From Chryseobacterium gleum (GTDB taxonomy: Bacteria; Bacteroidota; Bacteroidia; Flavobacteriales; Flavobacteriaceae): a DNA stretch of 64,000 nt. The notes under the pieces are model-generated. The model searched no databases. It was given only the letters and a program-made list of their open reading frames with translations, and was not told the origin of the DNA. The DNA lies in contig CAMCVI010000003.1 of NCBI GenBank assembly GCA_945881885.1, positions 1 through 64,000 on the forward strand, written 5' to 3'. Positions 1 to 64,000 of this stretch are shown in pieces (position 1 is the stretch's first letter; each line of letters opens with the position of its first letter). The translations under genes were made by a program, and so were the position numbers.

Positions 1-2380
<2,380 letters not shown>

Positions 2381-2490
2381 GTATTCTTATAATGAGCTAA
2401 ATCGTTTATAAAAACAATTTAATTATATGTTTTGCTTATCTAGTGCTGTGCGCAACTAAATAAACTGTTTTCTACTTTTTGTATTTTATC

Positions 2491-2507
2491 TCAATATGTC
2501 AATGAAC
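2491..2507 (-). promoter_or_regulatory. boxA-like antitermination element ahead of 23S
   Basis: On the minus strand this reads GTTCATTGACATATTGA, in the spacer between tRNA-Ala and 23S. A near-identical copy, GTTCATAGACATATTGG, lies in the 16S leader at 4546-4562. One copy before each large rRNA is the layout of boxA in enterobacterial rrn operons, and the sequence loosely resembles boxA (TGCTCTTTAACA). NusB/NusE binding is inferred, not shown. Confidence 0.55.
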
Positions 2508-2548
2508 TTTAGCTATAAGCTAACAGCTAAAAGCTATTAGCTAGCTTG

Positions 2549-2622
2549 TGGAGAATATCGGAGTCGAACCGATGACCTCCTGCGTGCAAGGCAGGCGCTC
2601 TAGCCAGCTGAGCTAATCCCCC
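2549..2622 (-). tRNA. tRNA-Ala (anticodon TGC)
   Basis: The minus strand folds into a standard 74-nt cloverleaf. The acceptor starts GGGGGAT and pairs with ATTCTCC, with two G-U pairs. The D arm is AGCTCAGCTGGCTAGAGC, the anticodon loop CTTGCAC sits between CCTGC and GCAGG, and the T arm contains GGTTCGACTCC. The 3' CCA is not encoded. It is the second spacer tRNA, between tRNA-Ile and 23S. Confidence 0.97.
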
Positions 2623-2752
2623 AATCTAATTACGAATTGTGAATTATGAATTACGAATTATGTATTCATAACCTCTCAACTTCTAAAATTTCCTTTGTAA
2701 ACAACAACAGCCTTTTCAATTTTCAAATTTTTCAATTTTCAAATTCAAAAAG

Positions 2753-2826
2753 TAGTCCCGCCCAGACTCGAACTGGGGACCCCTACATTATCAGTGTAGT
2801 ACTCTAACCAGCTGAGCTACGAGACT
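2753..2826 (-). tRNA. tRNA-Ile (anticodon GAT)
   Basis: The 74-nt cloverleaf on the minus strand has acceptor AGTCTCG pairing with CGGGACT, D arm AGCTCAGCTGGTTAGAGT, and anticodon loop CTGATAA between CTACA and TGTAG. The T arm contains CAGTTCGAGTCTG. CCA is not encoded. The Ile-Ala pair in the 16S-23S spacer is the common arrangement in Bacteroidetes rrn operons. Confidence 0.97.
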
Positions 2827-2912
2827 CTGTTTTGTATTATTTGAATTAACAGCAAGAGTAATTCTCTTCTTTATATTATAAATCGAAACCTAAATGATTA
2901 TCTTTTGTCTCT

Positions 2913-4428
<1,516 letters not shown>

Positions 4429-4545
4429 GTAGATTTTTTAAGATATCGCTATCTAACTTATTTTATCGACGATAATCATTTTGCTAGGTATTCAATTTTT
4501 ATAATACTCGAAAAAGAGTTACTCTTATTCTTATATGCTGTCAAT

Positions 4546-4562
4546 CCAATATGTCTATGAAC
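4546..4562 (-). promoter_or_regulatory. boxA-like antitermination element in the 16S leader
   Basis: The minus strand reads GTTCATAGACATATTGG about 120 nt before the 16S 5' end. It is a 15/17 match to the element at 2491-2507 before 23S. Its position in the leader, downstream of all three promoter cores, fits an rRNA antitermination site. The function is inferred from position and repetition. Confidence 0.55.
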
Positions 4563-4626
4563 GTAATACAGTAAATGTATTTATCTCTTCTTCATTTTTT
4601 TTGCCTACTCTTGTTGTAAGCGGGTG

Positions 4627-4657
4627 CAAAAGTAAATCCTTTTTTTTTATTACCAAA
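4627..4657 (-). promoter_or_regulatory. rRNA promoter core 1 (proximal)
   Basis: The minus strand has a -7 box TACTTTTG (4627-4634), matching the Bacteroidetes consensus TAnnTTTG, and a -33 box TTTG (4654-4657) 19 nt upstream. Transcription would begin near 4621, about 190 nt before 16S. The box sits in the motif GCAAAAGTAA, read on the plus strand, which recurs in cores 2 and 3. Confidence 0.7.
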
Positions 4658-4741
4658 ACTTTGATAAGCTTTTTTTTGAGAAAATCATATCATCGTTAAT
4701 GCCAATCAAAATACTATAAGAACTATCCCTATTGCGGGGTG

Positions 4742-4773
4742 CAAAGATAACACCTTTATTATGTAATTACCAA
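4742..4773 (-). promoter_or_regulatory. rRNA promoter core 2
   Basis: The minus-strand -7 box TATCTTTG (4742-4749) lies 115 bp upstream of core 1, with a TTG at 4771-4773 21 nt further upstream. The plus-strand context GCGGGGTGCAAAGATAAC repeats the GGGTGCAAA context of the other two cores. Confidence 0.7.
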
Positions 4774-4857
4774 ATCTTTTATTGCCTTTTAAACAAAAAT
4801 AATATTCGTAGGATTTTAGTAATTATTTAATAAAGAACGTCCCTCTCATTGCGGGTG

Positions 4858-4888
4858 CAAAACTAATAACTTTATTGGGATTTCCTAA
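4858..4888 (-). promoter_or_regulatory. rRNA promoter core 3 (distal)
   Basis: The minus-strand -7 box TAGTTTTG (4858-4865) lies 116 bp upstream of core 2. The -33 position has TTAG (4885-4888) in place of TTTG, so it may be weaker. The context GCGGGTGCAAAACTAA matches that of the other cores. Confidence 0.6.
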
Positions 4889-5003
4889 CCTTAACGTAAT
4901 CTTTTTTTAAAGTAATCTCTTATTTGTTGAACCACAACAGGTTAGAAGTGACGATTTCTTAGAAAAAAAATTCAAAGACATAATTCTTATGGAAATAATT
5001 GCC

Positions 5004-5104
5004 ATAGCCCTGATTGGAGCGGCATCCTTTTTGTATAATGGACTTTATTTTTCTTAAAGACAATTATACAAAAAGATAGAGCGGAAAGCAGGATGAGCTG
5101 CTAT
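5004..5104 (+). ncRNA. structured RNA candidate, possibly Flavo-1-like
   Basis: Nested complementary blocks are visible. ATAGC (5004-5008) pairs with GCTAT (5100-5104). CCTG (5009-5012) pairs with CAGG (5089-5092). A perfect 12-bp stem joins TTTTTGTATAAT (5028-5039) and ATTATACAAAAA (5063-5074). The single-stranded parts include GGAGCGGCATCC and AGATAGAGCGGAAAGC. An alternative hairpin AGCAG/CTGCT overlaps the outer stem. The look of the GGAGCGGCATCC and GCGGAAAGC boxes recalls intergenic elements that recur in Flavobacterium genomes and perhaps the Flavo-1 RNA motif, but this is from memory. It ends before the thrS promoter, so it is probably not part of the thrS leader. Confidence 0.5.
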
Positions 5105-5124
5105 AAAACTATACGTATTATATA

Positions 5125-5155
5125 TTGTAGGAAATATTGGATTGTGTTATCTTTG
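5125..5155 (+). promoter_or_regulatory. thrS operon promoter
   Basis: The -7 box TATCTTTG (5148-5155) and -33 TTG (5125-5127) are 20 nt apart. Transcription would begin near 5161, leaving a leader of about 16 nt before the thrS ATG. No T-box or other attenuator fits in so short a leader. Confidence 0.7.
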
Positions 5156-5176
5156 CACTTCAATAAAAATTAAAAC

Positions 5177-7117
5177 ATGATTAAAGTTACTTTACCCGAT
5201 GGATCGGTAAGAGAGTTTTCGCAAGGCGTAACTCCGATGGATGTTGCTAAAAATATTAGCGAAGGATTTGCTAGAAATGTAATTTCGGCTAATTATAATG
5301 ACACGACGATAGAAACATCTACCCCATTAACAACGGACGGCAAGCTAACTTTATACACATGGAATGATAAAGAAGGAAAGAAAGCTTTTTGGCATTCGAC
5401 TTCGCACGTAATGGCACAAACGCTAGAAGAAATGTATTCTGGAATTAAGCTAACACTTGGGCCGGCTATTGATAACGGATTTTATTATGATGTAGATTTT
5501 GGTGACAAGAAAATAACGGATGCTGATTTTAAAAAGATTGAAGAACGCGTTTTAGAAATCTCAAGAGAGAAACATGAATTTAAAATGCGCGCCGTAACTA
5601 AAGCCGAAGCATTAGATAAATATAAAGACAACGAATATAAAACAGAATTAATTTCTAACTTAGAAGACGGCACCATTACTTTTTGTGATCATGCAACTTT
5701 TACTGATTTGTGTCGCGGTGGACATATTCCGAATACCGGAATTATTAAAGCTGTAAAAATAATGAGCATTGCCGGAGCTTACTGGCGTGGAGACGAAAAA
5801 AACAAACAATTGACTCGTGTTTACGGCACTTCTTTTCCAAAACAGAAAGATTTAACTGATTATTTAGAGCTCTTGGAAGAAGCCAAAAGACGTGACCATA
5901 GAAAATTAGGTAAAGAATTAGATTTATTTCATTTTTCTCAACGAGTTGGACAAGGTTTACCATTATGGCTCCCAAAAGGTGCTGCTTTGCGAGATAGATT
6001 AGAACAGTTTTTAAAGAAAGCACAAAAGAAAGCAGGATACGAACAAGTAGTTACACCGCATATTGGTCAGAAAGAATTATATGTAACTTCTGGACATTAT
6101 GCTAAATACGGTGCTGATAGTTTTCAACCGATAACTACTCCAGCTGAAGGCGAAGAGTTTTTATTGAAACCGATGAACTGTCCACATCACTGTGAAATAT
6201 ACAATTCTAGACCTTGGTCTTACAAAGATTTACCAAAACGTTATGCTGAATTTGGAACCGTTTATAGATATGAACAATCTGGAGAATTGCACGGCTTAAC
6301 AAGAGTAAGAGGATTTACCCAAGATGACGCACATATTTTCTGTATGCCAGATCAATTGGATGCCGAATTTAAAAATGTTATCGATTTGGTACTTTATGTG
6401 TTTGGATCTTTGGGATTTGAAAACTTTACGGCTCAGGTTTCTGTTAGAGATTTAAACAATCCTGATAAATATATTGGAAGTGTTGAAAACTGGGAAAAAG
6501 CTGAAAATGCTATTATTAGTGCTGCGAAAGACAAAGGATTAAATTACGTTATTGAAGCAGGTGAAGCTGCATTTTACGGTCCGAAGCTTGACTTTATGGT
6601 AAAAGATGCATTAGGCAGAAGCTGGCAATTAGGAACTATACAAGTAGATTACAACTTACCAGAGCGATTTGAATTGACTTATAAAGGAGCAGATGATAAA
6701 TTGCATCGACCTGTAATGATTCACAGAGCGCCTTTTGGTTCGATGGAACGATTTATAGCTATTTTATTAGAACATACGGCTGGAAATTTCCCACTTTGGT
6801 TAATGCCGGAACAGGCAATTATATTAAGTTTAAGTGAGAAATATGAAAAATATGCGAAAAAAGTTTTAGATTTGCTAGAAATTCACGAAATTCGCGCCCT
6901 AATTGACAACAGAAACGAGACAATAGGCAAGAAAATTAGAGAAGCTGAAATGCAAAAAATGCCATTTATGCTTATCGTTGGTGAAGAAGAAGAGAAAAAT
7001 AACACCATTTCTGTACGTCGAAACGGACAAGAAGGAAAAGGAAATATTACAGTTACAATTGAGGAATTTGCAAAAATTGTAAATGAAGAAATAAGCAAAA
7101 CATTGAAAGAATTTTAA
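5177..7117 (+). CDS. thrS: threonine--tRNA ligase
   Basis: Charges tRNA-Thr with threonine in the cytoplasm. At 646 residues it is full length. An N-terminal TGS domain (about 1-62) comes first. The editing domain follows, with H73xxxH77, C179 and H183 as its metal/active-site cluster. The class II catalytic core carries the zinc ligands C335 and H386 and the motif 2 loop [14 protein letters not shown]. Motif 3 is visible as [11 protein letters not shown], and an anticodon-binding domain ends the protein. The ATG at 5177 suits the promoter at 5125-5155. infC starts only 23 nt after the stop, giving the classical thrS-infC-rpmI-rplT order. Confidence 0.97.
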
Positions 7118-7140
7118 AGTTTAACTAAAATTACAGAGTC

Positions 7141-7704
7141 ATAGCAATTAGAAGAGGAAGAGGGAGTTACACTCCTAGAGTAGAAAAAGTAGCCGCACAC
7201 CGAATTAATAATTTGATAAGAGGTGTAGCTGAAGTACGATTAGTAGGTGAAAATATTGAGCCTGGTGTTTACAAGATGGCTGATGCATTACGATTTGCGG
7301 AGGAACAAGAAGTAGACTTAGTTGAAATTTCACCCAATGCAGAACCACCTGTTTGTAAATTGATGGATTATGGAAAATTCTTATACCAACAAAAGAAAAG
7401 GGAAAAAGAATTAAAAGCAAAATCTAGTCAGGTTGTAATAAAGGAAATTCGTTTTGGCCCTCAAACAGATGAACATGATTATGAATTTAAGAAAAAAAAT
7501 GCTTTAAAATTCTTACAAGAAGGATCAAAATTAAAGGCATTTGTATTTTTTAAAGGACGATCAATTATATATAAAGAACAAGGGCAAATTTTATTATTGC
7601 GTTTGGCTCAAGATTTAGAAGAATACGGAAAAGTAGAAAGCATGCCAGTTTTAGAAGGAAAACGTATGATTATATACATTGCTTCTAAGAAAAAAGTGAA
7701 ATAA
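7141..7704 (+). CDS. infC: translation initiation factor IF-3, AUA start
   Basis: IF-3 binds the 30S subunit and rejects non-AUG initiation. The frame continues upstream of the first ATG/TTG as ATA-GCA-ATT-AGA-AGA, giving an N-terminus read as [16 protein letters not shown], which fits the usual flavobacterial IF-3 start. An in-frame stop at 7126-7128 limits any extension. No AUG is available, so AUA at 7141 is the likely start, or AUU at 7147. Rare AUU/AUA/AUC starts in infC are the known basis of IF-3 autoregulation. The product is 187 residues and keeps the signature [20 protein letters not shown] between the N and C domains. Confidence 0.93.
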
Positions 7705-7821
7705 TTTTTTAGTAATTAGTGAAAAGATATGAGTAGCTAGTTTTCTAAAATAAAGTATAAAAGATTGCCTCGCAATCTCGCAAAGACAGTAAGTAAGAAT
7801 AAATTTAATACCTAGGAAAAA

Positions 7822-8019
7822 ATGCCTAAAATGAAAACAAAATCTAGTGCTAAGAAACGATTTAAAGTTACTGGTTCTGGAAAGATCAAAAGAAAACACG
7901 CTTTTAAGAGTCATATTTTGACAAAAAAATCTAAAAAACGTAAATTAGCTTTAACACATTCTGGTTTGGTTCACAAAACAGATGAGAAAAGCATTAAACA
8001 ACAATTAAATATTATTTAA
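7822..8019 (+). CDS. rpmI: 50S ribosomal protein L35
   Basis: A 65-residue, very basic protein starting [14 protein letters not shown], the diagnostic L35 N-terminus. It binds 23S rRNA in the large subunit. It lies between infC and rplT as in most bacteria. The 117-nt gap before it contains a short hairpin GATTGC-ctc-GCAATC (7763-7777) and a degenerate repeat, but no promoter core was seen, so it probably depends on the thrS/infC transcript. Confidence 0.97.
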
Positions 8020-8126
8020 TAAGTTTGTTTGGTTAAAACAATTTAATAACCCTGGAGTGGGCTACTTAAGTTATAAGTAAAAAGTGTTATAAAAAACCGC
8101 CTCACTACAAAAAAACATTTAAAATT

Positions 8127-8471
8127 ATGCCAAGAGCAGTAAATTCAGTAGCTACAAGAGCTAAAAGAAAAAGAGTATTAAAACAAGCAAAAGGATTCTT
8201 CGGAAGACGTAAAAACGTTTGGACAGTCGCTAAAAATGCGGTAGAAAAAGCAATGTGCTATGCCTACCGTGATAGAAAACAGAAGAAAAGAAATTTCCGT
8301 GCTTTGTGGATTATGCGTATTAACGCTGGTGCAAGACAATATGGAATGAGCTATTCTCAGTTTATGGGTAAAGTAAAAGCTAACAACATCGAATTGAACC
8401 GTAAAGTTCTTGCCGATTTAGCTATGAACCACTCAGAAGTGTTTGCATCTATCGTAAATAAAGTGAAATAA
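8127..8471 (+). CDS. rplT: 50S ribosomal protein L20
   Basis: A 114-residue basic protein ([16 protein letters not shown]...) with the long basic N-terminal helix and globular C-terminal half typical of L20. It binds 23S rRNA early in 50S assembly and in other bacteria represses the infC-rpmI-rplT mRNA. The 107-nt gap before it could hold such a control site, but I could not identify a convincing pseudoknot by eye. It is the last gene of the operon, with a terminator 36 nt after the stop. Confidence 0.97.
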
Positions 8472-8506
8472 TCAACGTTTAATCATATTTATATCTTACT
8501 TATACA

Positions 8507-8536
8507 AAATCCCAACTGAAAAGTTGGGATTTTTTG
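8507..8536 (+). terminator. intrinsic terminator after rplT
   Basis: The hairpin AAATCCCAACT-gaaa-AGTTGGGATTT is followed by a T run. It closes the thrS-infC-rpmI-rplT operon. Confidence 0.85.
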
Positions 8537-8568
8537 TTTTAAAATTACTGATACTATTTTATTAATTG

Positions 8569-8576
8569 TAAATTTG
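8569..8576 (+). promoter_or_regulatory. rlmF promoter -7 box
   Basis: TAAATTTG matches TAnnTTTG exactly and lies 16 nt before the rlmF ATG. No clear -33 TTG was found at the expected distance. Confidence 0.5.
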
Positions 8577-8592
8577 CGATTTACAAAAGTAT

Positions 8593-9507
8593 ATGGAAAA
8601 TAATGAAACAAACCTTTATTTTCAAGGTTTACACCCAAGAAACAAACATATTGGCAGATATGATTTTGCACAATTAATCAAAACGCATCCCGATTTAAAC
8701 TTACATTTATTCTTAAATAAAGCTGGAGAAAAATCAATTGATTTTTCTAATCCAATTGCTGTAAAAGCCTTAAACAAAGCCTTGTTAATGCATTTTTACA
8801 ATTTAGAATACTGGAATATCCCAAAAAACAACCTGTGTCCTCCAATTCCAGGAAGAGCAGAATACATTCATCATATTGCAGATTTATTAGCCGCCTCAAA
8901 TGGCGGAGTGGTTCCAACTGGAAACACTGTTAGAATTTTAGATATTGGTGTGGGTGCAAATTGTATTTACCCGATTATTGGAAATCATGAATATGGTTGG
9001 ACATTTGTAGGAACAGAAGTGGATAAACAATCTTTATTGTCTGCAACTACCATATTAAGTAAAAATCCTAAACTAAATGAAAATGTTACGGTTCGTTATA
9101 ACGATAACAAACGTACTGTTTTAAAATATATTTTAGAATCGGAAGAAGTTTTTGATTTTGTAATATGCAATCCGCCATTTCATACCTCTGCGGAAGAAGC
9201 TGCAAAAGGTTCTTTACGAAAAAATAAAAATCTAGGTCAGAAAATAGCCGAAAAGCCCGATTTAAACTTTAGTGGCCAAAATAATGAATTATGGTGCGAA
9301 GGCGGCGAATTAGGTTTTATAACCAACATGATTTACGAAAGCGTACACTTTAAAAGTCAATGTAAATGGTTTAGCGCAATAGTTTCAAAGAAAACAAATC
9401 TTAAGCCTTTGTATAAACAAATGAAAAAAGTAGAAGTTAAAAACAGTACTACACTTCATTTAACAAATGGAAATAAAACTACACAAATTATTTGCTGGCA
9501 GTTTTAA
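8593..9507 (+). CDS. rlmF: 23S rRNA (adenine(1618)-N(6))-methyltransferase
   Basis: A SAM-dependent methyltransferase that modifies A1618 of 23S rRNA. The 304-residue protein has the RlmF N-terminus (HPRNKHIGRYDFAQL near 15-29), a SAM-binding stretch LDIGVGANCIYP near residue 117, and the catalytic motif NPPFH (about residue 193) of N6-adenine methyltransferases. It is a single-gene unit with its own -7 box and a shared terminator with the convergent response-regulator gene. Confidence 0.93.
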   Translation: MENNETNLYFQGLHPRNKHIGRYDFAQLIKTHPDLNLHLFLNKAGEKSIDFSNPIAVKALNKALLMHFYNLEYWNIPKNNLCPPIPGRAEYIHHIADLLAASNGGVVPTGNTVRILDIGVGANCIYPIIGNHEYGWTFVGTEVDKQSLLSATTILSKNPKLNENVTVRYNDNKRTVLKYILESEEVFDFVICNPPFHTSAEEAAKGSLRKNKNLGQKIAEKPDLNFSGQNNELWCEGGELGFITNMIYESVHFKSQCKWFSAIVSKKTNLKPLYKQMKKVEVKNSTTLHLTNGNKTTQIICWQF

Positions 9508-9538
9508 AAAAAAAGCTACTAATTGGTAGCTTTTTTTT
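9505..9538. terminator. bidirectional terminator between rlmF and the response regulator
   Basis: A hairpin GCTAC-taatt-GGTAGC is flanked by an A run on one side and a T run on the other, so it can stop transcription from both convergent genes. It overlaps the stop codon of the minus-strand gene at 9537. Confidence 0.8.
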
Positions 9539-10235
9539 ATGAATTTATTACTAAACGGAAACCTTCTCCGTGTATATTCAAAATTTCAACACGGTCGTCT
9601 AATTTTAAATATTTTCTTAATTTAGCGATATATACATCCATACTTCTTGACGTGAAGTAATTATCGTCTCTCCAAATTTTTGTTAATGCTAATTCTCTTG
9701 GCATTAAATCATTTTCATGTAAGGCCAACATTTTTAATAATTCAGATTCTTTTGGTGATAATTTAATTGGCTCCTGATTATCGAAAGTTAAAAATCTCAA
9801 TTTAGAATTTAAATGAAATTTACCAATAGTGAACTCAAAAATGGTAGAATCTGGTTTTGTTTCAGATGCTTTTCTTTGAATAATTGCTTTGATTTTCATT
9901 AATAAAACTTCCGAATCGAATGGTTTATTTAAATAATCATCTGCACCAACTTTATAACCTTTCAAAACATCTTCTTTTAATGTTTTTGCTGTTAAAAAGA
10001 TAATAGGCACTTCTGTATTTCTTTCTCTAATCTCTCTAGCTAATGTGTAACCATCTTTATAAGGCATCATCACGTCTAAAATACATAAATCATATGTATC
10101 TTTTTTAAACTTTTCGAAACCTTCCATTCCGTTTTTAGCTAATGTAACTTCGAAATCATTTAATGATAAATAATCTCTTAAGACCGAACCAAAATTTGGA
10201 TCATCTTCTACTAATAATATCTTTTTTGCTTCCAT
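9537..10235 (-). CDS. OmpR-family response regulator (RprY-like)
   Basis: A 232-residue two-domain regulator. The receiver domain (1-120) has the acidic pair E10/D11, the phospho-acceptor D54 in LCILDVMMPYKDGY, T82 and K104. A winged-helix DNA-binding domain (about 130-230) ends in the typical ...MDVYIAKLRKYL...ILNIHGEGFRL. It starts 3 nt after the stop of the histidine kinase gene, so the two are cotranscribed and almost certainly cognate. The pair resembles RprX/RprY of Bacteroidetes. Target genes cannot be read from the sequence. Confidence 0.9.
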   Translation of the reverse strand: MEAKKILLVEDDPNFGSVLRDYLSLNDFEVTLAKNGMEGFEKFKKDTYDLCILDVMMPYKDGYTLAREIRERNTEVPIIFLTAKTLKEDVLKGYKVGADDYLNKPFDSEVLLMKIKAIIQRKASETKPDSTIFEFTIGKFHLNSKLRFLTFDNQEPIKLSPKESELLKMLALHENDLMPRELALTKIWRDDNYFTSRSMDVYIAKLRKYLKLDDRVEILNIHGEGFRLVINS

Positions 10236-10238
10236 ATT

Positions 10239-11825
10239 TTAATTTATTAATGGCAATTTAATTATAAATGTACTTCCTTTTCCTTTTTCACTTTCAACAA
10301 AAACATCGCCATTATGGTCGTCGATAATTTGTTTTACGTATGCTAAGCCTAATCCATGCCCTTTAACATTGTGCAAATCGCCAGTGTGCTCTCTAAAAAA
10401 TTTCTCAAAAACCTTTTTCTGAACCGCTTTAGACATTCCAACGCCGTTATCTTCTATTTTTACAAGAACATAGTCTTTAATATTTTCTGTATATACGTTA
10501 ATTATTGGTTTTTCTGGTGAATATTTCATGGCATTATCCAAAATATTAACCAAAACATTTGTAAAATGTGTATCATTTAAAAGCACTGTAGTTCTGGTGG
10601 CATTAAAATGCGTATGCAATTCTCCTTCTCTGTCTTCTAATAATAAACTCACATGATCAATCGCATCTTCAATAAAACCGGTAATTTCATGTGGTTCTTT
10701 ATCAATATTTAATTCGTTTCTTTCTAATTTTGAAATTCTAAGAACATTTTCTACCTGCGCATGCATTCGCTTGTTTTCATCCTTTATCATTTGAAGGTAT
10801 TTTTGCACCTTTTCTTTATCATCAATAATTTTCGGATTCTTTATGGCATCTAAAGCCAAATTAATTGTAGCAATAGGTGTTTTAAATTCATGGGTCATGT
10901 TATTTATGAAATCTGTTTTTATCTCAGAAATCTGTTTTTGCATGATTAATTGCTTTAAAGCGCTGGTGTATGTTACCAAAATGATGACAACAAATAATAA
11001 TGTTAAAATGGTCATTGGCAACATCGACGAGAATACGAAATTTGTTTTATTAGGAAATCTTAGCAATAATTTGTACTCTGTTTTTCCGTCAGCATCAAGC
11101 AAAATTGGCACACTGTACGTGGTGCATTTGTCGTATCTAAATTCTTCTGATTTTATTTTTGTGGCCAAACCGTTTTTATACACCGCAAACTCATATGGCG
11201 TTTTCAACTCTGATTTGTATAATTCAAAATTCAAAACATCGTTAACTAATTTTGATGAAACTCTTTTGTGAATTTGTCTTTGCGAAACGATATCTCTAAA
11301 TAAAAGTTCAAATTGAACCCGATCTAAAATACCTAATTTTCCATTTTTTTGAATGGTTACATTAGGTTTTGTACCCATATTGGTTTCATTACCTTCTAAA
11401 GAGTTGTCTTTATAAATTTGAGTTTCTCTTTTAGTCTGATACTCTCTAATTTTAACTGCTCTAGCGTTTTTATCAAAGAACGAACCATTTATACCAAAAT
11501 CTTCAGGAATAATTGTATTAGAATAAATTAAAACTTCTTTAGAATTGGAATCTTTTTCATAATAAAAAAGTTGTTTTAATTGCTCTTGCATCGGCTCTCT
11601 TCCTGTACTGTCTTTAAATTTTTTATAAGACGTATAGAAATCTACCATTTCTTTATTGTTTAGTTTTTCGGAAACGTTACTTAAAACCACTAACGCGTGG
11701 TGTTTAAATTGGTCGTCATTTTTTTGAAACGAACTATTAATCCAATACAATTGGACTAAAATAATTCCAATCAAAGAAATACTCATTAAAAAAACTAAAA
11801 TTCTAAACCTCGTTTTATTCATCAT
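10239..11825 (-). CDS. membrane sensor histidine kinase (RprX-like)
   Basis: A 528-residue inner-membrane sensor. The first membrane segment is at about 8-29, a periplasmic sensor region of roughly 235 residues follows, and the second membrane segment is at about 267-290. There is no obvious HAMP. The dimerisation/phospho-acceptor helix carries H312 in MTHEFKTPIATI, and the ATPase domain has the N box NILDNAMKYS, EDNGVGMS and GHGLGLAYVK. It is translated just before the response regulator. The first ATG of a tandem ATG-ATG pair is used here. The -7 box ends only 2 nt before it, which would make the mRNA leaderless. Confidence 0.92.
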   Translation of the reverse strand: MMNKTRFRILVFLMSISLIGIILVQLYWINSSFQKNDDQFKHHALVVLSNVSEKLNNKEMVDFYTSYKKFKDSTGREPMQEQLKQLFYYEKDSNSKEVLIYSNTIIPEDFGINGSFFDKNARAVKIREYQTKRETQIYKDNSLEGNETNMGTKPNVTIQKNGKLGILDRVQFELLFRDIVSQRQIHKRVSSKLVNDVLNFELYKSELKTPYEFAVYKNGLATKIKSEEFRYDKCTTYSVPILLDADGKTEYKLLLRFPNKTNFVFSSMLPMTILTLLFVVIILVTYTSALKQLIMQKQISEIKTDFINNMTHEFKTPIATINLALDAIKNPKIIDDKEKVQKYLQMIKDENKRMHAQVENVLRISKLERNELNIDKEPHEITGFIEDAIDHVSLLLEDREGELHTHFNATRTTVLLNDTHFTNVLVNILDNAMKYSPEKPIINVYTENIKDYVLVKIEDNGVGMSKAVQKKVFEKFFREHTGDLHNVKGHGLGLAYVKQIIDDHNGDVFVESEKGKGSTFIIKLPLIN

Positions 11826-11827
11826 AG

Positions 11828-11835
11828 CAAAGTTA
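11828..11835 (-). promoter_or_regulatory. -7 box abutting the kinase start codon
   Basis: The minus strand reads TAACTTTG, a full TAnnTTTG match, with CT between it and the first ATG. If used, transcription would start at or inside the start codon. A TTG at 11851-11853 is too close (15 nt) for a standard -33 box, so support is partial. Confidence 0.4.
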
Positions 11836-11892
11836 GGGTGTAATTAACAACAATCGAAACAATTAACCTATATTTAACAATTATGTTAAAAT

Positions 11893-12480
11893 TTAAATAT
11901 TATTTAATTTTTTTATTAAATTATCAATTATTTCATACGTTTTTTCTAAATTTTTATTTTCAATAACGTATGTTGCCAATTTAATTTTCTCTTCTTCAGG
12001 AAGTTGGTTGTTTATGATGTTCAAAATAATTTCTTTAGGCGTTTTATCCCTTTTTATGACGCGCTGAATTCGTGTCTCTAAGGGTGCTGTGACTAAGATA
12101 GTAGCGTCACAATAATTTTGACCATTAGTTTCAAATAAAATAGCTACTTCTTTAATAACAAAGTGCGCATTTTTATTTTGTTTCAACCAATTTTCAAAAT
12201 CGAGTGTTACTTTTGGATGAATAATTGAGTTGAGTTGTACTAATTTATCTTTATCCGTAAATACCAACTCACGTATATAATTTCTATTTAATTGACCATT
12301 TTCTAGGATTACATTTTCAGCAAAAAGAGCTTGAACTTCTTGCACAACATCTTTAACATTCATTATTTCTTTAGCAGCTTCATCGGCAATATAAACCGGC
12401 ACTCCTTTTGAGGCAAAATAGTTTGCCACAGTTGTTTTTCCTGTTCCAATTCCGCCTGTAAGTCCTATAATTTTAGTCAT
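11893..12480 (-). CDS. coaE: dephospho-CoA kinase
   Basis: Catalyses the last step of coenzyme A synthesis, phosphorylating the 3'-OH of dephospho-CoA. The 195-residue protein has the P-loop GLTGGIGTGKTTV (6-18), a YIADEAAKE segment, and a lid/CoA-binding region with RIQRVIKRD. It begins 2 nt after the stop of the glycosyltransferase gene, so both are cotranscribed. The kinase gene downstream has its own probable promoter. Confidence 0.95.
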   Translation of the reverse strand: MTKIIGLTGGIGTGKTTVANYFASKGVPVYIADEAAKEIMNVKDVVQEVQALFAENVILENGQLNRNYIRELVFTDKDKLVQLNSIIHPKVTLDFENWLKQNKNAHFVIKEVAILFETNGQNYCDATILVTAPLETRIQRVIKRDKTPKEIILNIINNQLPEEEKIKLATYVIENKNLEKTYEIIDNLIKKLNNI

Positions 12481-12482
12481 TA

Positions 12483-13478
12483 TTATCTTTTAAAAAATAG
12501 TTTTGGAAATGCAATTTCAGGTTTTTGTTTTAAAATATGAATTTTAAAAAATGAAAGTAAAAAACCTTTTCCATAGCCATAAAACTGAATTATCGTAGCT
12601 ACCAAACTATAGAAAGCTATTTCAATTGATTTATTTTGTTTCAACGAAGTAATAAACAATATTAAAAAATAAAAACCATAAACATATAAAAAGTAAGGAA
12701 AATTGAAAATTGCAATTAAAGTAGCAAACAAAAATCCTATTAAAAACAATGTTGGAAACCAAAATGTAATTTTAGCATATTCTGGATACCAGGAATTTAA
12801 GATTGGTCTTGCTAAACCAAATTTGTTTACTTGTATGTAAAATTTATTCCAATCAATCCTGCGTTTGTGATACACAAATGCGTTAGAAATTAATTTTGTT
12901 TTATATCCCAATTTCCATAATCGAATAGACAAATCTGGATCTTCGCCTGGATGAATATTTCCAAAGCCTTTTGAATCCTCAAATGCCTTTTTAGACAAAC
13001 CCATATTGAAACTTCTGGGTTGAAATTTATCTATTTTTTCACTTCCTCCTCTAATTCCTCCTGTCGTTAAGAAAGAAGTCATAGTGAAATTTATAGCTTT
13101 CTGAATATTTGAAAAAGAATCCAAAGCTGCATCTGGACCACCAAAACAATCTACAAAATCTTTTTTCAATTCTTCATCAACCGTTTGCAAGTAATTAGTC
13201 GGAATAATACAATCAGAATCTAAAATGATAAAATAATCACCTTTAGCTAGTTTCATACCAAAATTTCTAGAATCTCCAGGGCCTGAATTTGGCTTAAAAT
13301 AGTAGCTAACATTTAAGTTTGCGTATTTTTGAATGATATGTTCGCAGGTGATTGTGGAACCATCTTCAATAATTACTATTTCGTAATTAGCTGTATAGGT
13401 TTGTTTTGATAAACTATCTAGAAGTTCATCAATTTCATCAGGTCTGTTAAAGATTGGTATAATTAAAGAAAATAACAT
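12483..13478 (-). CDS. GT-A glycosyltransferase, family 2, membrane-associated
   Basis: A 331-residue family 2 transferase. The N-terminal GT-A fold begins SLIIPIFNRPDEID and has the DxD motif at D87-S-D89 (IILDSDCIIP), which binds the metal and nucleotide sugar. A later GEDPDLSIRLWKLG segment holds the acceptor-side acidic residues. Two hydrophobic segments at about 243-283 suggest membrane anchoring, as in polysaccharide or glycolipid synthases. The substrate is unknown. Pairing with coaE is by transcription only and offers no clear functional link. Confidence 0.85.
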   Translation of the reverse strand: MLFSLIIPIFNRPDEIDELLDSLSKQTYTANYEIVIIEDGSTITCEHIIQKYANLNVSYYFKPNSGPGDSRNFGMKLAKGDYFIILDSDCIIPTNYLQTVDEELKKDFVDCFGGPDAALDSFSNIQKAINFTMTSFLTTGGIRGGSEKIDKFQPRSFNMGLSKKAFEDSKGFGNIHPGEDPDLSIRLWKLGYKTKLISNAFVYHKRRIDWNKFYIQVNKFGLARPILNSWYPEYAKITFWFPTLFLIGFLFATLIAIFNFPYFLYVYGFYFLILFITSLKQNKSIEIAFYSLVATIIQFYGYGKGFLLSFFKIHILKQKPEIAFPKLFFKR

Positions 13479-13496
13479 GGTCTTGTTTTATAAGAA

Positions 13497-13504
13497 CAAA
13501 GATA
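13497..13504 (-). promoter_or_regulatory. glycosyltransferase-coaE promoter -7 box
   Basis: The minus-strand TATCTTTG matches TAnnTTTG and lies 18 nt before the ATG. Confidence 0.5.
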
Positions 13505-13515
13505 TATATAAAAAC

Positions 13516-13543
13516 AAAAAAGTCCCGATAAATCGGGACTTTT
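13516..13543 (-). terminator. terminator after the T9SS adhesin gene
   Basis: The near-symmetrical hairpin AAAAGTCCCGAT-aa-ATCGGGACTTTT lies 25 nt past the adhesin stop. It is flanked by A and T runs and could work in both directions. Confidence 0.8.
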
Positions 13544-13567
13544 AAGTAAAAAACTATATTTAAATGA

Positions 13568-16500
13568 TTATTCTTTAATCACTTTAATTGAGTGTACAAT
13601 ATCATCAACAGTTACATTAACAATGTAAACACCTGCATTTAAAGCAGACATATCAACTTGTACGTCATTTGTATTTGCTTTTGCATTTACAACTTCTTGA
13701 CCTAGTAAGTTAATTACTTTTACATTACTAATTGCAGATTTGTATGATAAATTCAATACATCTTTTACTGGATTAGGATACGCTACAAAGTTTGAAGTAT
13801 CAAATGAATTTGAACCTAACGTTGTATCTACAGTGAAATCAAGTGTTACACCATAAGCACCGCTGTAACATGGAGCTGGTGGAACCTGACCGTCATCTGC
13901 AGTACCAATTCTCATTCTATGAGGCCCTGTTGGTGCAGTTAATGGCATCAAGAATGAAGCATCAACTGTGTTTGGATTTACATTAGTACAAGCAATACCT
14001 GTTTTTACTAATTCACCAGCATCATTGAAATCGAAATCATTATTAAAATCAATCCAGATATTAATGTCATAAGTATAACCTGTTGCAAAAACAAGTTGAA
14101 CGTTGGTGTTTGTACCTGGCTCAACTGCTATAGCAGTAGTTGTATTGTTAACATACATAACGTCTGCAATTACAAATGGAGTTGTCCCAACAGTTGCATT
14201 AGTAATACCAGAACCATCATTAGATGTTGGAACTGAAGGACAATAACATCCTGTAGCAACTGTAGTAAATGATTGTATAGCACAACCTGTTGCAGATCCA
14301 GCTCCACTAAATGGAACCACTTTCCAGAAATACTGTGTATTTACATTTCCTGAGAAAGAATAATTAGTTGCACTAACTGAAACCGCATTTGCAATATTAG
14401 TTCCACCTGAAGTAGTTCCAATAGTTACATAATAACCAGTTGCATCAGTAACTGCTGTCCAAGATAATTGATTAGCAAAGTTACCACAAGTTGCATTTGG
14501 TGTTGCAGTTAAACCTGTTGCACAAGCTGGGATAACGTTTGGAGTTACTTTCAATTCAAAATCATCAAAAGAAACATACCAAGGACCAAAAGTTGACTCA
14601 TTCACACGAACTGCAAAATAATACACACCAGAAGTAGTTGGTACAAAAGATCTTGTTATTTTAGTATGAGGTTGAGCTGTATATGGAGCTCCAGTACCCG
14701 GAACAGCATAAGCTGGAACTAATTGAGTTGCCCCAGTAGATGATTGACTAGAGTTTACAAAATAATCAACAATCCATGAAGAACCATTATCACCTTGAAT
14801 CCATGAAGAGAAATCATAAGAAGTTCCTGCAGTTAATTGGAAACCTGGTGTCCACATGAATTCATTAGTTGCGCCGTAAGCAGTTCTAATATAATTAGTA
14901 CCTGTTTTTGCTGAACTGTATGTATCATTTGTGTTTTTAGATTCCCAATCACCATTTTGTTCAGACCAACATGGAGGGAAATTTGTAGTACCAACTGTAG
15001 TTAATCCTTCGAATCCTTCCGTCCAAGGTATAGCAGTAATAGGAGCACATTGTGTAGTGAATGTTTGAACTGACCAAACACTAAATGAACCTGAACCACA
15101 ATTTGCTCTTACATATAAATAATAAAGCGTTTGAGGTGTTAAACCTGTTAAAGCTACAAAAGCAGTTGTAACTGCTGTACCAGCACCTGTTGGTGGTGTA
15201 GCAGAAGTTGACACAACATATTGATAACCTGAAGCAGCACCTGACATTGCATCCCAAGATGAAGATGCGCCAGTAGCCGTTACGCCAGAAACAATAACAT
15301 TTGTAGGTTGAGGACATGCAGGAGATAAACGAATTTCGAAGTTATCCACAAAGAAATCTGTATCATCAGAACCATCAGTAGCTCCAGAAACAACTCTGTA
15401 TGCAAAACGAACGGTTTGACCATTGTAGGCGTCTAAATCAATAATGTTTGGTGTACCAGTAGCTGCAGGTACATTTGCATTATTATAAGTAAACAAAACA
15501 GTCCAGTTAGTTAAGTTTGATGCAACAAGTACTTCTACTCTATCATCTGCATCCCATGGAGTTGTAGGAGCTGTTGTTCCATTCCATTGTGTTAGGGCTG
15601 CATCAAATTTCAATTCCCAACCAGTTGCAGGAATTGTAAATTGAGGAGATATGATCCAATCATTTGCCAAAGTAGTGTAATGATTATAAGCAATTGAACC
15701 AGTAGTTCCATTATTTAAAAAACCGTCATCTTTCCAACTGTTAGTTCCAAAAGTTGCAGGACCTGCAGCTAACGTTCCATTATCACCTTTTAACCAACAA
15801 ATTGATGGTAAGAAAGTAGTAAATGGCTCTACATGAGGCAATGTAGTAATTGGCGCACAAGAAGTCGTGAAAGTAATTGGACCTGCCCATGGACTAGAAT
15901 CTGTTGTAGAGCATATAGATCTAACAAATACAAAATACTGAGTACTTGGAAGTAATCCAGTAGTAACCTGAGCAAATGTAGTAGTTACAGCCGTACCTGC
16001 ACCTGTAGGAGGTGTATTAGTTGTTGCAATTACATATTGATATCCTGAGGCTGGAGCCGTAGCTGGAGCATCCCAAGAAATATCAACTGAAGAGGAAGTA
16101 ACATTAGCTACTACAACTGCAGTTGGATCAGCACAAGTAGGAATTGCTCCCCAAACAAAATCATCAAAATATAATGTACCTGCAACAGTTCCTGTATGTT
16201 TCATAGCAGGAAAATCAGAATAGGTTCCAGCTGGTGGCGCATATGTAAAATCAGCAAAAGTTGCAGATGCTGGAGTAAATGAAGTCAACGATACAAATGT
16301 AGCTGCATCATATGGATCTGTTAAATAACCAAATTCTACAGTTGAAAATATAGTTGTAGAACTTGAACGCATTTTAAATTGCAAACGATGTGTTCCTGCT
16401 CCTAAATTTGAAACCGGTTGCATACGCATAGTTGGCATACCAGTTGATGAACCATAAAAATAAATTACATTTGGCGCAGAAGGTGTAGGCGTAGTAGTTG

Positions 16501-19500
16501 TTGTATAACAAGAACCCGCAGTACCGACCTTAATCCAACATGCTGGCATTCCAGAAGGTAATGTCGAAGCTGTAACTCCATCAAAATTTTGAGTAAATGA
16601 CGTTACGTTAGCACATAAAGTTCTAAAAGTAATTGGATCCGTCCAAGGACTTGCGTCTGTTGTTGAACAGATAGCTCTAACAAATACAAAATATGTAGTG
16701 TTAGGTGCTAAACCTGTTAAAGATGCAAAAGTAGTGGTTACTGCTGTACCTGCTGTTGTAGGAGGCGTATTAGTTGTAGATACAAAATATTGGTATCCTA
16801 ATGCTGGAGCTGTAGCTGGTGCATCCCAAGAAACTACTGCTGTAGTTGCTCCTACTTGAGCAAATACTAATGTAGTAGGATCTTGACATGTTGGAATTGG
16901 TTCCCAAACAAAATCGTCTAAATATAATGTACCAGATACAGAGCCTGTATGTCTAATAGCAGGATAATTTGAATAGGTTCCAGCTGGTGGAGCATATACA
17001 AAATTGGCAAAAACATCAGATGTTGGAGTATATGAAGTCAATGCTACAAATGTAGTTGCATCGTATGGATTTGTTAAATAACCAACTTCTACAGCTGGTA
17101 AAATAGTAGCTGAACTAGAACGTATTTTAAATTTCAAACGATGTGTTCCCGCTCCTAAATTAGAAACCGGTTGCATACGCATTGTTGGTGCACTTATAGT
17201 TGAACCATAGAAATAAATTACATTTGGCGCAGAAGGCGTAGGTGTAGCAGTTGATGTATAACAAGAACCTGCCGCTCCTACTTTTTCCCAACAAGAAGGC
17301 AATGTTGTAGAACCAACACCATCAAAATTTTGTACAAAAGACGTTACATTTGTACATAAAGTAGTAAATGATAATGGTCCCGACCAAGTGCTTATATCTG
17401 TAGTAGTACACTTAGAACGTACCCACACAAAGTAAGGAGTATTTCCTGTAAGTGATGATAAATTTGCTGTAACTAAACCAGCTGCAACCGAACCTGTTGG
17501 GGTTACTGTACTTAATGGATCAGTACTTGAAGTACTAACATAATAATCGTAACCATTAGCTGGTGTAGAAGTTGAAGCTGCCCATGAAATTGTAGCAGTA
17601 GTAGCTGTTACACTACTAGCTGTTAAACTACTCCATAAAGGTGCTTCACAAGTCGGTATTGCCTCGATTTTGTAGTTATCGAAAGCCATATAAAAATCTC
17701 CAACTACCCAGTTAAAAGTAACTTTTATTCTGATAGACTGACCTGTATAAGCTGCTAAATTTAAAGCGTAAGTTTGCCATCCTGCTATACCGTTATTTGG
17801 CTCCGTAATTACATCTGTATATGTAGTACCATTATTAGTAGAGACAGCTATAACCATATTTCCACTACTAGCAGCAGTTGCTCCGTATGGTGCTGAAAAA
17901 TCATTTGCTTTATAATTAAATACAAATCTTTGATTAGCTGGTAGTGGAGCAAAAATAGGCGTAACTAAATTTCCAGTTGTAGAAAATGAGTAAGCATTTC
18001 TATAAATATAGTTAGTTGCTATTGCAGGATTAATTGCTGTTGTTGTATTACCTATAGTAAAACTTGTATTTACCCAATAAGCTGGCAAAGTAGTAGTAGC
18101 AAATCCCTCAGACCATGGAATAGCTACAGGAGGTATTGTTGTTACTGTACTAGCATTTGAAACTGAAGTTGTATTAAAGTAATAATCAAAAGGTGCAGCC
18201 GATCCACATCTTAAGTATTGAATTACTTTTACGTAATATTGCGTATTTGGTAGTAAACCTGTTACTGTTACAGCTGCAGCAGTACCATCGTAAACTACTT
18301 GCTGTCCTGTTCCTGTATAAGCAGTAGCAGCTGTAAATGCTGCACCTGGCCCACCTACTGGATCAACAATTGGTGAAGTACTAACATACACCACACGTCT
18401 GTTTCCATCCGAATTGGTCCAGTTAGCAGTAAATCCTAATTGAGTAATATTTGTATAGTTTAACCCTGTTGCTTGTCCTACTGGAGCAGCCGCTGGATTA
18501 ACTGTTACTACGTTAGAATAAGAAGACAAAGTACTACCTGTACAAGTAATTTTACATCTGTAGTAAACGGTTGCTGTTCCGGCAAATGAAGGCGCTGCAT
18601 AAACCAGTGTTGTAGCAGAAGCACCTGTAGCATTTGCCCAAGTAGTATTATCAGAAGAAGTTTCCCATTGAAAAGTAAGACCTGAAACACCTTCACTGTT
18701 TCCAGTTAAAGTTAATGCGGCAGGTGTTGTACTTGCACATAAATTTTGAACTGCCGGTGTAACTGTACCCGCTACTGGAGCACCTGTACAAACTACTGGT
18801 GGTGTATACGTGTACACTAAGCCATTAGTAGGCATACCCGGAGTAGCTACCGAAGTATTTATTGCTTGTGTTACAGAATTTAAAGTACCTGCAGTAGAAG
18901 CAGTAAATATTTGTGTTGTTGAATTTGTTCTGTTTTTGTAGTCTGTGTTTGTAGCTCCTCTGATACCAATTTGTCTAGTACCAGTATATGCTGCAGAACC
19001 TATTTTATAGCCATTAGGACCATAAACAATTTTTATTTCATTGGTAGTTTCTGCCAATCGAATTTGAAAATTAACGAATGCAACATCTATTACACTAGTA
19101 GCGAAAACTGATCTCCAGTCTTTAAATTGAATTACAAATTCTCTATTTGGAGCTGTTCCTACAACTTTCCAACTTGCTTGACTAGTAATTAAACCAGGAA
19201 TATGGACCCCACAAGAAGACCCAGTCCAAGCTGAAATCGCACCATTATAAGCAGTGGTTGCTGAAATAGGATTTGTAGCAGTTTCAAGTGCTTCAGTAGT
19301 TCCAAAAGTTAAAAAACCATTCGAATAAATGGTACAACCAGTATAGTTTGTGCCGTTAAAATTAAAATTAAATGGAATAGTGGATGCTGGAAGCGTCCAT
19401 TTTAAAGAAACAGGAGTTTGTTCATTTGTGGCAGTAGCTAAAACGGTACCACCTGTAATTTCCGAGTAAGTTTGGCTACTTTGGGTAAAGCTGTACAAAC

Positions 19501-19564
19501 TTACTTGGGCCTGGATTTGCAAACATGTGAATAGTGCCAAAAGCCAGAAAGTAATTTTTTTCAT
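13568..19564 (-). CDS. giant T9SS-secreted fibronectin-III/adhesin-like protein
   Basis: The 1,998-residue surface or secreted protein is exported by Sec and then the type IX system. The start chosen is the Met opening MKKITFWLLALFTCLQIQAQ, a clear signal peptide. An upstream in-frame Met (19624) would put a poor sequence before it. Order: N-terminal beta domain (about 20-255), Ig-like domain, then alternating fibronectin-III and cleaved-adhesin/choice-of-anchor-J-like modules, each opening with Cys-rich strands such as CTNVTSFVQNFDG. A GEVED-like domain (IWIDFNNDFDFND) follows, and the end is a type A T9SS sorting domain with YPNPVKDVLNLSY and a final KVIKE. Two modules are near-identical tandem copies. 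The gene is visibly richer in G+C than its neighbours. Adhesion is inferred. No protease or glycosidase catalytic motif was seen. Confidence 0.9.
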   Translation of the reverse strand: MKKITFWLLALFTCLQIQAQVSLYSFTQSSQTYSEITGGTVLATATNEQTPVSLKWTLPASTIPFNFNFNGTNYTGCTIYSNGFLTFGTTEALETATNPISATTAYNGAISAWTGSSCGVHIPGLITSQASWKVVGTAPNREFVIQFKDWRSVFATSVIDVAFVNFQIRLAETTNEIKIVYGPNGYKIGSAAYTGTRQIGIRGATNTDYKNRTNSTTQIFTASTAGTLNSVTQAINTSVATPGMPTNGLVYTYTPPVVCTGAPVAGTVTPAVQNLCASTTPAALTLTGNSEGVSGLTFQWETSSDNTTWANATGASATTLVYAAPSFAGTATVYYRCKITCTGSTLSSYSNVVTVNPAAAPVGQATGLNYTNITQLGFTANWTNSDGNRRVVYVSTSPIVDPVGGPGAAFTAATAYTGTGQQVVYDGTAAAVTVTGLLPNTQYYVKVIQYLRCGSAAPFDYYFNTTSVSNASTVTTIPPVAIPWSEGFATTTLPAYWVNTSFTIGNTTTAINPAIATNYIYRNAYSFSTTGNLVTPIFAPLPANQRFVFNYKANDFSAPYGATAASSGNMVIAVSTNNGTTYTDVITEPNNGIAGWQTYALNLAAYTGQSIRIKVTFNWVVGDFYMAFDNYKIEAIPTCEAPLWSSLTASSVTATTATISWAASTSTPANGYDYYVSTSSTDPLSTVTPTGSVAAGLVTANLSSLTGNTPYFVWVRSKCTTTDISTWSGPLSFTTLCTNVTSFVQNFDGVGSTTLPSCWEKVGAAGSCYTSTATPTPSAPNVIYFYGSTISAPTMRMQPVSNLGAGTHRLKFKIRSSSATILPAVEVGYLTNPYDATTFVALTSYTPTSDVFANFVYAPPAGTYSNYPAIRHTGSVSGTLYLDDFVWEPIPTCQDPTTLVFAQVGATTAVVSWDAPATAPALGYQYFVSTTNTPPTTAGTAVTTTFASLTGLAPNTTYFVFVRAICSTTDASPWTDPITFRTLCANVTSFTQNFDGVTASTLPSGMPACWIKVGTAGSCYTTTTTPTPSAPNVIYFYGSSTGMPTMRMQPVSNLGAGTHRLQFKMRSSSTTIFSTVEFGYLTDPYDAATFVSLTSFTPASATFADFTYAPPAGTYSDFPAMKHTGTVAGTLYFDDFVWGAIPTCADPTAVVVANVTSSSVDISWDAPATAPASGYQYVIATTNTPPTGAGTAVTTTFAQVTTGLLPSTQYFVFVRSICSTTDSSPWAGPITFTTSCAPITTLPHVEPFTTFLPSICWLKGDNGTLAAGPATFGTNSWKDDGFLNNGTTGSIAYNHYTTLANDWIISPQFTIPATGWELKFDAALTQWNGTTAPTTPWDADDRVEVLVASNLTNWTVLFTYNNANVPAATGTPNIIDLDAYNGQTVRFAYRVVSGATDGSDDTDFFVDNFEIRLSPACPQPTNVIVSGVTATGASSSWDAMSGAASGYQYVVSTSATPPTGAGTAVTTAFVALTGLTPQTLYYLYVRANCGSGSFSVWSVQTFTTQCAPITAIPWTEGFEGLTTVGTTNFPPCWSEQNGDWESKNTNDTYSSAKTGTNYIRTAYGATNEFMWTPGFQLTAGTSYDFSSWIQGDNGSSWIVDYFVNSSQSSTGATQLVPAYAVPGTGAPYTAQPHTKITRSFVPTTSGVYYFAVRVNESTFGPWYVSFDDFELKVTPNVIPACATGLTATPNATCGNFANQLSWTAVTDATGYYVTIGTTSGGTNIANAVSVSATNYSFSGNVNTQYFWKVVPFSGAGSATGCAIQSFTTVATGCYCPSVPTSNDGSGITNATVGTTPFVIADVMYVNNTTTAIAVEPGTNTNVQLVFATGYTYDINIWIDFNNDFDFNDAGELVKTGIACTNVNPNTVDASFLMPLTAPTGPHRMRIGTADDGQVPPAPCYSGAYGVTLDFTVDTTLGSNSFDTSNFVAYPNPVKDVLNLSYKSAISNVKVINLLGQEVVNAKANTNDVQVDMSALNAGVYIVNVTVDDIVHSIKVIKE
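15866..17364 (-). repeat. tandem duplication inside the adhesin gene
   Basis: Two copies of an adhesin-J plus fibronectin-III unit lie head to tail, roughly 16623-17364 and 15866-16622. Matching anchors include CATTTGGCGCAGAAGG at 17221 and 16468 (753 bp apart), and TCAAAATTTT at 17322 and 16581 (741 bp apart). The 12-bp difference is a 4-residue insertion (SGMP) in the second copy. Confidence 0.85.
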
Positions 19565-19670
19565 ATTTATAAAATTTATGTTAGTAAAGTAAATAAACAA
19601 AAAAAAAAACATGTAGATTAACAAACTATTAAATAATCGATAAAAAGTTTGAAAAAACCGATGAAAAACA

Positions 19671-19698
19671 AAAAAATCCCGACAGATCGGGATTTTTT
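19671..19698 (-). terminator. terminator after fabV
   Basis: The hairpin AAAAAATCCCGA-caga-TCGGGATTTTTT lies 20 nt past the fabV stop and upstream of the adhesin gene, which therefore has its own promoter. Confidence 0.85.
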
Positions 19699-19718
19699 AA
19701 CATTAAGATAATATTTTG

Positions 19719-20909
19719 TTATTTGATACTTGGTACCATTACCATTTCTGATGTATCTGCTTTATAATTTACGCCTTCTAGACCAAAGCCAAATAAACTA
19801 TCAAAATCTTTTTTGTATCCTGGTAAATCACCAATTTCTGAAAGATTTTCTGTAGTGGCCATTTTCCATAATGTAGCTACTTGATCTTGCACTTCATCAC
19901 GCATTTCCCAATCGTCAATTCTTATTCTTCCTTTTTCGTCTGTTGGGATTGCTTTTCCACTATATAATCTATCTGCATATAAACGTTGCATTTGCTCAAT
20001 ACAACCTTCGTGAATACCTTGTTCTTTCATAGTTTTGTATAACAATGAAATGTACAAAGGAATTACTGGAATTGCAGAACTTGCTTGTGTTACCAGTGCT
20101 TTGTTTACAGACACAAACGCTTTACAATTAACACTTTCTAATTGTTTTGTGATTTCGAATGCAGTGGCTTCCAAATGGTCTTTTGCACGACCAATTGTTC
20201 CTTTTCTATAAACCGCTTCTGTAACTTCTGGTCCGATATAAGAATAGGCTAAAGTCATTGCGTCATTTGCTAAAACTCCCGCCTCATTCAAAGCATTCAT
20301 CCACATGGACCAATCTTCACCACCCATAACCACAACGGTATTGTCAATATCGTCTTGATTTGCAGGCTCGATAGAAACTTCTGAAACATTTCCATTATGA
20401 AAATCAACTGTTTTATTGGAAAATTTTCCTCCAATTGGCTTTAACGTAGAACGATGTAATATACCTGTTGTAGGGTGCAAACGAACTGGAGAAGCCAAAC
20501 TGTAAATAACCAAATCTATTTGACCTAAATCTTTTTTAATGATATCGATAGTTTGCTGTTTTACTTCATTTGAAAAGGCATCTCCGTTTATACTTTTTGC
20601 ATATAATCCTGCTTTTTCTGATTCCATCTCAAATGCTGCAGAATTATAATATCCAGGCGTAGCCGTTTTTCCTTCGCTTGGTTCTTTTTCAAAAAACACA
20701 CCAATAGTTGCTGCATCGCAACCAAATGCACTTGTAATTCTTGACGCCAAACCAAAACCTGTTGAAGCACCAATTACTAAAACTTTTTTGGCTCCTTCAA
20801 TTTTACCTTTTGATTTTACATAGTCAATTTGATTTTTTACATTTTGCGCACAACCAACTGGATGAGCTGTTAAACATATAAATCCCCGCATTCTTGGTTC
20901 GATAATCAT
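19719..20909 (-). CDS. fabV: trans-2-enoyl-ACP/CoA reductase, FabV type
   Basis: Reduces the enoyl intermediate with NAD(P)H in the last step of each fatty-acid elongation cycle. The 396-residue protein opens with the FabV signature EPRMRGFICLTAHPVGCAQ and has a Rossmann motif VLVIGASTGFGLASR (43-57). Catalytic Y234-X8-K243 is seen in VYRKGTIGRAK, the longer spacing that separates FabV from FabI (Y-X6-K). FabV enzymes are known for low triclosan sensitivity. Whether this strain also has FabI cannot be judged here. It forms a single-gene unit with a -7 box and a terminator. Confidence 0.95.
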   Translation of the reverse strand: MIIEPRMRGFICLTAHPVGCAQNVKNQIDYVKSKGKIEGAKKVLVIGASTGFGLASRITSAFGCDAATIGVFFEKEPSEGKTATPGYYNSAAFEMESEKAGLYAKSINGDAFSNEVKQQTIDIIKKDLGQIDLVIYSLASPVRLHPTTGILHRSTLKPIGGKFSNKTVDFHNGNVSEVSIEPANQDDIDNTVVVMGGEDWSMWMNALNEAGVLANDAMTLAYSYIGPEVTEAVYRKGTIGRAKDHLEATAFEITKQLESVNCKAFVSVNKALVTQASSAIPVIPLYISLLYKTMKEQGIHEGCIEQMQRLYADRLYSGKAIPTDEKGRIRIDDWEMRDEVQDQVATLWKMATTENLSEIGDLPGYKKDFDSLFGFGLEGVNYKADTSEMVMVPSIK

Positions 20910-20952
20910 AATTTTATAATTTTATGTTGTTGTATTTATTTTAAGTGTAGTA

Positions 20953-20960
20953 CAAAAGTA
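20953..20960 (-). promoter_or_regulatory. fabV promoter -7 box
   Basis: The minus-strand TACTTTTG matches TAnnTTTG. Transcription would start near 20947, about 38 nt before the ATG. It lies close to the end of recN, which points the same way. Confidence 0.5.
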
Positions 20961-20966
20961 TACATT

Positions 20967-22619
20967 TTAATTTAATAATGTTTTAGCATGAAACATGGCC
21001 GATTCAGTAATTTGTTTCCCCGATAACATTTCTGCAATTTCTATTATTCGTTCTTCAGCATTTAATTTTACAATTTTTGAAATGGTATTGTCAGCAAAAG
21101 TCTCTTTTGAAACCTTATACTGAGAATCGCCTTTAGCAGCAATTTGAGGCAAATGTGTAATGGCAAAAACTTGTCTGTTTGCACTCATTTTTTTCATAAT
21201 TTCACCCATTTTTAAAGCAATTTCTCCTGAAACACCTGTGTCAATCTCATCGAATAATATTGTAGGTAATTTAGAAAAATCTGCTAAAACAGCTTTGATG
21301 GCCAACATAATTCTGGACATTTCTCCTCCAGATGCTACTTTTTTAAACGAACCTAAACTGGTTCCTTTATTAGCGGAAAATAAAAGTTCTAATTCATCTG
21401 TTCCGTTGGAAAGAAATGAATTTGAAGTGTTTAATTCCATTTTAAATTGCGAATCGGGCATTCCTAATTCATACAAAATAGCAGAAATTTTAGAAATAAA
21501 AACAGGAATGGCTTCACTCCTATTTTTTGATATTGTTTTAGAAATAATAGTTAATTCAACTGTTTTCTGACTTAAATAATCCTTTAGTTGAAGTATTTTT
21601 TCATCTAAATTGTCTACTAAAAGTACTTTTTCTGATAGTTGATTTTGTATTTCTAACAAGTCTTCAATTGAAGTGACTTGATGTTTCTTTTGTAAATCGT
21701 AAATAGCTTGTAATCTGTTAGATATAAATTCTAATCGTTCTGGATTATAGGTGTTTTTTTCAGCTAAATGAAATGTGGTATCAGTAATATCCTCTAATTC
21801 AATTAATGCAGATTGTAATCTTTCGAATACTTCTGCATACGAGGAAGAAAAACCAGCAATTTTTTGCAATGCATTTTTACATTCTTTAATCGAAGAAATA
21901 AATCCAAATTGCTCTTCATTTGCGCTTGAAACTAATTTACTTAACGTTTCTGTAATTAATTCAGAATTATTTAAACTCAGTAATTCGCCTTCTAATTCTG
22001 ATTGTTCCTCCGGTTTTAAATTCACTTGTTCTAATTCATTTAACAAGTGTAAATTGTATTCTTGCACTGTAAATAGTGTATTTTTATCCGAAATTGCCTG
22101 TTCTAATTCTTTAGATTTTAGTTTAAAATCGGCTAATAAAATGGTGTATTCATTTAGATTTTGGGCATTCGAACCCATTGCATCTAAAATTGAAATCTGA
22201 TAATTTTGCTGTTCCAATTCACGCGTTTGATGCTGAGAATGAATATCGATTAAATTTTCTGCTAAAAGTTGTAATTCCGATAAGTTAACTGGCGTATCAT
22301 TTATAAACGCACGAGATTTTCCAGAAGGCAAAATTTCACGTCTAATTATTGTGGTGTCTTCGAAATCTAAATCATTCGCTTCAAAAAGAGGTTTCAAATT
22401 GTATTTTGAGATTTCAAAACTGGCTTCTACAACGCATTTTTTTTCTTTATCTTTAAGTGAAGATAAATCGGCACGATTTCCCATAATTAAACCCAAAGCA
22501 CCTAATAATATCGATTTTCCCGCACCTGTTTCACCAGTTATAGTGGCAAACTGATTGGAGAAATCAATATTTAATTGCTCAATTAAAGCGTAATTTTGTA
22601 CAGATAAAGATAAAAGCAT
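20967..22619 (-). CDS. recN: DNA repair protein RecN
   Basis: An SMC-like ATPase acting early in recombinational double-strand break repair. The 550-residue protein has Walker A GETGAGKS (29-36), a long central coiled coil (about 150-370) with a hinge, the signature ASGGEMSRIMLA and Walker B TILFDEIDTGVSG near 465-485. The start is 1 nt after the porD stop, so it is translated from the same mRNA as bamD-rpoZ-coaBC-porD. No LexA-type site was looked for beyond this operon promoter. Confidence 0.95.
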   Translation of the reverse strand: MLLSLSVQNYALIEQLNIDFSNQFATITGETGAGKSILLGALGLIMGNRADLSSLKDKEKKCVVEASFEISKYNLKPLFEANDLDFEDTTIIRREILPSGKSRAFINDTPVNLSELQLLAENLIDIHSQHQTRELEQQNYQISILDAMGSNAQNLNEYTILLADFKLKSKELEQAISDKNTLFTVQEYNLHLLNELEQVNLKPEEQSELEGELLSLNNSELITETLSKLVSSANEEQFGFISSIKECKNALQKIAGFSSSYAEVFERLQSALIELEDITDTTFHLAEKNTYNPERLEFISNRLQAIYDLQKKHQVTSIEDLLEIQNQLSEKVLLVDNLDEKILQLKDYLSQKTVELTIISKTISKNRSEAIPVFISKISAILYELGMPDSQFKMELNTSNSFLSNGTDELELLFSANKGTSLGSFKKVASGGEMSRIMLAIKAVLADFSKLPTILFDEIDTGVSGEIALKMGEIMKKMSANRQVFAITHLPQIAAKGDSQYKVSKETFADNTISKIVKLNAEERIIEIAEMLSGKQITESAMFHAKTLLN

Positions 22620-22620
22620 A

Positions 22621-23505
22621 TTACCTTATTTTATTCCATTTGGAAGAATTTAACGGAGAAATAGTAGCTAAATTTTCTCTAACTTTAACTGTATCAATAC
22701 CTGGTCCGCCATTAAAAATATCTACAATTTCGTCTGTTTTAGTATCAAAAAAGGTTCTTGCTAAAAGCGAATTTGGTCTTACTTTGTGTACTTTAAGTAA
22801 AGTATCTATAGCATTAACAATACCTAATTTTCCTAATTTCAAATCATCAGCCATTTTATCCAATCCATTGATGTGATATTGATACAAAGTTTCTCTGTAA
22901 GGATCAAAAGTGTTAGACATTAAATCTGAAATCAAATTAAATCTTGTAGGTTTTTTACCGGTTTGCTCCCAACCAGAAAACCCATTTGATTGAGCAACAT
23001 TGGTAATATTTAATGCGGCTTCTAAAGCATCTGTTCCGCCTTTATCTGAAAAAGTATCTGCGTCAGAAGCGATAATTATATTAGCATAAAAAGACAAAAC
23101 AGAAACCAAATTTGAAGTAAATGCATTTTGATCATATATTAAATTTTCAAATTCAATGTATTTAAAACTTACATCTTTATCATTAATATTTAAAATTGGC
23201 GATGTAAATGTACTATTATAAACAGGACGAGAGGAATTAACTTGCAAAGTCACTTCAAAATTATTGCTTTCAAATTTATTGACAATGAAGAAAAAAGCAC
23301 AATTTATTTTTTCATTTTGTTTAACAACTTTTTCAGAGAATTTAGTGTTATTTAAAAAATCGAAAACTTGCTTTTCTAAGTTCTTAAAAATTTGAGTATT
23401 TACATTCGTTACCTGATCTGTATTTATAGATACAATGGCTTTTAATTCTTGTGAATTTGCACAAAAAGCAACTAAAAAAAGGACTATTAAAAATTTAATT
23501 CGCAT
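22621..23505 (-). CDS. porD: DUF4835 protein, PorD-like T9SS component
   Basis: A 294-residue exported protein with signal peptide MRIKFLIVLFLVAFCANSQE. The DUF4835 family is named PorD in type IX secretion literature and annotation. Its exact biochemical role is not established. The mature protein has conserved stretches such as DTFSDKGGTDALEAA. It overlaps coaBC by 11 nt and abuts recN, an arrangement I associate with many Bacteroidetes. Its presence fits the T9SS cargo encoded at 13568-19564. Confidence 0.8.
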   Translation of the reverse strand: MRIKFLIVLFLVAFCANSQELKAIVSINTDQVTNVNTQIFKNLEKQVFDFLNNTKFSEKVVKQNEKINCAFFFIVNKFESNNFEVTLQVNSSRPVYNSTFTSPILNINDKDVSFKYIEFENLIYDQNAFTSNLVSVLSFYANIIIASDADTFSDKGGTDALEAALNITNVAQSNGFSGWEQTGKKPTRFNLISDLMSNTFDPYRETLYQYHINGLDKMADDLKLGKLGIVNAIDTLLKVHKVRPNSLLARTFFDTKTDEIVDIFNGGPGIDTVKVRENLATISPLNSSKWNKIR

Positions 23506-24706
23506 ATTTTTTCACAATTAGGTTAACGATATCTTCAGCAACTAACTCCTTAGGTTTTAAAGTATTTTCAAATATATTAAAATCTTTATCAATAAACGTA
23601 ACTTTATTGGTTGGTTTTCCAAAACCAGCACCTTCATCGTTTAAAGAATTCAAGACAATAACATCTAAATTCTTTTTTTGGATTTTACTTTTGGCATTTT
23701 CAATCTCATTTTCCGTTTCTAAAGCAAAACCTATTAAAAATTGATTTTTTTTAATTTGACCTAAAGATAATAAAATATCTTTATTTTTTTCTAATTCTAA
23801 TGTAAACGTAGTTTCCTCTTTTTTTATTTTCTGTAAGGCAACATTTTTTGGTTTATAATCTGCAACAGCGGCGGCAGCGATAAATATATCTGATGATGAA
23901 AAGAATTTATGAGCAGCGTCATACATTTCATCGGCAGAAGTAACACGAATAATGGTAATTAAACTGTGATTCAATTGTAAATGAGTAGGACCAGAAATCA
24001 AAACAACTTCAGCTCCTAAATTAGCTGCAGCAGTAGCAATATCATATCCCATTTTTCCTGTAGAATGATTTCCGATAAATCGAACTGGATCTATTGCTTC
24101 ATATGTGGGTCCCGCAGTAATAAGGACTCTTTTACCTTTCAATGGCAATTTACTCAAAATATCATTTTCAATAAATTGAACTATATTTTCTGGTTCTGCC
24201 ATTCTTCCTTCTCCACTTAAACCACTTGCTAATTCTCCACTTTCTGCTGGAATTATTGTATTTCCAAAAGCTTTTAATGTTTCGAAATTATTTATAGAAG
24301 TAGGATGAATGTACATATCTAAATCCATTGCTGGAGCAAAATATACTGGGCATTTTGCTGATAAATAAGTAGCCATAAGTAGGTTGTCGCAAGTTCCTGA
24401 AGCCATTTTAGAAATTGTGTTGGCTGTAGCTGGAGCAATAAGCATAATATCAGCCCAAAGTGCTAATTCTACATGATTGTTCCAAGTTGCATTTTCATCT
24501 TCTTTGTCGTAAAAAGTACTGAAAACAGGATTTTTTGATAGCGTTGATAAAGTTAAGGGTGTAACAAAATCAACAGAAGCAGGCGTCATGACTACTTGTA
24601 CATGCGCACCTGCTTTTATTATAAGTCTAACTAATGAGGCTGTTTTATAAGCTGCAATTCCGCCAGAAATACCTAGCAAAACATTTTTACCCTTTAAAAC
24701 AGACAT
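23495..24706 (-). CDS. coaBC: bifunctional phosphopantothenoylcysteine decarboxylase/phosphopantothenate-cysteine ligase
   Basis: Carries out two consecutive steps of coenzyme A synthesis. Of 403 residues, the N-terminal CoaC flavoprotein half (about 1-185) has LGISGGIAAYK, the active-site His in the NNHVELALWADIMLIAPAT region, and a cysteine in SGTCDNLLMAT. The C-terminal CoaB half has LITAGPTYEAIDPVRFIGN and STGKMGYDIA for nucleotide and substrate binding. It sits 15 nt after rpoZ. The window thus holds three of the last CoA steps, coaBC here and coaE at 11893. Confidence 0.95.
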   Translation of the reverse strand: MSVLKGKNVLLGISGGIAAYKTASLVRLIIKAGAHVQVVMTPASVDFVTPLTLSTLSKNPVFSTFYDKEDENATWNNHVELALWADIMLIAPATANTISKMASGTCDNLLMATYLSAKCPVYFAPAMDLDMYIHPTSINNFETLKAFGNTIIPAESGELASGLSGEGRMAEPENIVQFIENDILSKLPLKGKRVLITAGPTYEAIDPVRFIGNHSTGKMGYDIATAAANLGAEVVLISGPTHLQLNHSLITIIRVTSADEMYDAAHKFFSSSDIFIAAAAVADYKPKNVALQKIKKEETTFTLELEKNKDILLSLGQIKKNQFLIGFALETENEIENAKSKIQKKNLDVIVLNSLNDEGAGFGKPTNKVTFIDKDFNIFENTLKPKELVAEDIVNLIVKKYAN

Positions 24707-24721
24707 TAATTATATTTTAAA

Positions 24722-25036
24722 TTATTTAGTATCTCTATGATAAATTTTACCTTCTAACCATTCTTGAACAGCTAAAGCGTGTGGTTTAGGTAATTTTTCG
24801 TAATATTTAGAAACTTCTATTTGTTCTTTATTCTCGAAAACTTCTTCTAAACTGTCATTATAAGTAGCAAATTCATCTAGTTTATCTAATAATTCTTTTT
24901 TAATTTCAGAATTTATTTGATTGGCTCTTCTTGCTATTATCGTAATTGCTTCATACACATTTCCAGTTGGTTCTTCTATTACACTTTTGTTGTAAGTAAT
25001 TGTGTTTACTGGAGCATTTGTTTTCTTTAAATCCAT
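24722..25036 (-). CDS. rpoZ: RNA polymerase subunit omega (Bacteroidetes type)
   Basis: A 104-residue small subunit that helps assemble and stabilise RNA polymerase. The recognisable core is NVYEAITIIARRANQINSEI (26-45), equivalent to the FELV..A.RARQ region of omega. The C-terminal tail PHALAVQEWLEGKIYHRD is typical of Bacteroidetes. It is 8 nt downstream of bamD and 15 nt upstream of coaBC, a linkage of rpoZ and coaBC seen in many phyla. Confidence 0.88.
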   Translation of the reverse strand: MDLKKTNAPVNTITYNKSVIEEPTGNVYEAITIIARRANQINSEIKKELLDKLDEFATYNDSLEEVFENKEQIEVSKYYEKLPKPHALAVQEWLEGKIYHRDTK

Positions 25037-25044
25037 AATGATGA

Positions 25045-25851
25045 TTAATTTGTATATTGTTTCAATTCTTTTTCTACTGTTGCAAACATTTTGTTTGATT
25101 GCTCTAAATATTTGGTATCTGCTTTAAATTTTAATAAATTTTGATAATAGGTTTTAGCAGAATTTAATCTTTCTTGTTTTTTAGAAGGAATACTGTTTGT
25201 AGCTAATTTATACATAGCATCATATTTATAAAACAAAGCATCTTCTTTATATTTTGAACCTGGAAAATTAAAAACAAAATTATCAAGTGCCACAATAGCT
25301 GCATTATAATCTCTTGTAAATTCGCCAATTGTATTGTATTGTTTCGCAATTTCAAAAGCTTTTAATTCTAATTTTTCTGACAATACTTTCACAATTTCGT
25401 TTGCTTGTGGTAAAAAAGCTGAATTTGGATATTTATTCACAAAAATTTGAATTTTACTTAATGCTTTATCCGTATCAACTTGATCTAAACTATAAATTGG
25501 CGATACCCTACTGTAGCATTCTGCGCCTAAAAAAGCAGCTTCTTCAGCCAAAACACTTTTTGGATAACTACTTGAAAATTTCTCAAATTCGTATGCAGCA
25601 GAAATATATTGTTTGGTAGCATACAATGCCTTTGCGTAGTTGTAAAAAGCAGTTTCTGCCTGAGGTTTTGCTCTTAATGCACTAGCAAATTGTTCAAACA
25701 ATCTAATTGCTTTTAAATACTTTTTCTTTTCAATTTGTTGTGTAAACACTTTTGTTTTTAATTCAATGTCATCTGATTTCATAGCTTTTTGATAAGGGCT
25801 ACAAGATGAAATAGAAAGAATTACTAAAAGTATGTATATAAATTTGTTCAT
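25045..25851 (-). CDS. bamD: outer membrane assembly lipoprotein BamD
   Basis: A lipoprotein of the BAM complex that inserts beta-barrel proteins into the outer membrane. The start chosen at 25851 gives a type II signal peptide MNKFIYILLVILSISSC with Cys17 as lipidation site. An in-frame Met 48 nt upstream lies within the promoter spacing and is unlikely. The mature 251 residues are helical TPR-like repeats (YNYAKALYATKQYISAAYEFEKF and similar). It is the first gene of the five-gene operon bamD-rpoZ-coaBC-porD-recN. Confidence 0.9.
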   Translation of the reverse strand: MNKFIYILLVILSISSCSPYQKAMKSDDIELKTKVFTQQIEKKKYLKAIRLFEQFASALRAKPQAETAFYNYAKALYATKQYISAAYEFEKFSSSYPKSVLAEEAAFLGAECYSRVSPIYSLDQVDTDKALSKIQIFVNKYPNSAFLPQANEIVKVLSEKLELKAFEIAKQYNTIGEFTRDYNAAIVALDNFVFNFPGSKYKEDALFYKYDAMYKLATNSIPSKKQERLNSAKTYYQNLLKFKADTKYLEQSNKMFATVEKELKQYTN

Positions 25852-25896
25852 ATTTGATGTTACATTACGCCTTCTGCGCAGTTTAAAAACGAACTG

Positions 25897-25927
25897 CAAA
25901 GGTAGCTATATTTTTAAGTTTTACAAA
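25897..25927 (-). promoter_or_regulatory. bamD operon promoter
   Basis: The -7 box TACCTTTG (25897-25904) and -33 TTTG (25924-25927) are 19 nt apart on the minus strand. The start site near 25891 leaves a 40-nt leader to the chosen bamD ATG. Confidence 0.7.
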
Positions 25928-25935
25928 AAAGATTT

Positions 25936-26814
25936 TTATCCTAAATTTTTAATGAAATTAGACAATCTTCCAGACAAGTTTTCGTCAACATTTACTAATG
26001 GCAAACGCACTGTGTTTTCTGACAACCCTAAGTGATTAAAGACTTCTTTGATACCCGCTGGATTTCCTTGTTCAAAAATCATGTCAATAGCATCGGCTAT
26101 TTTATAATGCAATTTGTAAGCTTCCTCTACTTTTTTGTTTAATCCTAATCGAACCATTTCTGAGAATTCTTTTGGAAAACCTTCACCAATTACAGAAATT
26201 ACGCCTGAACCTCCAGCTAAAACCATAGGCAAAGTAATCATATCGTCTCCAGAAATTACTAAAAATCCTTCTGGTTTGGTTTGGATTAATTTCATCGCTT
26301 GCACAATATCGCCAGCGGCTTCTTTAATTCCAATAATATTTTTAAAATCGTTTGCCAATCTTATCACAGTTGAGGGCAACATATTACTTGCAGTTCTACC
26401 GGGAACATTGTAAACAATAATTGCAATTGGTGACGCTTCAGAAATGGCTTTAAAATGTTGGTAAATTCCTTCTTGCGTAGGCTTATTATAATAAGGAGAA
26501 ACAGATAAAACAGCTGTAAAAGGTGAAAAATCTCTTGTTTTTAGTTCTTCTACAACTTTTGCAGTATTGTTTCCTCCAACTCCTAAAACCATTGGCACTC
26601 TACCATTATTTGCTGCAATTATTGTTTGAATAACTGTTTCTTTTTCGGCTGCATCTAAAGTAGCACTTTCAGCTGTAGTTCCTAAAATTACCAAATACTC
26701 TACGCCACCTTCAATTACATAGTTTGTAATTTTTGATAATGCAACTGTATCTACAGAAAAATCTTTCTTAAAAGGCGTTACCAAAGCCACACCTGTTCCT
26801 ATTAATGATTGCAT
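25936..26814 (-). CDS. dapA: 4-hydroxy-tetrahydrodipicolinate synthase
   Basis: Condenses pyruvate with aspartate semialdehyde at the branch to lysine and diaminopimelate. The 292-residue TIM barrel has GTTAESATL (45-53), Y135 in [11 protein letters not shown], and the Schiff-base lysine K164 in IGIKEAAGD. The start is 1 nt after the stop of the DUF6913-like gene upstream, so they are cotranscribed. The promoter of bamD lies just past its 3' end. Confidence 0.95.
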
Positions 26815-26815
26815 G

Positions 26816-27334
26816 TTATATTTTTTTAAGTATTTTTAAATATTTGAATAATTCAGTAATAAATTCCGAATAATTTTCAGCAACGGTATTTATTACCAAA
26901 TGATTTACCCGTTTGTCGATGGTTTGAAAACCAACCTTAAATTTTGCTTTCGAACTTCTTGTTACCAATAGTAATGTTGGTTTTTGAATGTCGTAATAAC
27001 TAATCAAGAGGTCAAAAGAATGTTCGGTAAAATTAGTAACTCTTTCGCTCTTAAACAAACCTCCTACAGAAATATCTTTTCTAAAAAAATAATCAAATTT
27101 TTCAAGAATTGTTTTTCTGTTTTTATTTACAAATGATAAAATGTCAATGTTTTCTCTTAAAATTCCGTGTTTTACAATTTCCTCAATTAATTCCTCTTGA
27201 TTCATGAAATAATTTGCATCGATTAAAACGCCAACTTTAACTATCTTATTTGAAGATAATTGCAATTGATAATTTTTCAATTTATTATTTACGTTTCTTT
27301 TAAGAAAAAAATCCTTTACTATTTTATAAATCAT
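26816..27334 (-). CDS. conserved hypothetical protein (DUF6913-like)
   Basis: A 172-residue cytoplasmic protein with no signal peptide, membrane segment or catalytic motif that I recognise. The sequence opens with a basic helix and then alternates strands and helices ([40 protein letters not shown]). Similar proteins precede dapA in Flavobacteriaceae, in my recollection under DUF6913. Cotranscription with dapA is the only functional hint. Confidence 0.7.
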
Positions 27335-27353
27335 TGTAACTTTACATCTTTTA

Positions 27354-27361
27354 CAAAATTA
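27354..27361 (-). promoter_or_regulatory. promoter -7 box for the DUF6913-dapA unit
   Basis: The minus-strand TAATTTTG matches TAnnTTTG and lies 19 nt upstream of the start codon. The gap is shared with the divergent nucleotidase genes, for which only a near match (TAACTTTA, 27337-27344, plus strand) is seen. Confidence 0.5.
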
Positions 27362-27380
27362 AAGTAAACTATTCGAATTT

Positions 27381-28163
27381 ATGACATTCAAAAGTAAAAA
27401 TACTAAACATCTTTACACATTTTTTGTTACAACTTTAACATTATTTATTGTTATCTCTTGCAAAACGAAACCTTATAACAATTATTTAATTGAAGGAAAA
27501 AAAATCGAAATATCTAAAAAATATTCTTCTAACGAGTCAATAGAAACCTATATTTCTCCCTATAGAACGCACATTAACAAAGATTTAGATAGTGTAATTT
27601 CATTTACCAATGTAACTTTAGACAAAAGCAAAGGCGAATGGCAAAGCAATATTGGAAATTTTATGGCTGATGCATGTATGGAACTTGCAACTCCTATTTT
27701 TTTTAAACAGCAAAACAAGCAAATTGACATTGTTCTTTTAAATAGTGGTGGTATCCGGTCGATTATTCCGAAAGGAAATATTACTAAAAGAAATGCTTTT
27801 GAAGTGATGCCTTTTGAAAATAGCTTAATTGTAATAGCGCTAAAAGGAAACGAAATTATGTCAATGGTAAATCATATCATCAAAGAAAAAAAGCCACATC
27901 CATTAAACGGTATTCAATTATTTTTAAATAAAGAAAACACCATTATTAAAGTACTTTTTAAAAATAAAGAGATAGAACGCAACCAAATTTACTATGTTGC
28001 CACCAATGATTATTTAGCAAATGGAGGAGATAACATGACTTTTTTTCTTAAAAACGAGGGAACTTTTGATTTAAATTATAAAATAAGAAATGTATTGATT
28101 GATTATTTTATAAAATACAAAACTATTGAAGCTTCAACCGTAGATAGAATTATTAAAGAATAG
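27381..28163 (+). CDS. 5'-nucleotidase C-terminal-domain lipoprotein
   Basis: 260 residues. A type II signal peptide ends in the lipobox VISC, with Cys at about 27. The rest is the substrate-binding C-terminal domain of periplasmic 5'-nucleotidases: the nucleotide-binding features NSGGIRSIIPKGNIT, FEVMPFENSLIVIALKG and YYVATNDYLANGGDNM are clear. The metallophosphatase half is missing here and is encoded by the next gene, 4 nt downstream. The pair probably assembles into one enzyme that frees nucleosides and phosphate outside the cytoplasmic membrane. Confidence 0.88.
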   Translation: MTFKSKNTKHLYTFFVTTLTLFIVISCKTKPYNNYLIEGKKIEISKKYSSNESIETYISPYRTHINKDLDSVISFTNVTLDKSKGEWQSNIGNFMADACMELATPIFFKQQNKQIDIVLLNSGGIRSIIPKGNITKRNAFEVMPFENSLIVIALKGNEIMSMVNHIIKEKKPHPLNGIQLFLNKENTIIKVLFKNKEIERNQIYYVATNDYLANGGDNMTFFLKNEGTFDLNYKIRNVLIDYFIKYKTIEASTVDRIIKE

Positions 28164-28167
28164 TACC

Positions 28168-29085
28168 ATGAAAAGAAGAAATTTTATTAAAAATACAGCT
28201 GCAACTTCAGCTTTACTCTCACTAAGCGGCCTTTCTTTGTCGAGTTTTTCTACTATAAAAGAAAAAAAAATAACCATATTGCATACCAATGATGTGCACA
28301 GCCATATTGATCCGTTCCCAGATAATCATCCAAGAAATCCATCGATGGGAGGTGTAGCCAAACGTGCCAATATCATAGAACAAATTAGAAAAGAAGAAGC
28401 AAATGTATTGCTATTAGATGCTGGAGATGTTTTTCAAGGAACGCCCTATTTCAATTATTATGGAGGCGAATTGGAATTCAAACTAATGAGTATGATGAAG
28501 TATGATTTAGGAACATTAGGAAATCATGATTTTGACAACGGAATTGATGGTTTTTATGCGCAATTACCACATGCTAATTTTGAATTTGTTTCAGCCAATT
28601 ACGATTTTAAAAATACTGAGTTAAATGGCATTGTGAAACCATACAAAACATTCATAAAAGACGAAATAAAAATCGGGGTTTTCGGTTTAGGTATAGAATT
28701 AGAAGGTTTGGTAGAGAAAAAACTTTATAAAGAAACCAAATACAACAACCCAATTGAAGTCGCTACAGATATTACTAAAACACTAAAAGAGAAGGAAAAA
28801 TGTGATTTAATAATTTGTTTGTCTCATTTAGGTTTTGACTATAAAAATGAGAAAGACAAAGTTTCAGATCTTAAATTAGCTGCTGCTACACAAGACATTG
28901 ATTTAATTATCGGTGGACACACACACACTTTTTTAGACAAACCCGTTATAAAAACTAATAAAATTGGCAAACAAGTTATCATAAACCAAGTGGGTGCGTA
29001 TGGTATAAATTTAGGTAGAATAGATTTTTACTTAAGCGACGAAAGCAAATATATCTGTAAAGAAAAAAATATTGTGATAATTTAA
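28168..29085 (+). CDS. 5'-nucleotidase metallophosphatase domain protein
   Basis: 305 residues with an N-terminal KRRNFIK signal of Tat type followed by a hydrophobic stretch, then a calcineurin-like phosphatase domain: D42-H44 (TNDVHSH), LDAGDVFQG (83-91), GNHDFDNG (118-125) and GGHTHTF near 253. These are the dinuclear metal ligands of UshA/CD73-type nucleotidases. The C-terminal specificity domain is absent and is encoded by the gene just upstream. It ends 3 nt before the convergent ligA stop. Confidence 0.9.
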   Translation: MKRRNFIKNTAATSALLSLSGLSLSSFSTIKEKKITILHTNDVHSHIDPFPDNHPRNPSMGGVAKRANIIEQIRKEEANVLLLDAGDVFQGTPYFNYYGGELEFKLMSMMKYDLGTLGNHDFDNGIDGFYAQLPHANFEFVSANYDFKNTELNGIVKPYKTFIKDEIKIGVFGLGIELEGLVEKKLYKETKYNNPIEVATDITKTLKEKEKCDLIICLSHLGFDYKNEKDKVSDLKLAAATQDIDLIIGGHTHTFLDKPVIKTNKIGKQVIINQVGAYGINLGRIDFYLSDESKYICKEKNIVII

Positions 29086-29088
29086 TTT

Positions 29089-31558
<2,470 letters not shown>

Positions 31559-31600
31559 TTACGTAAATTTATCATGCTACTTAATGTTTCGTAAAAATAA

Positions 31601-31628
31601 AAAAAGCGTTGCAATTGCAACGCTTTTT
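31601..31628 (-). terminator. terminator after rplI
   Basis: The perfect palindrome AAAAAGCGTTGCAA / TTGCAACGCTTTTT ends in T runs in both directions. It lies 23 nt past the rplI stop and closes rpsF-rpsR-rplI. Confidence 0.88.
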
Positions 31629-31651
31629 TTAAAGAAATATTTTAAATAAAA

Positions 31652-32095
31652 TTATGCTTTTTCAGCAACAATTTCATAAGCTAATTCAATGATTACTTCT
31701 CTGTGTAAACGGATAGTAGCATTGTATTTACCTGTTCTTTTAATTATACCAGAAGTAATAAATTTTCTATCGATTGTTTGTCCGTTTGCTTCTAAAGCGT
31801 GTGCGATATCTGCATTAGTAATTGAACCGAATAATTTTTCACCTCCTGCTTTTGCAGTAATTTTTATTTCAATAGCTTTAATTGCTTCTGCTGTAGCTTT
31901 TGCATCTGCAACAACTTTAGCTTCTTTGTGAGCTTTTTGTTTTAAATTTTCAGCTAAAACTTTTTTAGCCGAAGAAGTTGCTAGTATAGCCACTCCTTGA
32001 GGAATTAAGAAATTACGACCGTAACCATTTTTTACAGTTACTACATCATCTTTAAAACCTAAATTTTGAACGTCTTGTTTTAAAATTAGTTCCAT
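31652..32095 (-). CDS. rplI: 50S ribosomal protein L9
   Basis: 147 residues: the N-terminal L9 domain MELILKQDVQNLGFKDDVVTVKNGYGRNFLIP, seen as two adjacent motifs, then the long connecting helix rich in Ala/Lys (about 45-75) and the C-terminal rRNA-binding domain. It binds domain V of 23S near the L1 stalk. It is third in rpsF-rpsR-rplI. Confidence 0.97.
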   Translation of the reverse strand: MELILKQDVQNLGFKDDVVTVKNGYGRNFLIPQGVAILATSSAKKVLAENLKQKAHKEAKVVADAKATAEAIKAIEIKITAKAGGEKLFGSITNADIAHALEANGQTIDRKFITSGIIKRTGKYNATIRLHREVIIELAYEIVAEKA

Positions 32096-32122
32096 TTTGT
32101 TGTCCTTTTTTTTTATAAGTTA

Positions 32123-32141
32123 GTCCCGATAGTATCGGAAC
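32123..32141 (-). promoter_or_regulatory. hairpin between rpsR and rplI
   Basis: On the transcript strand GTTCCGATA-c-TATCGGGAC can fold into a compact stem. It is followed by AACTTATAAAAAAAAA rather than a T run, so it is not a terminator. It may protect or partition the mRNA. Function is open. Confidence 0.4.
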
Positions 32142-32156
32142 AACAAATGATTAATA

Positions 32157-32444
32157 TTATTTTAATAAATCGGCCACGTAAGGCATTAAAGCTAAATGAC
32201 GTGCTCTTTTCACAGCCACAGAAACTTTTCTTTGGAATTTTAATGAAGTACCAGTTAAACGTCTTGGTAAAATTTTACCTTGCTCGTTTACAAACTTTAA
32301 TAAAAAGTCGCCATCTTTATAATCGATATACTTGATGCCTGATTTTTTGAAACGACAATATTTTTTTTGTTTGTTGGTATCAATATTTAAAGGAGTAAGA
32401 TATCTGATATCTCCCTCTTTTTTACCGTTGTTAGCTATTGACAT
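32157..32444 (-). CDS. rpsR: 30S ribosomal protein S18
   Basis: 95 residues. The S18 core is visible as [18 protein letters not shown] and [16 protein letters not shown]...[14 protein letters not shown]. It forms a heterodimer with S6 on the platform of the small subunit. It lies 2 nt after rpsF, in keeping with stoichiometric expression of the S6-S18 pair. Confidence 0.97.
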
Positions 32445-32446
32445 GA

Positions 32447-32788
32447 TTAGTTTGCTTTAGTTTTTAATTTTTCTCTTCTTCTTTCTGCCCAAGAAATAGC
32501 ATGTTTGTCTAAATAAACAGTTAAGAATCTCATGATTCTCTCATCTCTTCTTAATTCAGTTTCCAAAGAAATGATTAATTCAGCTGGAGCTTGGTACTCG
32601 AATAAATGGTAAAAACCACTTTTTTTGTGTTGGATTTCATAGGCTAATTTTTTTAAGCCCCAATCCTCTTTTGATACCATATTGGCACCCTTAGAAGTAA
32701 GAAAATCTTCAAATTTGCTTACTGTTTCCTTTACCTGAACATCAGATAAAACGGGATTCAAAATGAAAACAGTTTCGTAATTTTTCAT
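32447..32788 (-). CDS. rpsF: 30S ribosomal protein S6
   Basis: 113 residues opening [16 protein letters not shown], with the characteristic [20 protein letters not shown] and a basic tail ([14 protein letters not shown]). It forms a dimer with S18 in the 30S platform. It is the first gene of rpsF-rpsR-rplI, with a well-formed promoter 25 nt upstream. Confidence 0.97.
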
Positions 32789-32812
32789 GTGTACGTATTT
32801 TTAAATTAGGTG

Positions 32813-32843
32813 CAAATATAAACATTAATATTTAATTTACAAA
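32813..32843 (-). promoter_or_regulatory. rpsF operon promoter
   Basis: The -7 box TATATTTG (32813-32820) and -33 TTTG (32840-32843) are separated by 19 nt on the minus strand. The expected leader is about 20 nt, too short for a full S6:S18-binding RNA structure. Confidence 0.7.
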
Positions 32844-32989
32844 TTCATTAAAAGTATTTATTTTTTATACAATATTAGTTTTCTGTTGTTTTTTTATATA
32901 TTTTTATGGTGTGAATCAAATAAATTTTTAGTTTTACAAAAATTAGTTTAAAATAATTACATGTCTTTAAATGTAATAAAAACCAATAT

Positions 32990-33688
32990 ATGAAATTAAA
33001 CACTATTGTTGTAGATGACAGCTCAATTCAACGTATTACAATTGCTAAGTTAATTTCCGAACATCCTAACTTACTATTAGGTGGTGATTTTTCAAACGCG
33101 TTAGAAGCTAAGAATTATATCAGAAATAATCCTGTTGATTTAATTTTCTTAGATATAGAAATGCCACATATTACTGGTTTTGATTTAATTGATGGTTTAA
33201 AAATTAAGCCATTAATTGTATTTATTACTTCAAAAGCAGATTATGCTGTAAAAGCTTTTGATTATTCCGCATTAGATTTTTTACAAAAACCCATCAAAAA
33301 AACTAGATTTTTGATTTCTGTAAAAAAAGCATTGGAAATGCACCATTTAATACATGACCAAAATCATGACGAAAACGGACCTCATTTAATTATTAAAAGT
33401 AATCTTAAAAAAATAAAAATATATACCTCTAATATAAAATGGATAGAAGCTTTTGGAGATTATATTAAAGTAGTTACTTACGAAGACACACATTTGGTTT
33501 TATCTACAATGAAATCTTTTGAAATTGAATTACCCAAAGAAAACTTTCTTAGAATTCATAAATCGTACATAATAAATTTAGATAAAGTCGATAGATTTAA
33601 TAGCAAACAAGTAGAAATTAGCGGCGAAAAAATTCCGTTAAGCAGAAATAAAAAAGAAGAAATTATAGCTATTTTAGAAAAATATTAA
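32990..33688 (+). CDS. LytTR-family response regulator
   Basis: A 232-residue regulator. The receiver domain (1-120) has D9/D10, the phospho-acceptor D55 in FLDIEMPHITGFD and K100 in FLQKPIKK. The LytTR DNA-binding domain (about 130-232) contains IKWIEAFGDYIKVVT, FLRIHKSYIINLDKV and IPLSRNKKEEI. No histidine kinase is adjacent, so it is an orphan here, and its partner (often a 5TM/LytS-like or membrane kinase elsewhere) must lie outside the window. Only a weak -7 match (TAGTTTTA) was seen upstream. Confidence 0.9.
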   Translation: MKLNTIVVDDSSIQRITIAKLISEHPNLLLGGDFSNALEAKNYIRNNPVDLIFLDIEMPHITGFDLIDGLKIKPLIVFITSKADYAVKAFDYSALDFLQKPIKKTRFLISVKKALEMHHLIHDQNHDENGPHLIIKSNLKKIKIYTSNIKWIEAFGDYIKVVTYEDTHLVLSTMKSFEIELPKENFLRIHKSYIINLDKVDRFNSKQVEISGEKIPLSRNKKEEIIAILEKY

Positions 33689-33699
33689 ACAGCTATTTT

Positions 33700-33745
33700 G
33701 TCATTATGATTTTATTTCAGAATCTGAAATAAGTTCATATTAACA
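33700..33745. repeat. degenerate copy of a palindromic intergenic repeat
   Basis: Centred on TTATTTCAG-aat-CTGAAATAA (33712-33732), with outer arms starting GTCATTATGA and ending AAGTTCATATTAACA. It looks like a decayed member of the palindrome at 40111-40171. It lies between the convergent LytTR and priA genes and may also stop transcription weakly. Confidence 0.5.
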
Positions 33746-33764
33746 ATAAATGGTAAGAAAATTA

Positions 33765-36206
33765 TTAATAATCTACATTAATTGTTGTTTTTACTGCCCG
33801 ATATTGCGACGTGGCTTCAAAACTTACTAATGCTTTTTTAATTATTTTTTTTGTTTCAACAAGATTTGCATTATATGGAATTTTGATAAGAATAGTTCTA
33901 ATATATTCGTTTCTAATTCTATTAATTGCTGGTTCTTCTGGTCCTAATATAGGAACAGCAACATGTTGTTTTAATACATTATACAACCAAGTAGCCCCTT
34001 CACGAAGTTTTTCATAATCACTATGTTTCAATTTTATTTGCAACAAACGAAAGTAAGGCGGATATTGAAAATTACGCCTTTCATATAATTGCTCATTAAA
34101 CATGGCGGTATAATTATTATTTACCACTTGCTGAATGGTATTGTGCATAGGATTATAGGTTTGTATCACCACACTTCCTTTTTTTGCTTTTCTGCCAGAA
34201 CGCCCCGCTACTTGTACCATCATCTGATAAGCACGTTCATACGCTTTATAATAAGGTTGATTTAATAAATTATCTGCATTTAAAATCCCAACTAAAGTCA
34301 CATTTTCAAAATCTAAACCTTTGGCTAACATTTGAGTGCCAACTAAAATATCAATTTCTTGGTTTTTGAAAGCATCAATCATTTTTTCAAAGGCAAATTT
34401 ACCACGAGTGGTATCTTGATCCATTCGGGCAATTCGCTTGTTTGGAAATAGCTTTACCAATTCTAATTCCACTTGTTCGGTACCGAAACCTTTCGCAAAA
34501 ATATCTAAAGAATTACAAGCGTGACAATGCGTTGGTTTCGCCATGCTGTGTCCACAATAATGGCATTTTAAATGATTTTTAAACTTATAATATGTCAAAC
34601 TTACATCGCAACTTGGACATTGAGGCACGTGTCCGCAAGTTGTACATTCAATATATGGCGAATAGCCTCTGCGATTTTGAAACAACATTATTTGTTCATT
34701 ATTTGCCAATGTTTCGTTCATTCTTTCCAATAATTCATCGGAAAAATGACCATCCATACGTTTGCGAAAATATTTATCTTTTAAATCGATTAAATGAATT
34801 TCAGGCAAAACCACATTATTAAATCGGGTAAACATTTCAATTAAACCATATTTATTGGTTTTAGCATTTTGATACGATTCTAAACTTGGTGTTGCACTTC
34901 CCAATAAAACTTTTGCATTATGAAATTTTGCTAATACAATTGCGGCATCTCGGGCATGATAACGCGGTGCTGGGTCTTGTTGTTTGTATGTTGCTTCATG
35001 TTCTTCATCAACTACAATTAAACCCAAATTAGAAAATGGTAAAAACAATGCACTTCGGACTCCTAAAACCACTTTTGCTTTTTCGGAATTTTGTAACACA
35101 TGATTGTAAACTTCTACACGTTCATTAGAATTGTATTTCGAATGAAAAACCGCAATTTGATTTCCAAAATAAGCTGACAATCGTTGAACTAATTGTGTAG
35201 TTAAGGCAATTTCTGGTAATAAAAACAATACTTGCTTGTCTTGTTGTAAAAATTCTTCGATTAGTTTTATATAGACTTCTGTTTTTCCAGAAGCGGTAAC
35301 ACCATGTAATAAATTAACATCAAACTGAGTGAATTTTTCTTTAATACTTTCCAAAACCGTAGCTTGAGATTCGCTTAATTCAATTTCGTAATCGGCTTCT
35401 TTTTCAAAGGAAACGCGATCAGTCGTAATGTAATATTCTTCAAATATGTTTTTGTCAACTAAAGCTTTAATAACTGCTGCGCTTACACCAGAAGTTTCAA
35501 TTAATAATTTTGCAGTAATTGGCTTTTTTTCTGTTGCTTGTAATTGAAAATACGATAAAACAATTTCTTTTTGCTTTTTTGCTTTTCCTAATATTTCTAA
35601 TAATTCTTGTAGTTTTTCTTGTTTAAGAAATTCATCTTGAAGTTTAATGTATTTTACTAATTTGGGTTTGTAAGAATCTTGCACCTCATCTTGCATGTTT
35701 AGTAATCCTTTCGTTAACAAGCTTTGAACAATTGGAATTACATTTTTCTTATTTAAAATCTGAGAAATTTCTGAAATTGTAATTGATGACTTATTTTCTA
35801 AAGCTTCCAAAACTAAAAATTCCTCGTCCGTGGCAATCGTTTTGTCCGATTCTGAATGCGAAGAAGAAATCATCGTTTCACTTTCCAAAATTAGTCCAGA
35901 AGGTAAAGCCGATTTAAAAACTTCGCCAATCGAACACATATAATATGACGCAATCCAATGCCAATGTTTTAGTTGAATTTCATTTACAATAGGAACCTCA
36001 TCAATAATTTGACTGATTTCTTTTGCTTCATACAAAACTGGTGGAATAGTATGTTTTTCGACAACTAAAGCTGTATATACTTTTGTTTTCCCAAACGGAA
36101 CCGTAACGCGCATGCCTGGCTGCAAAAACTTGTATTCTTCCACATTTACGGCATACGTAAACGTTTTATCAAGATTTAATGGAAGAATGACGTTGATGAA
36201 GTACAT
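33765..36206 (-). CDS. priA: primosomal helicase PriA (replication restart)
   Basis: Reloads the replisome at stalled forks by recognising fork DNA and unwinding it. The start MYFINVILPLNLDKTFTYAV (36206) matches the family. An upstream in-frame Met (36275) would translate a low-complexity repeat. The 813 residues include the 3'-end-binding N-terminal domain, Walker A GVTASGKTEV, the DEEH box (VVDEEHEATYKQQD), eight zinc-binding cysteines in CTTCGHVPQCPSC and CHYCGHSM...CHAC, and GTQMLAKGLDFENVTLV in the second helicase lobe. Confidence 0.96.
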   Translation of the reverse strand: MYFINVILPLNLDKTFTYAVNVEEYKFLQPGMRVTVPFGKTKVYTALVVEKHTIPPVLYEAKEISQIIDEVPIVNEIQLKHWHWIASYYMCSIGEVFKSALPSGLILESETMISSSHSESDKTIATDEEFLVLEALENKSSITISEISQILNKKNVIPIVQSLLTKGLLNMQDEVQDSYKPKLVKYIKLQDEFLKQEKLQELLEILGKAKKQKEIVLSYFQLQATEKKPITAKLLIETSGVSAAVIKALVDKNIFEEYYITTDRVSFEKEADYEIELSESQATVLESIKEKFTQFDVNLLHGVTASGKTEVYIKLIEEFLQQDKQVLFLLPEIALTTQLVQRLSAYFGNQIAVFHSKYNSNERVEVYNHVLQNSEKAKVVLGVRSALFLPFSNLGLIVVDEEHEATYKQQDPAPRYHARDAAIVLAKFHNAKVLLGSATPSLESYQNAKTNKYGLIEMFTRFNNVVLPEIHLIDLKDKYFRKRMDGHFSDELLERMNETLANNEQIMLFQNRRGYSPYIECTTCGHVPQCPSCDVSLTYYKFKNHLKCHYCGHSMAKPTHCHACNSLDIFAKGFGTEQVELELVKLFPNKRIARMDQDTTRGKFAFEKMIDAFKNQEIDILVGTQMLAKGLDFENVTLVGILNADNLLNQPYYKAYERAYQMMVQVAGRSGRKAKKGSVVIQTYNPMHNTIQQVVNNNYTAMFNEQLYERRNFQYPPYFRLLQIKLKHSDYEKLREGATWLYNVLKQHVAVPILGPEEPAINRIRNEYIRTILIKIPYNANLVETKKIIKKALVSFEATSQYRAVKTTINVDY

Positions 36207-36210
36207 TTTT

Positions 36211-36264
36211 TTTGGTGTTGGGTGTTGGGTTTTGGGTATGAGGTTTTGAGTGTTGGGGTTTGGG
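36211..36264. repeat. degenerate GGGTGTT-type G-rich repeat before priA
   Basis: Runs of G at 36214, 36220, 36227, 36234, 36242, 36254 and 36262 are spaced 6-12 nt apart with TGTT/TTTT spacers on the plus strand. It is the decayed relative of the cleaner array at 39434-39466 and lies directly before the priA start codon. Confidence 0.75.
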
Positions 36265-36319
36265 ATGAAAGACAATAAACAAAACTTTTGCCTTATGTCC
36301 TTTACCTTAAACCAATTAA

Positions 36320-37315
36320 CTAATCCAACTTCTCGGTTAATTTACTAAACACCGCTTTGGCATTTTTACCCTCGTATAAAATTTGATATACGGCTTCAAT
36401 TATTGGTGTTTTTGCTTTATATTCTAAATTTAAATTATAAGCACTTTTACAAGCATAATAGCCTTCCGCAACCATACTCATTTCCATTTGAGCGGATTTT
36501 ACGGTGTAGCCCTTGCCTATCATGTTTCCAAACATTCGATTTCTTGAAAAAACAGAATATCCAGTTACTAACAAATCGCCCAAATAGGCAGAATCGTTAA
36601 TGTTACGTTTCATTTTATGGACTTTTCGAATGAATTTTTTCATTTCACGGATGGCGTTACTAATTAAAACAGCTTGAAAATTATCTCCGTATCCCAAACC
36701 ATGAGCAATACCCGCTGCAATAGAATAAATATTTTTTAAAACTGCCGCATATTCGGTTCCAACAATATCATCAGACGTTTTAGTTTTTATATAATACGAT
36801 GCCAAATTTTTGGCTACATACCTTGCTTTTGTTTTATCAGAACACGCAATAGTTAAGTAAGACAAACGCTCTAATGCCACTTCTTCTGCGTGACAAGGCC
36901 CAGTAATTACTCCAATATTATCGTAGGGAATATTAAATATTTCATGAAAATGTTCCCCTACAATCAAACTAGTTTCTGGTACAATTCCTTTAATAGCAGA
37001 AAAAATTATTTTTCCTTCTAAAGATGCCGTCATTTTCTCTAATTCAGCACTTAAAAAAGCGGATGGGATAGCAAAAATTATAATGTCAGCGAATTGTATG
37101 GCTTCATTAATATCGTTTGTTAATTGTAATTTATTAGTATCAAAAGCTACTGAACTTAAATAATTAGGATTGTGTTTTTGAAGTTTTAAATGCTCTAAAG
37201 CATAAGTGTTGCGCATGTACCAAGCTATTTTTGCTTGATTTTCACATAACATTTTTGCAATAGCTGTTGCCCAACTTCCGCCTCCTATAACTGCAAATTT
37301 TTTATTGCTTTCCAT
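36320..37315 (-). CDS. gpsA: glycerol-3-phosphate dehydrogenase [NAD(P)+]
   Basis: Makes sn-glycerol 3-phosphate from dihydroxyacetone phosphate for phospholipid synthesis. The 331-residue protein has the nucleotide-binding motif AVIGGGSWATAIAKML (8-23), FAIPSAFL, GPCHAEEVALER, and the catalytic-lysine region GTEYAAVLKNIYSIAAGIAHGLGYGDN. It has its own probable promoter. The 3' end runs towards priA with no clear terminator, so read-through into priA is possible. Confidence 0.95.
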   Translation of the reverse strand: MESNKKFAVIGGGSWATAIAKMLCENQAKIAWYMRNTYALEHLKLQKHNPNYLSSVAFDTNKLQLTNDINEAIQFADIIIFAIPSAFLSAELEKMTASLEGKIIFSAIKGIVPETSLIVGEHFHEIFNIPYDNIGVITGPCHAEEVALERLSYLTIACSDKTKARYVAKNLASYYIKTKTSDDIVGTEYAAVLKNIYSIAAGIAHGLGYGDNFQAVLISNAIREMKKFIRKVHKMKRNINDSAYLGDLLVTGYSVFSRNRMFGNMIGKGYTVKSAQMEMSMVAEGYYACKSAYNLNLEYKAKTPIIEAVYQILYEGKNAKAVFSKLTEKLD

Positions 37316-37334
37316 CTTCTAAAATTATTAACTT

Positions 37335-37342
37335 CAAAAATA
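37335..37342 (-). promoter_or_regulatory. gpsA promoter -7 box
   Basis: The minus-strand TATTTTTG matches TAnnTTTG, 19 nt before the gpsA ATG. Confidence 0.45.
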
Positions 37343-37439
37343 CACTTTTCAACAACAAAAAACAATATCAAAATTCAATATCAATTTTAGAGCTAATAAT
37401 CCTGAAAAAAGTGTTAATTATTTGTGAAGAGTAACTTTA

Positions 37440-37455
37440 TGGCACGGCTTTTGAA
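37440..37455 (+). promoter_or_regulatory. sigma-54-like -24/-12 promoter
   Basis: TGGCACGGCTTTTGAA matches the sigma-54 pattern TGGCAC-N5-TTGCA with the invariant GG-N10-G spacing. The only deviation in the core is GA in place of GC at -12. A start site near 37466 would begin a transcript that contains no gene and ends at the hairpin of 37519-37558. A sigma-54 activator is encoded nearby (46426-47589). Confidence 0.5.
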
Positions 37456-37465
37456 AATACTTTTA

Positions 37466-37558
37466 ATATAGTTTAAAAATAATAAAAGTTAGGTTAGTTA
37501 GTAGTTTTTTTGCATGTAAAAAGCGTCACAGGATTTATTTCTTGGACGCTTTTTTTTA
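37466..37558 (+). ncRNA. candidate small RNA under a sigma-54-like promoter
   Basis: The segment runs from the predicted sigma-54 start to a strong plus-strand terminator and is about 93 nt long. It has an A-rich 5' half, then GTTAGGTTAGTTAGTAG, then a U-rich patch and a start-stop pair AUG-UAA (37514-37519), then the terminator stem. No open frame of useful length exists on the plus strand. The next plus-strand gene is 6 kb away, so a leader is unlikely. Confidence 0.45.
37519..37558. terminator. strong bidirectional terminator (sRNA candidate / alcohol dehydrogenase)
   Basis: Stem AAAAGCGTC (37519-37527) pairs with GACGCTTTT (37545-37553), extended by CAGGA/TCTTG around a TTTATT loop with one bulged A. 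A run of eight or more T follows on the plus strand, and an A/T run on the other side serves the minus-strand dehydrogenase ending at 37593. Confidence 0.8.
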
Positions 37559-37592
37559 CTTTTCACTTTTTACTCTTCACTTTTCACTTTCA

Positions 37593-38759
37593 TTAATAAC
37601 TCATTTCAACAATTTCTTTTACTTTTTCTAAAGTAATGTTTTGTTTCTCACCCAAAGCTTTCCAGCCTCTTTCTTCAAAGCGATTTACAATGAAATTAGC
37701 GGTGTCAGAATAATTTGTAGTAGCTTGAGAAAGTTTGGTTTCCATTCCCATTTCTTCTAAAAACGATACTAATTTGTCTATAGCTTTTTCAGCAATTTCT
37801 TCAGTTGAATTTCCTTTTAAATTAAAAACTCTTTCTCCAAATTGAGCTAATTTTTCTTTTTTAGAATCAAACATCACTCGGTATAAATTCGGACCGATAA
37901 TCGCTAATGTTCTAGCGTGATCAATTTCGTACAATGCAGTTAATTCATGGCCAATCATATGTGTTGCCCAATCTGATGCTACGCCTTTTTGAATTAAACC
38001 ATTTAAAGCCATAGTAGCACACCACATAAAGTTAGACGCTAATTTATAATCGGTTGGGTTTTCAACTACTTTTGGTCCAATTTTAACTAAAGTTTGTAAA
38101 ATTCCTTCAGAAATTCGGTCTTGCAACATGGCATCTTGTGGATACGTTAAATATTGCTCTAAAACATGTGTAAAAGCATCTACCACTCCGTTTTGAAGTT
38201 GTCTTTTAGGTAACGATTGAATTACCGTTGGATCACAAATAGAAAATTGAGGAAACAAAGCACTTCCGCCTAAAGTTAGTTTTTCTTGTGTAGCTTCTAT
38301 GGTAATTACAGCGCCAGAATTCATTTCAGAACCTGTAGCAGGTAATGTCAAGACAGTTCCAAAAGGAATTACTTTTGAAATATCTTTAAATAAAATTCTG
38401 TTTTTAAAAATATCAACTGCATTTCCTTCATAATTAACAGCACCTGAAATAAATTTTACGCCATCAATTACGCTTCCTCCGCCTACAGCTAAAATAAAAG
38501 TAATTTTTTCAGCACGAATGATTTCTACGGCTTTCATTAGTGTTTCAAAACGTGGATTGGGTTCAATACCGCCAAATTCAATAATCTCAAAACCTCTTAA
38601 GTGTTCACAAACTTGAGCATGAATGCCATTTTTAAAAATACTGCCACCGCCATAGGCTAAAAGTACTTTTGCATTAGCTGGAATTAAATTTGTTAATTTT
38701 TCTATTTGATTTTTACCAAAAATATAATTGGTAGGATTGTATAACTCGAAGTTTAACAT
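37593..38759 (-). CDS. iron-containing alcohol dehydrogenase (YqhD/butanol dehydrogenase type)
   Basis: NAD(P)H-dependent reduction of aldehydes. The 388-residue protein has LAYGGGSIFKNG and AVGGGSVIDGVKFISGA for the nucleotide, and TLPATGSEMNSGAVIT. The metal ligands are D and H in GVVDAFTHVLEQYL (about 194 and 198) and the His residues in WATHMIGHELTALYEIDHARTLA (about 267 and 281). The closest recognised subfamily is YqhD/BDH, which scavenges toxic short-chain aldehydes. A near -7 box (TACCTTTA) lies upstream. It is a single-gene unit. Confidence 0.92.
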   Translation of the reverse strand: MLNFELYNPTNYIFGKNQIEKLTNLIPANAKVLLAYGGGSIFKNGIHAQVCEHLRGFEIIEFGGIEPNPRFETLMKAVEIIRAEKITFILAVGGGSVIDGVKFISGAVNYEGNAVDIFKNRILFKDISKVIPFGTVLTLPATGSEMNSGAVITIEATQEKLTLGGSALFPQFSICDPTVIQSLPKRQLQNGVVDAFTHVLEQYLTYPQDAMLQDRISEGILQTLVKIGPKVVENPTDYKLASNFMWCATMALNGLIQKGVASDWATHMIGHELTALYEIDHARTLAIIGPNLYRVMFDSKKEKLAQFGERVFNLKGNSTEEIAEKAIDKLVSFLEEMGMETKLSQATTNYSDTANFIVNRFEERGWKALGEKQNITLEKVKEIVEMSY

Positions 38760-38846
38760 GATATATTTATTTAAAATATAAAGGTATTACATTAGAAAAG
38801 AAAAAATGATAAATTAATGTTAAGAGATATTTTCAAATTAATTATA

Positions 38847-39428
38847 TCACTTTTTATAAAACAAATTATGTTCAACATATTCCCAAACTTTATGAGGTAG
38901 CATAGGAATTACATTTTTATTATTTTTAATGTTTTCACGAATAAATGTTGATGATAATTCGACAACTGGCGCAGCTATTCGGTGAATTTTTGGATGATTA
39001 ACAAATTGTTCATTTATTTCTCCTGCATGTAACCTTGGATATACATAAATATGATGGTGTTGTAAAATAGCTTCGTAGTTTTTCCATTTATGAAGTGAAT
39101 TTAAATTGTCTTCACCCATAATTAAAGAAAATTCGTAATTAGGATGTTTCTCTTGCAAATGCACCAAGGTGTTAATTGTATAATTTGGTTGTGGCAATTT
39201 AAACTCAATATTAGATGGTTTAATTTTTGGAAAATCTTCAGTTGCCAAATGCACCAGGTGTAAACGATGGTAATCGTCTAACAAAGTGTTTTTTTGTTTG
39301 TGTGGATTGTGTGGTGTTACTACCAGCCAAATTTGATCTAAATCCGAATACTCCGCCATATGATTGGCAATAATTAAATGCCCAATATGAATGGGATTAA
39401 ACGTTCCGAAATAAAGACCTATTTTCAT
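38847..39428 (-). CDS. nadD: nicotinate-nucleotide adenylyltransferase
   Basis: Converts nicotinate mononucleotide and ATP to deamido-NAD in NAD synthesis. The 193-residue protein has the nucleotidyltransferase motif GTFNPIHIGHL (8-18) and the C-terminal SSTFIRE motif (ISTTxxR family). A third conserved stretch is VTPHNPHKQ. The gene follows gmk at 87 nt, with a G-rich array just before its ATG. Probably cotranscribed with gmk and yicC. Confidence 0.95.
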   Translation of the reverse strand: MKIGLYFGTFNPIHIGHLIIANHMAEYSDLDQIWLVVTPHNPHKQKNTLLDDYHRLHLVHLATEDFPKIKPSNIEFKLPQPNYTINTLVHLQEKHPNYEFSLIMGEDNLNSLHKWKNYEAILQHHHIYVYPRLHAGEINEQFVNHPKIHRIAAPVVELSSTFIRENIKNNKNVIPMLPHKVWEYVEHNLFYKK

Positions 39429-39433
39429 TTTTT

Positions 39434-39466
39434 GGGTGTTGGGTGTTGGGTGTTGGGTGTTGGGTT
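39434..39466. repeat. GGGTGTT heptamer array, G-quadruplex candidate
   Basis: Five GGG runs (39434, 39441, 39448, 39455, 39462) occur at exact 7-nt spacing with TGTT loops on the plus strand, directly upstream of the nadD start codon, which lies on the minus strand. Five G-triplets with short loops satisfy the usual quadruplex pattern, on the template strand of nadD. Confidence 0.85.
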
Positions 39467-39515
39467 TGTAGGATTAATTACTATTACCCTTAACCCATTA
39501 CCTTAAACCTATTAC

Positions 39516-40088
39516 CTATTTATTCACAAATTCTTTAACTAAATTATACGCATCAACTTTTGCTACATCTAAATCGTAATTTTTTATTATTGTATCAAAC
39601 TGTGGTGCTGTGGCTAATTCTACTGATGCTTTTGCAATACGCATATTAATTTTATCGTCAGTTTCTGTAGAACGTTTTTTCAATCTTATTTTTAACTCGT
39701 CAATACTTGGTGGTTTTACAAATACTGCCAATGTTTCTTGTTTGAATTTCGATTTTATTCTTAGTCCACCCGCTACATCAATATCAAAAATTACGTTTTT
39801 ACCTTTTGCCCAAATTCGTTCGACTTCATTTTTTAAAGTGCCGTAGAAATTATCTCTATAAACCTCTTCCCATTCCACGAAATCTTCCGCTTTAATATGT
39901 TTTTTAAATTCGTCCAAAGAAATAAAATAATAATCTTTTCCTTGCACTTCTTCGCCACGTGGCTCACGAGTTGTGCAAGAGATAGAAAATTCTAAATTTA
40001 AATCTTCTTGATTTAATAAATGTCTTACTATAGTTGTTTTTCCTGATCCTGATGGTGCAGAAAAAACTAATAATTTTCCTTGATTCAT
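39516..40088 (-). CDS. gmk: guanylate kinase
   Basis: Phosphorylates GMP to GDP. The 190-residue protein has the P-loop SAPSGSGKTTIV (10-21), the GMP-binding stretch SCTTREPRGEEVQGKDYYFIS (two adjacent motifs), the DIDVAGG segment and the lid RLKKRSTETDDKINMR. It comes between yicC and nadD, the usual yicC-gmk linkage. Confidence 0.96.
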   Translation of the reverse strand: MNQGKLLVFSAPSGSGKTTIVRHLLNQEDLNLEFSISCTTREPRGEEVQGKDYYFISLDEFKKHIKAEDFVEWEEVYRDNFYGTLKNEVERIWAKGKNVIFDIDVAGGLRIKSKFKQETLAVFVKPPSIDELKIRLKKRSTETDDKINMRIAKASVELATAPQFDTIIKNYDLDVAKVDAYNLVKEFVNK

Positions 40089-40110
40089 TGTGCTTTATAT
40101 ATGGTATGTT

Positions 40111-40171
40111 GTCACTCTGAACTTGTTTCAGAGTCTCATTTTTTTTGATTCTGAAACAAGTTCAGAATGAC
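40111..40171. repeat. long palindromic intergenic repeat
   Basis: Inverted arms GTCACTCTGAACTTGTTTCA and TGAAACAAGTTCAGAATGAC surround a T-rich loop. The inner 17 bp (TCTGAACTTGTTTCAGA) are a perfect inverted repeat, extended by imperfect pairing to about 24 bp. It lies between yicC and gmk. The GTCATTCTGAACTTGTTTCAGA motif is, from memory, a common interspersed palindrome in Bacteroidetes intergenic DNA. Confidence 0.8.
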
Positions 40172-40178
40172 AAAAAAA

Positions 40179-41039
40179 TTACAAAACGTTTAAAACTTGC
40201 TCTTTAATTTTTTCTAACTCATCTTTCATCATTACGACCAATTTTTGCATTTCGGCGTGGTTTGATTTGGAGCCCATGGTATTGATTTCTCGTCCCATTT
40301 CTTGAGTGATGAATCCTAATTTTCTTCCATTGGCTTCACTTCCATTTAAAGTTTGTAAGAAATAATCTAAATGATTAGTTAAACGTACTTTTTCTTCAGT
40401 AATATCTAATTTTTCTAAATAATAAATTAATTCTTGTTCAAAACGATTCGTATCTACATTCACTTTTAACTCGTCAATTGCAGTTTGTAAACGTTCTTTA
40501 ATGTTAGTCACTCTTTCAGGATCTAAAACTAACGCCTGATTCATATAACTTCTAATATTTTCGATACGTAACGTAAATTCTTTCTCTAAAGAGGCACCTT
40601 CGGATTTTCTGAAAGATAACATATTTTCAATGGCTTCATCAATTACAATTTGAATTTGCTTCCATTCATTTTCATCAATTTCTTCGCGCTCCGTTTTCAT
40701 CGTATCGGGCATACGAATTGCCATTTTCATTAATTCTGTATCATCAGCGTTTGGCAAAATAGCTTTCATTTGAGCCATATACGCTTTAACAATAGGCACA
40801 TTAATTTTAGATGAAGTATCTTCACCGGTAACCTCAACAAATAAAGAAAAATCTACTTTTCCTCTTTCCAATTTAAGTGCTAGAAGGTTTCTTAAAGCCA
40901 ATTCATTTTCTCTAAAAACAGAAGGCATACGAGTATTTAAATCGAGTCCTTTGCTATTTAAAGATTTAACTTCAACTGTAATTTTTTTGGTTGATAATTG
41001 CAAACTTGCTTTACCAAAACCGGTCATTGATAATATCAT
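40179..41039 (-). CDS. yicC: YicC-family endoribonuclease
   Basis: 286 residues matching the YicC family: N-terminus MILSMTGFGKA, the central SLNSKGLDLNTRMP, and the C-terminal DUF1732 part with GRKLGFITQEMGREINTMGSKSN and MKDELEKIKEQVLNVL. Family members have been shown to cut RNA. The physiological target here is unknown. It precedes gmk by 90 nt, with a palindrome in the gap that could attenuate or stabilise the mRNA. A near -7 box TATCTTTA lies 20 nt upstream. Confidence 0.92.
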   Translation of the reverse strand: MILSMTGFGKASLQLSTKKITVEVKSLNSKGLDLNTRMPSVFRENELALRNLLALKLERGKVDFSLFVEVTGEDTSSKINVPIVKAYMAQMKAILPNADDTELMKMAIRMPDTMKTEREEIDENEWKQIQIVIDEAIENMLSFRKSEGASLEKEFTLRIENIRSYMNQALVLDPERVTNIKERLQTAIDELKVNVDTNRFEQELIYYLEKLDITEEKVRLTNHLDYFLQTLNGSEANGRKLGFITQEMGREINTMGSKSNHAEMQKLVVMMKDELEKIKEQVLNVL

Positions 41040-41102
41040 ATATTTTTTCTAATAATGTGTAAAGATAATATTTTTTAGTGATTAGTAAAAAGTCAGTAGC
41101 AA

Positions 41103-41999
41103 TTAGTCGTTGCTGGTTTCTTTCTTTTTGTGAATCACCAAATAAACCCCAACAAAAATTAATATTGCAGAAACTATTTTGACTATGTTTAAATTGTCTT
41201 TTCCTAAACCAATGGCAAAAATTGTAGCGAAAAAAGGCTGTAAATAAATAAAAACAGCTACAGTTGTTGGTTTTAAATTTCGCATAGAAATTAAGTTTAG
41301 TAAATAGGTAAAAAATGTAGAAAACACTACTACAAATCCAATTTTCATACCAATGTCAAAAGGAATTTCGTTCCAGTTTACCACTTGCAATTCATGATAT
41401 CCAAAAGGTAAAACCATAAAAAAACCGAACAAATAAATGTATTTCACAAACGTAAATGCGTTGTATTTATCCATTAACTTCTTTACAAAAATTAAATAAA
41501 AAGCATAAGAAACGGCATTTACAAAGACTAAAATATTTCCTAAAGTGGCATTTGGTGCATTATTTAATGCTTTTCCGTAAAGAATTAAAGTAATGGTTCC
41601 AGCAAGCCCTAAAAGAATACCAATAATTTTTTTAGACTGCATTTTTTCTTTCATAATTATAGAGGAAAGAATTAAAACAATCATTGGTGTGGTAACCATT
41701 AAAACGGCACCCATAATCGGTGATGTGTAACTTAAACCTTTAAAAAACGTTAGCATATTAAGCGCAACTCCGAAAAAGGCACAAGCGGCAATGCGAAAAA
41801 AATCATTTGTTGCAATTTTTTCCTTTGGTCCAAAAAAAGAAACTATCCAAAATAAAATTGTAGCTCCTGCAACTCGCAAGACAATAAATCCGTATGCATC
41901 AACATACTTTGGCATTACATCTTTTGCAACAGTGAAAGTTACTCCATAAATAATGGCTACAATCCAAGCGCAAACTAATGCCCAAGAACGACTACTCAT
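41103..41999 (-). CDS. EamA-family (DMT) transporter
   Basis: A 298-residue inner-membrane protein with ten hydrophobic segments in two five-helix halves, the EamA duplication. The first half ends near the ...IIMKEKMQSKKIIGILLGLAG motif and the second has AVFIYLQPFFATIFAIGLG. Such proteins export or import metabolites, often amino acids. The substrate cannot be deduced. It overlaps the ArsC-like gene by 8 nt and is therefore cotranscribed with it. Confidence 0.88.
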   Translation of the reverse strand: MSSRSWALVCAWIVAIIYGVTFTVAKDVMPKYVDAYGFIVLRVAGATILFWIVSFFGPKEKIATNDFFRIAACAFFGVALNMLTFFKGLSYTSPIMGAVLMVTTPMIVLILSSIIMKEKMQSKKIIGILLGLAGTITLILYGKALNNAPNATLGNILVFVNAVSYAFYLIFVKKLMDKYNAFTFVKYIYLFGFFMVLPFGYHELQVVNWNEIPFDIGMKIGFVVVFSTFFTYLLNLISMRNLKPTTVAVFIYLQPFFATIFAIGLGKDNLNIVKIVSAILIFVGVYLVIHKKKETSND

Positions 42000-42348
42000 T
42001 ATGCAAAGCCTTTTGCAATTTTAATATATTTGGCTGACTGTTTCCAATAAAAATTTCATTTTCTAAAATTACCACAGGACGACTCAAAAAAGTATAATGT
42101 TCCAGAATAAATTTTTTATAATCGGTTTCTGTTAACGCTATATTTTTCAATCCTTTTTCTTTATATAATTGTGCTTTTTTACTAAAAAGGGCTTCGTAAC
42201 TACCTGAAAGTTGGTGCATAAATTCAAGTTCTGCAAGGGTTATAGGGTTCTGACGAATATCATGAAACTCTAAATTTGAATTAGAAGGCAATGACTTAAT
42301 TATTTTTCTACAAGTATCGCAAGAAGCGAGGTAATATATTTTTCGCAT
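41992..42348 (-). CDS. ArsC/Spx-family thioredoxin-fold protein
   Basis: 118 residues from the preferred start MRKIYYLASCDTCRK (42348). The longer form from 42387 would begin inside the -7 box. The CxxC-like C10-D-T-C13 and the arsenate-reductase family fold are clear (SRPVVILENEIFIGN near the C-terminus). Spx-type regulators and glutaredoxin-dependent arsenate reductases share this fold. No arsenic genes are nearby, so reductase activity on arsenate is doubtful. It overlaps the EamA gene. Confidence 0.85.
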   Translation of the reverse strand: MRKIYYLASCDTCRKIIKSLPSNSNLEFHDIRQNPITLAELEFMHQLSGSYEALFSKKAQLYKEKGLKNIALTETDYKKFILEHYTFLSRPVVILENEIFIGNSQPNILKLQKALHNE

Positions 42349-42384
42349 AGGAATTGAATTGTTCTTAGAATAATAAATAAAGCT

Positions 42385-42392
42385 CAAAGGTA
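42385..42392 (-). promoter_or_regulatory. promoter -7 box of the ArsC-like/EamA unit
   Basis: The minus-strand TACCTTTG matches TAnnTTTG. It implies a start near 42379, which rules out the upstream ATG at 42387 and supports the start at 42348. Confidence 0.6.
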
Positions 42393-42436
42393 AGAAAGTT
42401 ATTTTTGTTGATAAGTTTCGCTTTGTAATTTAAAAT

Positions 42437-42467
42437 AAAAAAATCGGATATAAAATCCGATTTTTTA
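42437..42467 (-). terminator. terminator after trxB
   Basis: AAAAATCGGAT-ataaa-ATCCGATTTTTT forms a hairpin with A and T runs, 20 nt past the trxB stop. Confidence 0.82.
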
Positions 42468-42486
42468 TGAATATGTTATTAAAAAA

Positions 42487-43434
42487 TTACTCTTTACTAG
42501 CCAGATATCTTTCAGCATCTAAAGCAGCCATACAACCCGTTCCTGCGGCTGTAATTGCTTGTCTGTATACATGGTCTGCAGCATCTCCACCTACAAAAAC
42601 CCCTGAGATATTTGTTTTAGATGAGCCTGGAACATTAACAATATAACCTGTTTCATCTAGTGTTAAATAATCTGCAAAAATATCGGTATTTGGTTTATGA
42701 CCAATGGCTACAAAAAATCCAGTTGCAGGAATATCAAAATCTTCATTTGTAGTTTTGTTTTTAGCTTTAACACCCGTAACTACTTGTCCGTCACCTAAAA
42801 CTTCCACTGTATCATGATTCATTAAAATAGTAATATTTTCGGTATTCTTTACGCGTTGTTCCATAATTTTAGAAGCTCTAAATTTTTCACTTCTAACCAA
42901 CATGGTAACTTTTTTACATAATTTAGATAAATAATGTGCTTCTTCACAAGCACTGTCGCCAGCGCCAACAATCACTACTTCTTGGTTTCTATAGAAAAAA
43001 CCATCACAAATTGCGCAAGCAGAAACGCCACCACCAGTTTTTAAATAATGTTGTTCTGAAGGTAAACCTAAATATTTAGCTGTGGCACCTGTAGAAATAA
43101 TTATGGTGTCGGCATGAATTTCTTTAGAATCGTTTATCCAAATTTTATGTGGTTCTGAGCTAAAATCTACTTTTGTTACCCAACCATCTCGAACATCTGT
43201 TCCAAAACGTTGTGCTTGTTTTTGCAAACCAACCATCATTTCAGGACCTGTAATTCCTTCAGGATTTCCTGGCCAGTTTTCTACTTCATTCGTCGTTGTT
43301 AACTGTCCACCAGGCTGAGTGCCTTGGTATAAAACCGGATGCATATTCGCTCTAGCAGCATAAATTGCAGCAGTATATCCCGCAGGACCAGAACCTATTA
43401 TTAGGCATTTTACTTTTTCTATTTCGTTTGACAT
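42487..43434 (-). CDS. trxB: thioredoxin-disulfide reductase
   Basis: Transfers electrons from NADPH through FAD to thioredoxin. The 315-residue protein has the FAD motif IIGSGPAGYTAAIYAAR (12-28), the redox-active C140-A-I-C143, the NADPH motif VVIVGAGDSACEEA, and a C-terminal FAD motif VFVGGDAADHVYRQAITAAGTGC. It is a single-gene unit bounded by its own -7 box and a terminator. Confidence 0.97.
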   Translation of the reverse strand: MSNEIEKVKCLIIGSGPAGYTAAIYAARANMHPVLYQGTQPGGQLTTTNEVENWPGNPEGITGPEMMVGLQKQAQRFGTDVRDGWVTKVDFSSEPHKIWINDSKEIHADTIIISTGATAKYLGLPSEQHYLKTGGGVSACAICDGFFYRNQEVVIVGAGDSACEEAHYLSKLCKKVTMLVRSEKFRASKIMEQRVKNTENITILMNHDTVEVLGDGQVVTGVKAKNKTTNEDFDIPATGFFVAIGHKPNTDIFADYLTLDETGYIVNVPGSSKTNISGVFVGGDAADHVYRQAITAAGTGCMAALDAERYLASKE

Positions 43435-43457
43435 GGACAGTTGAATTAATTTTTATG

Positions 43458-43465
43458 CAAAATTA
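43458..43465 (-). promoter_or_regulatory. trxB promoter -7 box
   Basis: The minus-strand TAATTTTG matches TAnnTTTG, 23 nt before the ATG. Confidence 0.5.
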
Positions 43466-43590
43466 GTGAATTCAAAATTTAAAATCAATTAAATTTAACT
43501 TCAATAACCATTTAATGCTTTTCACTCTAAACTCAAAAAACTATTTATAAACAAATGTGATTTTCAATAATAAAAGTTTTAAATATTGAT

Positions 43591-43598
43591 TACTTTTG
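43591..43598 (+). promoter_or_regulatory. promoter -7 box for the pRiA4b-ORF3-like gene
   Basis: TACTTTTG matches TAnnTTTG, 19 nt before the ATG at 43618. Confidence 0.55.
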
Positions 43599-43617
43599 TT
43601 TTTTAAAAACACATATT

Positions 43618-44169
43618 ATGATTTATAAGTTTAGAGCCATTTTAGACAATGAAGAAGATATTTTTAGAGATATTGCTATTGATTCAAAAGATAACTTAGA
43701 AGATTTTCACAATGCTTTAGTAAATGCATTTGGTTTTGATGGATCAGAAGTAGCTGCGTTTTATACTTGTGGAGAAGACTGGGCTTGGCACGAAGAAGAC
43801 GGTATCCCAATGTTTGATACTGGAGATATTCCTGGAGAAATAAAAACAATGGCAGAGTATAAATTGGATGATTTAGTCCATGAGCAAAACACTAAATTAG
43901 TGTATGTTTATGATTTATTCTCGATGTGGACCTTTTTTGTAGAATTAGCTTCTATCGAAAAAAACAAAGAAGAAACAATTTATCCTGCATTATTATTTTC
44001 TCACGGCGTCTTACCTGAAGAAGCAACAACTAGTGGATTTAGAGGCGGCGATTTGGAAAATGAAGATTTGTTTAATGAATTTGAAGACGACTTAGATCAA
44101 GATGATTTAGATATGTTTGATGGCGATGATAGTTTCGAAGACATGGGATTTGAAGAAAACTGGAATTAG
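43618..44169 (+). CDS. pRiA4b ORF-3/IS1096 TnpR-like family protein
   Basis: A 183-residue soluble acidic protein. The N-terminal half matches the plasmid pRiA4b ORF-3 fold (IYKFRAILDNEEDIFRDI, NALVNAFGFDG, YTCGEDWAW, LVYVYDLFSMWTFFVEL), a family once linked to IS1096 passenger genes but widely found as a stand-alone chromosomal protein. The C-terminal 35 residues are extremely acidic (EFEDDLDQDDLDMFDGDD), probably disordered. There is no transposase nearby. The function is unknown. Confidence 0.82.
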   Translation: MIYKFRAILDNEEDIFRDIAIDSKDNLEDFHNALVNAFGFDGSEVAAFYTCGEDWAWHEEDGIPMFDTGDIPGEIKTMAEYKLDDLVHEQNTKLVYVYDLFSMWTFFVELASIEKNKEETIYPALLFSHGVLPEEATTSGFRGGDLENEDLFNEFEDDLDQDDLDMFDGDDSFEDMGFEENWN

Positions 44170-44177
44170 TTTTTTTT

Positions 44178-44205
44178 TAAGTTGCTAAGAAGCTAAGTTT
44201 CTTAG
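44178..44205 (+). repeat. left inverted repeat of the four-helix-bundle gene
   Basis: TAAGTTGCTAAG-aag-CTAAGTTTCTTAG. Both words recur in inverted orientation at 44629-44664 with a longer spacer. CTAAGTTTCTTAG is itself a small hairpin. Confidence 0.8.
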
Positions 44206-44275
44206 TAACTAAGAAAAACACTTGAAAAAACATTTAATCCTATAAAAATATACGCCTTATAAAATTTAAAACAAA

Positions 44276-44632
44276 ATGAGCAACTTTAGGAATCTTCTTA
44301 TTTGGCAAAAATCAATGGTTTTGGTTACTAAAATATACACAGTAACAAATAACTTTCCAAAAGAAGAAGTTTTTGGATTAACATCTCAAATAAAAAGAAG
44401 TGCAATTTCAATTCCAAGTAATATTGCTGAAGGATTAGGAAGAGAAAGTAGCAAAGAGTTTTTGCGTTTTCTAAAAATATCAATTGGTTCATTATTTGAA
44501 TTACAAACACAATTAGAAATAGCAAAAAACATAATTTATTTAGACGAAGAAACTTTTAACAACTTGTATGAAGATACCAGAGAGTTAGAAAGAATGATAG
44601 TCTCATTTACAAACAAAATTAAAAACAACTAA
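44276..44632 (+). CDS. four helix bundle protein (23S rRNA intervening-sequence protein family)
   Basis: 118 residues, all-alpha. It has the family signature FRNLLIWQKSMVLVTKIYTVTNNFP, then FGLTSQIKRSAISIPSNIAEGLGR and FLRFLKISIGSLFELQTQLEIAK, seen as separate motifs. The family was first found in 23S rRNA intervening sequences and resembles diversity-generating-element accessory proteins (Avd). Its molecular role is unknown. The gene is bracketed by inverted repeats, with the stop codon lying inside the right repeat, and it separates two unrelated housekeeping genes. That suggests it moves as a small unit. Confidence 0.9.
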   Translation: MSNFRNLLIWQKSMVLVTKIYTVTNNFPKEEVFGLTSQIKRSAISIPSNIAEGLGRESSKEFLRFLKISIGSLFELQTQLEIAKNIIYLDEETFNNLYEDTRELERMIVSFTNKIKNN

Positions 44633-44664
44633 GAAACTTAGCATCTCAGCTACTTAGCAACTTA
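44629..44664 (+). repeat. right inverted repeat of the four-helix-bundle gene
   Basis: Reads CTAAGAAACTTAG ... CTTAGCAACTTA, the perfect reverse complement of the two words (13 and 12 nt) of the left repeat. The spacer is 11 nt instead of 3. The first bases contain the TAA stop of the gene. Confidence 0.8.
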
Positions 44665-44670
44665 TAAAAA

Positions 44671-45729
44671 ATGATAAACCTATTTAATACACACGTAGAA
44701 AACCTTTCTATTCATAAAGTTGGTAATAAAAATAAAGCGGAAGAGATTTTTCTGTCTGAAAATCCGTACTCGCTAAATGATGAAATTATGCCCATTTTGA
44801 AAGAGTATTTTTTTAAAGCTTTTCGCGAAAAAGAAGAAAATTACTATCAATTTGCACATGATGTAGATATGGAATACAATGAAATGTTCAATTTAGCCAC
44901 CGAAGTATTTAATAATCCAAGTGAAATTCATAACATTTCAAAAAAAATCACACAACATTTATTTGAACAATCTAATCATCCTCATATTAAAAGTGGCGAA
45001 GTTTATGTGGCTTATTTAACAAATGTTTCCATTGATAACAATGTGGTTGATGCCATTGGTGTTTTTAAAAGTGAAATTAATACCAATTTTTTACAATTTA
45101 AAGAAAGTGGAAGCAATTTAGAGATGATTTTACAGGACGGAATCAACTTAAATAAATTAGATAAGGGGTGCCTGATTTTTAACTACAAAAAGGAAGAAGG
45201 TTACAAAATATTAACTGTAGATAGCAACAGATACGATGCCAGATATTGGTTAGAACATTTTTTAAGCGTAGACGTTTTTCAAGATGAAACGTTTATGACT
45301 AAGAAATACCTTCAATTTTGCAAAGATTTTGCTAAAGAAGTAGTGTTACCAGCAGAAGATAAAAGAGAAGAAGTTTTATTTATGAATCGTGCTGTAAATC
45401 ATTTTGCAAAAAATGATGAATTTGAAGAAACTGCATTCTTAAATGATGTAATTAACAACCCCGATTTGATACCTGAATTTAGAAATTATAAAGTAGATAA
45501 AGGTGCAAAATACAGCATTGAAGATGTTTCTAATTTTCCAATAGCCAATGCCGCTGTTACTGATGTTCGCAGAAAATTAAAAAATGTAATTGAATTAGAC
45601 ACCCATATTCAAATAAAGTTAGACTTCATCAACCCAGAAAGTGCTGAAAAATTTGTTGAAAAAGGTTGGGATGAAGAAAAACAAATGTATTACTACTTGG
45701 TTTATTTTAACAAAGAAAGTAAATCATAA
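44671..45729 (+). CDS. nucleoid-associated protein (NdpA/YejK family)
   Basis: A 352-residue soluble protein matching the 37-kDa nucleoid-associated family: INLFNTHVENLSIHKVGNK at the N-terminus, a central beta-rich part with GEVYVAYLTNVSIDNNVVDAIGVFKSE, and KGCLIFNYKKEEGYKILTVDSNRYDARYWLEHFL. Family members bind the nucleoid, but the role is little defined. The gene begins 6 nt after the right inverted repeat, so the insertion sits immediately at its 5' end and may supply its promoter. Confidence 0.85.
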   Translation: MINLFNTHVENLSIHKVGNKNKAEEIFLSENPYSLNDEIMPILKEYFFKAFREKEENYYQFAHDVDMEYNEMFNLATEVFNNPSEIHNISKKITQHLFEQSNHPHIKSGEVYVAYLTNVSIDNNVVDAIGVFKSEINTNFLQFKESGSNLEMILQDGINLNKLDKGCLIFNYKKEEGYKILTVDSNRYDARYWLEHFLSVDVFQDETFMTKKYLQFCKDFAKEVVLPAEDKREEVLFMNRAVNHFAKNDEFEETAFLNDVINNPDLIPEFRNYKVDKGAKYSIEDVSNFPIANAAVTDVRRKLKNVIELDTHIQIKLDFINPESAEKFVEKGWDEEKQMYYYLVYFNKESKS

Positions 45730-45736
45730 TTAAAAT

Positions 45737-45775
45737 AAAAAAAATCCTCAATTAGTTTTAATTGAGGATTTTTTT
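45737..45775. terminator. bidirectional terminator after ndpA
   Basis: AAAATCCTCAATTA-gttt-TAATTGAGGATTTT is flanked by A and T runs. It serves both the plus-strand nucleoid protein gene and the convergent DEAD-like gene, whose stop it touches. Confidence 0.85.
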
Positions 45776-46383
45776 TACATTTCAAAAAACAAAGGTTCTA
45801 TCATAGTCCTATCTGCAACCGCTTCTACCCGATCTGAAATTTTATTACAAAAAATCAACCGTTGCGATTTAGAAATACTTTCTGACATACGATTTGTTTT
45901 ACCATCTAAACGAAGTTTAAATAAAATATCGGCATCATCAACTACAAACATAAGTAATCTGTTGACATCAAAACCTGCAGTAGCAAACATTAAATCTAAG
46001 CGATTTGGTGTTCCAATTAAAACATCTATTCCTAATGAAATTTGGTTTTTATCCCAATCAATATCGCCTTTATCGTGCGCACCATAAACTCGTAATTGTG
46101 TGTATCGATTATATTTTTTAAACATTTCAACCATTTCCAAAACCTTCTCTTTTGTTTCCACAACAATTAAAGCTCTTGGCGATTCCATTAAAGTTTTCTC
46201 CAATCGTTGTATTACATTGATTACAATTGTAGTTGATTTTCCAGATTTTTTATCGGATTGAATTACAGCATCCGCACCACTTTTTATAGTTGAAAAAGTT
46301 TCTTGTTGCATTTCATTGGCATCTGTTAAGCCGTTTTCAAGTAATGCTTCCTGTAAAAGTGGATTTATTTTTTTTAATTGCAT
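45775..46383 (-). CDS. single-domain DEAD-box-like protein
   Basis: A 202-residue protein covering only the first RecA-like lobe of a DEAD-box helicase. The Q motif region (ANEMQQETFSTIKSGADAVIQS), a changed Walker A (SDKKSGKSTT), RALIVVETKEK (motif Ia), IGTPNRLD (Ib) and VVDDADILF in place of DEAD are seen. It has SESISKSQRLIFC at motif III. The second helicase lobe is absent and no remnant lies downstream. Such a protein may bind RNA or ATP without unwinding. Confidence 0.82.
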   Translation of the reverse strand: MQLKKINPLLQEALLENGLTDANEMQQETFSTIKSGADAVIQSDKKSGKSTTIVINVIQRLEKTLMESPRALIVVETKEKVLEMVEMFKKYNRYTQLRVYGAHDKGDIDWDKNQISLGIDVLIGTPNRLDLMFATAGFDVNRLLMFVVDDADILFKLRLDGKTNRMSESISKSQRLIFCNKISDRVEAVADRTMIEPLFFEM

Positions 46384-46425
46384 TTAATTTAGCATTTTGC
46401 CATTAGCTTTTAGCTTTGGCTGATT

Positions 46426-47589
46426 TTATTTAGAAGCAAACAAAGTTACATCATTTTCAGAGATTTCGTTACCTCCAAGGATAATTAAACGCTCTACAAC
46501 ATTTCTTAATTCTCGAATATTTCCTGTCCAATCATATTCTTGCAATAATTGAATGGCTTGTTTTGAAAACATTTTTTTTGCAGTTCCTTGTTCTTCAGAA
46601 ATTTTGGAAGCAAAATGTTCTATCAGCATTGGAATATCATCTCGTCTATAATTTAAAGCAGGAACATTAATTAAAATTACTGCTAATCTGTGGTATAAAT
46701 CTTCTCTGAAACGTCCTTCTGCAATTTCTTTTTTTAGATCTTTATTGGTTGCAGCAATCACACGAACATCTACTTTTATATCTTTATCTGCGCCAACTCT
46801 TTGAATTAAATTTTCTTGTAAAGCTCTTAATACTTTGGCTTGCGCCGACAAACTCATATCGCCAATTTCATCTAAGAAAATTGTTCCGCCGTTTGCGGCT
46901 TCAAATTTTCCAGCTCTATCTTTAACTGCCGAAGTAAATGCGCCTTTTACGTGTCCGAATAACTCACTTTCAATTAACTCTGAGGGAATAGCAGCACAAT
47001 TTACTTCAATAATGGCTTGTTGTGCACGATTGCTTTTTTCGTGTAATTGGTGTGCAACTAATTCTTTACCTGTTCCGTTTGGACCTGTAATTAAAACTCT
47101 TGCGTCGGTTTGTGCAACTTTTTCAATCATGGTTTTAATATGTGAAATGGCTTCACTTTCACCAATCATTTCGTAGTTTTTAGACACTTTCTTTTTTAAG
47201 ATTTTGTTTTCTACAACCAATTGCTTTTTATCTAAAGCATTTCTAACTGTGTTTAATAAACGATTCAAATCTGGTGGTTTGGAAATATAATCAAAAGCGC
47301 CTAAACGCATCGTTTGAATTGCAGTTTCTAAATCACCATGACCAGAAATCATGACCATTGGAATTTCAGGTTTTATTTTTTTTATAGCTTCTAACACCTC
47401 AACGCCATCCATTTTTGGCATTTTGATATCACATAAAATCAAATCGAAATCTTCGTTTTTTACCAATTCAATTCCTTGCAAACCGTCTTCAGCTTCTTGT
47501 ACCGAATACGTATCATTTTCTTCCGATAAAATTTTATTTAAAACGCGTCTAATTGGCGCTTCGTCTTCAATGATTAGGATTTTGCTCAT
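46426..47589 (-). CDS. sigma-54-dependent response regulator lacking a DNA-binding domain
   Basis: A 387-residue NtrC-type activator. The receiver domain (1-120) has D54 in LILCDIKMPKMDGVE. The AAA+ domain (about 140-375) has Walker A GPNGTGKE (169-176), the sigma-54 contact loop GAFTSA (216-221), Walker B TIFLDEIGDM, and the arginine-finger region REDLYHRL. It ends at NEISENDVTLFASK just after the AAA+ lid. The usual C-terminal Fis-type helix-turn-helix is missing. It should thus activate sigma-54 polymerase from solution or through a partner. No histidine kinase is adjacent. Confidence 0.92.
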   Translation of the reverse strand: MSKILIIEDEAPIRRVLNKILSEENDTYSVQEAEDGLQGIELVKNEDFDLILCDIKMPKMDGVEVLEAIKKIKPEIPMVMISGHGDLETAIQTMRLGAFDYISKPPDLNRLLNTVRNALDKKQLVVENKILKKKVSKNYEMIGESEAISHIKTMIEKVAQTDARVLITGPNGTGKELVAHQLHEKSNRAQQAIIEVNCAAIPSELIESELFGHVKGAFTSAVKDRAGKFEAANGGTIFLDEIGDMSLSAQAKVLRALQENLIQRVGADKDIKVDVRVIAATNKDLKKEIAEGRFREDLYHRLAVILINVPALNYRRDDIPMLIEHFASKISEEQGTAKKMFSKQAIQLLQEYDWTGNIRELRNVVERLIILGGNEISENDVTLFASK

Positions 47590-47692
47590 TTTTATAGGTA
47601 ATGGGTTAAAGGTAAAAGGCTAAAGGTTAAAGAGTTTGCGAAATATCTTTTAAACTTTTAAACTAAAATGATGTAAAAATAAAGACAAAAAC

Positions 47693-48076
47693 TTAAACGA
47701 TTCCAATTAATTTAATTGTTTCAGATTTTATAATTTCATTTAAAAAATCATTTGGAAAGTTTTGATTTTTAAAGTTATTATATTTTTTGTAAAACGAAAA
47801 TAGAATTATAAAAATAATTAGTAAAACAAAAGCAATAATTAAGTAAAACTCTATTTCATATTTATTTAAAATTGTTTTTAAAGACAAAAAAATAGGAAAA
47901 AACAAAACCAAAAATATTTTTTTTCTTTCTTTTTCTTTAATTACTTGTAATTTATTTACAAATTCAATATCTAACTTTTTTTCAGCTTTTTTAATTATAT
48001 AATTTGAATAAATAAAACTAAAAGCTAAAATTATTGGTAACCCATAAACTAAAAAATCCATATCTCTACTAAACAT
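47693..48076 (-). CDS. hypothetical membrane protein
   Basis: A 127-residue protein with three hydrophobic stretches (about 7-27, 54-68 and 77-98) separated by a lysine-rich segment (IIKKAEKKLDIEFVNKLQVIKEKERKK, about 28-53). No family recognised. It starts 28 nt before the stop of the ABC permease reading the same way and may be the last gene of that operon. The very AT-rich coding sequence and lack of motifs make it less certain than its neighbours. Confidence 0.6.
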   Translation of the reverse strand: MFSRDMDFLVYGLPIILAFSFIYSNYIIKKAEKKLDIEFVNKLQVIKEKERKKIFLVLFFPIFLSLKTILNKYEIEFYLIIAFVLLIIFIILFSFYKKYNNFKNQNFPNDFLNEIIKSETIKLIGIV

Positions 48077-48104
48077 TTAAACTAAAACCTTCTAAACACT
48101 TTTC

Positions 48105-49409
48105 TTAATATTTCAACCATTTATATAATTCTTTCCAAGTTGGTTTTTTGCCGTACATTAAAATTCCTACACGGTAAATTTTGCTCGCAAACCAAACTAC
48201 TCCAACAAATGTAGCAAATAATAAGACTAATGAAACAATTATTTGCCAAGTGGGCACACCAAACGGAATACGCATTAGCATAACAATTGGCGATGTAAAT
48301 GGAATCATAGAAAAAATAGTAGCAATATTTCCGTGAGGATCGTTGGCAACGGTAAAAAATCCGATATATACGCCTAACATTAAAGGCATAATAATAGGCA
48401 ATAAAAATTGTTGAGAATCAGTTTCGTTATCAACAGCAGCACCAATGGCAGCGTATAGTGAACTATATAAGAAATAACCACCAATGAAATAAAATATAAA
48501 CGAAATGATAATTGTAGCAATGGGTAAGTTTCCTAATTCATCTAAATATAATGGCAATTTCGCCATTAATCCGCTGTTTTCAGTGGCTAATTTCACCGCT
48601 TCTGGATTGGCACTTGCAGCTGTTTCTGCACCAAAAAAGGTAGAAACTATGAAGAAAATAGACGTTCCAACAATAGCCCAAATGGTAAATTGCAAAATTC
48701 CTGCTAAAGAATTTCCAATGATTTTTCCCATCATTAACTGAAATGGTTTTACAGATGAAATGACAATTTCAATAATACGATTGGTTTTTTCTTCAATCAC
48801 ACTGCGCATGACAAAGTTTCCGTAAATGATAATAAACATCATGATCAAATAGCCAAAAACAAAACCTAATCCAATTTTAATTTCATTAATTCCTTTTAAA
48901 CTAGCATCACCAGAATATTTACTTAATTGCAAAGTCGATTCCACTTTCGCCTTTTCGATTTTAGAAATATCTAAATTATTAGCTTTAAAATTATCTTGAG
49001 TTAAGATAGAATCCACTACAAACTCTATATTTGAGATAAACTCTGCACTGGCACTTTCATCTGAAATATATTGAACTTTAGACTTTAAATCTTGAATAGT
49101 TGCCGTTTTTGGAATAAATAACAATCCTTCATAACTTTTGCTCGCTGTGTCTTTTGCGACTTTGAAAGGCATGAAAGACAAATCTGTAAAAGCAGTTTCT
49201 TTATCGGATTTTAAGCTACTTTTTAATATATTTCCTTCATCGTAAATGGCAATTTTAGTAGCTTCATCTTTGTTTAAACTAGATAAATAGCCAATTAAAA
49301 AAGTCATTCCCAAAAAAATTAGTGGACTTAAAAAAGTCATCACTATAAAAGATTTGTTGCGCACTTTGGCAATAAATTCTCTTTGTACGATTAATAATAA
49401 TTTGTTCAT
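48105..49409 (-). CDS. ABC-2 family permease (NatB-like)
   Basis: A 434-residue inner-membrane protein with an N-terminal membrane segment (about 20-45), a large extracytoplasmic region to about 185, then five or more segments in the C-terminal half. EEKTNRIIEIVISSVKPFQLMMGKIIGN is the conserved cytoplasmic coupling motif of the NatB/ABC-2 group. With the ATPase upstream it forms an exporter. Sodium export is the founder activity, but the substrate here is unknown. Confidence 0.88.
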   Translation of the reverse strand: MNKLLLIVQREFIAKVRNKSFIVMTFLSPLIFLGMTFLIGYLSSLNKDEATKIAIYDEGNILKSSLKSDKETAFTDLSFMPFKVAKDTASKSYEGLLFIPKTATIQDLKSKVQYISDESASAEFISNIEFVVDSILTQDNFKANNLDISKIEKAKVESTLQLSKYSGDASLKGINEIKIGLGFVFGYLIMMFIIIYGNFVMRSVIEEKTNRIIEIVISSVKPFQLMMGKIIGNSLAGILQFTIWAIVGTSIFFIVSTFFGAETAASANPEAVKLATENSGLMAKLPLYLDELGNLPIATIIISFIFYFIGGYFLYSSLYAAIGAAVDNETDSQQFLLPIIMPLMLGVYIGFFTVANDPHGNIATIFSMIPFTSPIVMLMRIPFGVPTWQIIVSLVLLFATFVGVVWFASKIYRVGILMYGKKPTWKELYKWLKY

Positions 49410-49522
49410 ATTGTTTTAGATTATTAGAAGATTAGACTCCTTAGATTCTTAGATTTATTTGACTTTTTGTTTATTAAAATTTCAGAAAATCTAACCTTCT
49501 AAAATTCAAATAGTCTTAAAGT

Positions 49523-50443
49523 CTATTCCGTTACTGTTTGAATAAAAATATCATTTACACTTGGAATTTTCTCTGCAAAATGGGTTACTTGTCCGTTTTG
49601 AGATAAAATTGAAATCAACTCATTAGATGTGTAATTGCCCAATTGAACTTCCAGTTTTAAATCGTCATTTAACGATTTGAAATCGGTTTGTGCAATTGTA
49701 AACTTCTGAGTTAATTGGTACATCAACGCTTCCACATTTTGTGTCATCACGCCAATTTGAAATGTATTGGTTCTAAATTTTCGTTTTACATCTTCTAGTT
49801 TGCCTTCTATTAATTTGTTCGATTTATGTATTAAGGCAATATAATCGCACATTTCTTCTACACTTTCCATTCGATGTGTAGAAAAAATAATGGATGTTCC
49901 TTTTTTATTTAATTCGATAATTTCATCTTTAATTAAATTGGCATTTACAGGATCAAATCCTGAAAATGGTTCGTCTAAAATTAATAATTTTGGATTGTGA
50001 AGTACGGTTACAATAAATTGCACTTTTTGAGCCATTCCTTTAGAAAGTTCTTGCAGTTTTTTGTCCCACCACGTTTCTATTTCAAACTTTTCAAACCAAT
50101 ATTTTAGTTGTTTTTTGGCTTCTTGTTTGCTCATTCCTTTTAATTGAGCCAAGTACAAACATTGTTCGCCTACTTTCATAGATTTGTATAAACCACGTTC
50201 TTCTGGCATATAACCAATCATAGAAATATGATTAGGATTTAGTTTTTCACCATTTAAAATTATTTCACCAGCATCTGGCAAAGTAATTTGGTTAATGATT
50301 CGGATTAATGAGGTTTTTCCAGCGCCATTTGGACCTAATAATCCATAAATACTTCCTTCAGGAACAGTTAATGAAACGGCATTTAGAGCGGTATAATTGC
50401 CATATTGTTTCACTACATTTTTAACTTCTAAAATATTATTCAT
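49523..50443 (-). CDS. ABC transporter ATP-binding protein (NatA-like)
   Basis: A 306-residue ATPase that powers the permease encoded 113 nt downstream. Walker A GPNGAGKTSL (37-46), the signature LSKGMAQKVQ, Walker B LLILDEPFSG and the switch His in FSTHRMESVEEM are present. The C-terminal 80 residues form the DUF4162-like tail common in NatA/CcmA exporters. The gap to the permease contains a degenerate GATTAGA repeat rather than a promoter. Confidence 0.93.
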   Translation of the reverse strand: MNNILEVKNVVKQYGNYTALNAVSLTVPEGSIYGLLGPNGAGKTSLIRIINQITLPDAGEIILNGEKLNPNHISMIGYMPEERGLYKSMKVGEQCLYLAQLKGMSKQEAKKQLKYWFEKFEIETWWDKKLQELSKGMAQKVQFIVTVLHNPKLLILDEPFSGFDPVNANLIKDEIIELNKKGTSIIFSTHRMESVEEMCDYIALIHKSNKLIEGKLEDVKRKFRTNTFQIGVMTQNVEALMYQLTQKFTIAQTDFKSLNDDLKLEVQLGNYTSNELISILSQNGQVTHFAEKIPSVNDIFIQTVTE

Positions 50444-50552
50444 ATGTAGTATTTCTTTTCTGAATTAGTGTCTAATATAAGGATTTTGTTACATCATTCT
50501 GAAAAAAATAATTTGAATTTTTAATAAATGTACACTTTAAAATTTAGCATAA

Positions 50553-50584
50553 AAAAATCCCAATCTGATTAGATTGAGATTTTT
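50553..50584 (-). terminator. terminator after dnaJ
   Basis: AAAAATCCCAATCT-gatt-AGATTGAGATTTTT makes a hairpin with one mismatch and a T tail, 22 nt past the dnaJ stop. Confidence 0.78.
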
Positions 50585-50605
50585 AGTATTTGTTATTATT
50601 TGCGA

Positions 50606-51721
50606 TTACGAAAACATGTCTTTTACTTTTTCAAAAAACGATTTATCTGATTTCTCAGGATTTGGAATGAAATTTTCACTCGCAATCATACTTTCAAAAA
50701 ATTGTTTTTGGTCTTTATCTAACGTTTTTGGTGTCCATACATTTACATGAACAAGTAAGTCGCCATTTCCATAACTATTTAAACTCGGAATTCCTTTTCC
50801 TTTCAAACGAAGTATTTTCCCGGATTGAATACCTTCTTCTAACTTAATTCTAACTTTTCCTGAAACCGTTTCAATTTCTTTTGAAATTCCTAAAGCTGCT
50901 TCTGGAAAACTGATGTATAAATCGTAATGTAAATTTTCGCCTTCACGTTTTAAAAATTCATGTTCAATTTCTTCTATAGCAACAATTAAGTCGCCAGGAA
51001 CGCTATTTCTGCCTGGTGCATCATTTCCTTTTCCAGCTACTTTTAATTGCATGCCGTCTACAACTCCAGCAGGAATTTTAATTGAAACAGTATCGTCATC
51101 AGTAACAAAACCTTGACTATCTGCATTGGCAGGTTTTCCATCAATCATTTGCCCTGCTCCACCACAATTAGGACAGGTTGCAGCAGTTTGCATACGACCT
51201 AAAATAGTATTTGTTACTCGCATTACTTGGCCTTGCCCATTACAAGTTGAACACGTTTTGTATGTAACCCCAGCAGCTTGAACTTTACGTTTTACTTTTA
51301 CTTTCTTCTCAACACCATTAGCAATTTCTTCTAAAGTCAATTTGACTTTAATACGCAAATTACTTCCTTTCATTCTACGTTGACCGCCGCCACCGCCGCC
51401 ACCAAAACCACCAAAACCACCACCAAAAATATCTCCAAATTGACTAAAGATGTCATCCATATTCATGCCGCCTTGACCGCCACCAAAGCCGCCATTTCCA
51501 TCAAAGGCTTGGTGCCCATATTGGTCGTACTTTGCTTTTTTGTTTGCGTCACTTAAAACCTCATATGCTTCTGCACAGGTTTTAAAATTTTCTTCGGCAG
51601 CAGCATCACCTGGATTTTTATCAGGATGGTATTGAATTGCTTTTTTTCGGTATGCTTTTTTTATTTCTTCAGGAGAAGCATTTTTGCTAATACCTAAAAT
51701 TTCGTAAAAATCTTTTTTCAT
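50606..51721 (-). CDS. dnaJ: chaperone DnaJ with a half-size zinc domain
   Basis: Hsp40 partner of DnaK. The 371-residue protein has a J domain with HPD at 32-34 and a Gly/Phe-rich region (about 74-114). The zinc domain has only two CxxCxGxG motifs (C157/C160 and C183/C186), where classical DnaJ has four. The C-terminal substrate-binding domains follow. The loss of the two inner motifs leaves one zinc site. It is 42 nt downstream of grpE and cotranscribed with it. No dnaK is in the window. Confidence 0.95.
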   Translation of the reverse strand: MKKDFYEILGISKNASPEEIKKAYRKKAIQYHPDKNPGDAAAEENFKTCAEAYEVLSDANKKAKYDQYGHQAFDGNGGFGGGQGGMNMDDIFSQFGDIFGGGFGGFGGGGGGGQRRMKGSNLRIKVKLTLEEIANGVEKKVKVKRKVQAAGVTYKTCSTCNGQGQVMRVTNTILGRMQTAATCPNCGGAGQMIDGKPANADSQGFVTDDDTVSIKIPAGVVDGMQLKVAGKGNDAPGRNSVPGDLIVAIEEIEHEFLKREGENLHYDLYISFPEAALGISKEIETVSGKVRIKLEEGIQSGKILRLKGKGIPSLNSYGNGDLLVHVNVWTPKTLDKDQKQFFESMIASENFIPNPEKSDKSFFEKVKDMFS

Positions 51722-51763
51722 TTTATTTTATTAATGCATTCTAAAAGAATAATTATGGTAATA

Positions 51764-52300
51764 TTAGTTACCTAAAATTACTTTTGGAAAACGGATGATT
51801 TTGTCACCTAATTTGTATCCTTTTTCGATTACATCTACAATTTTTCCTTTTAATTTAGGAGTTGGAGCTGGAATTTGAGTAATAGCTTCAGCGAAGTCTG
51901 CATCAAAAGGATCACCTGCTTTAATTTCAACCACTTCCAAACCTTTAGACATTAAAGTTGATTTTAGCTTTTCATGAATTAATTCCACACCTTTAACTAA
52001 AGCTTCATCATCAGATTGAGAAACTTGTGCCCAAGCTCTATCGAAATCATCTAAAACTGGTAACATTGCTTGTAAAATTTCTTGTCCAGCAGTTTTAAAT
52101 AAATCTATACGTTCTTTTGAAGTTCTTTTTTTATAATTTTCAAATTCGGCATATAGTCTTATGAATTTATCTTTTTGTTCTTGCAATTGATCTTCAACTG
52201 ACACTTCTAGTTCATTATTTTCTTGAACATCTTGATTTTCTGTAGTATTTTCATCCTGAAGGATCTCTTTTTCGATGTTTTCAGTATTTTCTTGACTCAT
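51764..52300 (-). CDS. grpE: nucleotide exchange factor GrpE
   Basis: Releases ADP from DnaK. 178 residues from the preferred start MSQENTENIEKEILQ. An in-frame Met at 52345 would add 15 residues that look unlike the family, but both lie downstream of the promoter, so the choice is not certain. The long N-terminal helix (EDQLQEQKDKFIRLYAEFENYKKRTSKER) and the C-terminal beta domain (FDADFAEAITQIPA...GYKLGDKIIRFPKVILGN) are typical. Confidence 0.92.
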   Translation of the reverse strand: MSQENTENIEKEILQDENTTENQDVQENNELEVSVEDQLQEQKDKFIRLYAEFENYKKRTSKERIDLFKTAGQEILQAMLPVLDDFDRAWAQVSQSDDEALVKGVELIHEKLKSTLMSKGLEVVEIKAGDPFDADFAEAITQIPAPTPKLKGKIVDVIEKGYKLGDKIIRFPKVILGN

Positions 52301-52380
52301 GATAGTATTTTTATTTTGAAAATGAGATTGCAAAAGTGTTGCCATACTTAATTTTATGACACATTGTCAGTAAAGAAAAG

Positions 52381-52388
52381 CAAAAATA
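52381..52388 (-). promoter_or_regulatory. grpE-dnaJ promoter -7 box
   Basis: The minus-strand TATTTTTG matches TAnnTTTG. The start site near 52375 is 30 nt from the upstream and 75 nt from the downstream candidate start codon. No CIRCE element was seen. Confidence 0.45.
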
Positions 52389-52447
52389 ATCTAACCCAAA
52401 AAGAAAAAAATTTTGGAAATAACTACAAAAAGAAAAAAATTAAAGTG

Positions 52448-53353
52448 TTATTTAAGTAAATTTTGTAACGATTTAACAAGTGAAGCATTTTGAAACTGAA
52501 ACCCTGCATCTAAGATTTTTCTGGAACTAACGTGCTGACTGCTGGTTACAATTTCATGCATTTCACCCAAAAGCAAACTCAAAATAAATTTTGGAACTTT
52601 TGGTAAAAACAAAGGTTTGTTTAATGTTTTAGCTATTGCTTTGGTAAGTTCTTCGTTTGTAGTTGGATAAGGTGAAACCGCATTGTAAACACCTTCCAAA
52701 TTATGATCTATAACATATTTGAAAATAGCTACTAAATCGTCAATATGAATCCAAGAAACATATTGCTTTCCAGATGCCAAAACAGCTCCAAATCCATATT
52801 TTATTGGTTTGGTCATTTCAACCAATGCACCAGATTCTTTTGCTAAAACAACACCAATTCTTATTGTGGTTACCAAAAGTGGTAAAGATTTAAATAAATT
52901 GGTACTTTCTTCCCAAAGTTGCGTTACTTCGCCTAAAAAAGAATCATCAATTTTTGAATCATCTTCATGATAAATGGCAGTCAGATCGTCTGGGTAAATT
53001 CCAATAGCCGAAGCAGAGACAATCTGTTTCACTGTATTTGGATGTGATTGTAGTGTTTTGAAAAGCAAATTGGCACTTTGAATCCTACTTTGTATAATTT
53101 CTTTTTTATAAGAACTTGTCCATTTTTTTGATACCGATGCACCCGCTAAATGAATGATAACTGAGACATCTTCAAATGCAGCTAGGTCAATTTCACTTGT
53201 ACTCGGATTCCAAAAAAAACCTTTTTCATTAGAAGATTGGTTAATTTTTGATTTTGAAGTTGTTAAATAATGGATTAGGTGGTTGTCATTTTTAAATAAA
53301 GACACCATTTTTTTTCCAATTAAACCCGTAGCTCCTGTTATTAAAATCGTCAT
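52448..53353 (-). CDS. TIGR01777-family NAD-dependent epimerase/dehydratase
   Basis: A 301-residue Rossmann protein. The nucleotide motif ITGATGLIGKKMV (4-16), VIIHLAGASVSKKWT, SASAIGIYPDD in place of the classical YxxxK region, and the C-terminal DUF1731-like part (LPKVPKFILSLLLGEMHEIVTSSQHVSSRKILDAGFQF) identify the YfcH/SULA family. The substrate is unknown; the family has been loosely tied to cell-division suppression and sugar metabolism. Confidence 0.88.
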   Translation of the reverse strand: MTILITGATGLIGKKMVSLFKNDNHLIHYLTTSKSKINQSSNEKGFFWNPSTSEIDLAAFEDVSVIIHLAGASVSKKWTSSYKKEIIQSRIQSANLLFKTLQSHPNTVKQIVSASAIGIYPDDLTAIYHEDDSKIDDSFLGEVTQLWEESTNLFKSLPLLVTTIRIGVVLAKESGALVEMTKPIKYGFGAVLASGKQYVSWIHIDDLVAIFKYVIDHNLEGVYNAVSPYPTTNEELTKAIAKTLNKPLFLPKVPKFILSLLLGEMHEIVTSSQHVSSRKILDAGFQFQNASLVKSLQNLLK

Positions 53354-53371
53354 TTATATTGTTTTATCTTC

Positions 53372-53379
53372 CAAATTTA
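53372..53379 (-). promoter_or_regulatory. -7 box for the TIGR01777 gene
   Basis: The minus-strand TAAATTTG matches TAnnTTTG, 18 nt before the ATG. Confidence 0.5.
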
Positions 53380-53434
53380 CAACTAGTTATGCTTTAGGTT
53401 TAAACATTAACTAAGATTAACAAATGTATAAAAA

Positions 53435-53890
53435 TTATATTCTTGTTTTTATTGTCCATTGAAATTGCATTTCTGAAACTTGTTCGCCATTTTCATTAAT
53501 GCCTACTGACGTTAACCAAATCGTTTGTCCTTCATTTGTTTGTATGGCTTTTTCAATACAATCTGCAATTTCTTTTCCTTGATTACAGGTAAAACTAATT
53601 TTCCCAGTTGCTTTTTTTGTGAAAACAGCTTTATTCTGAGCAACCAGCATGGAAATATTTTGCTCACTCGCTTTGATATGAAACATAACTAAAGCACCCG
53701 TAGTAAATTCGGCAGCCATAGCTTGCACAGCAAAATACATAGATTTAAACGGATTCTGATTGAACCAACCTAGTTTGACTTTTACCATACAGGTTTCATC
53801 CGATATAGATTTAACCCTAACCCCACTCCAAAATGCAGCAGGTAATTTAAAAAAAGTATAAGTATTCAATTTAACGGGTGTAAACTCCAT
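53435..53890 (-). CDS. DUF4442 (hotdog-fold thioesterase-like) protein
   Basis: A 151-residue soluble protein. LPAAFWSGVRVKSISDETCMVKVKLGW and NPFKSMYFAVQAMAAEFTTGALVMF are the hallmarks of DUF4442, a hotdog-fold family related to acyl-CoA thioesterases. The catalytic residue is not obvious. It lies 81 nt upstream of the TIGR01777 gene on the same strand, but that gene has its own -7 box. Confidence 0.82.
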   Translation of the reverse strand: MEFTPVKLNTYTFFKLPAAFWSGVRVKSISDETCMVKVKLGWFNQNPFKSMYFAVQAMAAEFTTGALVMFHIKASEQNISMLVAQNKAVFTKKATGKISFTCNQGKEIADCIEKAIQTNEGQTIWLTSVGINENGEQVSEMQFQWTIKTRI

Positions 53891-54005
53891 GTTTGGCTAT
53901 ATTATATGTAAAAATAGTAAAAAAATAATTGTAATCAAAAAAAGCTTAAATGTTAAAAAAATGTTAATTAATAGTACTATGCAATACAAGGTATCTGCTT
54001 TTATA

Positions 54006-54013
54006 TATATTTG
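54006..54013 (+). promoter_or_regulatory. PadR-PspC promoter -7 box
   Basis: TATATTTG matches TAnnTTTG. The start site would be near 54019, immediately before the dyad at 54025-54050. Confidence 0.55.
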
Positions 54014-54024
54014 CATAAGAAAAT

Positions 54025-54050
54025 AATGTACTTATTTAGGTACTTCATTT
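54025..54050 (+). promoter_or_regulatory. candidate PadR operator
   Basis: The dyad AATGTAC-N8-GTACTTCATT starts a few bases after the expected transcription start. Its GTAC half sites, 12 nt apart centre to centre, fit a dimeric winged-helix repressor. Autorepression by the PadR protein encoded 37 nt downstream is inferred. Confidence 0.45.
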
Positions 54051-54086
54051 TATATCGTTTTAACATGATTAAAAAAACAAGCTCAA

Positions 54087-54416
54087 ATGAATGTTGAAAA
54101 TACAAAAGCACAAATGCGAAAAGGTGTTTTAGAGTTTTGTATCTTATCTGTATTAAAAGAAAAAGATGCTTATACTTCCGAAATTTTACACACTTTAAAA
54201 ACCGCAAAATTACTTGTTGTTGAAGGAACCGTTTATCCTTTATTAACAAGATTAAAAAATGACAATTTATTAATTTACCGCTGGGAAGAATCAACCTCTG
54301 GACCACCAAGAAAATATTATGGTTTAACAGAAGAAGGCAAAGAATTTTTAAAAGAATTGAACAACACTTGGAGCGAACTATCTGATGCTGTGAATACAAT
54401 AACCAATCAAAACTAA
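54087..54416 (+). CDS. PadR-family transcriptional regulator
   Basis: A 109-residue winged-helix regulator. It has the PadR signature GVLEFCILSVLKEKDAYTSEIL, EGTVYPLLTRLKND in the recognition region, and the wing SGPPRKYYGLTEEGKEFL. The short C-terminal helix gives dimerisation. It precedes the PspC gene by 6 nt, a pairing common in Bacteroidetes and Firmicutes, and probably represses its own operon through the dyad just upstream. Confidence 0.93.
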   Translation: MNVENTKAQMRKGVLEFCILSVLKEKDAYTSEILHTLKTAKLLVVEGTVYPLLTRLKNDNLLIYRWEESTSGPPRKYYGLTEEGKEFLKELNNTWSELSDAVNTITNQN

Positions 54417-54422
54417 CAAGAC

Positions 54423-56159
54423 ATGAACAAAACAACAAGTATAAATTTAGGAGGTTTTTTCTTTCATATAGATGAAGACGCCTATAGAAAACTAAGCAAC
54501 TACTTTGATGCTATTAAAAAATCATTGTCTCCAGATGGTAGAGATGAAATTATTAATGATATAGAAAGTAGGGTATCAGAACTTTTTACAGAAAAATTAG
54601 GAACTACTAAACAAGTTATTGGCTTGAAAGAAGTAGATGATATTATAACGATTATGGGGCAACCTGAAGATTACAAAATTGAAGATGAAACGCCAAAAAA
54701 TGATTTTCACACAAATTTTGCATCTACAAGCATATCAAAAAAATTATATCGCGATAAAGAAAACTCTTTATTAGGAGGTGTAATGTCCGGTTTAGGTCAT
54801 TATTTAAATGTTGACCCATTATGGCTAAGAATTATAATGGTTATTTTATTCTTCGGCTTTGGTACAGGATTAGTATTATACATAATATTATGGGTTTTAA
54901 TTCCAGAAGCTATAACTACTACTCAAAAACTTGAGATGAAAGGAGAACCCATCAATATTTCAAACATTGAGAAAAAAGTAAAAGAAGGTTTTAATGAAAT
55001 CTCGGATAAGTTTTCTAACTTAGATCGCGACAAAATTACTTCAAATGCTAAATCAGGAGCAGAAAGAATTGGAAAAACAATAAGTGAAATTGTAACGTCA
55101 ATATTTAATGTAATTTCTAAGATAATTGGTGGTTTTATTGTGCTTTTTACCTCTATGACATTAATTAGTGTGATTATTGGAGGAATTGCTATGATATTTT
55201 TCTCATCTATGCCAGATAATTTCCTATACAATCACATTCACACTCCTTTTAGTTTCGAAACACCTATTTGGATTCAAGGTTTGTTATTAATTATAGTATT
55301 AGGAATTCCTTTGTTTTTCTTATTAATCTTAGGGTTAAAAATACTAACAACAAGAATGAAATCAATTGGAAATACTATAAATTATTCGTTATTAGCCATT
55401 TGGATTATCGGTTTGGCGTCCGTGTTGTTTTTAACTATAAAAGAAATTAGTCAAAATGCATATACTGGAAAAGCTATCGAAAAAGTAGCTATCAATTTAA
55501 AACCAACTGATACCTTAACTGTTAAATTTATTTCAAATAATTTATACGGCAAAGACAATTACGATTATGAAAATTTTGAAGTTATTCATGATGATACTGA
55601 TAAAGCAATTATTTTTTCAAATAATGTGTCTATAAAAATAGTAGAAACCACTGAACCAATTGCATATCTTCAAATAGAAAAATCGGCAGAAGGAAAAAGT
55701 ATTAAAAAAGCCAAACAAACTGCTGAAAAAATAAAATATAACGTAAAAATTGAAAACAACAACTTAATTTTAGATAATTATTGGATTACAGAATTAACAA
55801 ATAAAAAACATGACCAAGAAGTAGAATTGTATTTATATTTACCAAAAGGCACAATCTTTAAAATGGACAAGAACTTCAAACAATTTGACAGATCTGAAAA
55901 TGATTATTTCAACTTACATCATAGTTCAGATACTTATATTTACATAGTTGCAGAAAACAAAGTATTATGTACCAATTGCCCGCTTGATGAAGAGGATGAA
56001 GAAACCAATGTTATAAACGTCTCAAGTGGAGTTTTTGGAAATAACAGTGTAGAAACTACTACTACTGAAAATGATAGTATTGAAAAGGTTTCAGTAAAAG
56101 TAAACGTGAACGGAAATGAAATAATAAAAACTGAAACAAAAACCAGAAAATTTAATTAA
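54423..56159 (+). CDS. PspC-domain membrane protein
   Basis: A 578-residue inner-membrane protein. Residues 1-80 form a helical HAAS-like domain (INDIESRVSELFTEKLG). A PspC domain follows at about 100-160 (LYRDKENSLLGGVMSGLGHYLNVDPLWLRI, with hydrophobic IIMVILFFGFGTGLVLYIILWVLIP). Three more membrane segments lie between about 230 and 350, and the C-terminal 220 residues are a soluble beta-rich part reminiscent of GIN/DUF2807 domains. It is probably part of an envelope-stress response under the PadR regulator. Confidence 0.9.
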   Translation: MNKTTSINLGGFFFHIDEDAYRKLSNYFDAIKKSLSPDGRDEIINDIESRVSELFTEKLGTTKQVIGLKEVDDIITIMGQPEDYKIEDETPKNDFHTNFASTSISKKLYRDKENSLLGGVMSGLGHYLNVDPLWLRIIMVILFFGFGTGLVLYIILWVLIPEAITTTQKLEMKGEPINISNIEKKVKEGFNEISDKFSNLDRDKITSNAKSGAERIGKTISEIVTSIFNVISKIIGGFIVLFTSMTLISVIIGGIAMIFFSSMPDNFLYNHIHTPFSFETPIWIQGLLLIIVLGIPLFFLLILGLKILTTRMKSIGNTINYSLLAIWIIGLASVLFLTIKEISQNAYTGKAIEKVAINLKPTDTLTVKFISNNLYGKDNYDYENFEVIHDDTDKAIIFSNNVSIKIVETTEPIAYLQIEKSAEGKSIKKAKQTAEKIKYNVKIENNNLILDNYWITELTNKKHDQEVELYLYLPKGTIFKMDKNFKQFDRSENDYFNLHHSSDTYIYIVAENKVLCTNCPLDEEDEETNVINVSSGVFGNNSVETTTTENDSIEKVSVKVNVNGNEIIKTETKTRKFN

Positions 56160-56188
56160 TTTTTAACATTCATTTCTCTATTAATACT

Positions 56189-56196
56189 TAATTTTG
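56189..56196 (+). promoter_or_regulatory. -7 box of the short peptide gene
   Basis: TAATTTTG matches TAnnTTTG, 31 nt before the ATG at 56228. No -33 TTG at the expected distance. Confidence 0.5.
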
Positions 56197-56227
56197 CTTA
56201 AGTTTTTAATCTATAAACCTATAAATC

Positions 56228-56302
56228 ATGATACAATTTATAATTAAAATAATAGATATTGCTGTGCAGATAGTAATACATTTTATAGAAAACATTTTTT
56301 AA
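56228..56302 (+). CDS. 24-residue hydrophobic peptide
   Basis: An open frame of 24 codons beginning MIQFIIKIIDIAVQ and ending HFIENIF, below normal gene-calling limits. It is almost entirely aliphatic and aromatic, with single K, D, H and E residues spaced so that a helix would be amphipathic. It has its own -7 box 31 nt upstream and a strong terminator 38 nt downstream, so it looks like a complete transcription unit of about 165 nt. Type I toxin-like, membrane-regulatory or detergent-like peptide are possible readings. An sRNA that merely contains this frame is the alternative. Confidence 0.5.
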   Translation: MIQFIIKIIDIAVQIVIHFIENIF

Positions 56303-56340
56303 TTTCTTGTTTCCATACAAAAAATCTAATATCATATCAC

Positions 56341-56368
56341 AAAAATCCCGATTTTTTCGGGATTTTTT
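56341..56368 (+). terminator. terminator after the short peptide gene
   Basis: AAAAATCCCGA-tttt-TTCGGGATTTTT is followed by a T run, 38 nt after the peptide stop. The next promoter (56373) starts just behind it. Confidence 0.85.
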
Positions 56369-56372
56369 TTAA

Positions 56373-56380
56373 TATATTTG
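56373..56380 (+). promoter_or_regulatory. -7 box of the GIN-domain gene
   Basis: TATATTTG matches TAnnTTTG, 25 nt before the ATG at 56406. Confidence 0.55.
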
Positions 56381-56405
56381 TCCTTGAAATTTTAAAAAAA
56401 ATAAA

Positions 56406-57245
56406 ATGATAAAATCAATTGCACTTTTCGTTATTACATTGTTTAGCTTTTCAGTTGCCACAGCACAAGTTAAGTTAGAAAAAATAAAAGGGTCTAAAAT
56501 TGTAACCATTTCATTAAAAGAAGTGGAAGAATTTGAGCAGGTAGAAATTGAAGAATTTTTAGATGTCTATTTTGTAAAAGGTGCAAAAACATCAATTGAA
56601 ATTGAGGCTGATGATAACTTACACGATATTATTAGCTATAAAGTGGTTGGAAAAACCCTTAAATTAACTGCATTGAAACAACCAGTTGGCGAGAAAAAAA
56701 TGGCTATCAGAGTAAATTATAACGATAGCTTAAAAACAATTATAGCACGTCATGACAGTAAAATTAATGCCATTGCAGATATCATTTTGGCAAATATTAC
56801 CGTTAAAAACTTTGACAAATCCCAATCTTTTTTAAATGTAAAATCTACAAATTTTACTTTAATTATGACAGATAAATCCAAAGCTGAAATCAATGTACAA
56901 GCAGAAAAATCTGTTGTAGAATTAAGTAAAGACGCCAATTTAAAAGCATTAATTGCCTCACCAGAATCAAAAGTAGATTTATATCAAAAATCGCAAGCAA
57001 CTATTGAAGGTGATGCGCAAATTGCCAAAATAAGATTGGACAATAATTCGAGTTTAGTGGCTAAAAAATTTACTGTTATTGATATGGAATTAATCGCTGA
57101 AGGCTACACATCATGTTCGGTTAATGCCCAAAAAACCATTGAAATTTCTGCTTCAGGAAACACGCAAATTGACTTATTAGGTGAACCAAAAGTAGATTTA
57201 AAGATTTTCACAAACACTGCTACTATATCTAAAAAAGTAAAATAA
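56406..57245 (+). CDS. GIN-domain (DUF2807) exported protein
   Basis: A 279-residue protein with a signal peptide (MIKSIALFVITLFSFSVATAQ). The rest is the repetitive, beta-helix-like putative auto-transporter adhesin domain DUF2807: VEIEEFLDVYFVKGAKTSIEIEADDNL at the front, then regularly spaced short strands to the end (CSVNAQKTIEISASGNTQIDLLGEP). The role is unknown, and in Bacteroidetes these genes often lie near PspC genes as here. The next gene follows at 14 nt. Confidence 0.87.
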   Translation: MIKSIALFVITLFSFSVATAQVKLEKIKGSKIVTISLKEVEEFEQVEIEEFLDVYFVKGAKTSIEIEADDNLHDIISYKVVGKTLKLTALKQPVGEKKMAIRVNYNDSLKTIIARHDSKINAIADIILANITVKNFDKSQSFLNVKSTNFTLIMTDKSKAEINVQAEKSVVELSKDANLKALIASPESKVDLYQKSQATIEGDAQIAKIRLDNNSSLVAKKFTVIDMELIAEGYTSCSVNAQKTIEISASGNTQIDLLGEPKVDLKIFTNTATISKKVK

Positions 57246-57259
57246 AGCAGTAGCTTCAA

Positions 57260-57667
57260 ATGAAAAAAGACATAATTATTCCAGAAGTAGCAAATGTATT
57301 CGTAGTTGCCATAAAAGAATGGAATGAAGATTTTGGTGAAGATACTTGGTATGCCTACTTATTAAACAATACTTCAGAAAAATTAGAAATGGCTATGGTT
57401 GTTTCTAGTGCCTTTGGAATAATTAATGGTGAAGAAAGAAAAACAGGAAATTTTCATCATGCTTTTAATGAAGTATTGCCTGAATCAGCAATAAAAATTG
57501 AATTATTAGAAAATAATGTTTTGCAATTGAACAATCATTTTATGCTTACTTATTTTCTAAACGAAAAATTATACGATAAAAATTTCACCTTTGAAGCAAA
57601 TTCCATAAAAGAGGAAAATATTACCGAATTACATAAAATAAATCGTTTTGGTGTGTTAGGCAAATAA
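57260..57667 (+). CDS. conserved hypothetical protein
   Basis: A 135-residue soluble protein with no signal or membrane segment. The sequence MKKDIIIPEVANVFVVAIKEWNEDFGEDTWYAYLLNNTSEKLEMAMVVSS, read as consecutive short strands, suggests a small beta-sandwich. I recall similar proteins in Flavobacteriaceae but no named family. It lies 14 nt after the GIN-domain gene and is probably cotranscribed with it. Confidence 0.72.
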   Translation: MKKDIIIPEVANVFVVAIKEWNEDFGEDTWYAYLLNNTSEKLEMAMVVSSAFGIINGEERKTGNFHHAFNEVLPESAIKIELLENNVLQLNNHFMLTYFLNEKLYDKNFTFEANSIKEENITELHKINRFGVLGK

Positions 57668-57750
57668 ACTTATTCGTACAATTTAATTTATTATAAAATT
57701 GCTTTTTTCAAATAGTTTGTTGAAATTTACATCAACAATATACTATCATC

Positions 57751-60552
57751 ATGAAGAAAGCAATTTTATTTATACTACTACCCACTTTACTATTCGCACA
57801 AGATTTTGCCAAACACGTTAATCCATTTATTGGAACCGGCGGACATGGCCACACATTTCCTGGCGCAACAGTACCTTTCGGAATGGTACAACTTTCTCCA
57901 GATACGCGTATTGATGGTAGTTGGGATGGTTGTAGTGGTTATCATTATGATGATAGTACAATTTACGGATTTTCGCATACACATTTGAATGGAACCGGAG
58001 TTTCAGATTATGGTGATATTATGTTGATGCCAACCATGGGCGAACCTTCGTTTGATAATAAAGTATATGCTTCTACTTTTTCGCATGCCAATGAAAAAGC
58101 TTCCGCTGGTTTTTATGCCGTGAAATTAGACAAACATAATATCGATGTGCGATTAACCACTTCAACGCGTGTTGGTTTTCACGAATATACTTTTAATAGC
58201 GCAGGAAATGCAAATATTATCTTAGATTTGAATCATCGTGATAAATTATTATATGGTGAAGTACGAATTATAAATCCAACAACCATTGAAATCCTGAGAA
58301 GAAGCGAAGCTTGGGCAAGAGATCAATATGTTTATGCTCGAATGGAGTTTAATGTACCTTTGAAAGTGAATTTGGTTAAAGAAGAAAACAAAGAAAACAC
58401 TAAATTAGACGCAATATACAAAGGAACTGAATTGGCTTTAAGTTTCTCCAAACAAGTCAAAAAAGGAGAAAAAATTCTTGTAAGAGTAGCGCTTTCGCCC
58501 ACGAGTTATGAAGGTGCCAAACTAAACAGTTCCGAAATCAACCATTGGGATTTTGATAAAGTTAAAAAAGAGGCAGAAGCTCTTTGGAACAAAGAATTGT
58601 CAAAAATTGAAGTAATTTCTGATGATAAAGACAAGTTAGCGATTTTCTACACGGCATTGTATCACACGATGATGCAACCCAATATTGCTCAAGATTTGGA
58701 CGGAAAATATCGTGGAAGAGATAACCAAATTCATGTAGCCGAAGGTTTTGATTATTACACGGTTTTTTCATTGTGGGACACGTTTCGAGCGGCGCATCCG
58801 TTGTACACTTTAATCGATAAAAAACGAACTTCCGATTACATCAATACCTTCATCAAACAATACGAACAAGGCGGTAGATTACCCGTTTGGGAATTGGCGT
58901 CAAATGAAACGGATTGCATGATTGGCTATCATTCGGTTTCTGTAATTGCAGATGCAATGGCAAAAGGCATTACCGGTTTTGATTACGAAAAAGCCTTTGA
59001 AGCCAGTAAAGCTTCCGCGATGCGCGATGTTTTAGGATTAGAAGCCTACAAAAAAAACGGCTTTATTTCGATGGATGACGAACACGAAAGCGTTTCTAAA
59101 ACTTTAGAATATGCTTATGACGATTGGTGTATTGCCCAAATGGCTAAGCTTTTAAAAAAGCAAGAAGACTATCAGTATTATATGATGCGTTCTCAAAATT
59201 GGAAGAATATTTTTGATTGGGAAACGGGTTTCATGCGTCCAAAGAAAAACGGTGGTTGGGACAAACCATTTGATCCAAGAGAAGTGAATAATAATTTTAC
59301 GGAAGGCAATTCGTGGCAATACTCGTTTTTCGTACCACAAGATATTTCTGGAATGATTGAAACGTATGGCGGAACTGAAAAATTTGAAGCCAAGTTAGAC
59401 GAAATGTTCAATGCAGAAAGTAAAACCACAGGTAGAGAGCAAGTCGATGTTACCGGATTAATCGGACAATATGCACACGGCAACGAACCGAGTCATCACA
59501 TGGCCTATTTGTATAACTATGTTGGCAAACCTGAAAAAACGAAGGAGAAAGTTCATTATATTTTAAACGAATTTTATAAAAACACGCCCGATGGTTTAAT
59601 AGGCAACGAAGATTGCGGGCAAATGAGTGCTTGGTATGTTTTGAGTGCTATGGGGATTTATGCGGTGACGCCGGGGCAACCCATATGGGATATAAACGAA
59701 CCTTTTTTAGACGCAAAAGTTAGTATTGATGGCAACAAACCTAATTATCTTCATTTACCAAATGCTAGAGGAATTTTACCACAATTTGGAATGGAAAAAA
59801 TTGATAATCCACCATTTAAATCAATCTCTCCTGTACCAGTTATTCAAGCAGAAAGTAAAGCTTTTAAAGATAAGTTATTAATATCAATTTCAGATAAATA
59901 TGAAAATGAAAAATATTTTAAATATTTAATTTTTTATAAAATTGAAGGTCAAAAAGAGTTTATTCTATATCTAACTCCTTTTGAAATTGATAAAACTACA
60001 AAAATATACGCATATAAATATGATATGGGAATGAGAATGACAATAAGCGATACCATTTCCGCCACATTCTTCAAAAAACCTAAAAATTATAGCATCAATA
60101 TAAAATCTAAATACAATCCGCAATATCACGCTGGTGGACCAGAAGGTTTGTTAGATGGTATTTTAGGAACTGAAAATTGGCGAAAAGGCGATTGGCAAGG
60201 CTACCAAAGTCAGGATTTTGATGCGGTAGTCGATTTACAAGAAGTAAAAAATATTACTGAAATTTCAGCCCGTTTCTTACAAGACCAACGTTCGTGGATT
60301 GTAATGCCAACCAAAGTGGAGTATTATATTTCAGAAGATAATGTAAATTTTACTTATTTCGGTTCGGTAAACAATACATTAGACCCAAAAATAGAAGAAA
60401 ATACCATTCTAAATTTTAGTTCTATCGAAACCAAAAGTAAAAAAGCTCGTTATGTAAAAGTAATCGCTAAAAACTTTGGGAAATTACCTGAATGGCATCA
60501 AGGTTTTGGTGGCGATGCGTTTATTTTTGTGGATGAGATAATCGTTAAATAA
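57751..60552 (+). CDS. GH92 alpha-mannosidase, secreted
   Basis: A 933-residue exported glycoside hydrolase that most likely trims alpha-linked mannose from N- or fungal-type glycans. The signal peptide is MKKAILFILLPTLLFA. The GH92 N-terminal domain opens with FIGTGGHGHTFPGATVPFGMVQLSPDT (two motifs), then GCSGYHY and FSHTHLNGTG. The (alpha/alpha)6 catalytic domain includes FSLWDTFRAAHPL, and around 617-628 the GNEDCGQMSAWY signature with the acidic catalytic residues. The C-terminal 150 residues form an F5/8 type C-like carbohydrate-binding module. No SusC/D pair is adjacent. Confidence 0.94.
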   Translation: MKKAILFILLPTLLFAQDFAKHVNPFIGTGGHGHTFPGATVPFGMVQLSPDTRIDGSWDGCSGYHYDDSTIYGFSHTHLNGTGVSDYGDIMLMPTMGEPSFDNKVYASTFSHANEKASAGFYAVKLDKHNIDVRLTTSTRVGFHEYTFNSAGNANIILDLNHRDKLLYGEVRIINPTTIEILRRSEAWARDQYVYARMEFNVPLKVNLVKEENKENTKLDAIYKGTELALSFSKQVKKGEKILVRVALSPTSYEGAKLNSSEINHWDFDKVKKEAEALWNKELSKIEVISDDKDKLAIFYTALYHTMMQPNIAQDLDGKYRGRDNQIHVAEGFDYYTVFSLWDTFRAAHPLYTLIDKKRTSDYINTFIKQYEQGGRLPVWELASNETDCMIGYHSVSVIADAMAKGITGFDYEKAFEASKASAMRDVLGLEAYKKNGFISMDDEHESVSKTLEYAYDDWCIAQMAKLLKKQEDYQYYMMRSQNWKNIFDWETGFMRPKKNGGWDKPFDPREVNNNFTEGNSWQYSFFVPQDISGMIETYGGTEKFEAKLDEMFNAESKTTGREQVDVTGLIGQYAHGNEPSHHMAYLYNYVGKPEKTKEKVHYILNEFYKNTPDGLIGNEDCGQMSAWYVLSAMGIYAVTPGQPIWDINEPFLDAKVSIDGNKPNYLHLPNARGILPQFGMEKIDNPPFKSISPVPVIQAESKAFKDKLLISISDKYENEKYFKYLIFYKIEGQKEFILYLTPFEIDKTTKIYAYKYDMGMRMTISDTISATFFKKPKNYSINIKSKYNPQYHAGGPEGLLDGILGTENWRKGDWQGYQSQDFDAVVDLQEVKNITEISARFLQDQRSWIVMPTKVEYYISEDNVNFTYFGSVNNTLDPKIEENTILNFSSIETKSKKARYVKVIAKNFGKLPEWHQGFGGDAFIFVDEIIVK

Positions 60553-60557
60553 AAAAG

Positions 60558-61091
60558 TTATTTCTTATTCACGAAATTTAAAATAGGTTTCAATTGCTCC
60601 ATATCAATATTAGATTTTTGAAGAATACTTAAAAATTCCATAGCGTTTTCAGGTTTCATATCGTTTCCTAAAACTCGAATTACCGTAAAACCTAATTCTT
60701 TTTTATTGCCAAACAATATTAATTCGTCAATTTGTTTATTATCGCCAACTAACATTATAGAAGCGTTTTGCCCTACTCCATTTAATTTTATTAAAGGTTG
60801 GTACACCGTATCTTTCAAAATTTCTTTAACTTCTTTTATTTCTTTTGAATATTGGTCATTATTTTTACCATCTTTTTTGAAAGCTAAAATGTTTACTTTA
60901 TCAAAAGATGCCAATGCTTTTTTTTCGGAAGCAGATAATTTTGTTTCATTGATATTTAAAATAGAAGACGAAACATCTAACGCCATAAATTCCTTTTTCT
61001 CACCGCTTTCCACAAAGTATTTCTGTAAAGAAGCTTCTTGTTTACAACTAAATGTTAAGGCTAAAATAGCAAGTAAAAATAACTTTTTCAT
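60558..61091 (-). CDS. DUF4252 lipoprotein
   Basis: A 177-residue exported lipoprotein. The start at 61091 gives MKKLFLLAILALTFSC with lipidation Cys16. An upstream Met (61109) would overlap the preceding gene. The DUF4252 core has regular beta-alpha units (VNILAFKKDGK, IMLVGDNKQIDELILFGNKKELGFTVIRVLG). It follows a second DUF4252 gene with a 4-nt gap. These pairs are common in Bacteroidetes, and their function is unknown. It converges on the GH92 gene with 5 nt between stops. Confidence 0.85.
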   Translation of the reverse strand: MKKLFLLAILALTFSCKQEASLQKYFVESGEKKEFMALDVSSSILNINETKLSASEKKALASFDKVNILAFKKDGKNNDQYSKEIKEVKEILKDTVYQPLIKLNGVGQNASIMLVGDNKQIDELILFGNKKELGFTVIRVLGNDMKPENAMEFLSILQKSNIDMEQLKPILNFVNKK

Positions 61092-61095
61092 CCGA

Positions 61096-61617
61096 TTATT
61101 TTTTATCAATTTTACTTAAAATATCGGCACCTGGAAGATTTAACTTTTTTACAATTAAGGCAATTTCATTCAAAGGAAAATCACCTTTTATGGAGACAAT
61201 TGATGTTTTTACACCATTGAAATTACCGTTTACCACTACTAAAACTTCTTTTACATTGGTTTCATTAGCATCTGTTTTTCCGTAAACTTTAATCATATTT
61301 CCGTCTTGCGTAGTAGACGAAATAGCATCTAAAGGATTCGATTTTAAATAAGCCGCTGCTGCTGCATTTAAATCACCGCTCCATTTTGATTGTGAAGTAT
61401 AAACCGCTTGCAAATTGTCTAATTTTTTAAGCAAATTCATATATTGTTGCATTTCTTTATCTTTTGCATCAACTTTAACTTTGCTCATTAATTCGAACAT
61501 TTTTTTAGAAACCACAATGCTTTCTAAACCTTCTTTATCTTCTAATTTATCAAAAGCGTTTTGTGAAAACACCAAAGATGAAATCATCAAAGCAACATAA
61601 ACAATAATTTTTTTCAT
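61096..61617 (-). CDS. DUF4252 exported protein
   Basis: A 173-residue protein with a cleavable signal peptide (MKKIIVYVALMISSLVFSQ). The DUF4252 core is FELMSKVKVDAKDKEMQQYMNLLKKLDNLQAVYTSQ, then VLVVVNGNFNGVKTSIVSIKGDFPLNEIALIVKKL. Without a lipobox it should be periplasmic, complementing the lipoprotein paralogue that follows. They are first and second genes of a two-gene unit. The wider sense of the pair is not known. Confidence 0.85.
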   Translation of the reverse strand: MKKIIVYVALMISSLVFSQNAFDKLEDKEGLESIVVSKKMFELMSKVKVDAKDKEMQQYMNLLKKLDNLQAVYTSQSKWSGDLNAAAAAYLKSNPLDAISSTTQDGNMIKVYGKTDANETNVKEVLVVVNGNFNGVKTSIVSIKGDFPLNEIALIVKKLNLPGADILSKIDKK

Positions 61618-61656
61618 AACATACTATTTTAATTATCTAATTATCAAAATCTATTC

Positions 61657-61664
61657 CAAAGATA
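61657..61664 (-). promoter_or_regulatory. promoter -7 box of the DUF4252 pair
   Basis: The minus-strand TATCTTTG matches TAnnTTTG, 39 nt before the ATG at 61617. Confidence 0.5.
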
Positions 61665-61730
61665 AGACAACATTGTACCATAATTGTTACAAAAATCTAA
61701 AGCTTACTAAGTATTACGTTTTAATAAATT

Positions 61731-63653
61731 TTAAAACTTAAAGTTTAATCCTAATTTAAAATTTCTTCCCCTTACCGAATAGCCAATATTTTCATAAAAA
61801 TCTTTATCTAGAATATTTGTAACAGCTGCAAAAATTGAAAATCTATTTGGCAATACATCAATTAAAAAATTTGTATTAAATAATTGATATGATCCTAAAG
61901 TTGTTTTTATGGTTTCAAAAGTATTGTTATCAAAAAACGCATCATTTCTGGATGCTACATATTGATATTGTGCATTCCAATGGATTTTTTTTGTAAAATC
62001 AACATTAAATGAAAAATTTACTTTATGCTTCGGAATTAATTTGCTTTGTGCTTCAGCGACTTGCGTAAACGTATAATTTCCGTTAATCGATAAGTAAGAA
62101 TTTGGTTTTATAACTAAAGTTGTTTCCATTCCTTTTGCAATAACTATATTTGAATTATTGATGTATTGAGATTCATAAGTAGATAAATCTGTAAAAAAAT
62201 CATAACTATTTTCTTCTTCTCTATAAAAACCAACGGTATTTAGCGTGATTTTTTTGTTTAGAAGAACGGTTTCAAAACCAACTTCAATTGTAGTATTTTC
62301 TTCTGGTTTTAATTTTAAATTCCCGTAAGGTGAAAACAGTTGGTACAACGATGGCGTGATGTAGGCCGTGCTGTAAGATGAAATTAATCGTAAAGGTATT
62401 TTGTTGAAACCATAAGACGGATTAAAATTAAATGTAGTATGATTTCCATATACATTATGTTTGTTTAATCTGGCGCCAGCATTTATATTCAAACCAAAAT
62501 TAGAATAGTAAACGGCTGTAGCATAAGGATCGATAACATTAAAATTGGCTTCAGAATTTGAAATATTTTCATAAACTGATGTTTCTTGCATATCCATAAA
62601 TTGAAATTGCATACCTAAAATTAAGAAAAATGTTTTTGAAAAATTATACTTGTTAAATACATCAAGATTTAGACTTCTCGATTTGTAATATGAATGATTT
62701 ACACTAGAAGTCCATGAACTATAAGTGTCATAATGTCTCTCTAAATTGGTATAACCCGTTACAAAATTTAACTCACCTTTTGCATATTTGTATTTTGGTG
62801 TAAACCCAACTCTAAACTGTTCCGAAAGTGAAATGTTTGCCTCTTCATCTGAAAAATTTCCACCGTCAAAAGAAGATTTCAATCTGTCATAATTAGTAAA
62901 AGCTTGCAGACTAAATTTAGAATTTAATTGAATTCCAATTTTTTGAAGGGCATTCACTCTAGAAAAATAATCCGTTTCGAAATCGGTGCCGGAAGCTTCG
63001 CTAATTCCTTTATTTTCAGTACTATTTAAAGAAGTAAAATAAGAAACTGACCCTTTTGTGCCATTAACAGAAAAACCTTGATTAAAATCTTGAGCACTTG
63101 TTTTCCTCTGGTTGGGAACATTTTGTGTGCCTAAATTCATATAAGCTGTGCCTTCAATTTCTTTTTTTGAAGCTTTTTTCAAAGTGATATTTATTAAACC
63201 AGTTGCGGCACCCGAACCATATAAAGTACTAGCCGCTCCTTTCATAATTTCAATACTTTCAATCTGTTCAACTGGCAACAAACGCAGGTCATATTGAAAA
63301 CCAATTCCTGATGCATCGGTTACTGGAACACCATCAATTACAATTAATACTTGCCGACTTCTTCCTCCACGAATGTAATATTCTAAGTTTTTTCCAGTCC
63401 CAGATTGACTTCCAGCAACTTCAACTCCAGCAACTTGACTTAAAACAGCGGCTAAAGATTGCCCTTTTTTGTTTTCTAAATCTTTCGCAGTAATTTTTTC
63501 AATAATTTTACCTGATTTTTCTTTGCTTTGTGCAAATTTGGTATCAGAAATAACAACTTCTTCAATTGTTTTTGACAGGTTTTGATCTTGAGCCATAGCA
63601 AAAGAGGTTACCAACGTAAAATACGCTGATAATTTAATGAAATTTAGTTTCAT
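61731..63653 (-). CDS. btuB: TonB-dependent vitamin B12 receptor (BtuB-like)
   Basis: A 640-residue outer-membrane protein. A signal peptide (MKLNFIKLSAYFTLVTSFAMAQ) is followed by a TonB-box-like stretch (IEEVVISD), then the plug domain (about 40-150: VLSQVAGVEVAGSQSGTGK, YYIRGGRSRQVLIVIDGVPV, SIEIMKGAASTLYGSGAATGLINITLKK) and a 22-strand barrel ending with the terminal aromatic KLGLNFKF. The cobalamin riboswitch immediately upstream makes vitamin B12 or a related corrinoid the likely ligand. No other B12 genes are in the window. Confidence 0.93.
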   Translation of the reverse strand: MKLNFIKLSAYFTLVTSFAMAQDQNLSKTIEEVVISDTKFAQSKEKSGKIIEKITAKDLENKKGQSLAAVLSQVAGVEVAGSQSGTGKNLEYYIRGGRSRQVLIVIDGVPVTDASGIGFQYDLRLLPVEQIESIEIMKGAASTLYGSGAATGLINITLKKASKKEIEGTAYMNLGTQNVPNQRKTSAQDFNQGFSVNGTKGSVSYFTSLNSTENKGISEASGTDFETDYFSRVNALQKIGIQLNSKFSLQAFTNYDRLKSSFDGGNFSDEEANISLSEQFRVGFTPKYKYAKGELNFVTGYTNLERHYDTYSSWTSSVNHSYYKSRSLNLDVFNKYNFSKTFFLILGMQFQFMDMQETSVYENISNSEANFNVIDPYATAVYYSNFGLNINAGARLNKHNVYGNHTTFNFNPSYGFNKIPLRLISSYSTAYITPSLYQLFSPYGNLKLKPEENTTIEVGFETVLLNKKITLNTVGFYREEENSYDFFTDLSTYESQYINNSNIVIAKGMETTLVIKPNSYLSINGNYTFTQVAEAQSKLIPKHKVNFSFNVDFTKKIHWNAQYQYVASRNDAFFDNNTFETIKTTLGSYQLFNTNFLIDVLPNRFSIFAAVTNILDKDFYENIGYSVRGRNFKLGLNFKF

Positions 63654-63746
63654 TTTTTTAATTTAAATTTTTTCCAAAATGGGAGAAAAGCACAGAATTA
63701 CCCATACCCAAACCTTTTTTCCCGAAAGTTTGATACTCAATGAATA

Positions 63747-63900
63747 TGGCAGGTCTCCTGGCTTGCCTATTAGTGTCTTCCTTCCCATCCTATTTTACTA
63801 GAACAGTGGATTTGCAGATAACACTAACGTTTAATAGCATACAGTTGCGGGAACAGCTCAGGTTTTACACCTGATTCCCTTTTAATGATTATTCTATGTT
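63747..63900 (-). promoter_or_regulatory. cobalamin riboswitch
   Basis: The minus strand carries the B12 box GCCAGGAGACCTGCC (63749-63763), preceded by GGATGGGAAGG, the usual neighbour of the kissing-loop core. Towards the 5' side lie CTGTTCCCGCAACTG and the paired GGGAATCAGGTGTAAAACCTGAG. It starts about 94 nt upstream of the btuB ATG. In this class, bound adenosylcobalamin blocks translation or transcription of the uptake gene. Which of the two applies here is not clear. Confidence 0.92.
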
Positions 63901-63973
63901 ATAGAACATCAACCAAAATTCGAGTGTAAATGTAATTTATTAAAAATTAAAATCAAACTATGTAAATATCTTT

Positions 63974-63981
63974 TACTTTTG
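63974..63981 (+). promoter_or_regulatory. -7 box for a gene beginning at the right edge
   Basis: TACTTTTG matches TAnnTTTG on the plus strand. An ATG at 63998-64000, the last bases of the window, is at the usual distance, so a divergent plus-strand gene probably starts here. Nothing of its product is visible. Confidence 0.35.
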
Positions 63982-64000
63982 TAAAAAAATTCCACCAATG

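Follow-up and report, generated by a model that had tools for sequence, protein, structure and literature searches.

The locus between gpsA and an alcohol dehydrogenase gene

The window, meaning the whole stretch of 64,000 nucleotides that was analyzed, carries gpsA (36320-37315, minus strand) and an iron-containing alcohol dehydrogenase gene (ADH, 37593-38759, minus strand), and the region between them holds a -24/-12 element on the plus strand, TGGCACGGCTTTTGAA (37440-37455), which is predicted to be a sigma-54 promoter. The GG at -24 (37441-37442), the G at -12 (37453), the ten-base spacing and the TGGCAY...TTG consensus are all present, and the element is conserved in relatives; the initial annotation had pointed to its GG-N10-G spacing. 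A conserved box, TTAATTATTTGTGAAG (37418-37433, plus strand), lies upstream of it and is visible in two sister species, G103 and G409, and in an altered form in the related loci L163-L166. The divergent neighbor gpsA has a predicted promoter of its own, TATTTTTG (37335-37342, minus strand), fitting the sigma-A -7 box consensus TAnnTTTG given in the main text of PMC9723704.

The predicted small RNA would extend from 37466 to 37557 on the plus strand, starting 12-13 nt past the -12 element. Its conserved, unpaired 3′ module, GTTAGTTAGTAGTTTTTTT... (37490-37517, plus strand), matches the 3′ UTR of a lipoprotein gene in L163-L165 and is followed by a terminator hairpin with a T run (37518-37557, plus strand), recognized from sequence, fold and covariation over 62 aligned modules. 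The hairpin, AAAAAGCGTC...GACGCTTTTT (37518-37554), contains an inner stem, CAGGA/TCTTG, with a bulged A, and has eight T (37550-37557) at its 3′ end; the -24/-12 element is followed by about 92 nt without a usable frame, much as had been described before. There is also an A run on the opposite side, and the same hairpin could terminate ADH, which converges on it. Folding of 37466-37562 gave -19.5 kcal/mol against a mean of -12.6 for shuffled sequences (z -2.48; 3 of 200 shuffles equally good); nearly all of this stability comes from the terminator, the only confidently predicted hairpin in the RNA.

Between the terminator and ADH lies a CTTTTCACTTTTTACTCTTCAC-type repeat (37553-37591) that recurs in this and related genomes, partly as overlapping runs. 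DNA searches with the unit were run without the adjoining downstream CTTTTCACTTTT-type repeat, which otherwise dominates the matches. A known Rfam RNA is ruled out at the unit: Rfam 15 gave no match at 37440-37560 at gathering score or E<=1, and four weak hits in this and seven related loci do not overlap the module of the window. Flavo-1 (RF01705), a flavobacterial sRNA family, is found in the window at 5002-5099 (plus strand) but not at 37440-37560, and a cobalamin riboswitch lies at 63731-63932 (minus strand).

The lipoprotein gene of related genomes and its probable deletion

Named genomes were scanned for gpsA and the best 80 loci were kept. In F. difficile, the nearest relative by gpsA, and in a MAG, the -24/-12 element occupies the same place on the strand opposite gpsA and is followed by a lipoprotein gene of about 295 codons and then by ADH. 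Behind the lipoprotein gene, F. difficile and other near relatives have the hairpin GTTAGTAG...AAAAGCGTC, as in the window. A profile search of the window genome found no match to the lipoprotein. Within the genus Flavobacterium, 12 of 299 genomes have strong matches and 4 have weak, partial ones; the 12 strong loci all adjoin gpsA, and 11 of them also have ADH. The -24/-12 element was found ahead of the lipoprotein gene by regular expression in 10 of these 12 loci and by eye in an 11th (L173), with none in L174. Across the Flavobacteriaceae at large, the lipoprotein is present in 190 of 299 genomes and 156 of 236 genera (E<=1e-20). We fetched the other-genus loci of the best-scoring 30 of the 190 genomes, and in all 30 the lipoprotein gene is divergent from gpsA with a -24/-12 element 46-92 nt ahead; none of the fetched stretches showed ADH. 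Most simply, the lipoprotein gene with its sigma-54 promoter is ancestral.

The lipoprotein matches no model in Pfam or NCBIfam. Among PDB structures, its AlphaFold model (mean pLDDT 77) matches only a DUF4822 protein below E 0.001, with a TM score of 0.24, a likeness too weak to name a function. Many public records label members of the family (L053:1613-2500 and relatives) "nicotinic acid mononucleotide adenyltransferase", which we read as a misnomer. In G061, the stretch from gpsA to the lipoprotein gene contains a Flavo-1 RNA (L168:2482-2555, 48.3 bits).

The window genome, G103 and G409 have no lipoprotein ORF and keep both the promoter and the 3′ end, in a deletion-type layout of promoter, about 25 unconstrained bases, and 3′ module with terminator. 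Window positions 37495-37557 align with the lipoprotein 3′ UTR and terminator of F. difficile (L163), G188 (L164) and G112 (L165). When 37466-37560 was compared with lipoprotein 3′ ends, none of 300 shuffles reached the score for L163, L164 or L165, and 13 of 300 did for L166, which is not significant. For the promoter region, the top-scoring local alignment covers the -24/-12 element for L165 only and falls in the gpsA-side block for L163, L164 and L166, whose promoter-region likeness to the window was judged by eye. Some match to the unit was found in 52 of 398 genus genomes (E<=0.001), near full length only in G103 (95% identity) and G409 (86%); a second set of 397 genomes, mostly shared with the first, gave no further near-full-length match. 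Promoter and terminator are conserved as a unit in related genomes, the point on which the initial annotation had made its proposal depend.

Because G103 and G409 show the same ORF-less layout, an assembly error is unlikely. A gpsA protein tree was built from 66 of 116 rows, namely all lipoprotein-bearing and deletion rows and every second other row. In it, the window genome, G103 and G409 form one group (99/91), with F. difficile and G188 next to it (100/96) and then other lipoprotein-bearing rows. As the three deletion species nest inside a lipoprotein-bearing clade, the ORF was most likely deleted, and the simplest reading of the tree is a single loss in the ancestor of the three.

Conservation after the probable loss and a wider family of predicted RNAs

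We compared the three deletion species in pairs, given here in the order window genome-G103, window genome-G409 and G103-G409. Identity over 37418-37555 is 131/138, 112/138 and 115/137, against 182/247, 144/250 and 144/245 at the pooled four-fold sites of gpsA and ADH, an excess with p values of 4e-8, 1e-6 and 2e-7 that becomes weak when all synonymous third positions are used instead (4e-4, 0.04 and 0.02). The hairpin is the best conserved part (36/37, 33/37 and 34/37), and identity is also high in the core -24/-12 element (16/16, 14/16 and 14/16) and the unpaired module (28/28, 24/28 and 24/28). Identity in the first 24 nt of the predicted RNA is close to the neutral level (21/24, 14/24 and 16/23), and the DNA past the terminator barely aligns (7/33, 13/33 and 7/28). 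Conservation in the 89 nt adjoining gpsA, which include its predicted promoter, is similar to that of the unit (85/89, 77/89 and 79/89), so the excess may in part be a feature of the whole intergenic region, and the conservation of the hairpin may be partly owed to ADH.

Much of this would also be expected of a relic, that is, a dead promoter beside a hairpin kept only as the terminator of ADH, with any RNA being functionless. The hairpin stands out in conservation and its runs suit both strands, the start of the RNA drifts almost freely, the excess over all synonymous sites is weak, and the gpsA-side block fares as well as the unit. We nevertheless consider a relic unlikely, as none of the three deletion species has lost the promoter core or the unpaired module, and the other gpsA-ADH intergenic regions argue in the same direction. 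Of 78 distinct regions of up to 500 bases, 3 belong to the deletion type, 68 others have the hairpin, in most cases together with a recognizable module, and the remaining 7 either are short or have no hairpin. The -24/-12 element is present in 3/3 of the deletion type, 0/68 of the hairpin type and 0/7 of the others, and many of the ORF-less relatives retain the module with promoter-like boxes of their own. These boxes, CAAT-N16/17-CGTT, occur in 62 of the 68 and in none of the 3 or the 7, with a spacing of 16 (n=52) or 17 (n=10), while any other spacing from 8 to 27 occurs at most 5 times. Among 19 close relatives, identity is 95% and 91% in the two boxes, compared with 43% in the spacer, 58% in the upstream stretch and 76% in the RNA body. 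By its sequence, the pair resembles an ECF-type promoter. A CGT box near -10 is part of the SM6 motif of F. psychrophilum, and the ECF-like relatives may have a promoter of the kind that precedes Rfp11 of that species (TSS 182564), which is ECF-type (SM6, CGT box) according to the main text of PMC9723704. Clade-B lipoprotein genes (L167-L172) contain CAAT-N17-CGTT within the 3′ part of the ORF, at a position that is only partly consistent; this is possibly an embedded ECF-type promoter for a 3′ RNA.

We located 82 modules, thinned near-duplicates to 67, and left out L166, in which the hairpin differs most, together with L086, L097, L107 and L108, giving alignment A1 (n=62). In these 62 modules, 10 of 14 stem pairs changed on both sides, with 113 cells against 34 in shuffles. 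A covariance model of all 62 (R1) matched 186 of 199 genus genomes at E<=0.01 and 125 at E<=1e-6, counting matches at any location, with up to about 54 bits for second matches elsewhere in a genome. In a set of 199 genomes drawn almost wholly from other genera, 113 matched at E<=0.01, none better than 9.7e-6 except the window genome and one of the same genus; the best other-genus match, in G562 (9.7e-6), is a lipoprotein 3′ UTR. A second model, R2, was built from 50 sequences without the clade of the window and without lipoprotein-bearing rows. A covariance search had been suggested at the outset; R2 ranks the window locus (37473-37560) first in its genome, with 57.8 bits (E 1.6e-6 over the genome) and the next match at 40.5 bits, and the sister loci score 56.3 (G103) and 47.6 (G409). 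Clade-B lipoprotein 3′ UTRs score 50-67 and those of clade A 35-49, with nothing above 20 in the deep lipoprotein loci L131, L173 and L174, and in the other-genus loci (best 30 of 190) only that of G562 (L215, 49.5 bits) stands out. An nhmmer profile of the unpaired part alone found five of six clade-B lipoprotein 3′ UTRs (E 0.04-1.8); clade A was not found, and the window was not among its 94 hits to E 10. Membership in the genus-wide family is therefore supported by hairpin and module in combination, and by synteny. Retention of the module in the absence of the ORF suggests an independent role for this end of the RNA.

A predicted sigma-54-driven small RNA gene

Taken together, 37440-37557 is probably a sigma-54-driven small RNA gene that formed when deletion of the lipoprotein ORF joined the promoter to the 3′ UTR and terminator, a reading drawn from comparative sequence analysis. 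The initial annotation had proposed a possible sigma-54-driven small RNA and is supported in part, for the sigma-54 element and for promoter and terminator being conserved as a unit; it missed the lipoprotein origin, the 3′ UTR match and the genus-wide, ECF-boxed module. In the mechanism that we propose, the deletion would have placed the lipoprotein promoter directly before a conserved 3′ UTR and terminator, and RNA polymerase with sigma-54 would make an RNA of about 92 nt ending at the terminator shared with ADH. An AAA+ activator would turn on transcription under envelope or protein-quality stress, as we infer from the sigma-54 regulon reported for F. psychrophilum in the main text of PMC9723704. 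By analogy with other 3′-UTR-derived sRNAs, the RNA may regulate other messages in trans via its conserved unpaired stretch. The genome encodes RpoN (one match), and about 9 kb from the unit the window encodes a candidate activator, a response regulator with receiver, sigma-54 AAA+ and lid domains (46426-47589, minus strand). No HTH match was found in it with Pfam, in line with the DNA-binding-free sigma-54 activator noted earlier. We found no RRM_1 protein in the genome as a possible RNA-binding partner.

On the genus scale, the module may have arisen as the 3′ UTR of the lipoprotein gene near the base of Flavobacterium. We tentatively propose, as a possibility that falls somewhat short of even odds, that a regulatory RNA carried in this 3′ UTR outlived its host gene. 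Flavobacterium would then have lost the ORF on two or more occasions: in one case an ECF-type promoter took over, and in another, in the clade of the window, a deletion brought the RNA directly behind the sigma-54 promoter of the host, such that the RNA and the stress input were kept and the protein was dropped. If the RNA is made and active, the locus is a natural case in which an mRNA tail has become an sRNA in its own right through loss of the coding part, and the mRNA-borne, ECF-boxed and sigma-54-driven arrangements all occur in living species. The family would be a Flavobacterium RNA family at a fixed location with no Rfam entry, and the sigma-54 promoter in all 30 fetched other-genus loci (best 30 of 190) opens a little-known regulon to direct testing.

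MicL (sigma-E, from cutC) and MalH/MicX also come from an mRNA 3′ end and use the mRNA terminator, and for MalH/MicX one location occurs with and without its own promoter, as described in PMC9438474. The predicted RNA of the window differs from both in having no host ORF and in directly following the promoter of the host gene. In the literature covered, which consisted of main texts, few of them from subscription journals, and included PMC9723704, PMC9438474, PMC11697453, PMC5682007 and PMC9331221, we found no description of a gpsA-ADH RNA. The earlier remark that no described RNA resembles this one agrees with the lack of an Rfam match and needs tempering, as the main text of PMC9723704 describes Rfp36, a putative sRNA of F. 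psychrophilum (TSS 840245) driven by an SM4/sigma-54 promoter. Rfp36 shares genus, RNA type and promoter class with the predicted RNA of the window, a comparison made by description, its sequence and neighbors lying outside that main text. It is conceivable that the unit is the gene of Rfp36, in which case only its origin would be new, but we regard this as improbable, as the main text does not place Rfp36 beside gpsA and the other ORF-less Flavobacterium intergenic regions examined have no -24/-12 element (0/68). A further sRNA of that species, Rfp18, has at least three stem-loops, whereas the predicted RNA of the window has one of high confidence (PMC9723704, main text).

A last alternative, a coding purpose in which the sigma-54 promoter drives the mRNA of a short unannotated peptide or reads past the hairpin, agrees with the sigma-54 sites that precede protein genes in this genome, such as that of OmpH/Skp, but is very hard to reconcile with a unit that has no usable frame and a strong terminator, with the next plus-strand ORF of at least 80 aa beginning only at 43618, about 6 kb off. 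The same distance, already noted in the initial annotation, rules out a leader, and a start-stop peptide is likewise dismissed: the ATG-TAA pair to which that annotation had drawn attention is present at 37514-37519 and is not conserved, G409 lacking the ATG. One exact-pattern scan of viral contigs for a viral origin found nothing.

With 3 mismatches allowed, 0.67 -24/-12-like sites are expected by chance per shuffled window; the case for the predicted sigma-54 promoter is made by its conservation and not by the motif alone, and conservation in relatives rules out a chance motif. In the whole genome, TGGCAYRNNNNTTGNW has 20 sites against 2 for a reversed control; many of these are inside ORFs, 8 lie outside ORFs longer than 300 bases, and 5 of the 8 have a same-strand ORF within 350 nt. 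The five encode OmpH/Skp (17 nt past the site), a TonB-receptor plug protein (25 nt), two unnamed predicted secreted or lipoproteins (27 and 69 nt) and succinyl-CoA ligase (218 nt). The sites ahead of the plug protein and the two predicted secreted or lipoproteins are at G000:C13:42488 (L044), G000:C15:5493 (L046) and G000:C7:10169 (L039). Skp is also in the sigma-54 list published for F. psychrophilum (PMC9723704, main text). In G011, a near-identical element, TTTGGCACAGCTTTTGAAAATA (L013:1501-1546), lies ahead of a small predicted secreted protein, which is a candidate sigma-54 target.
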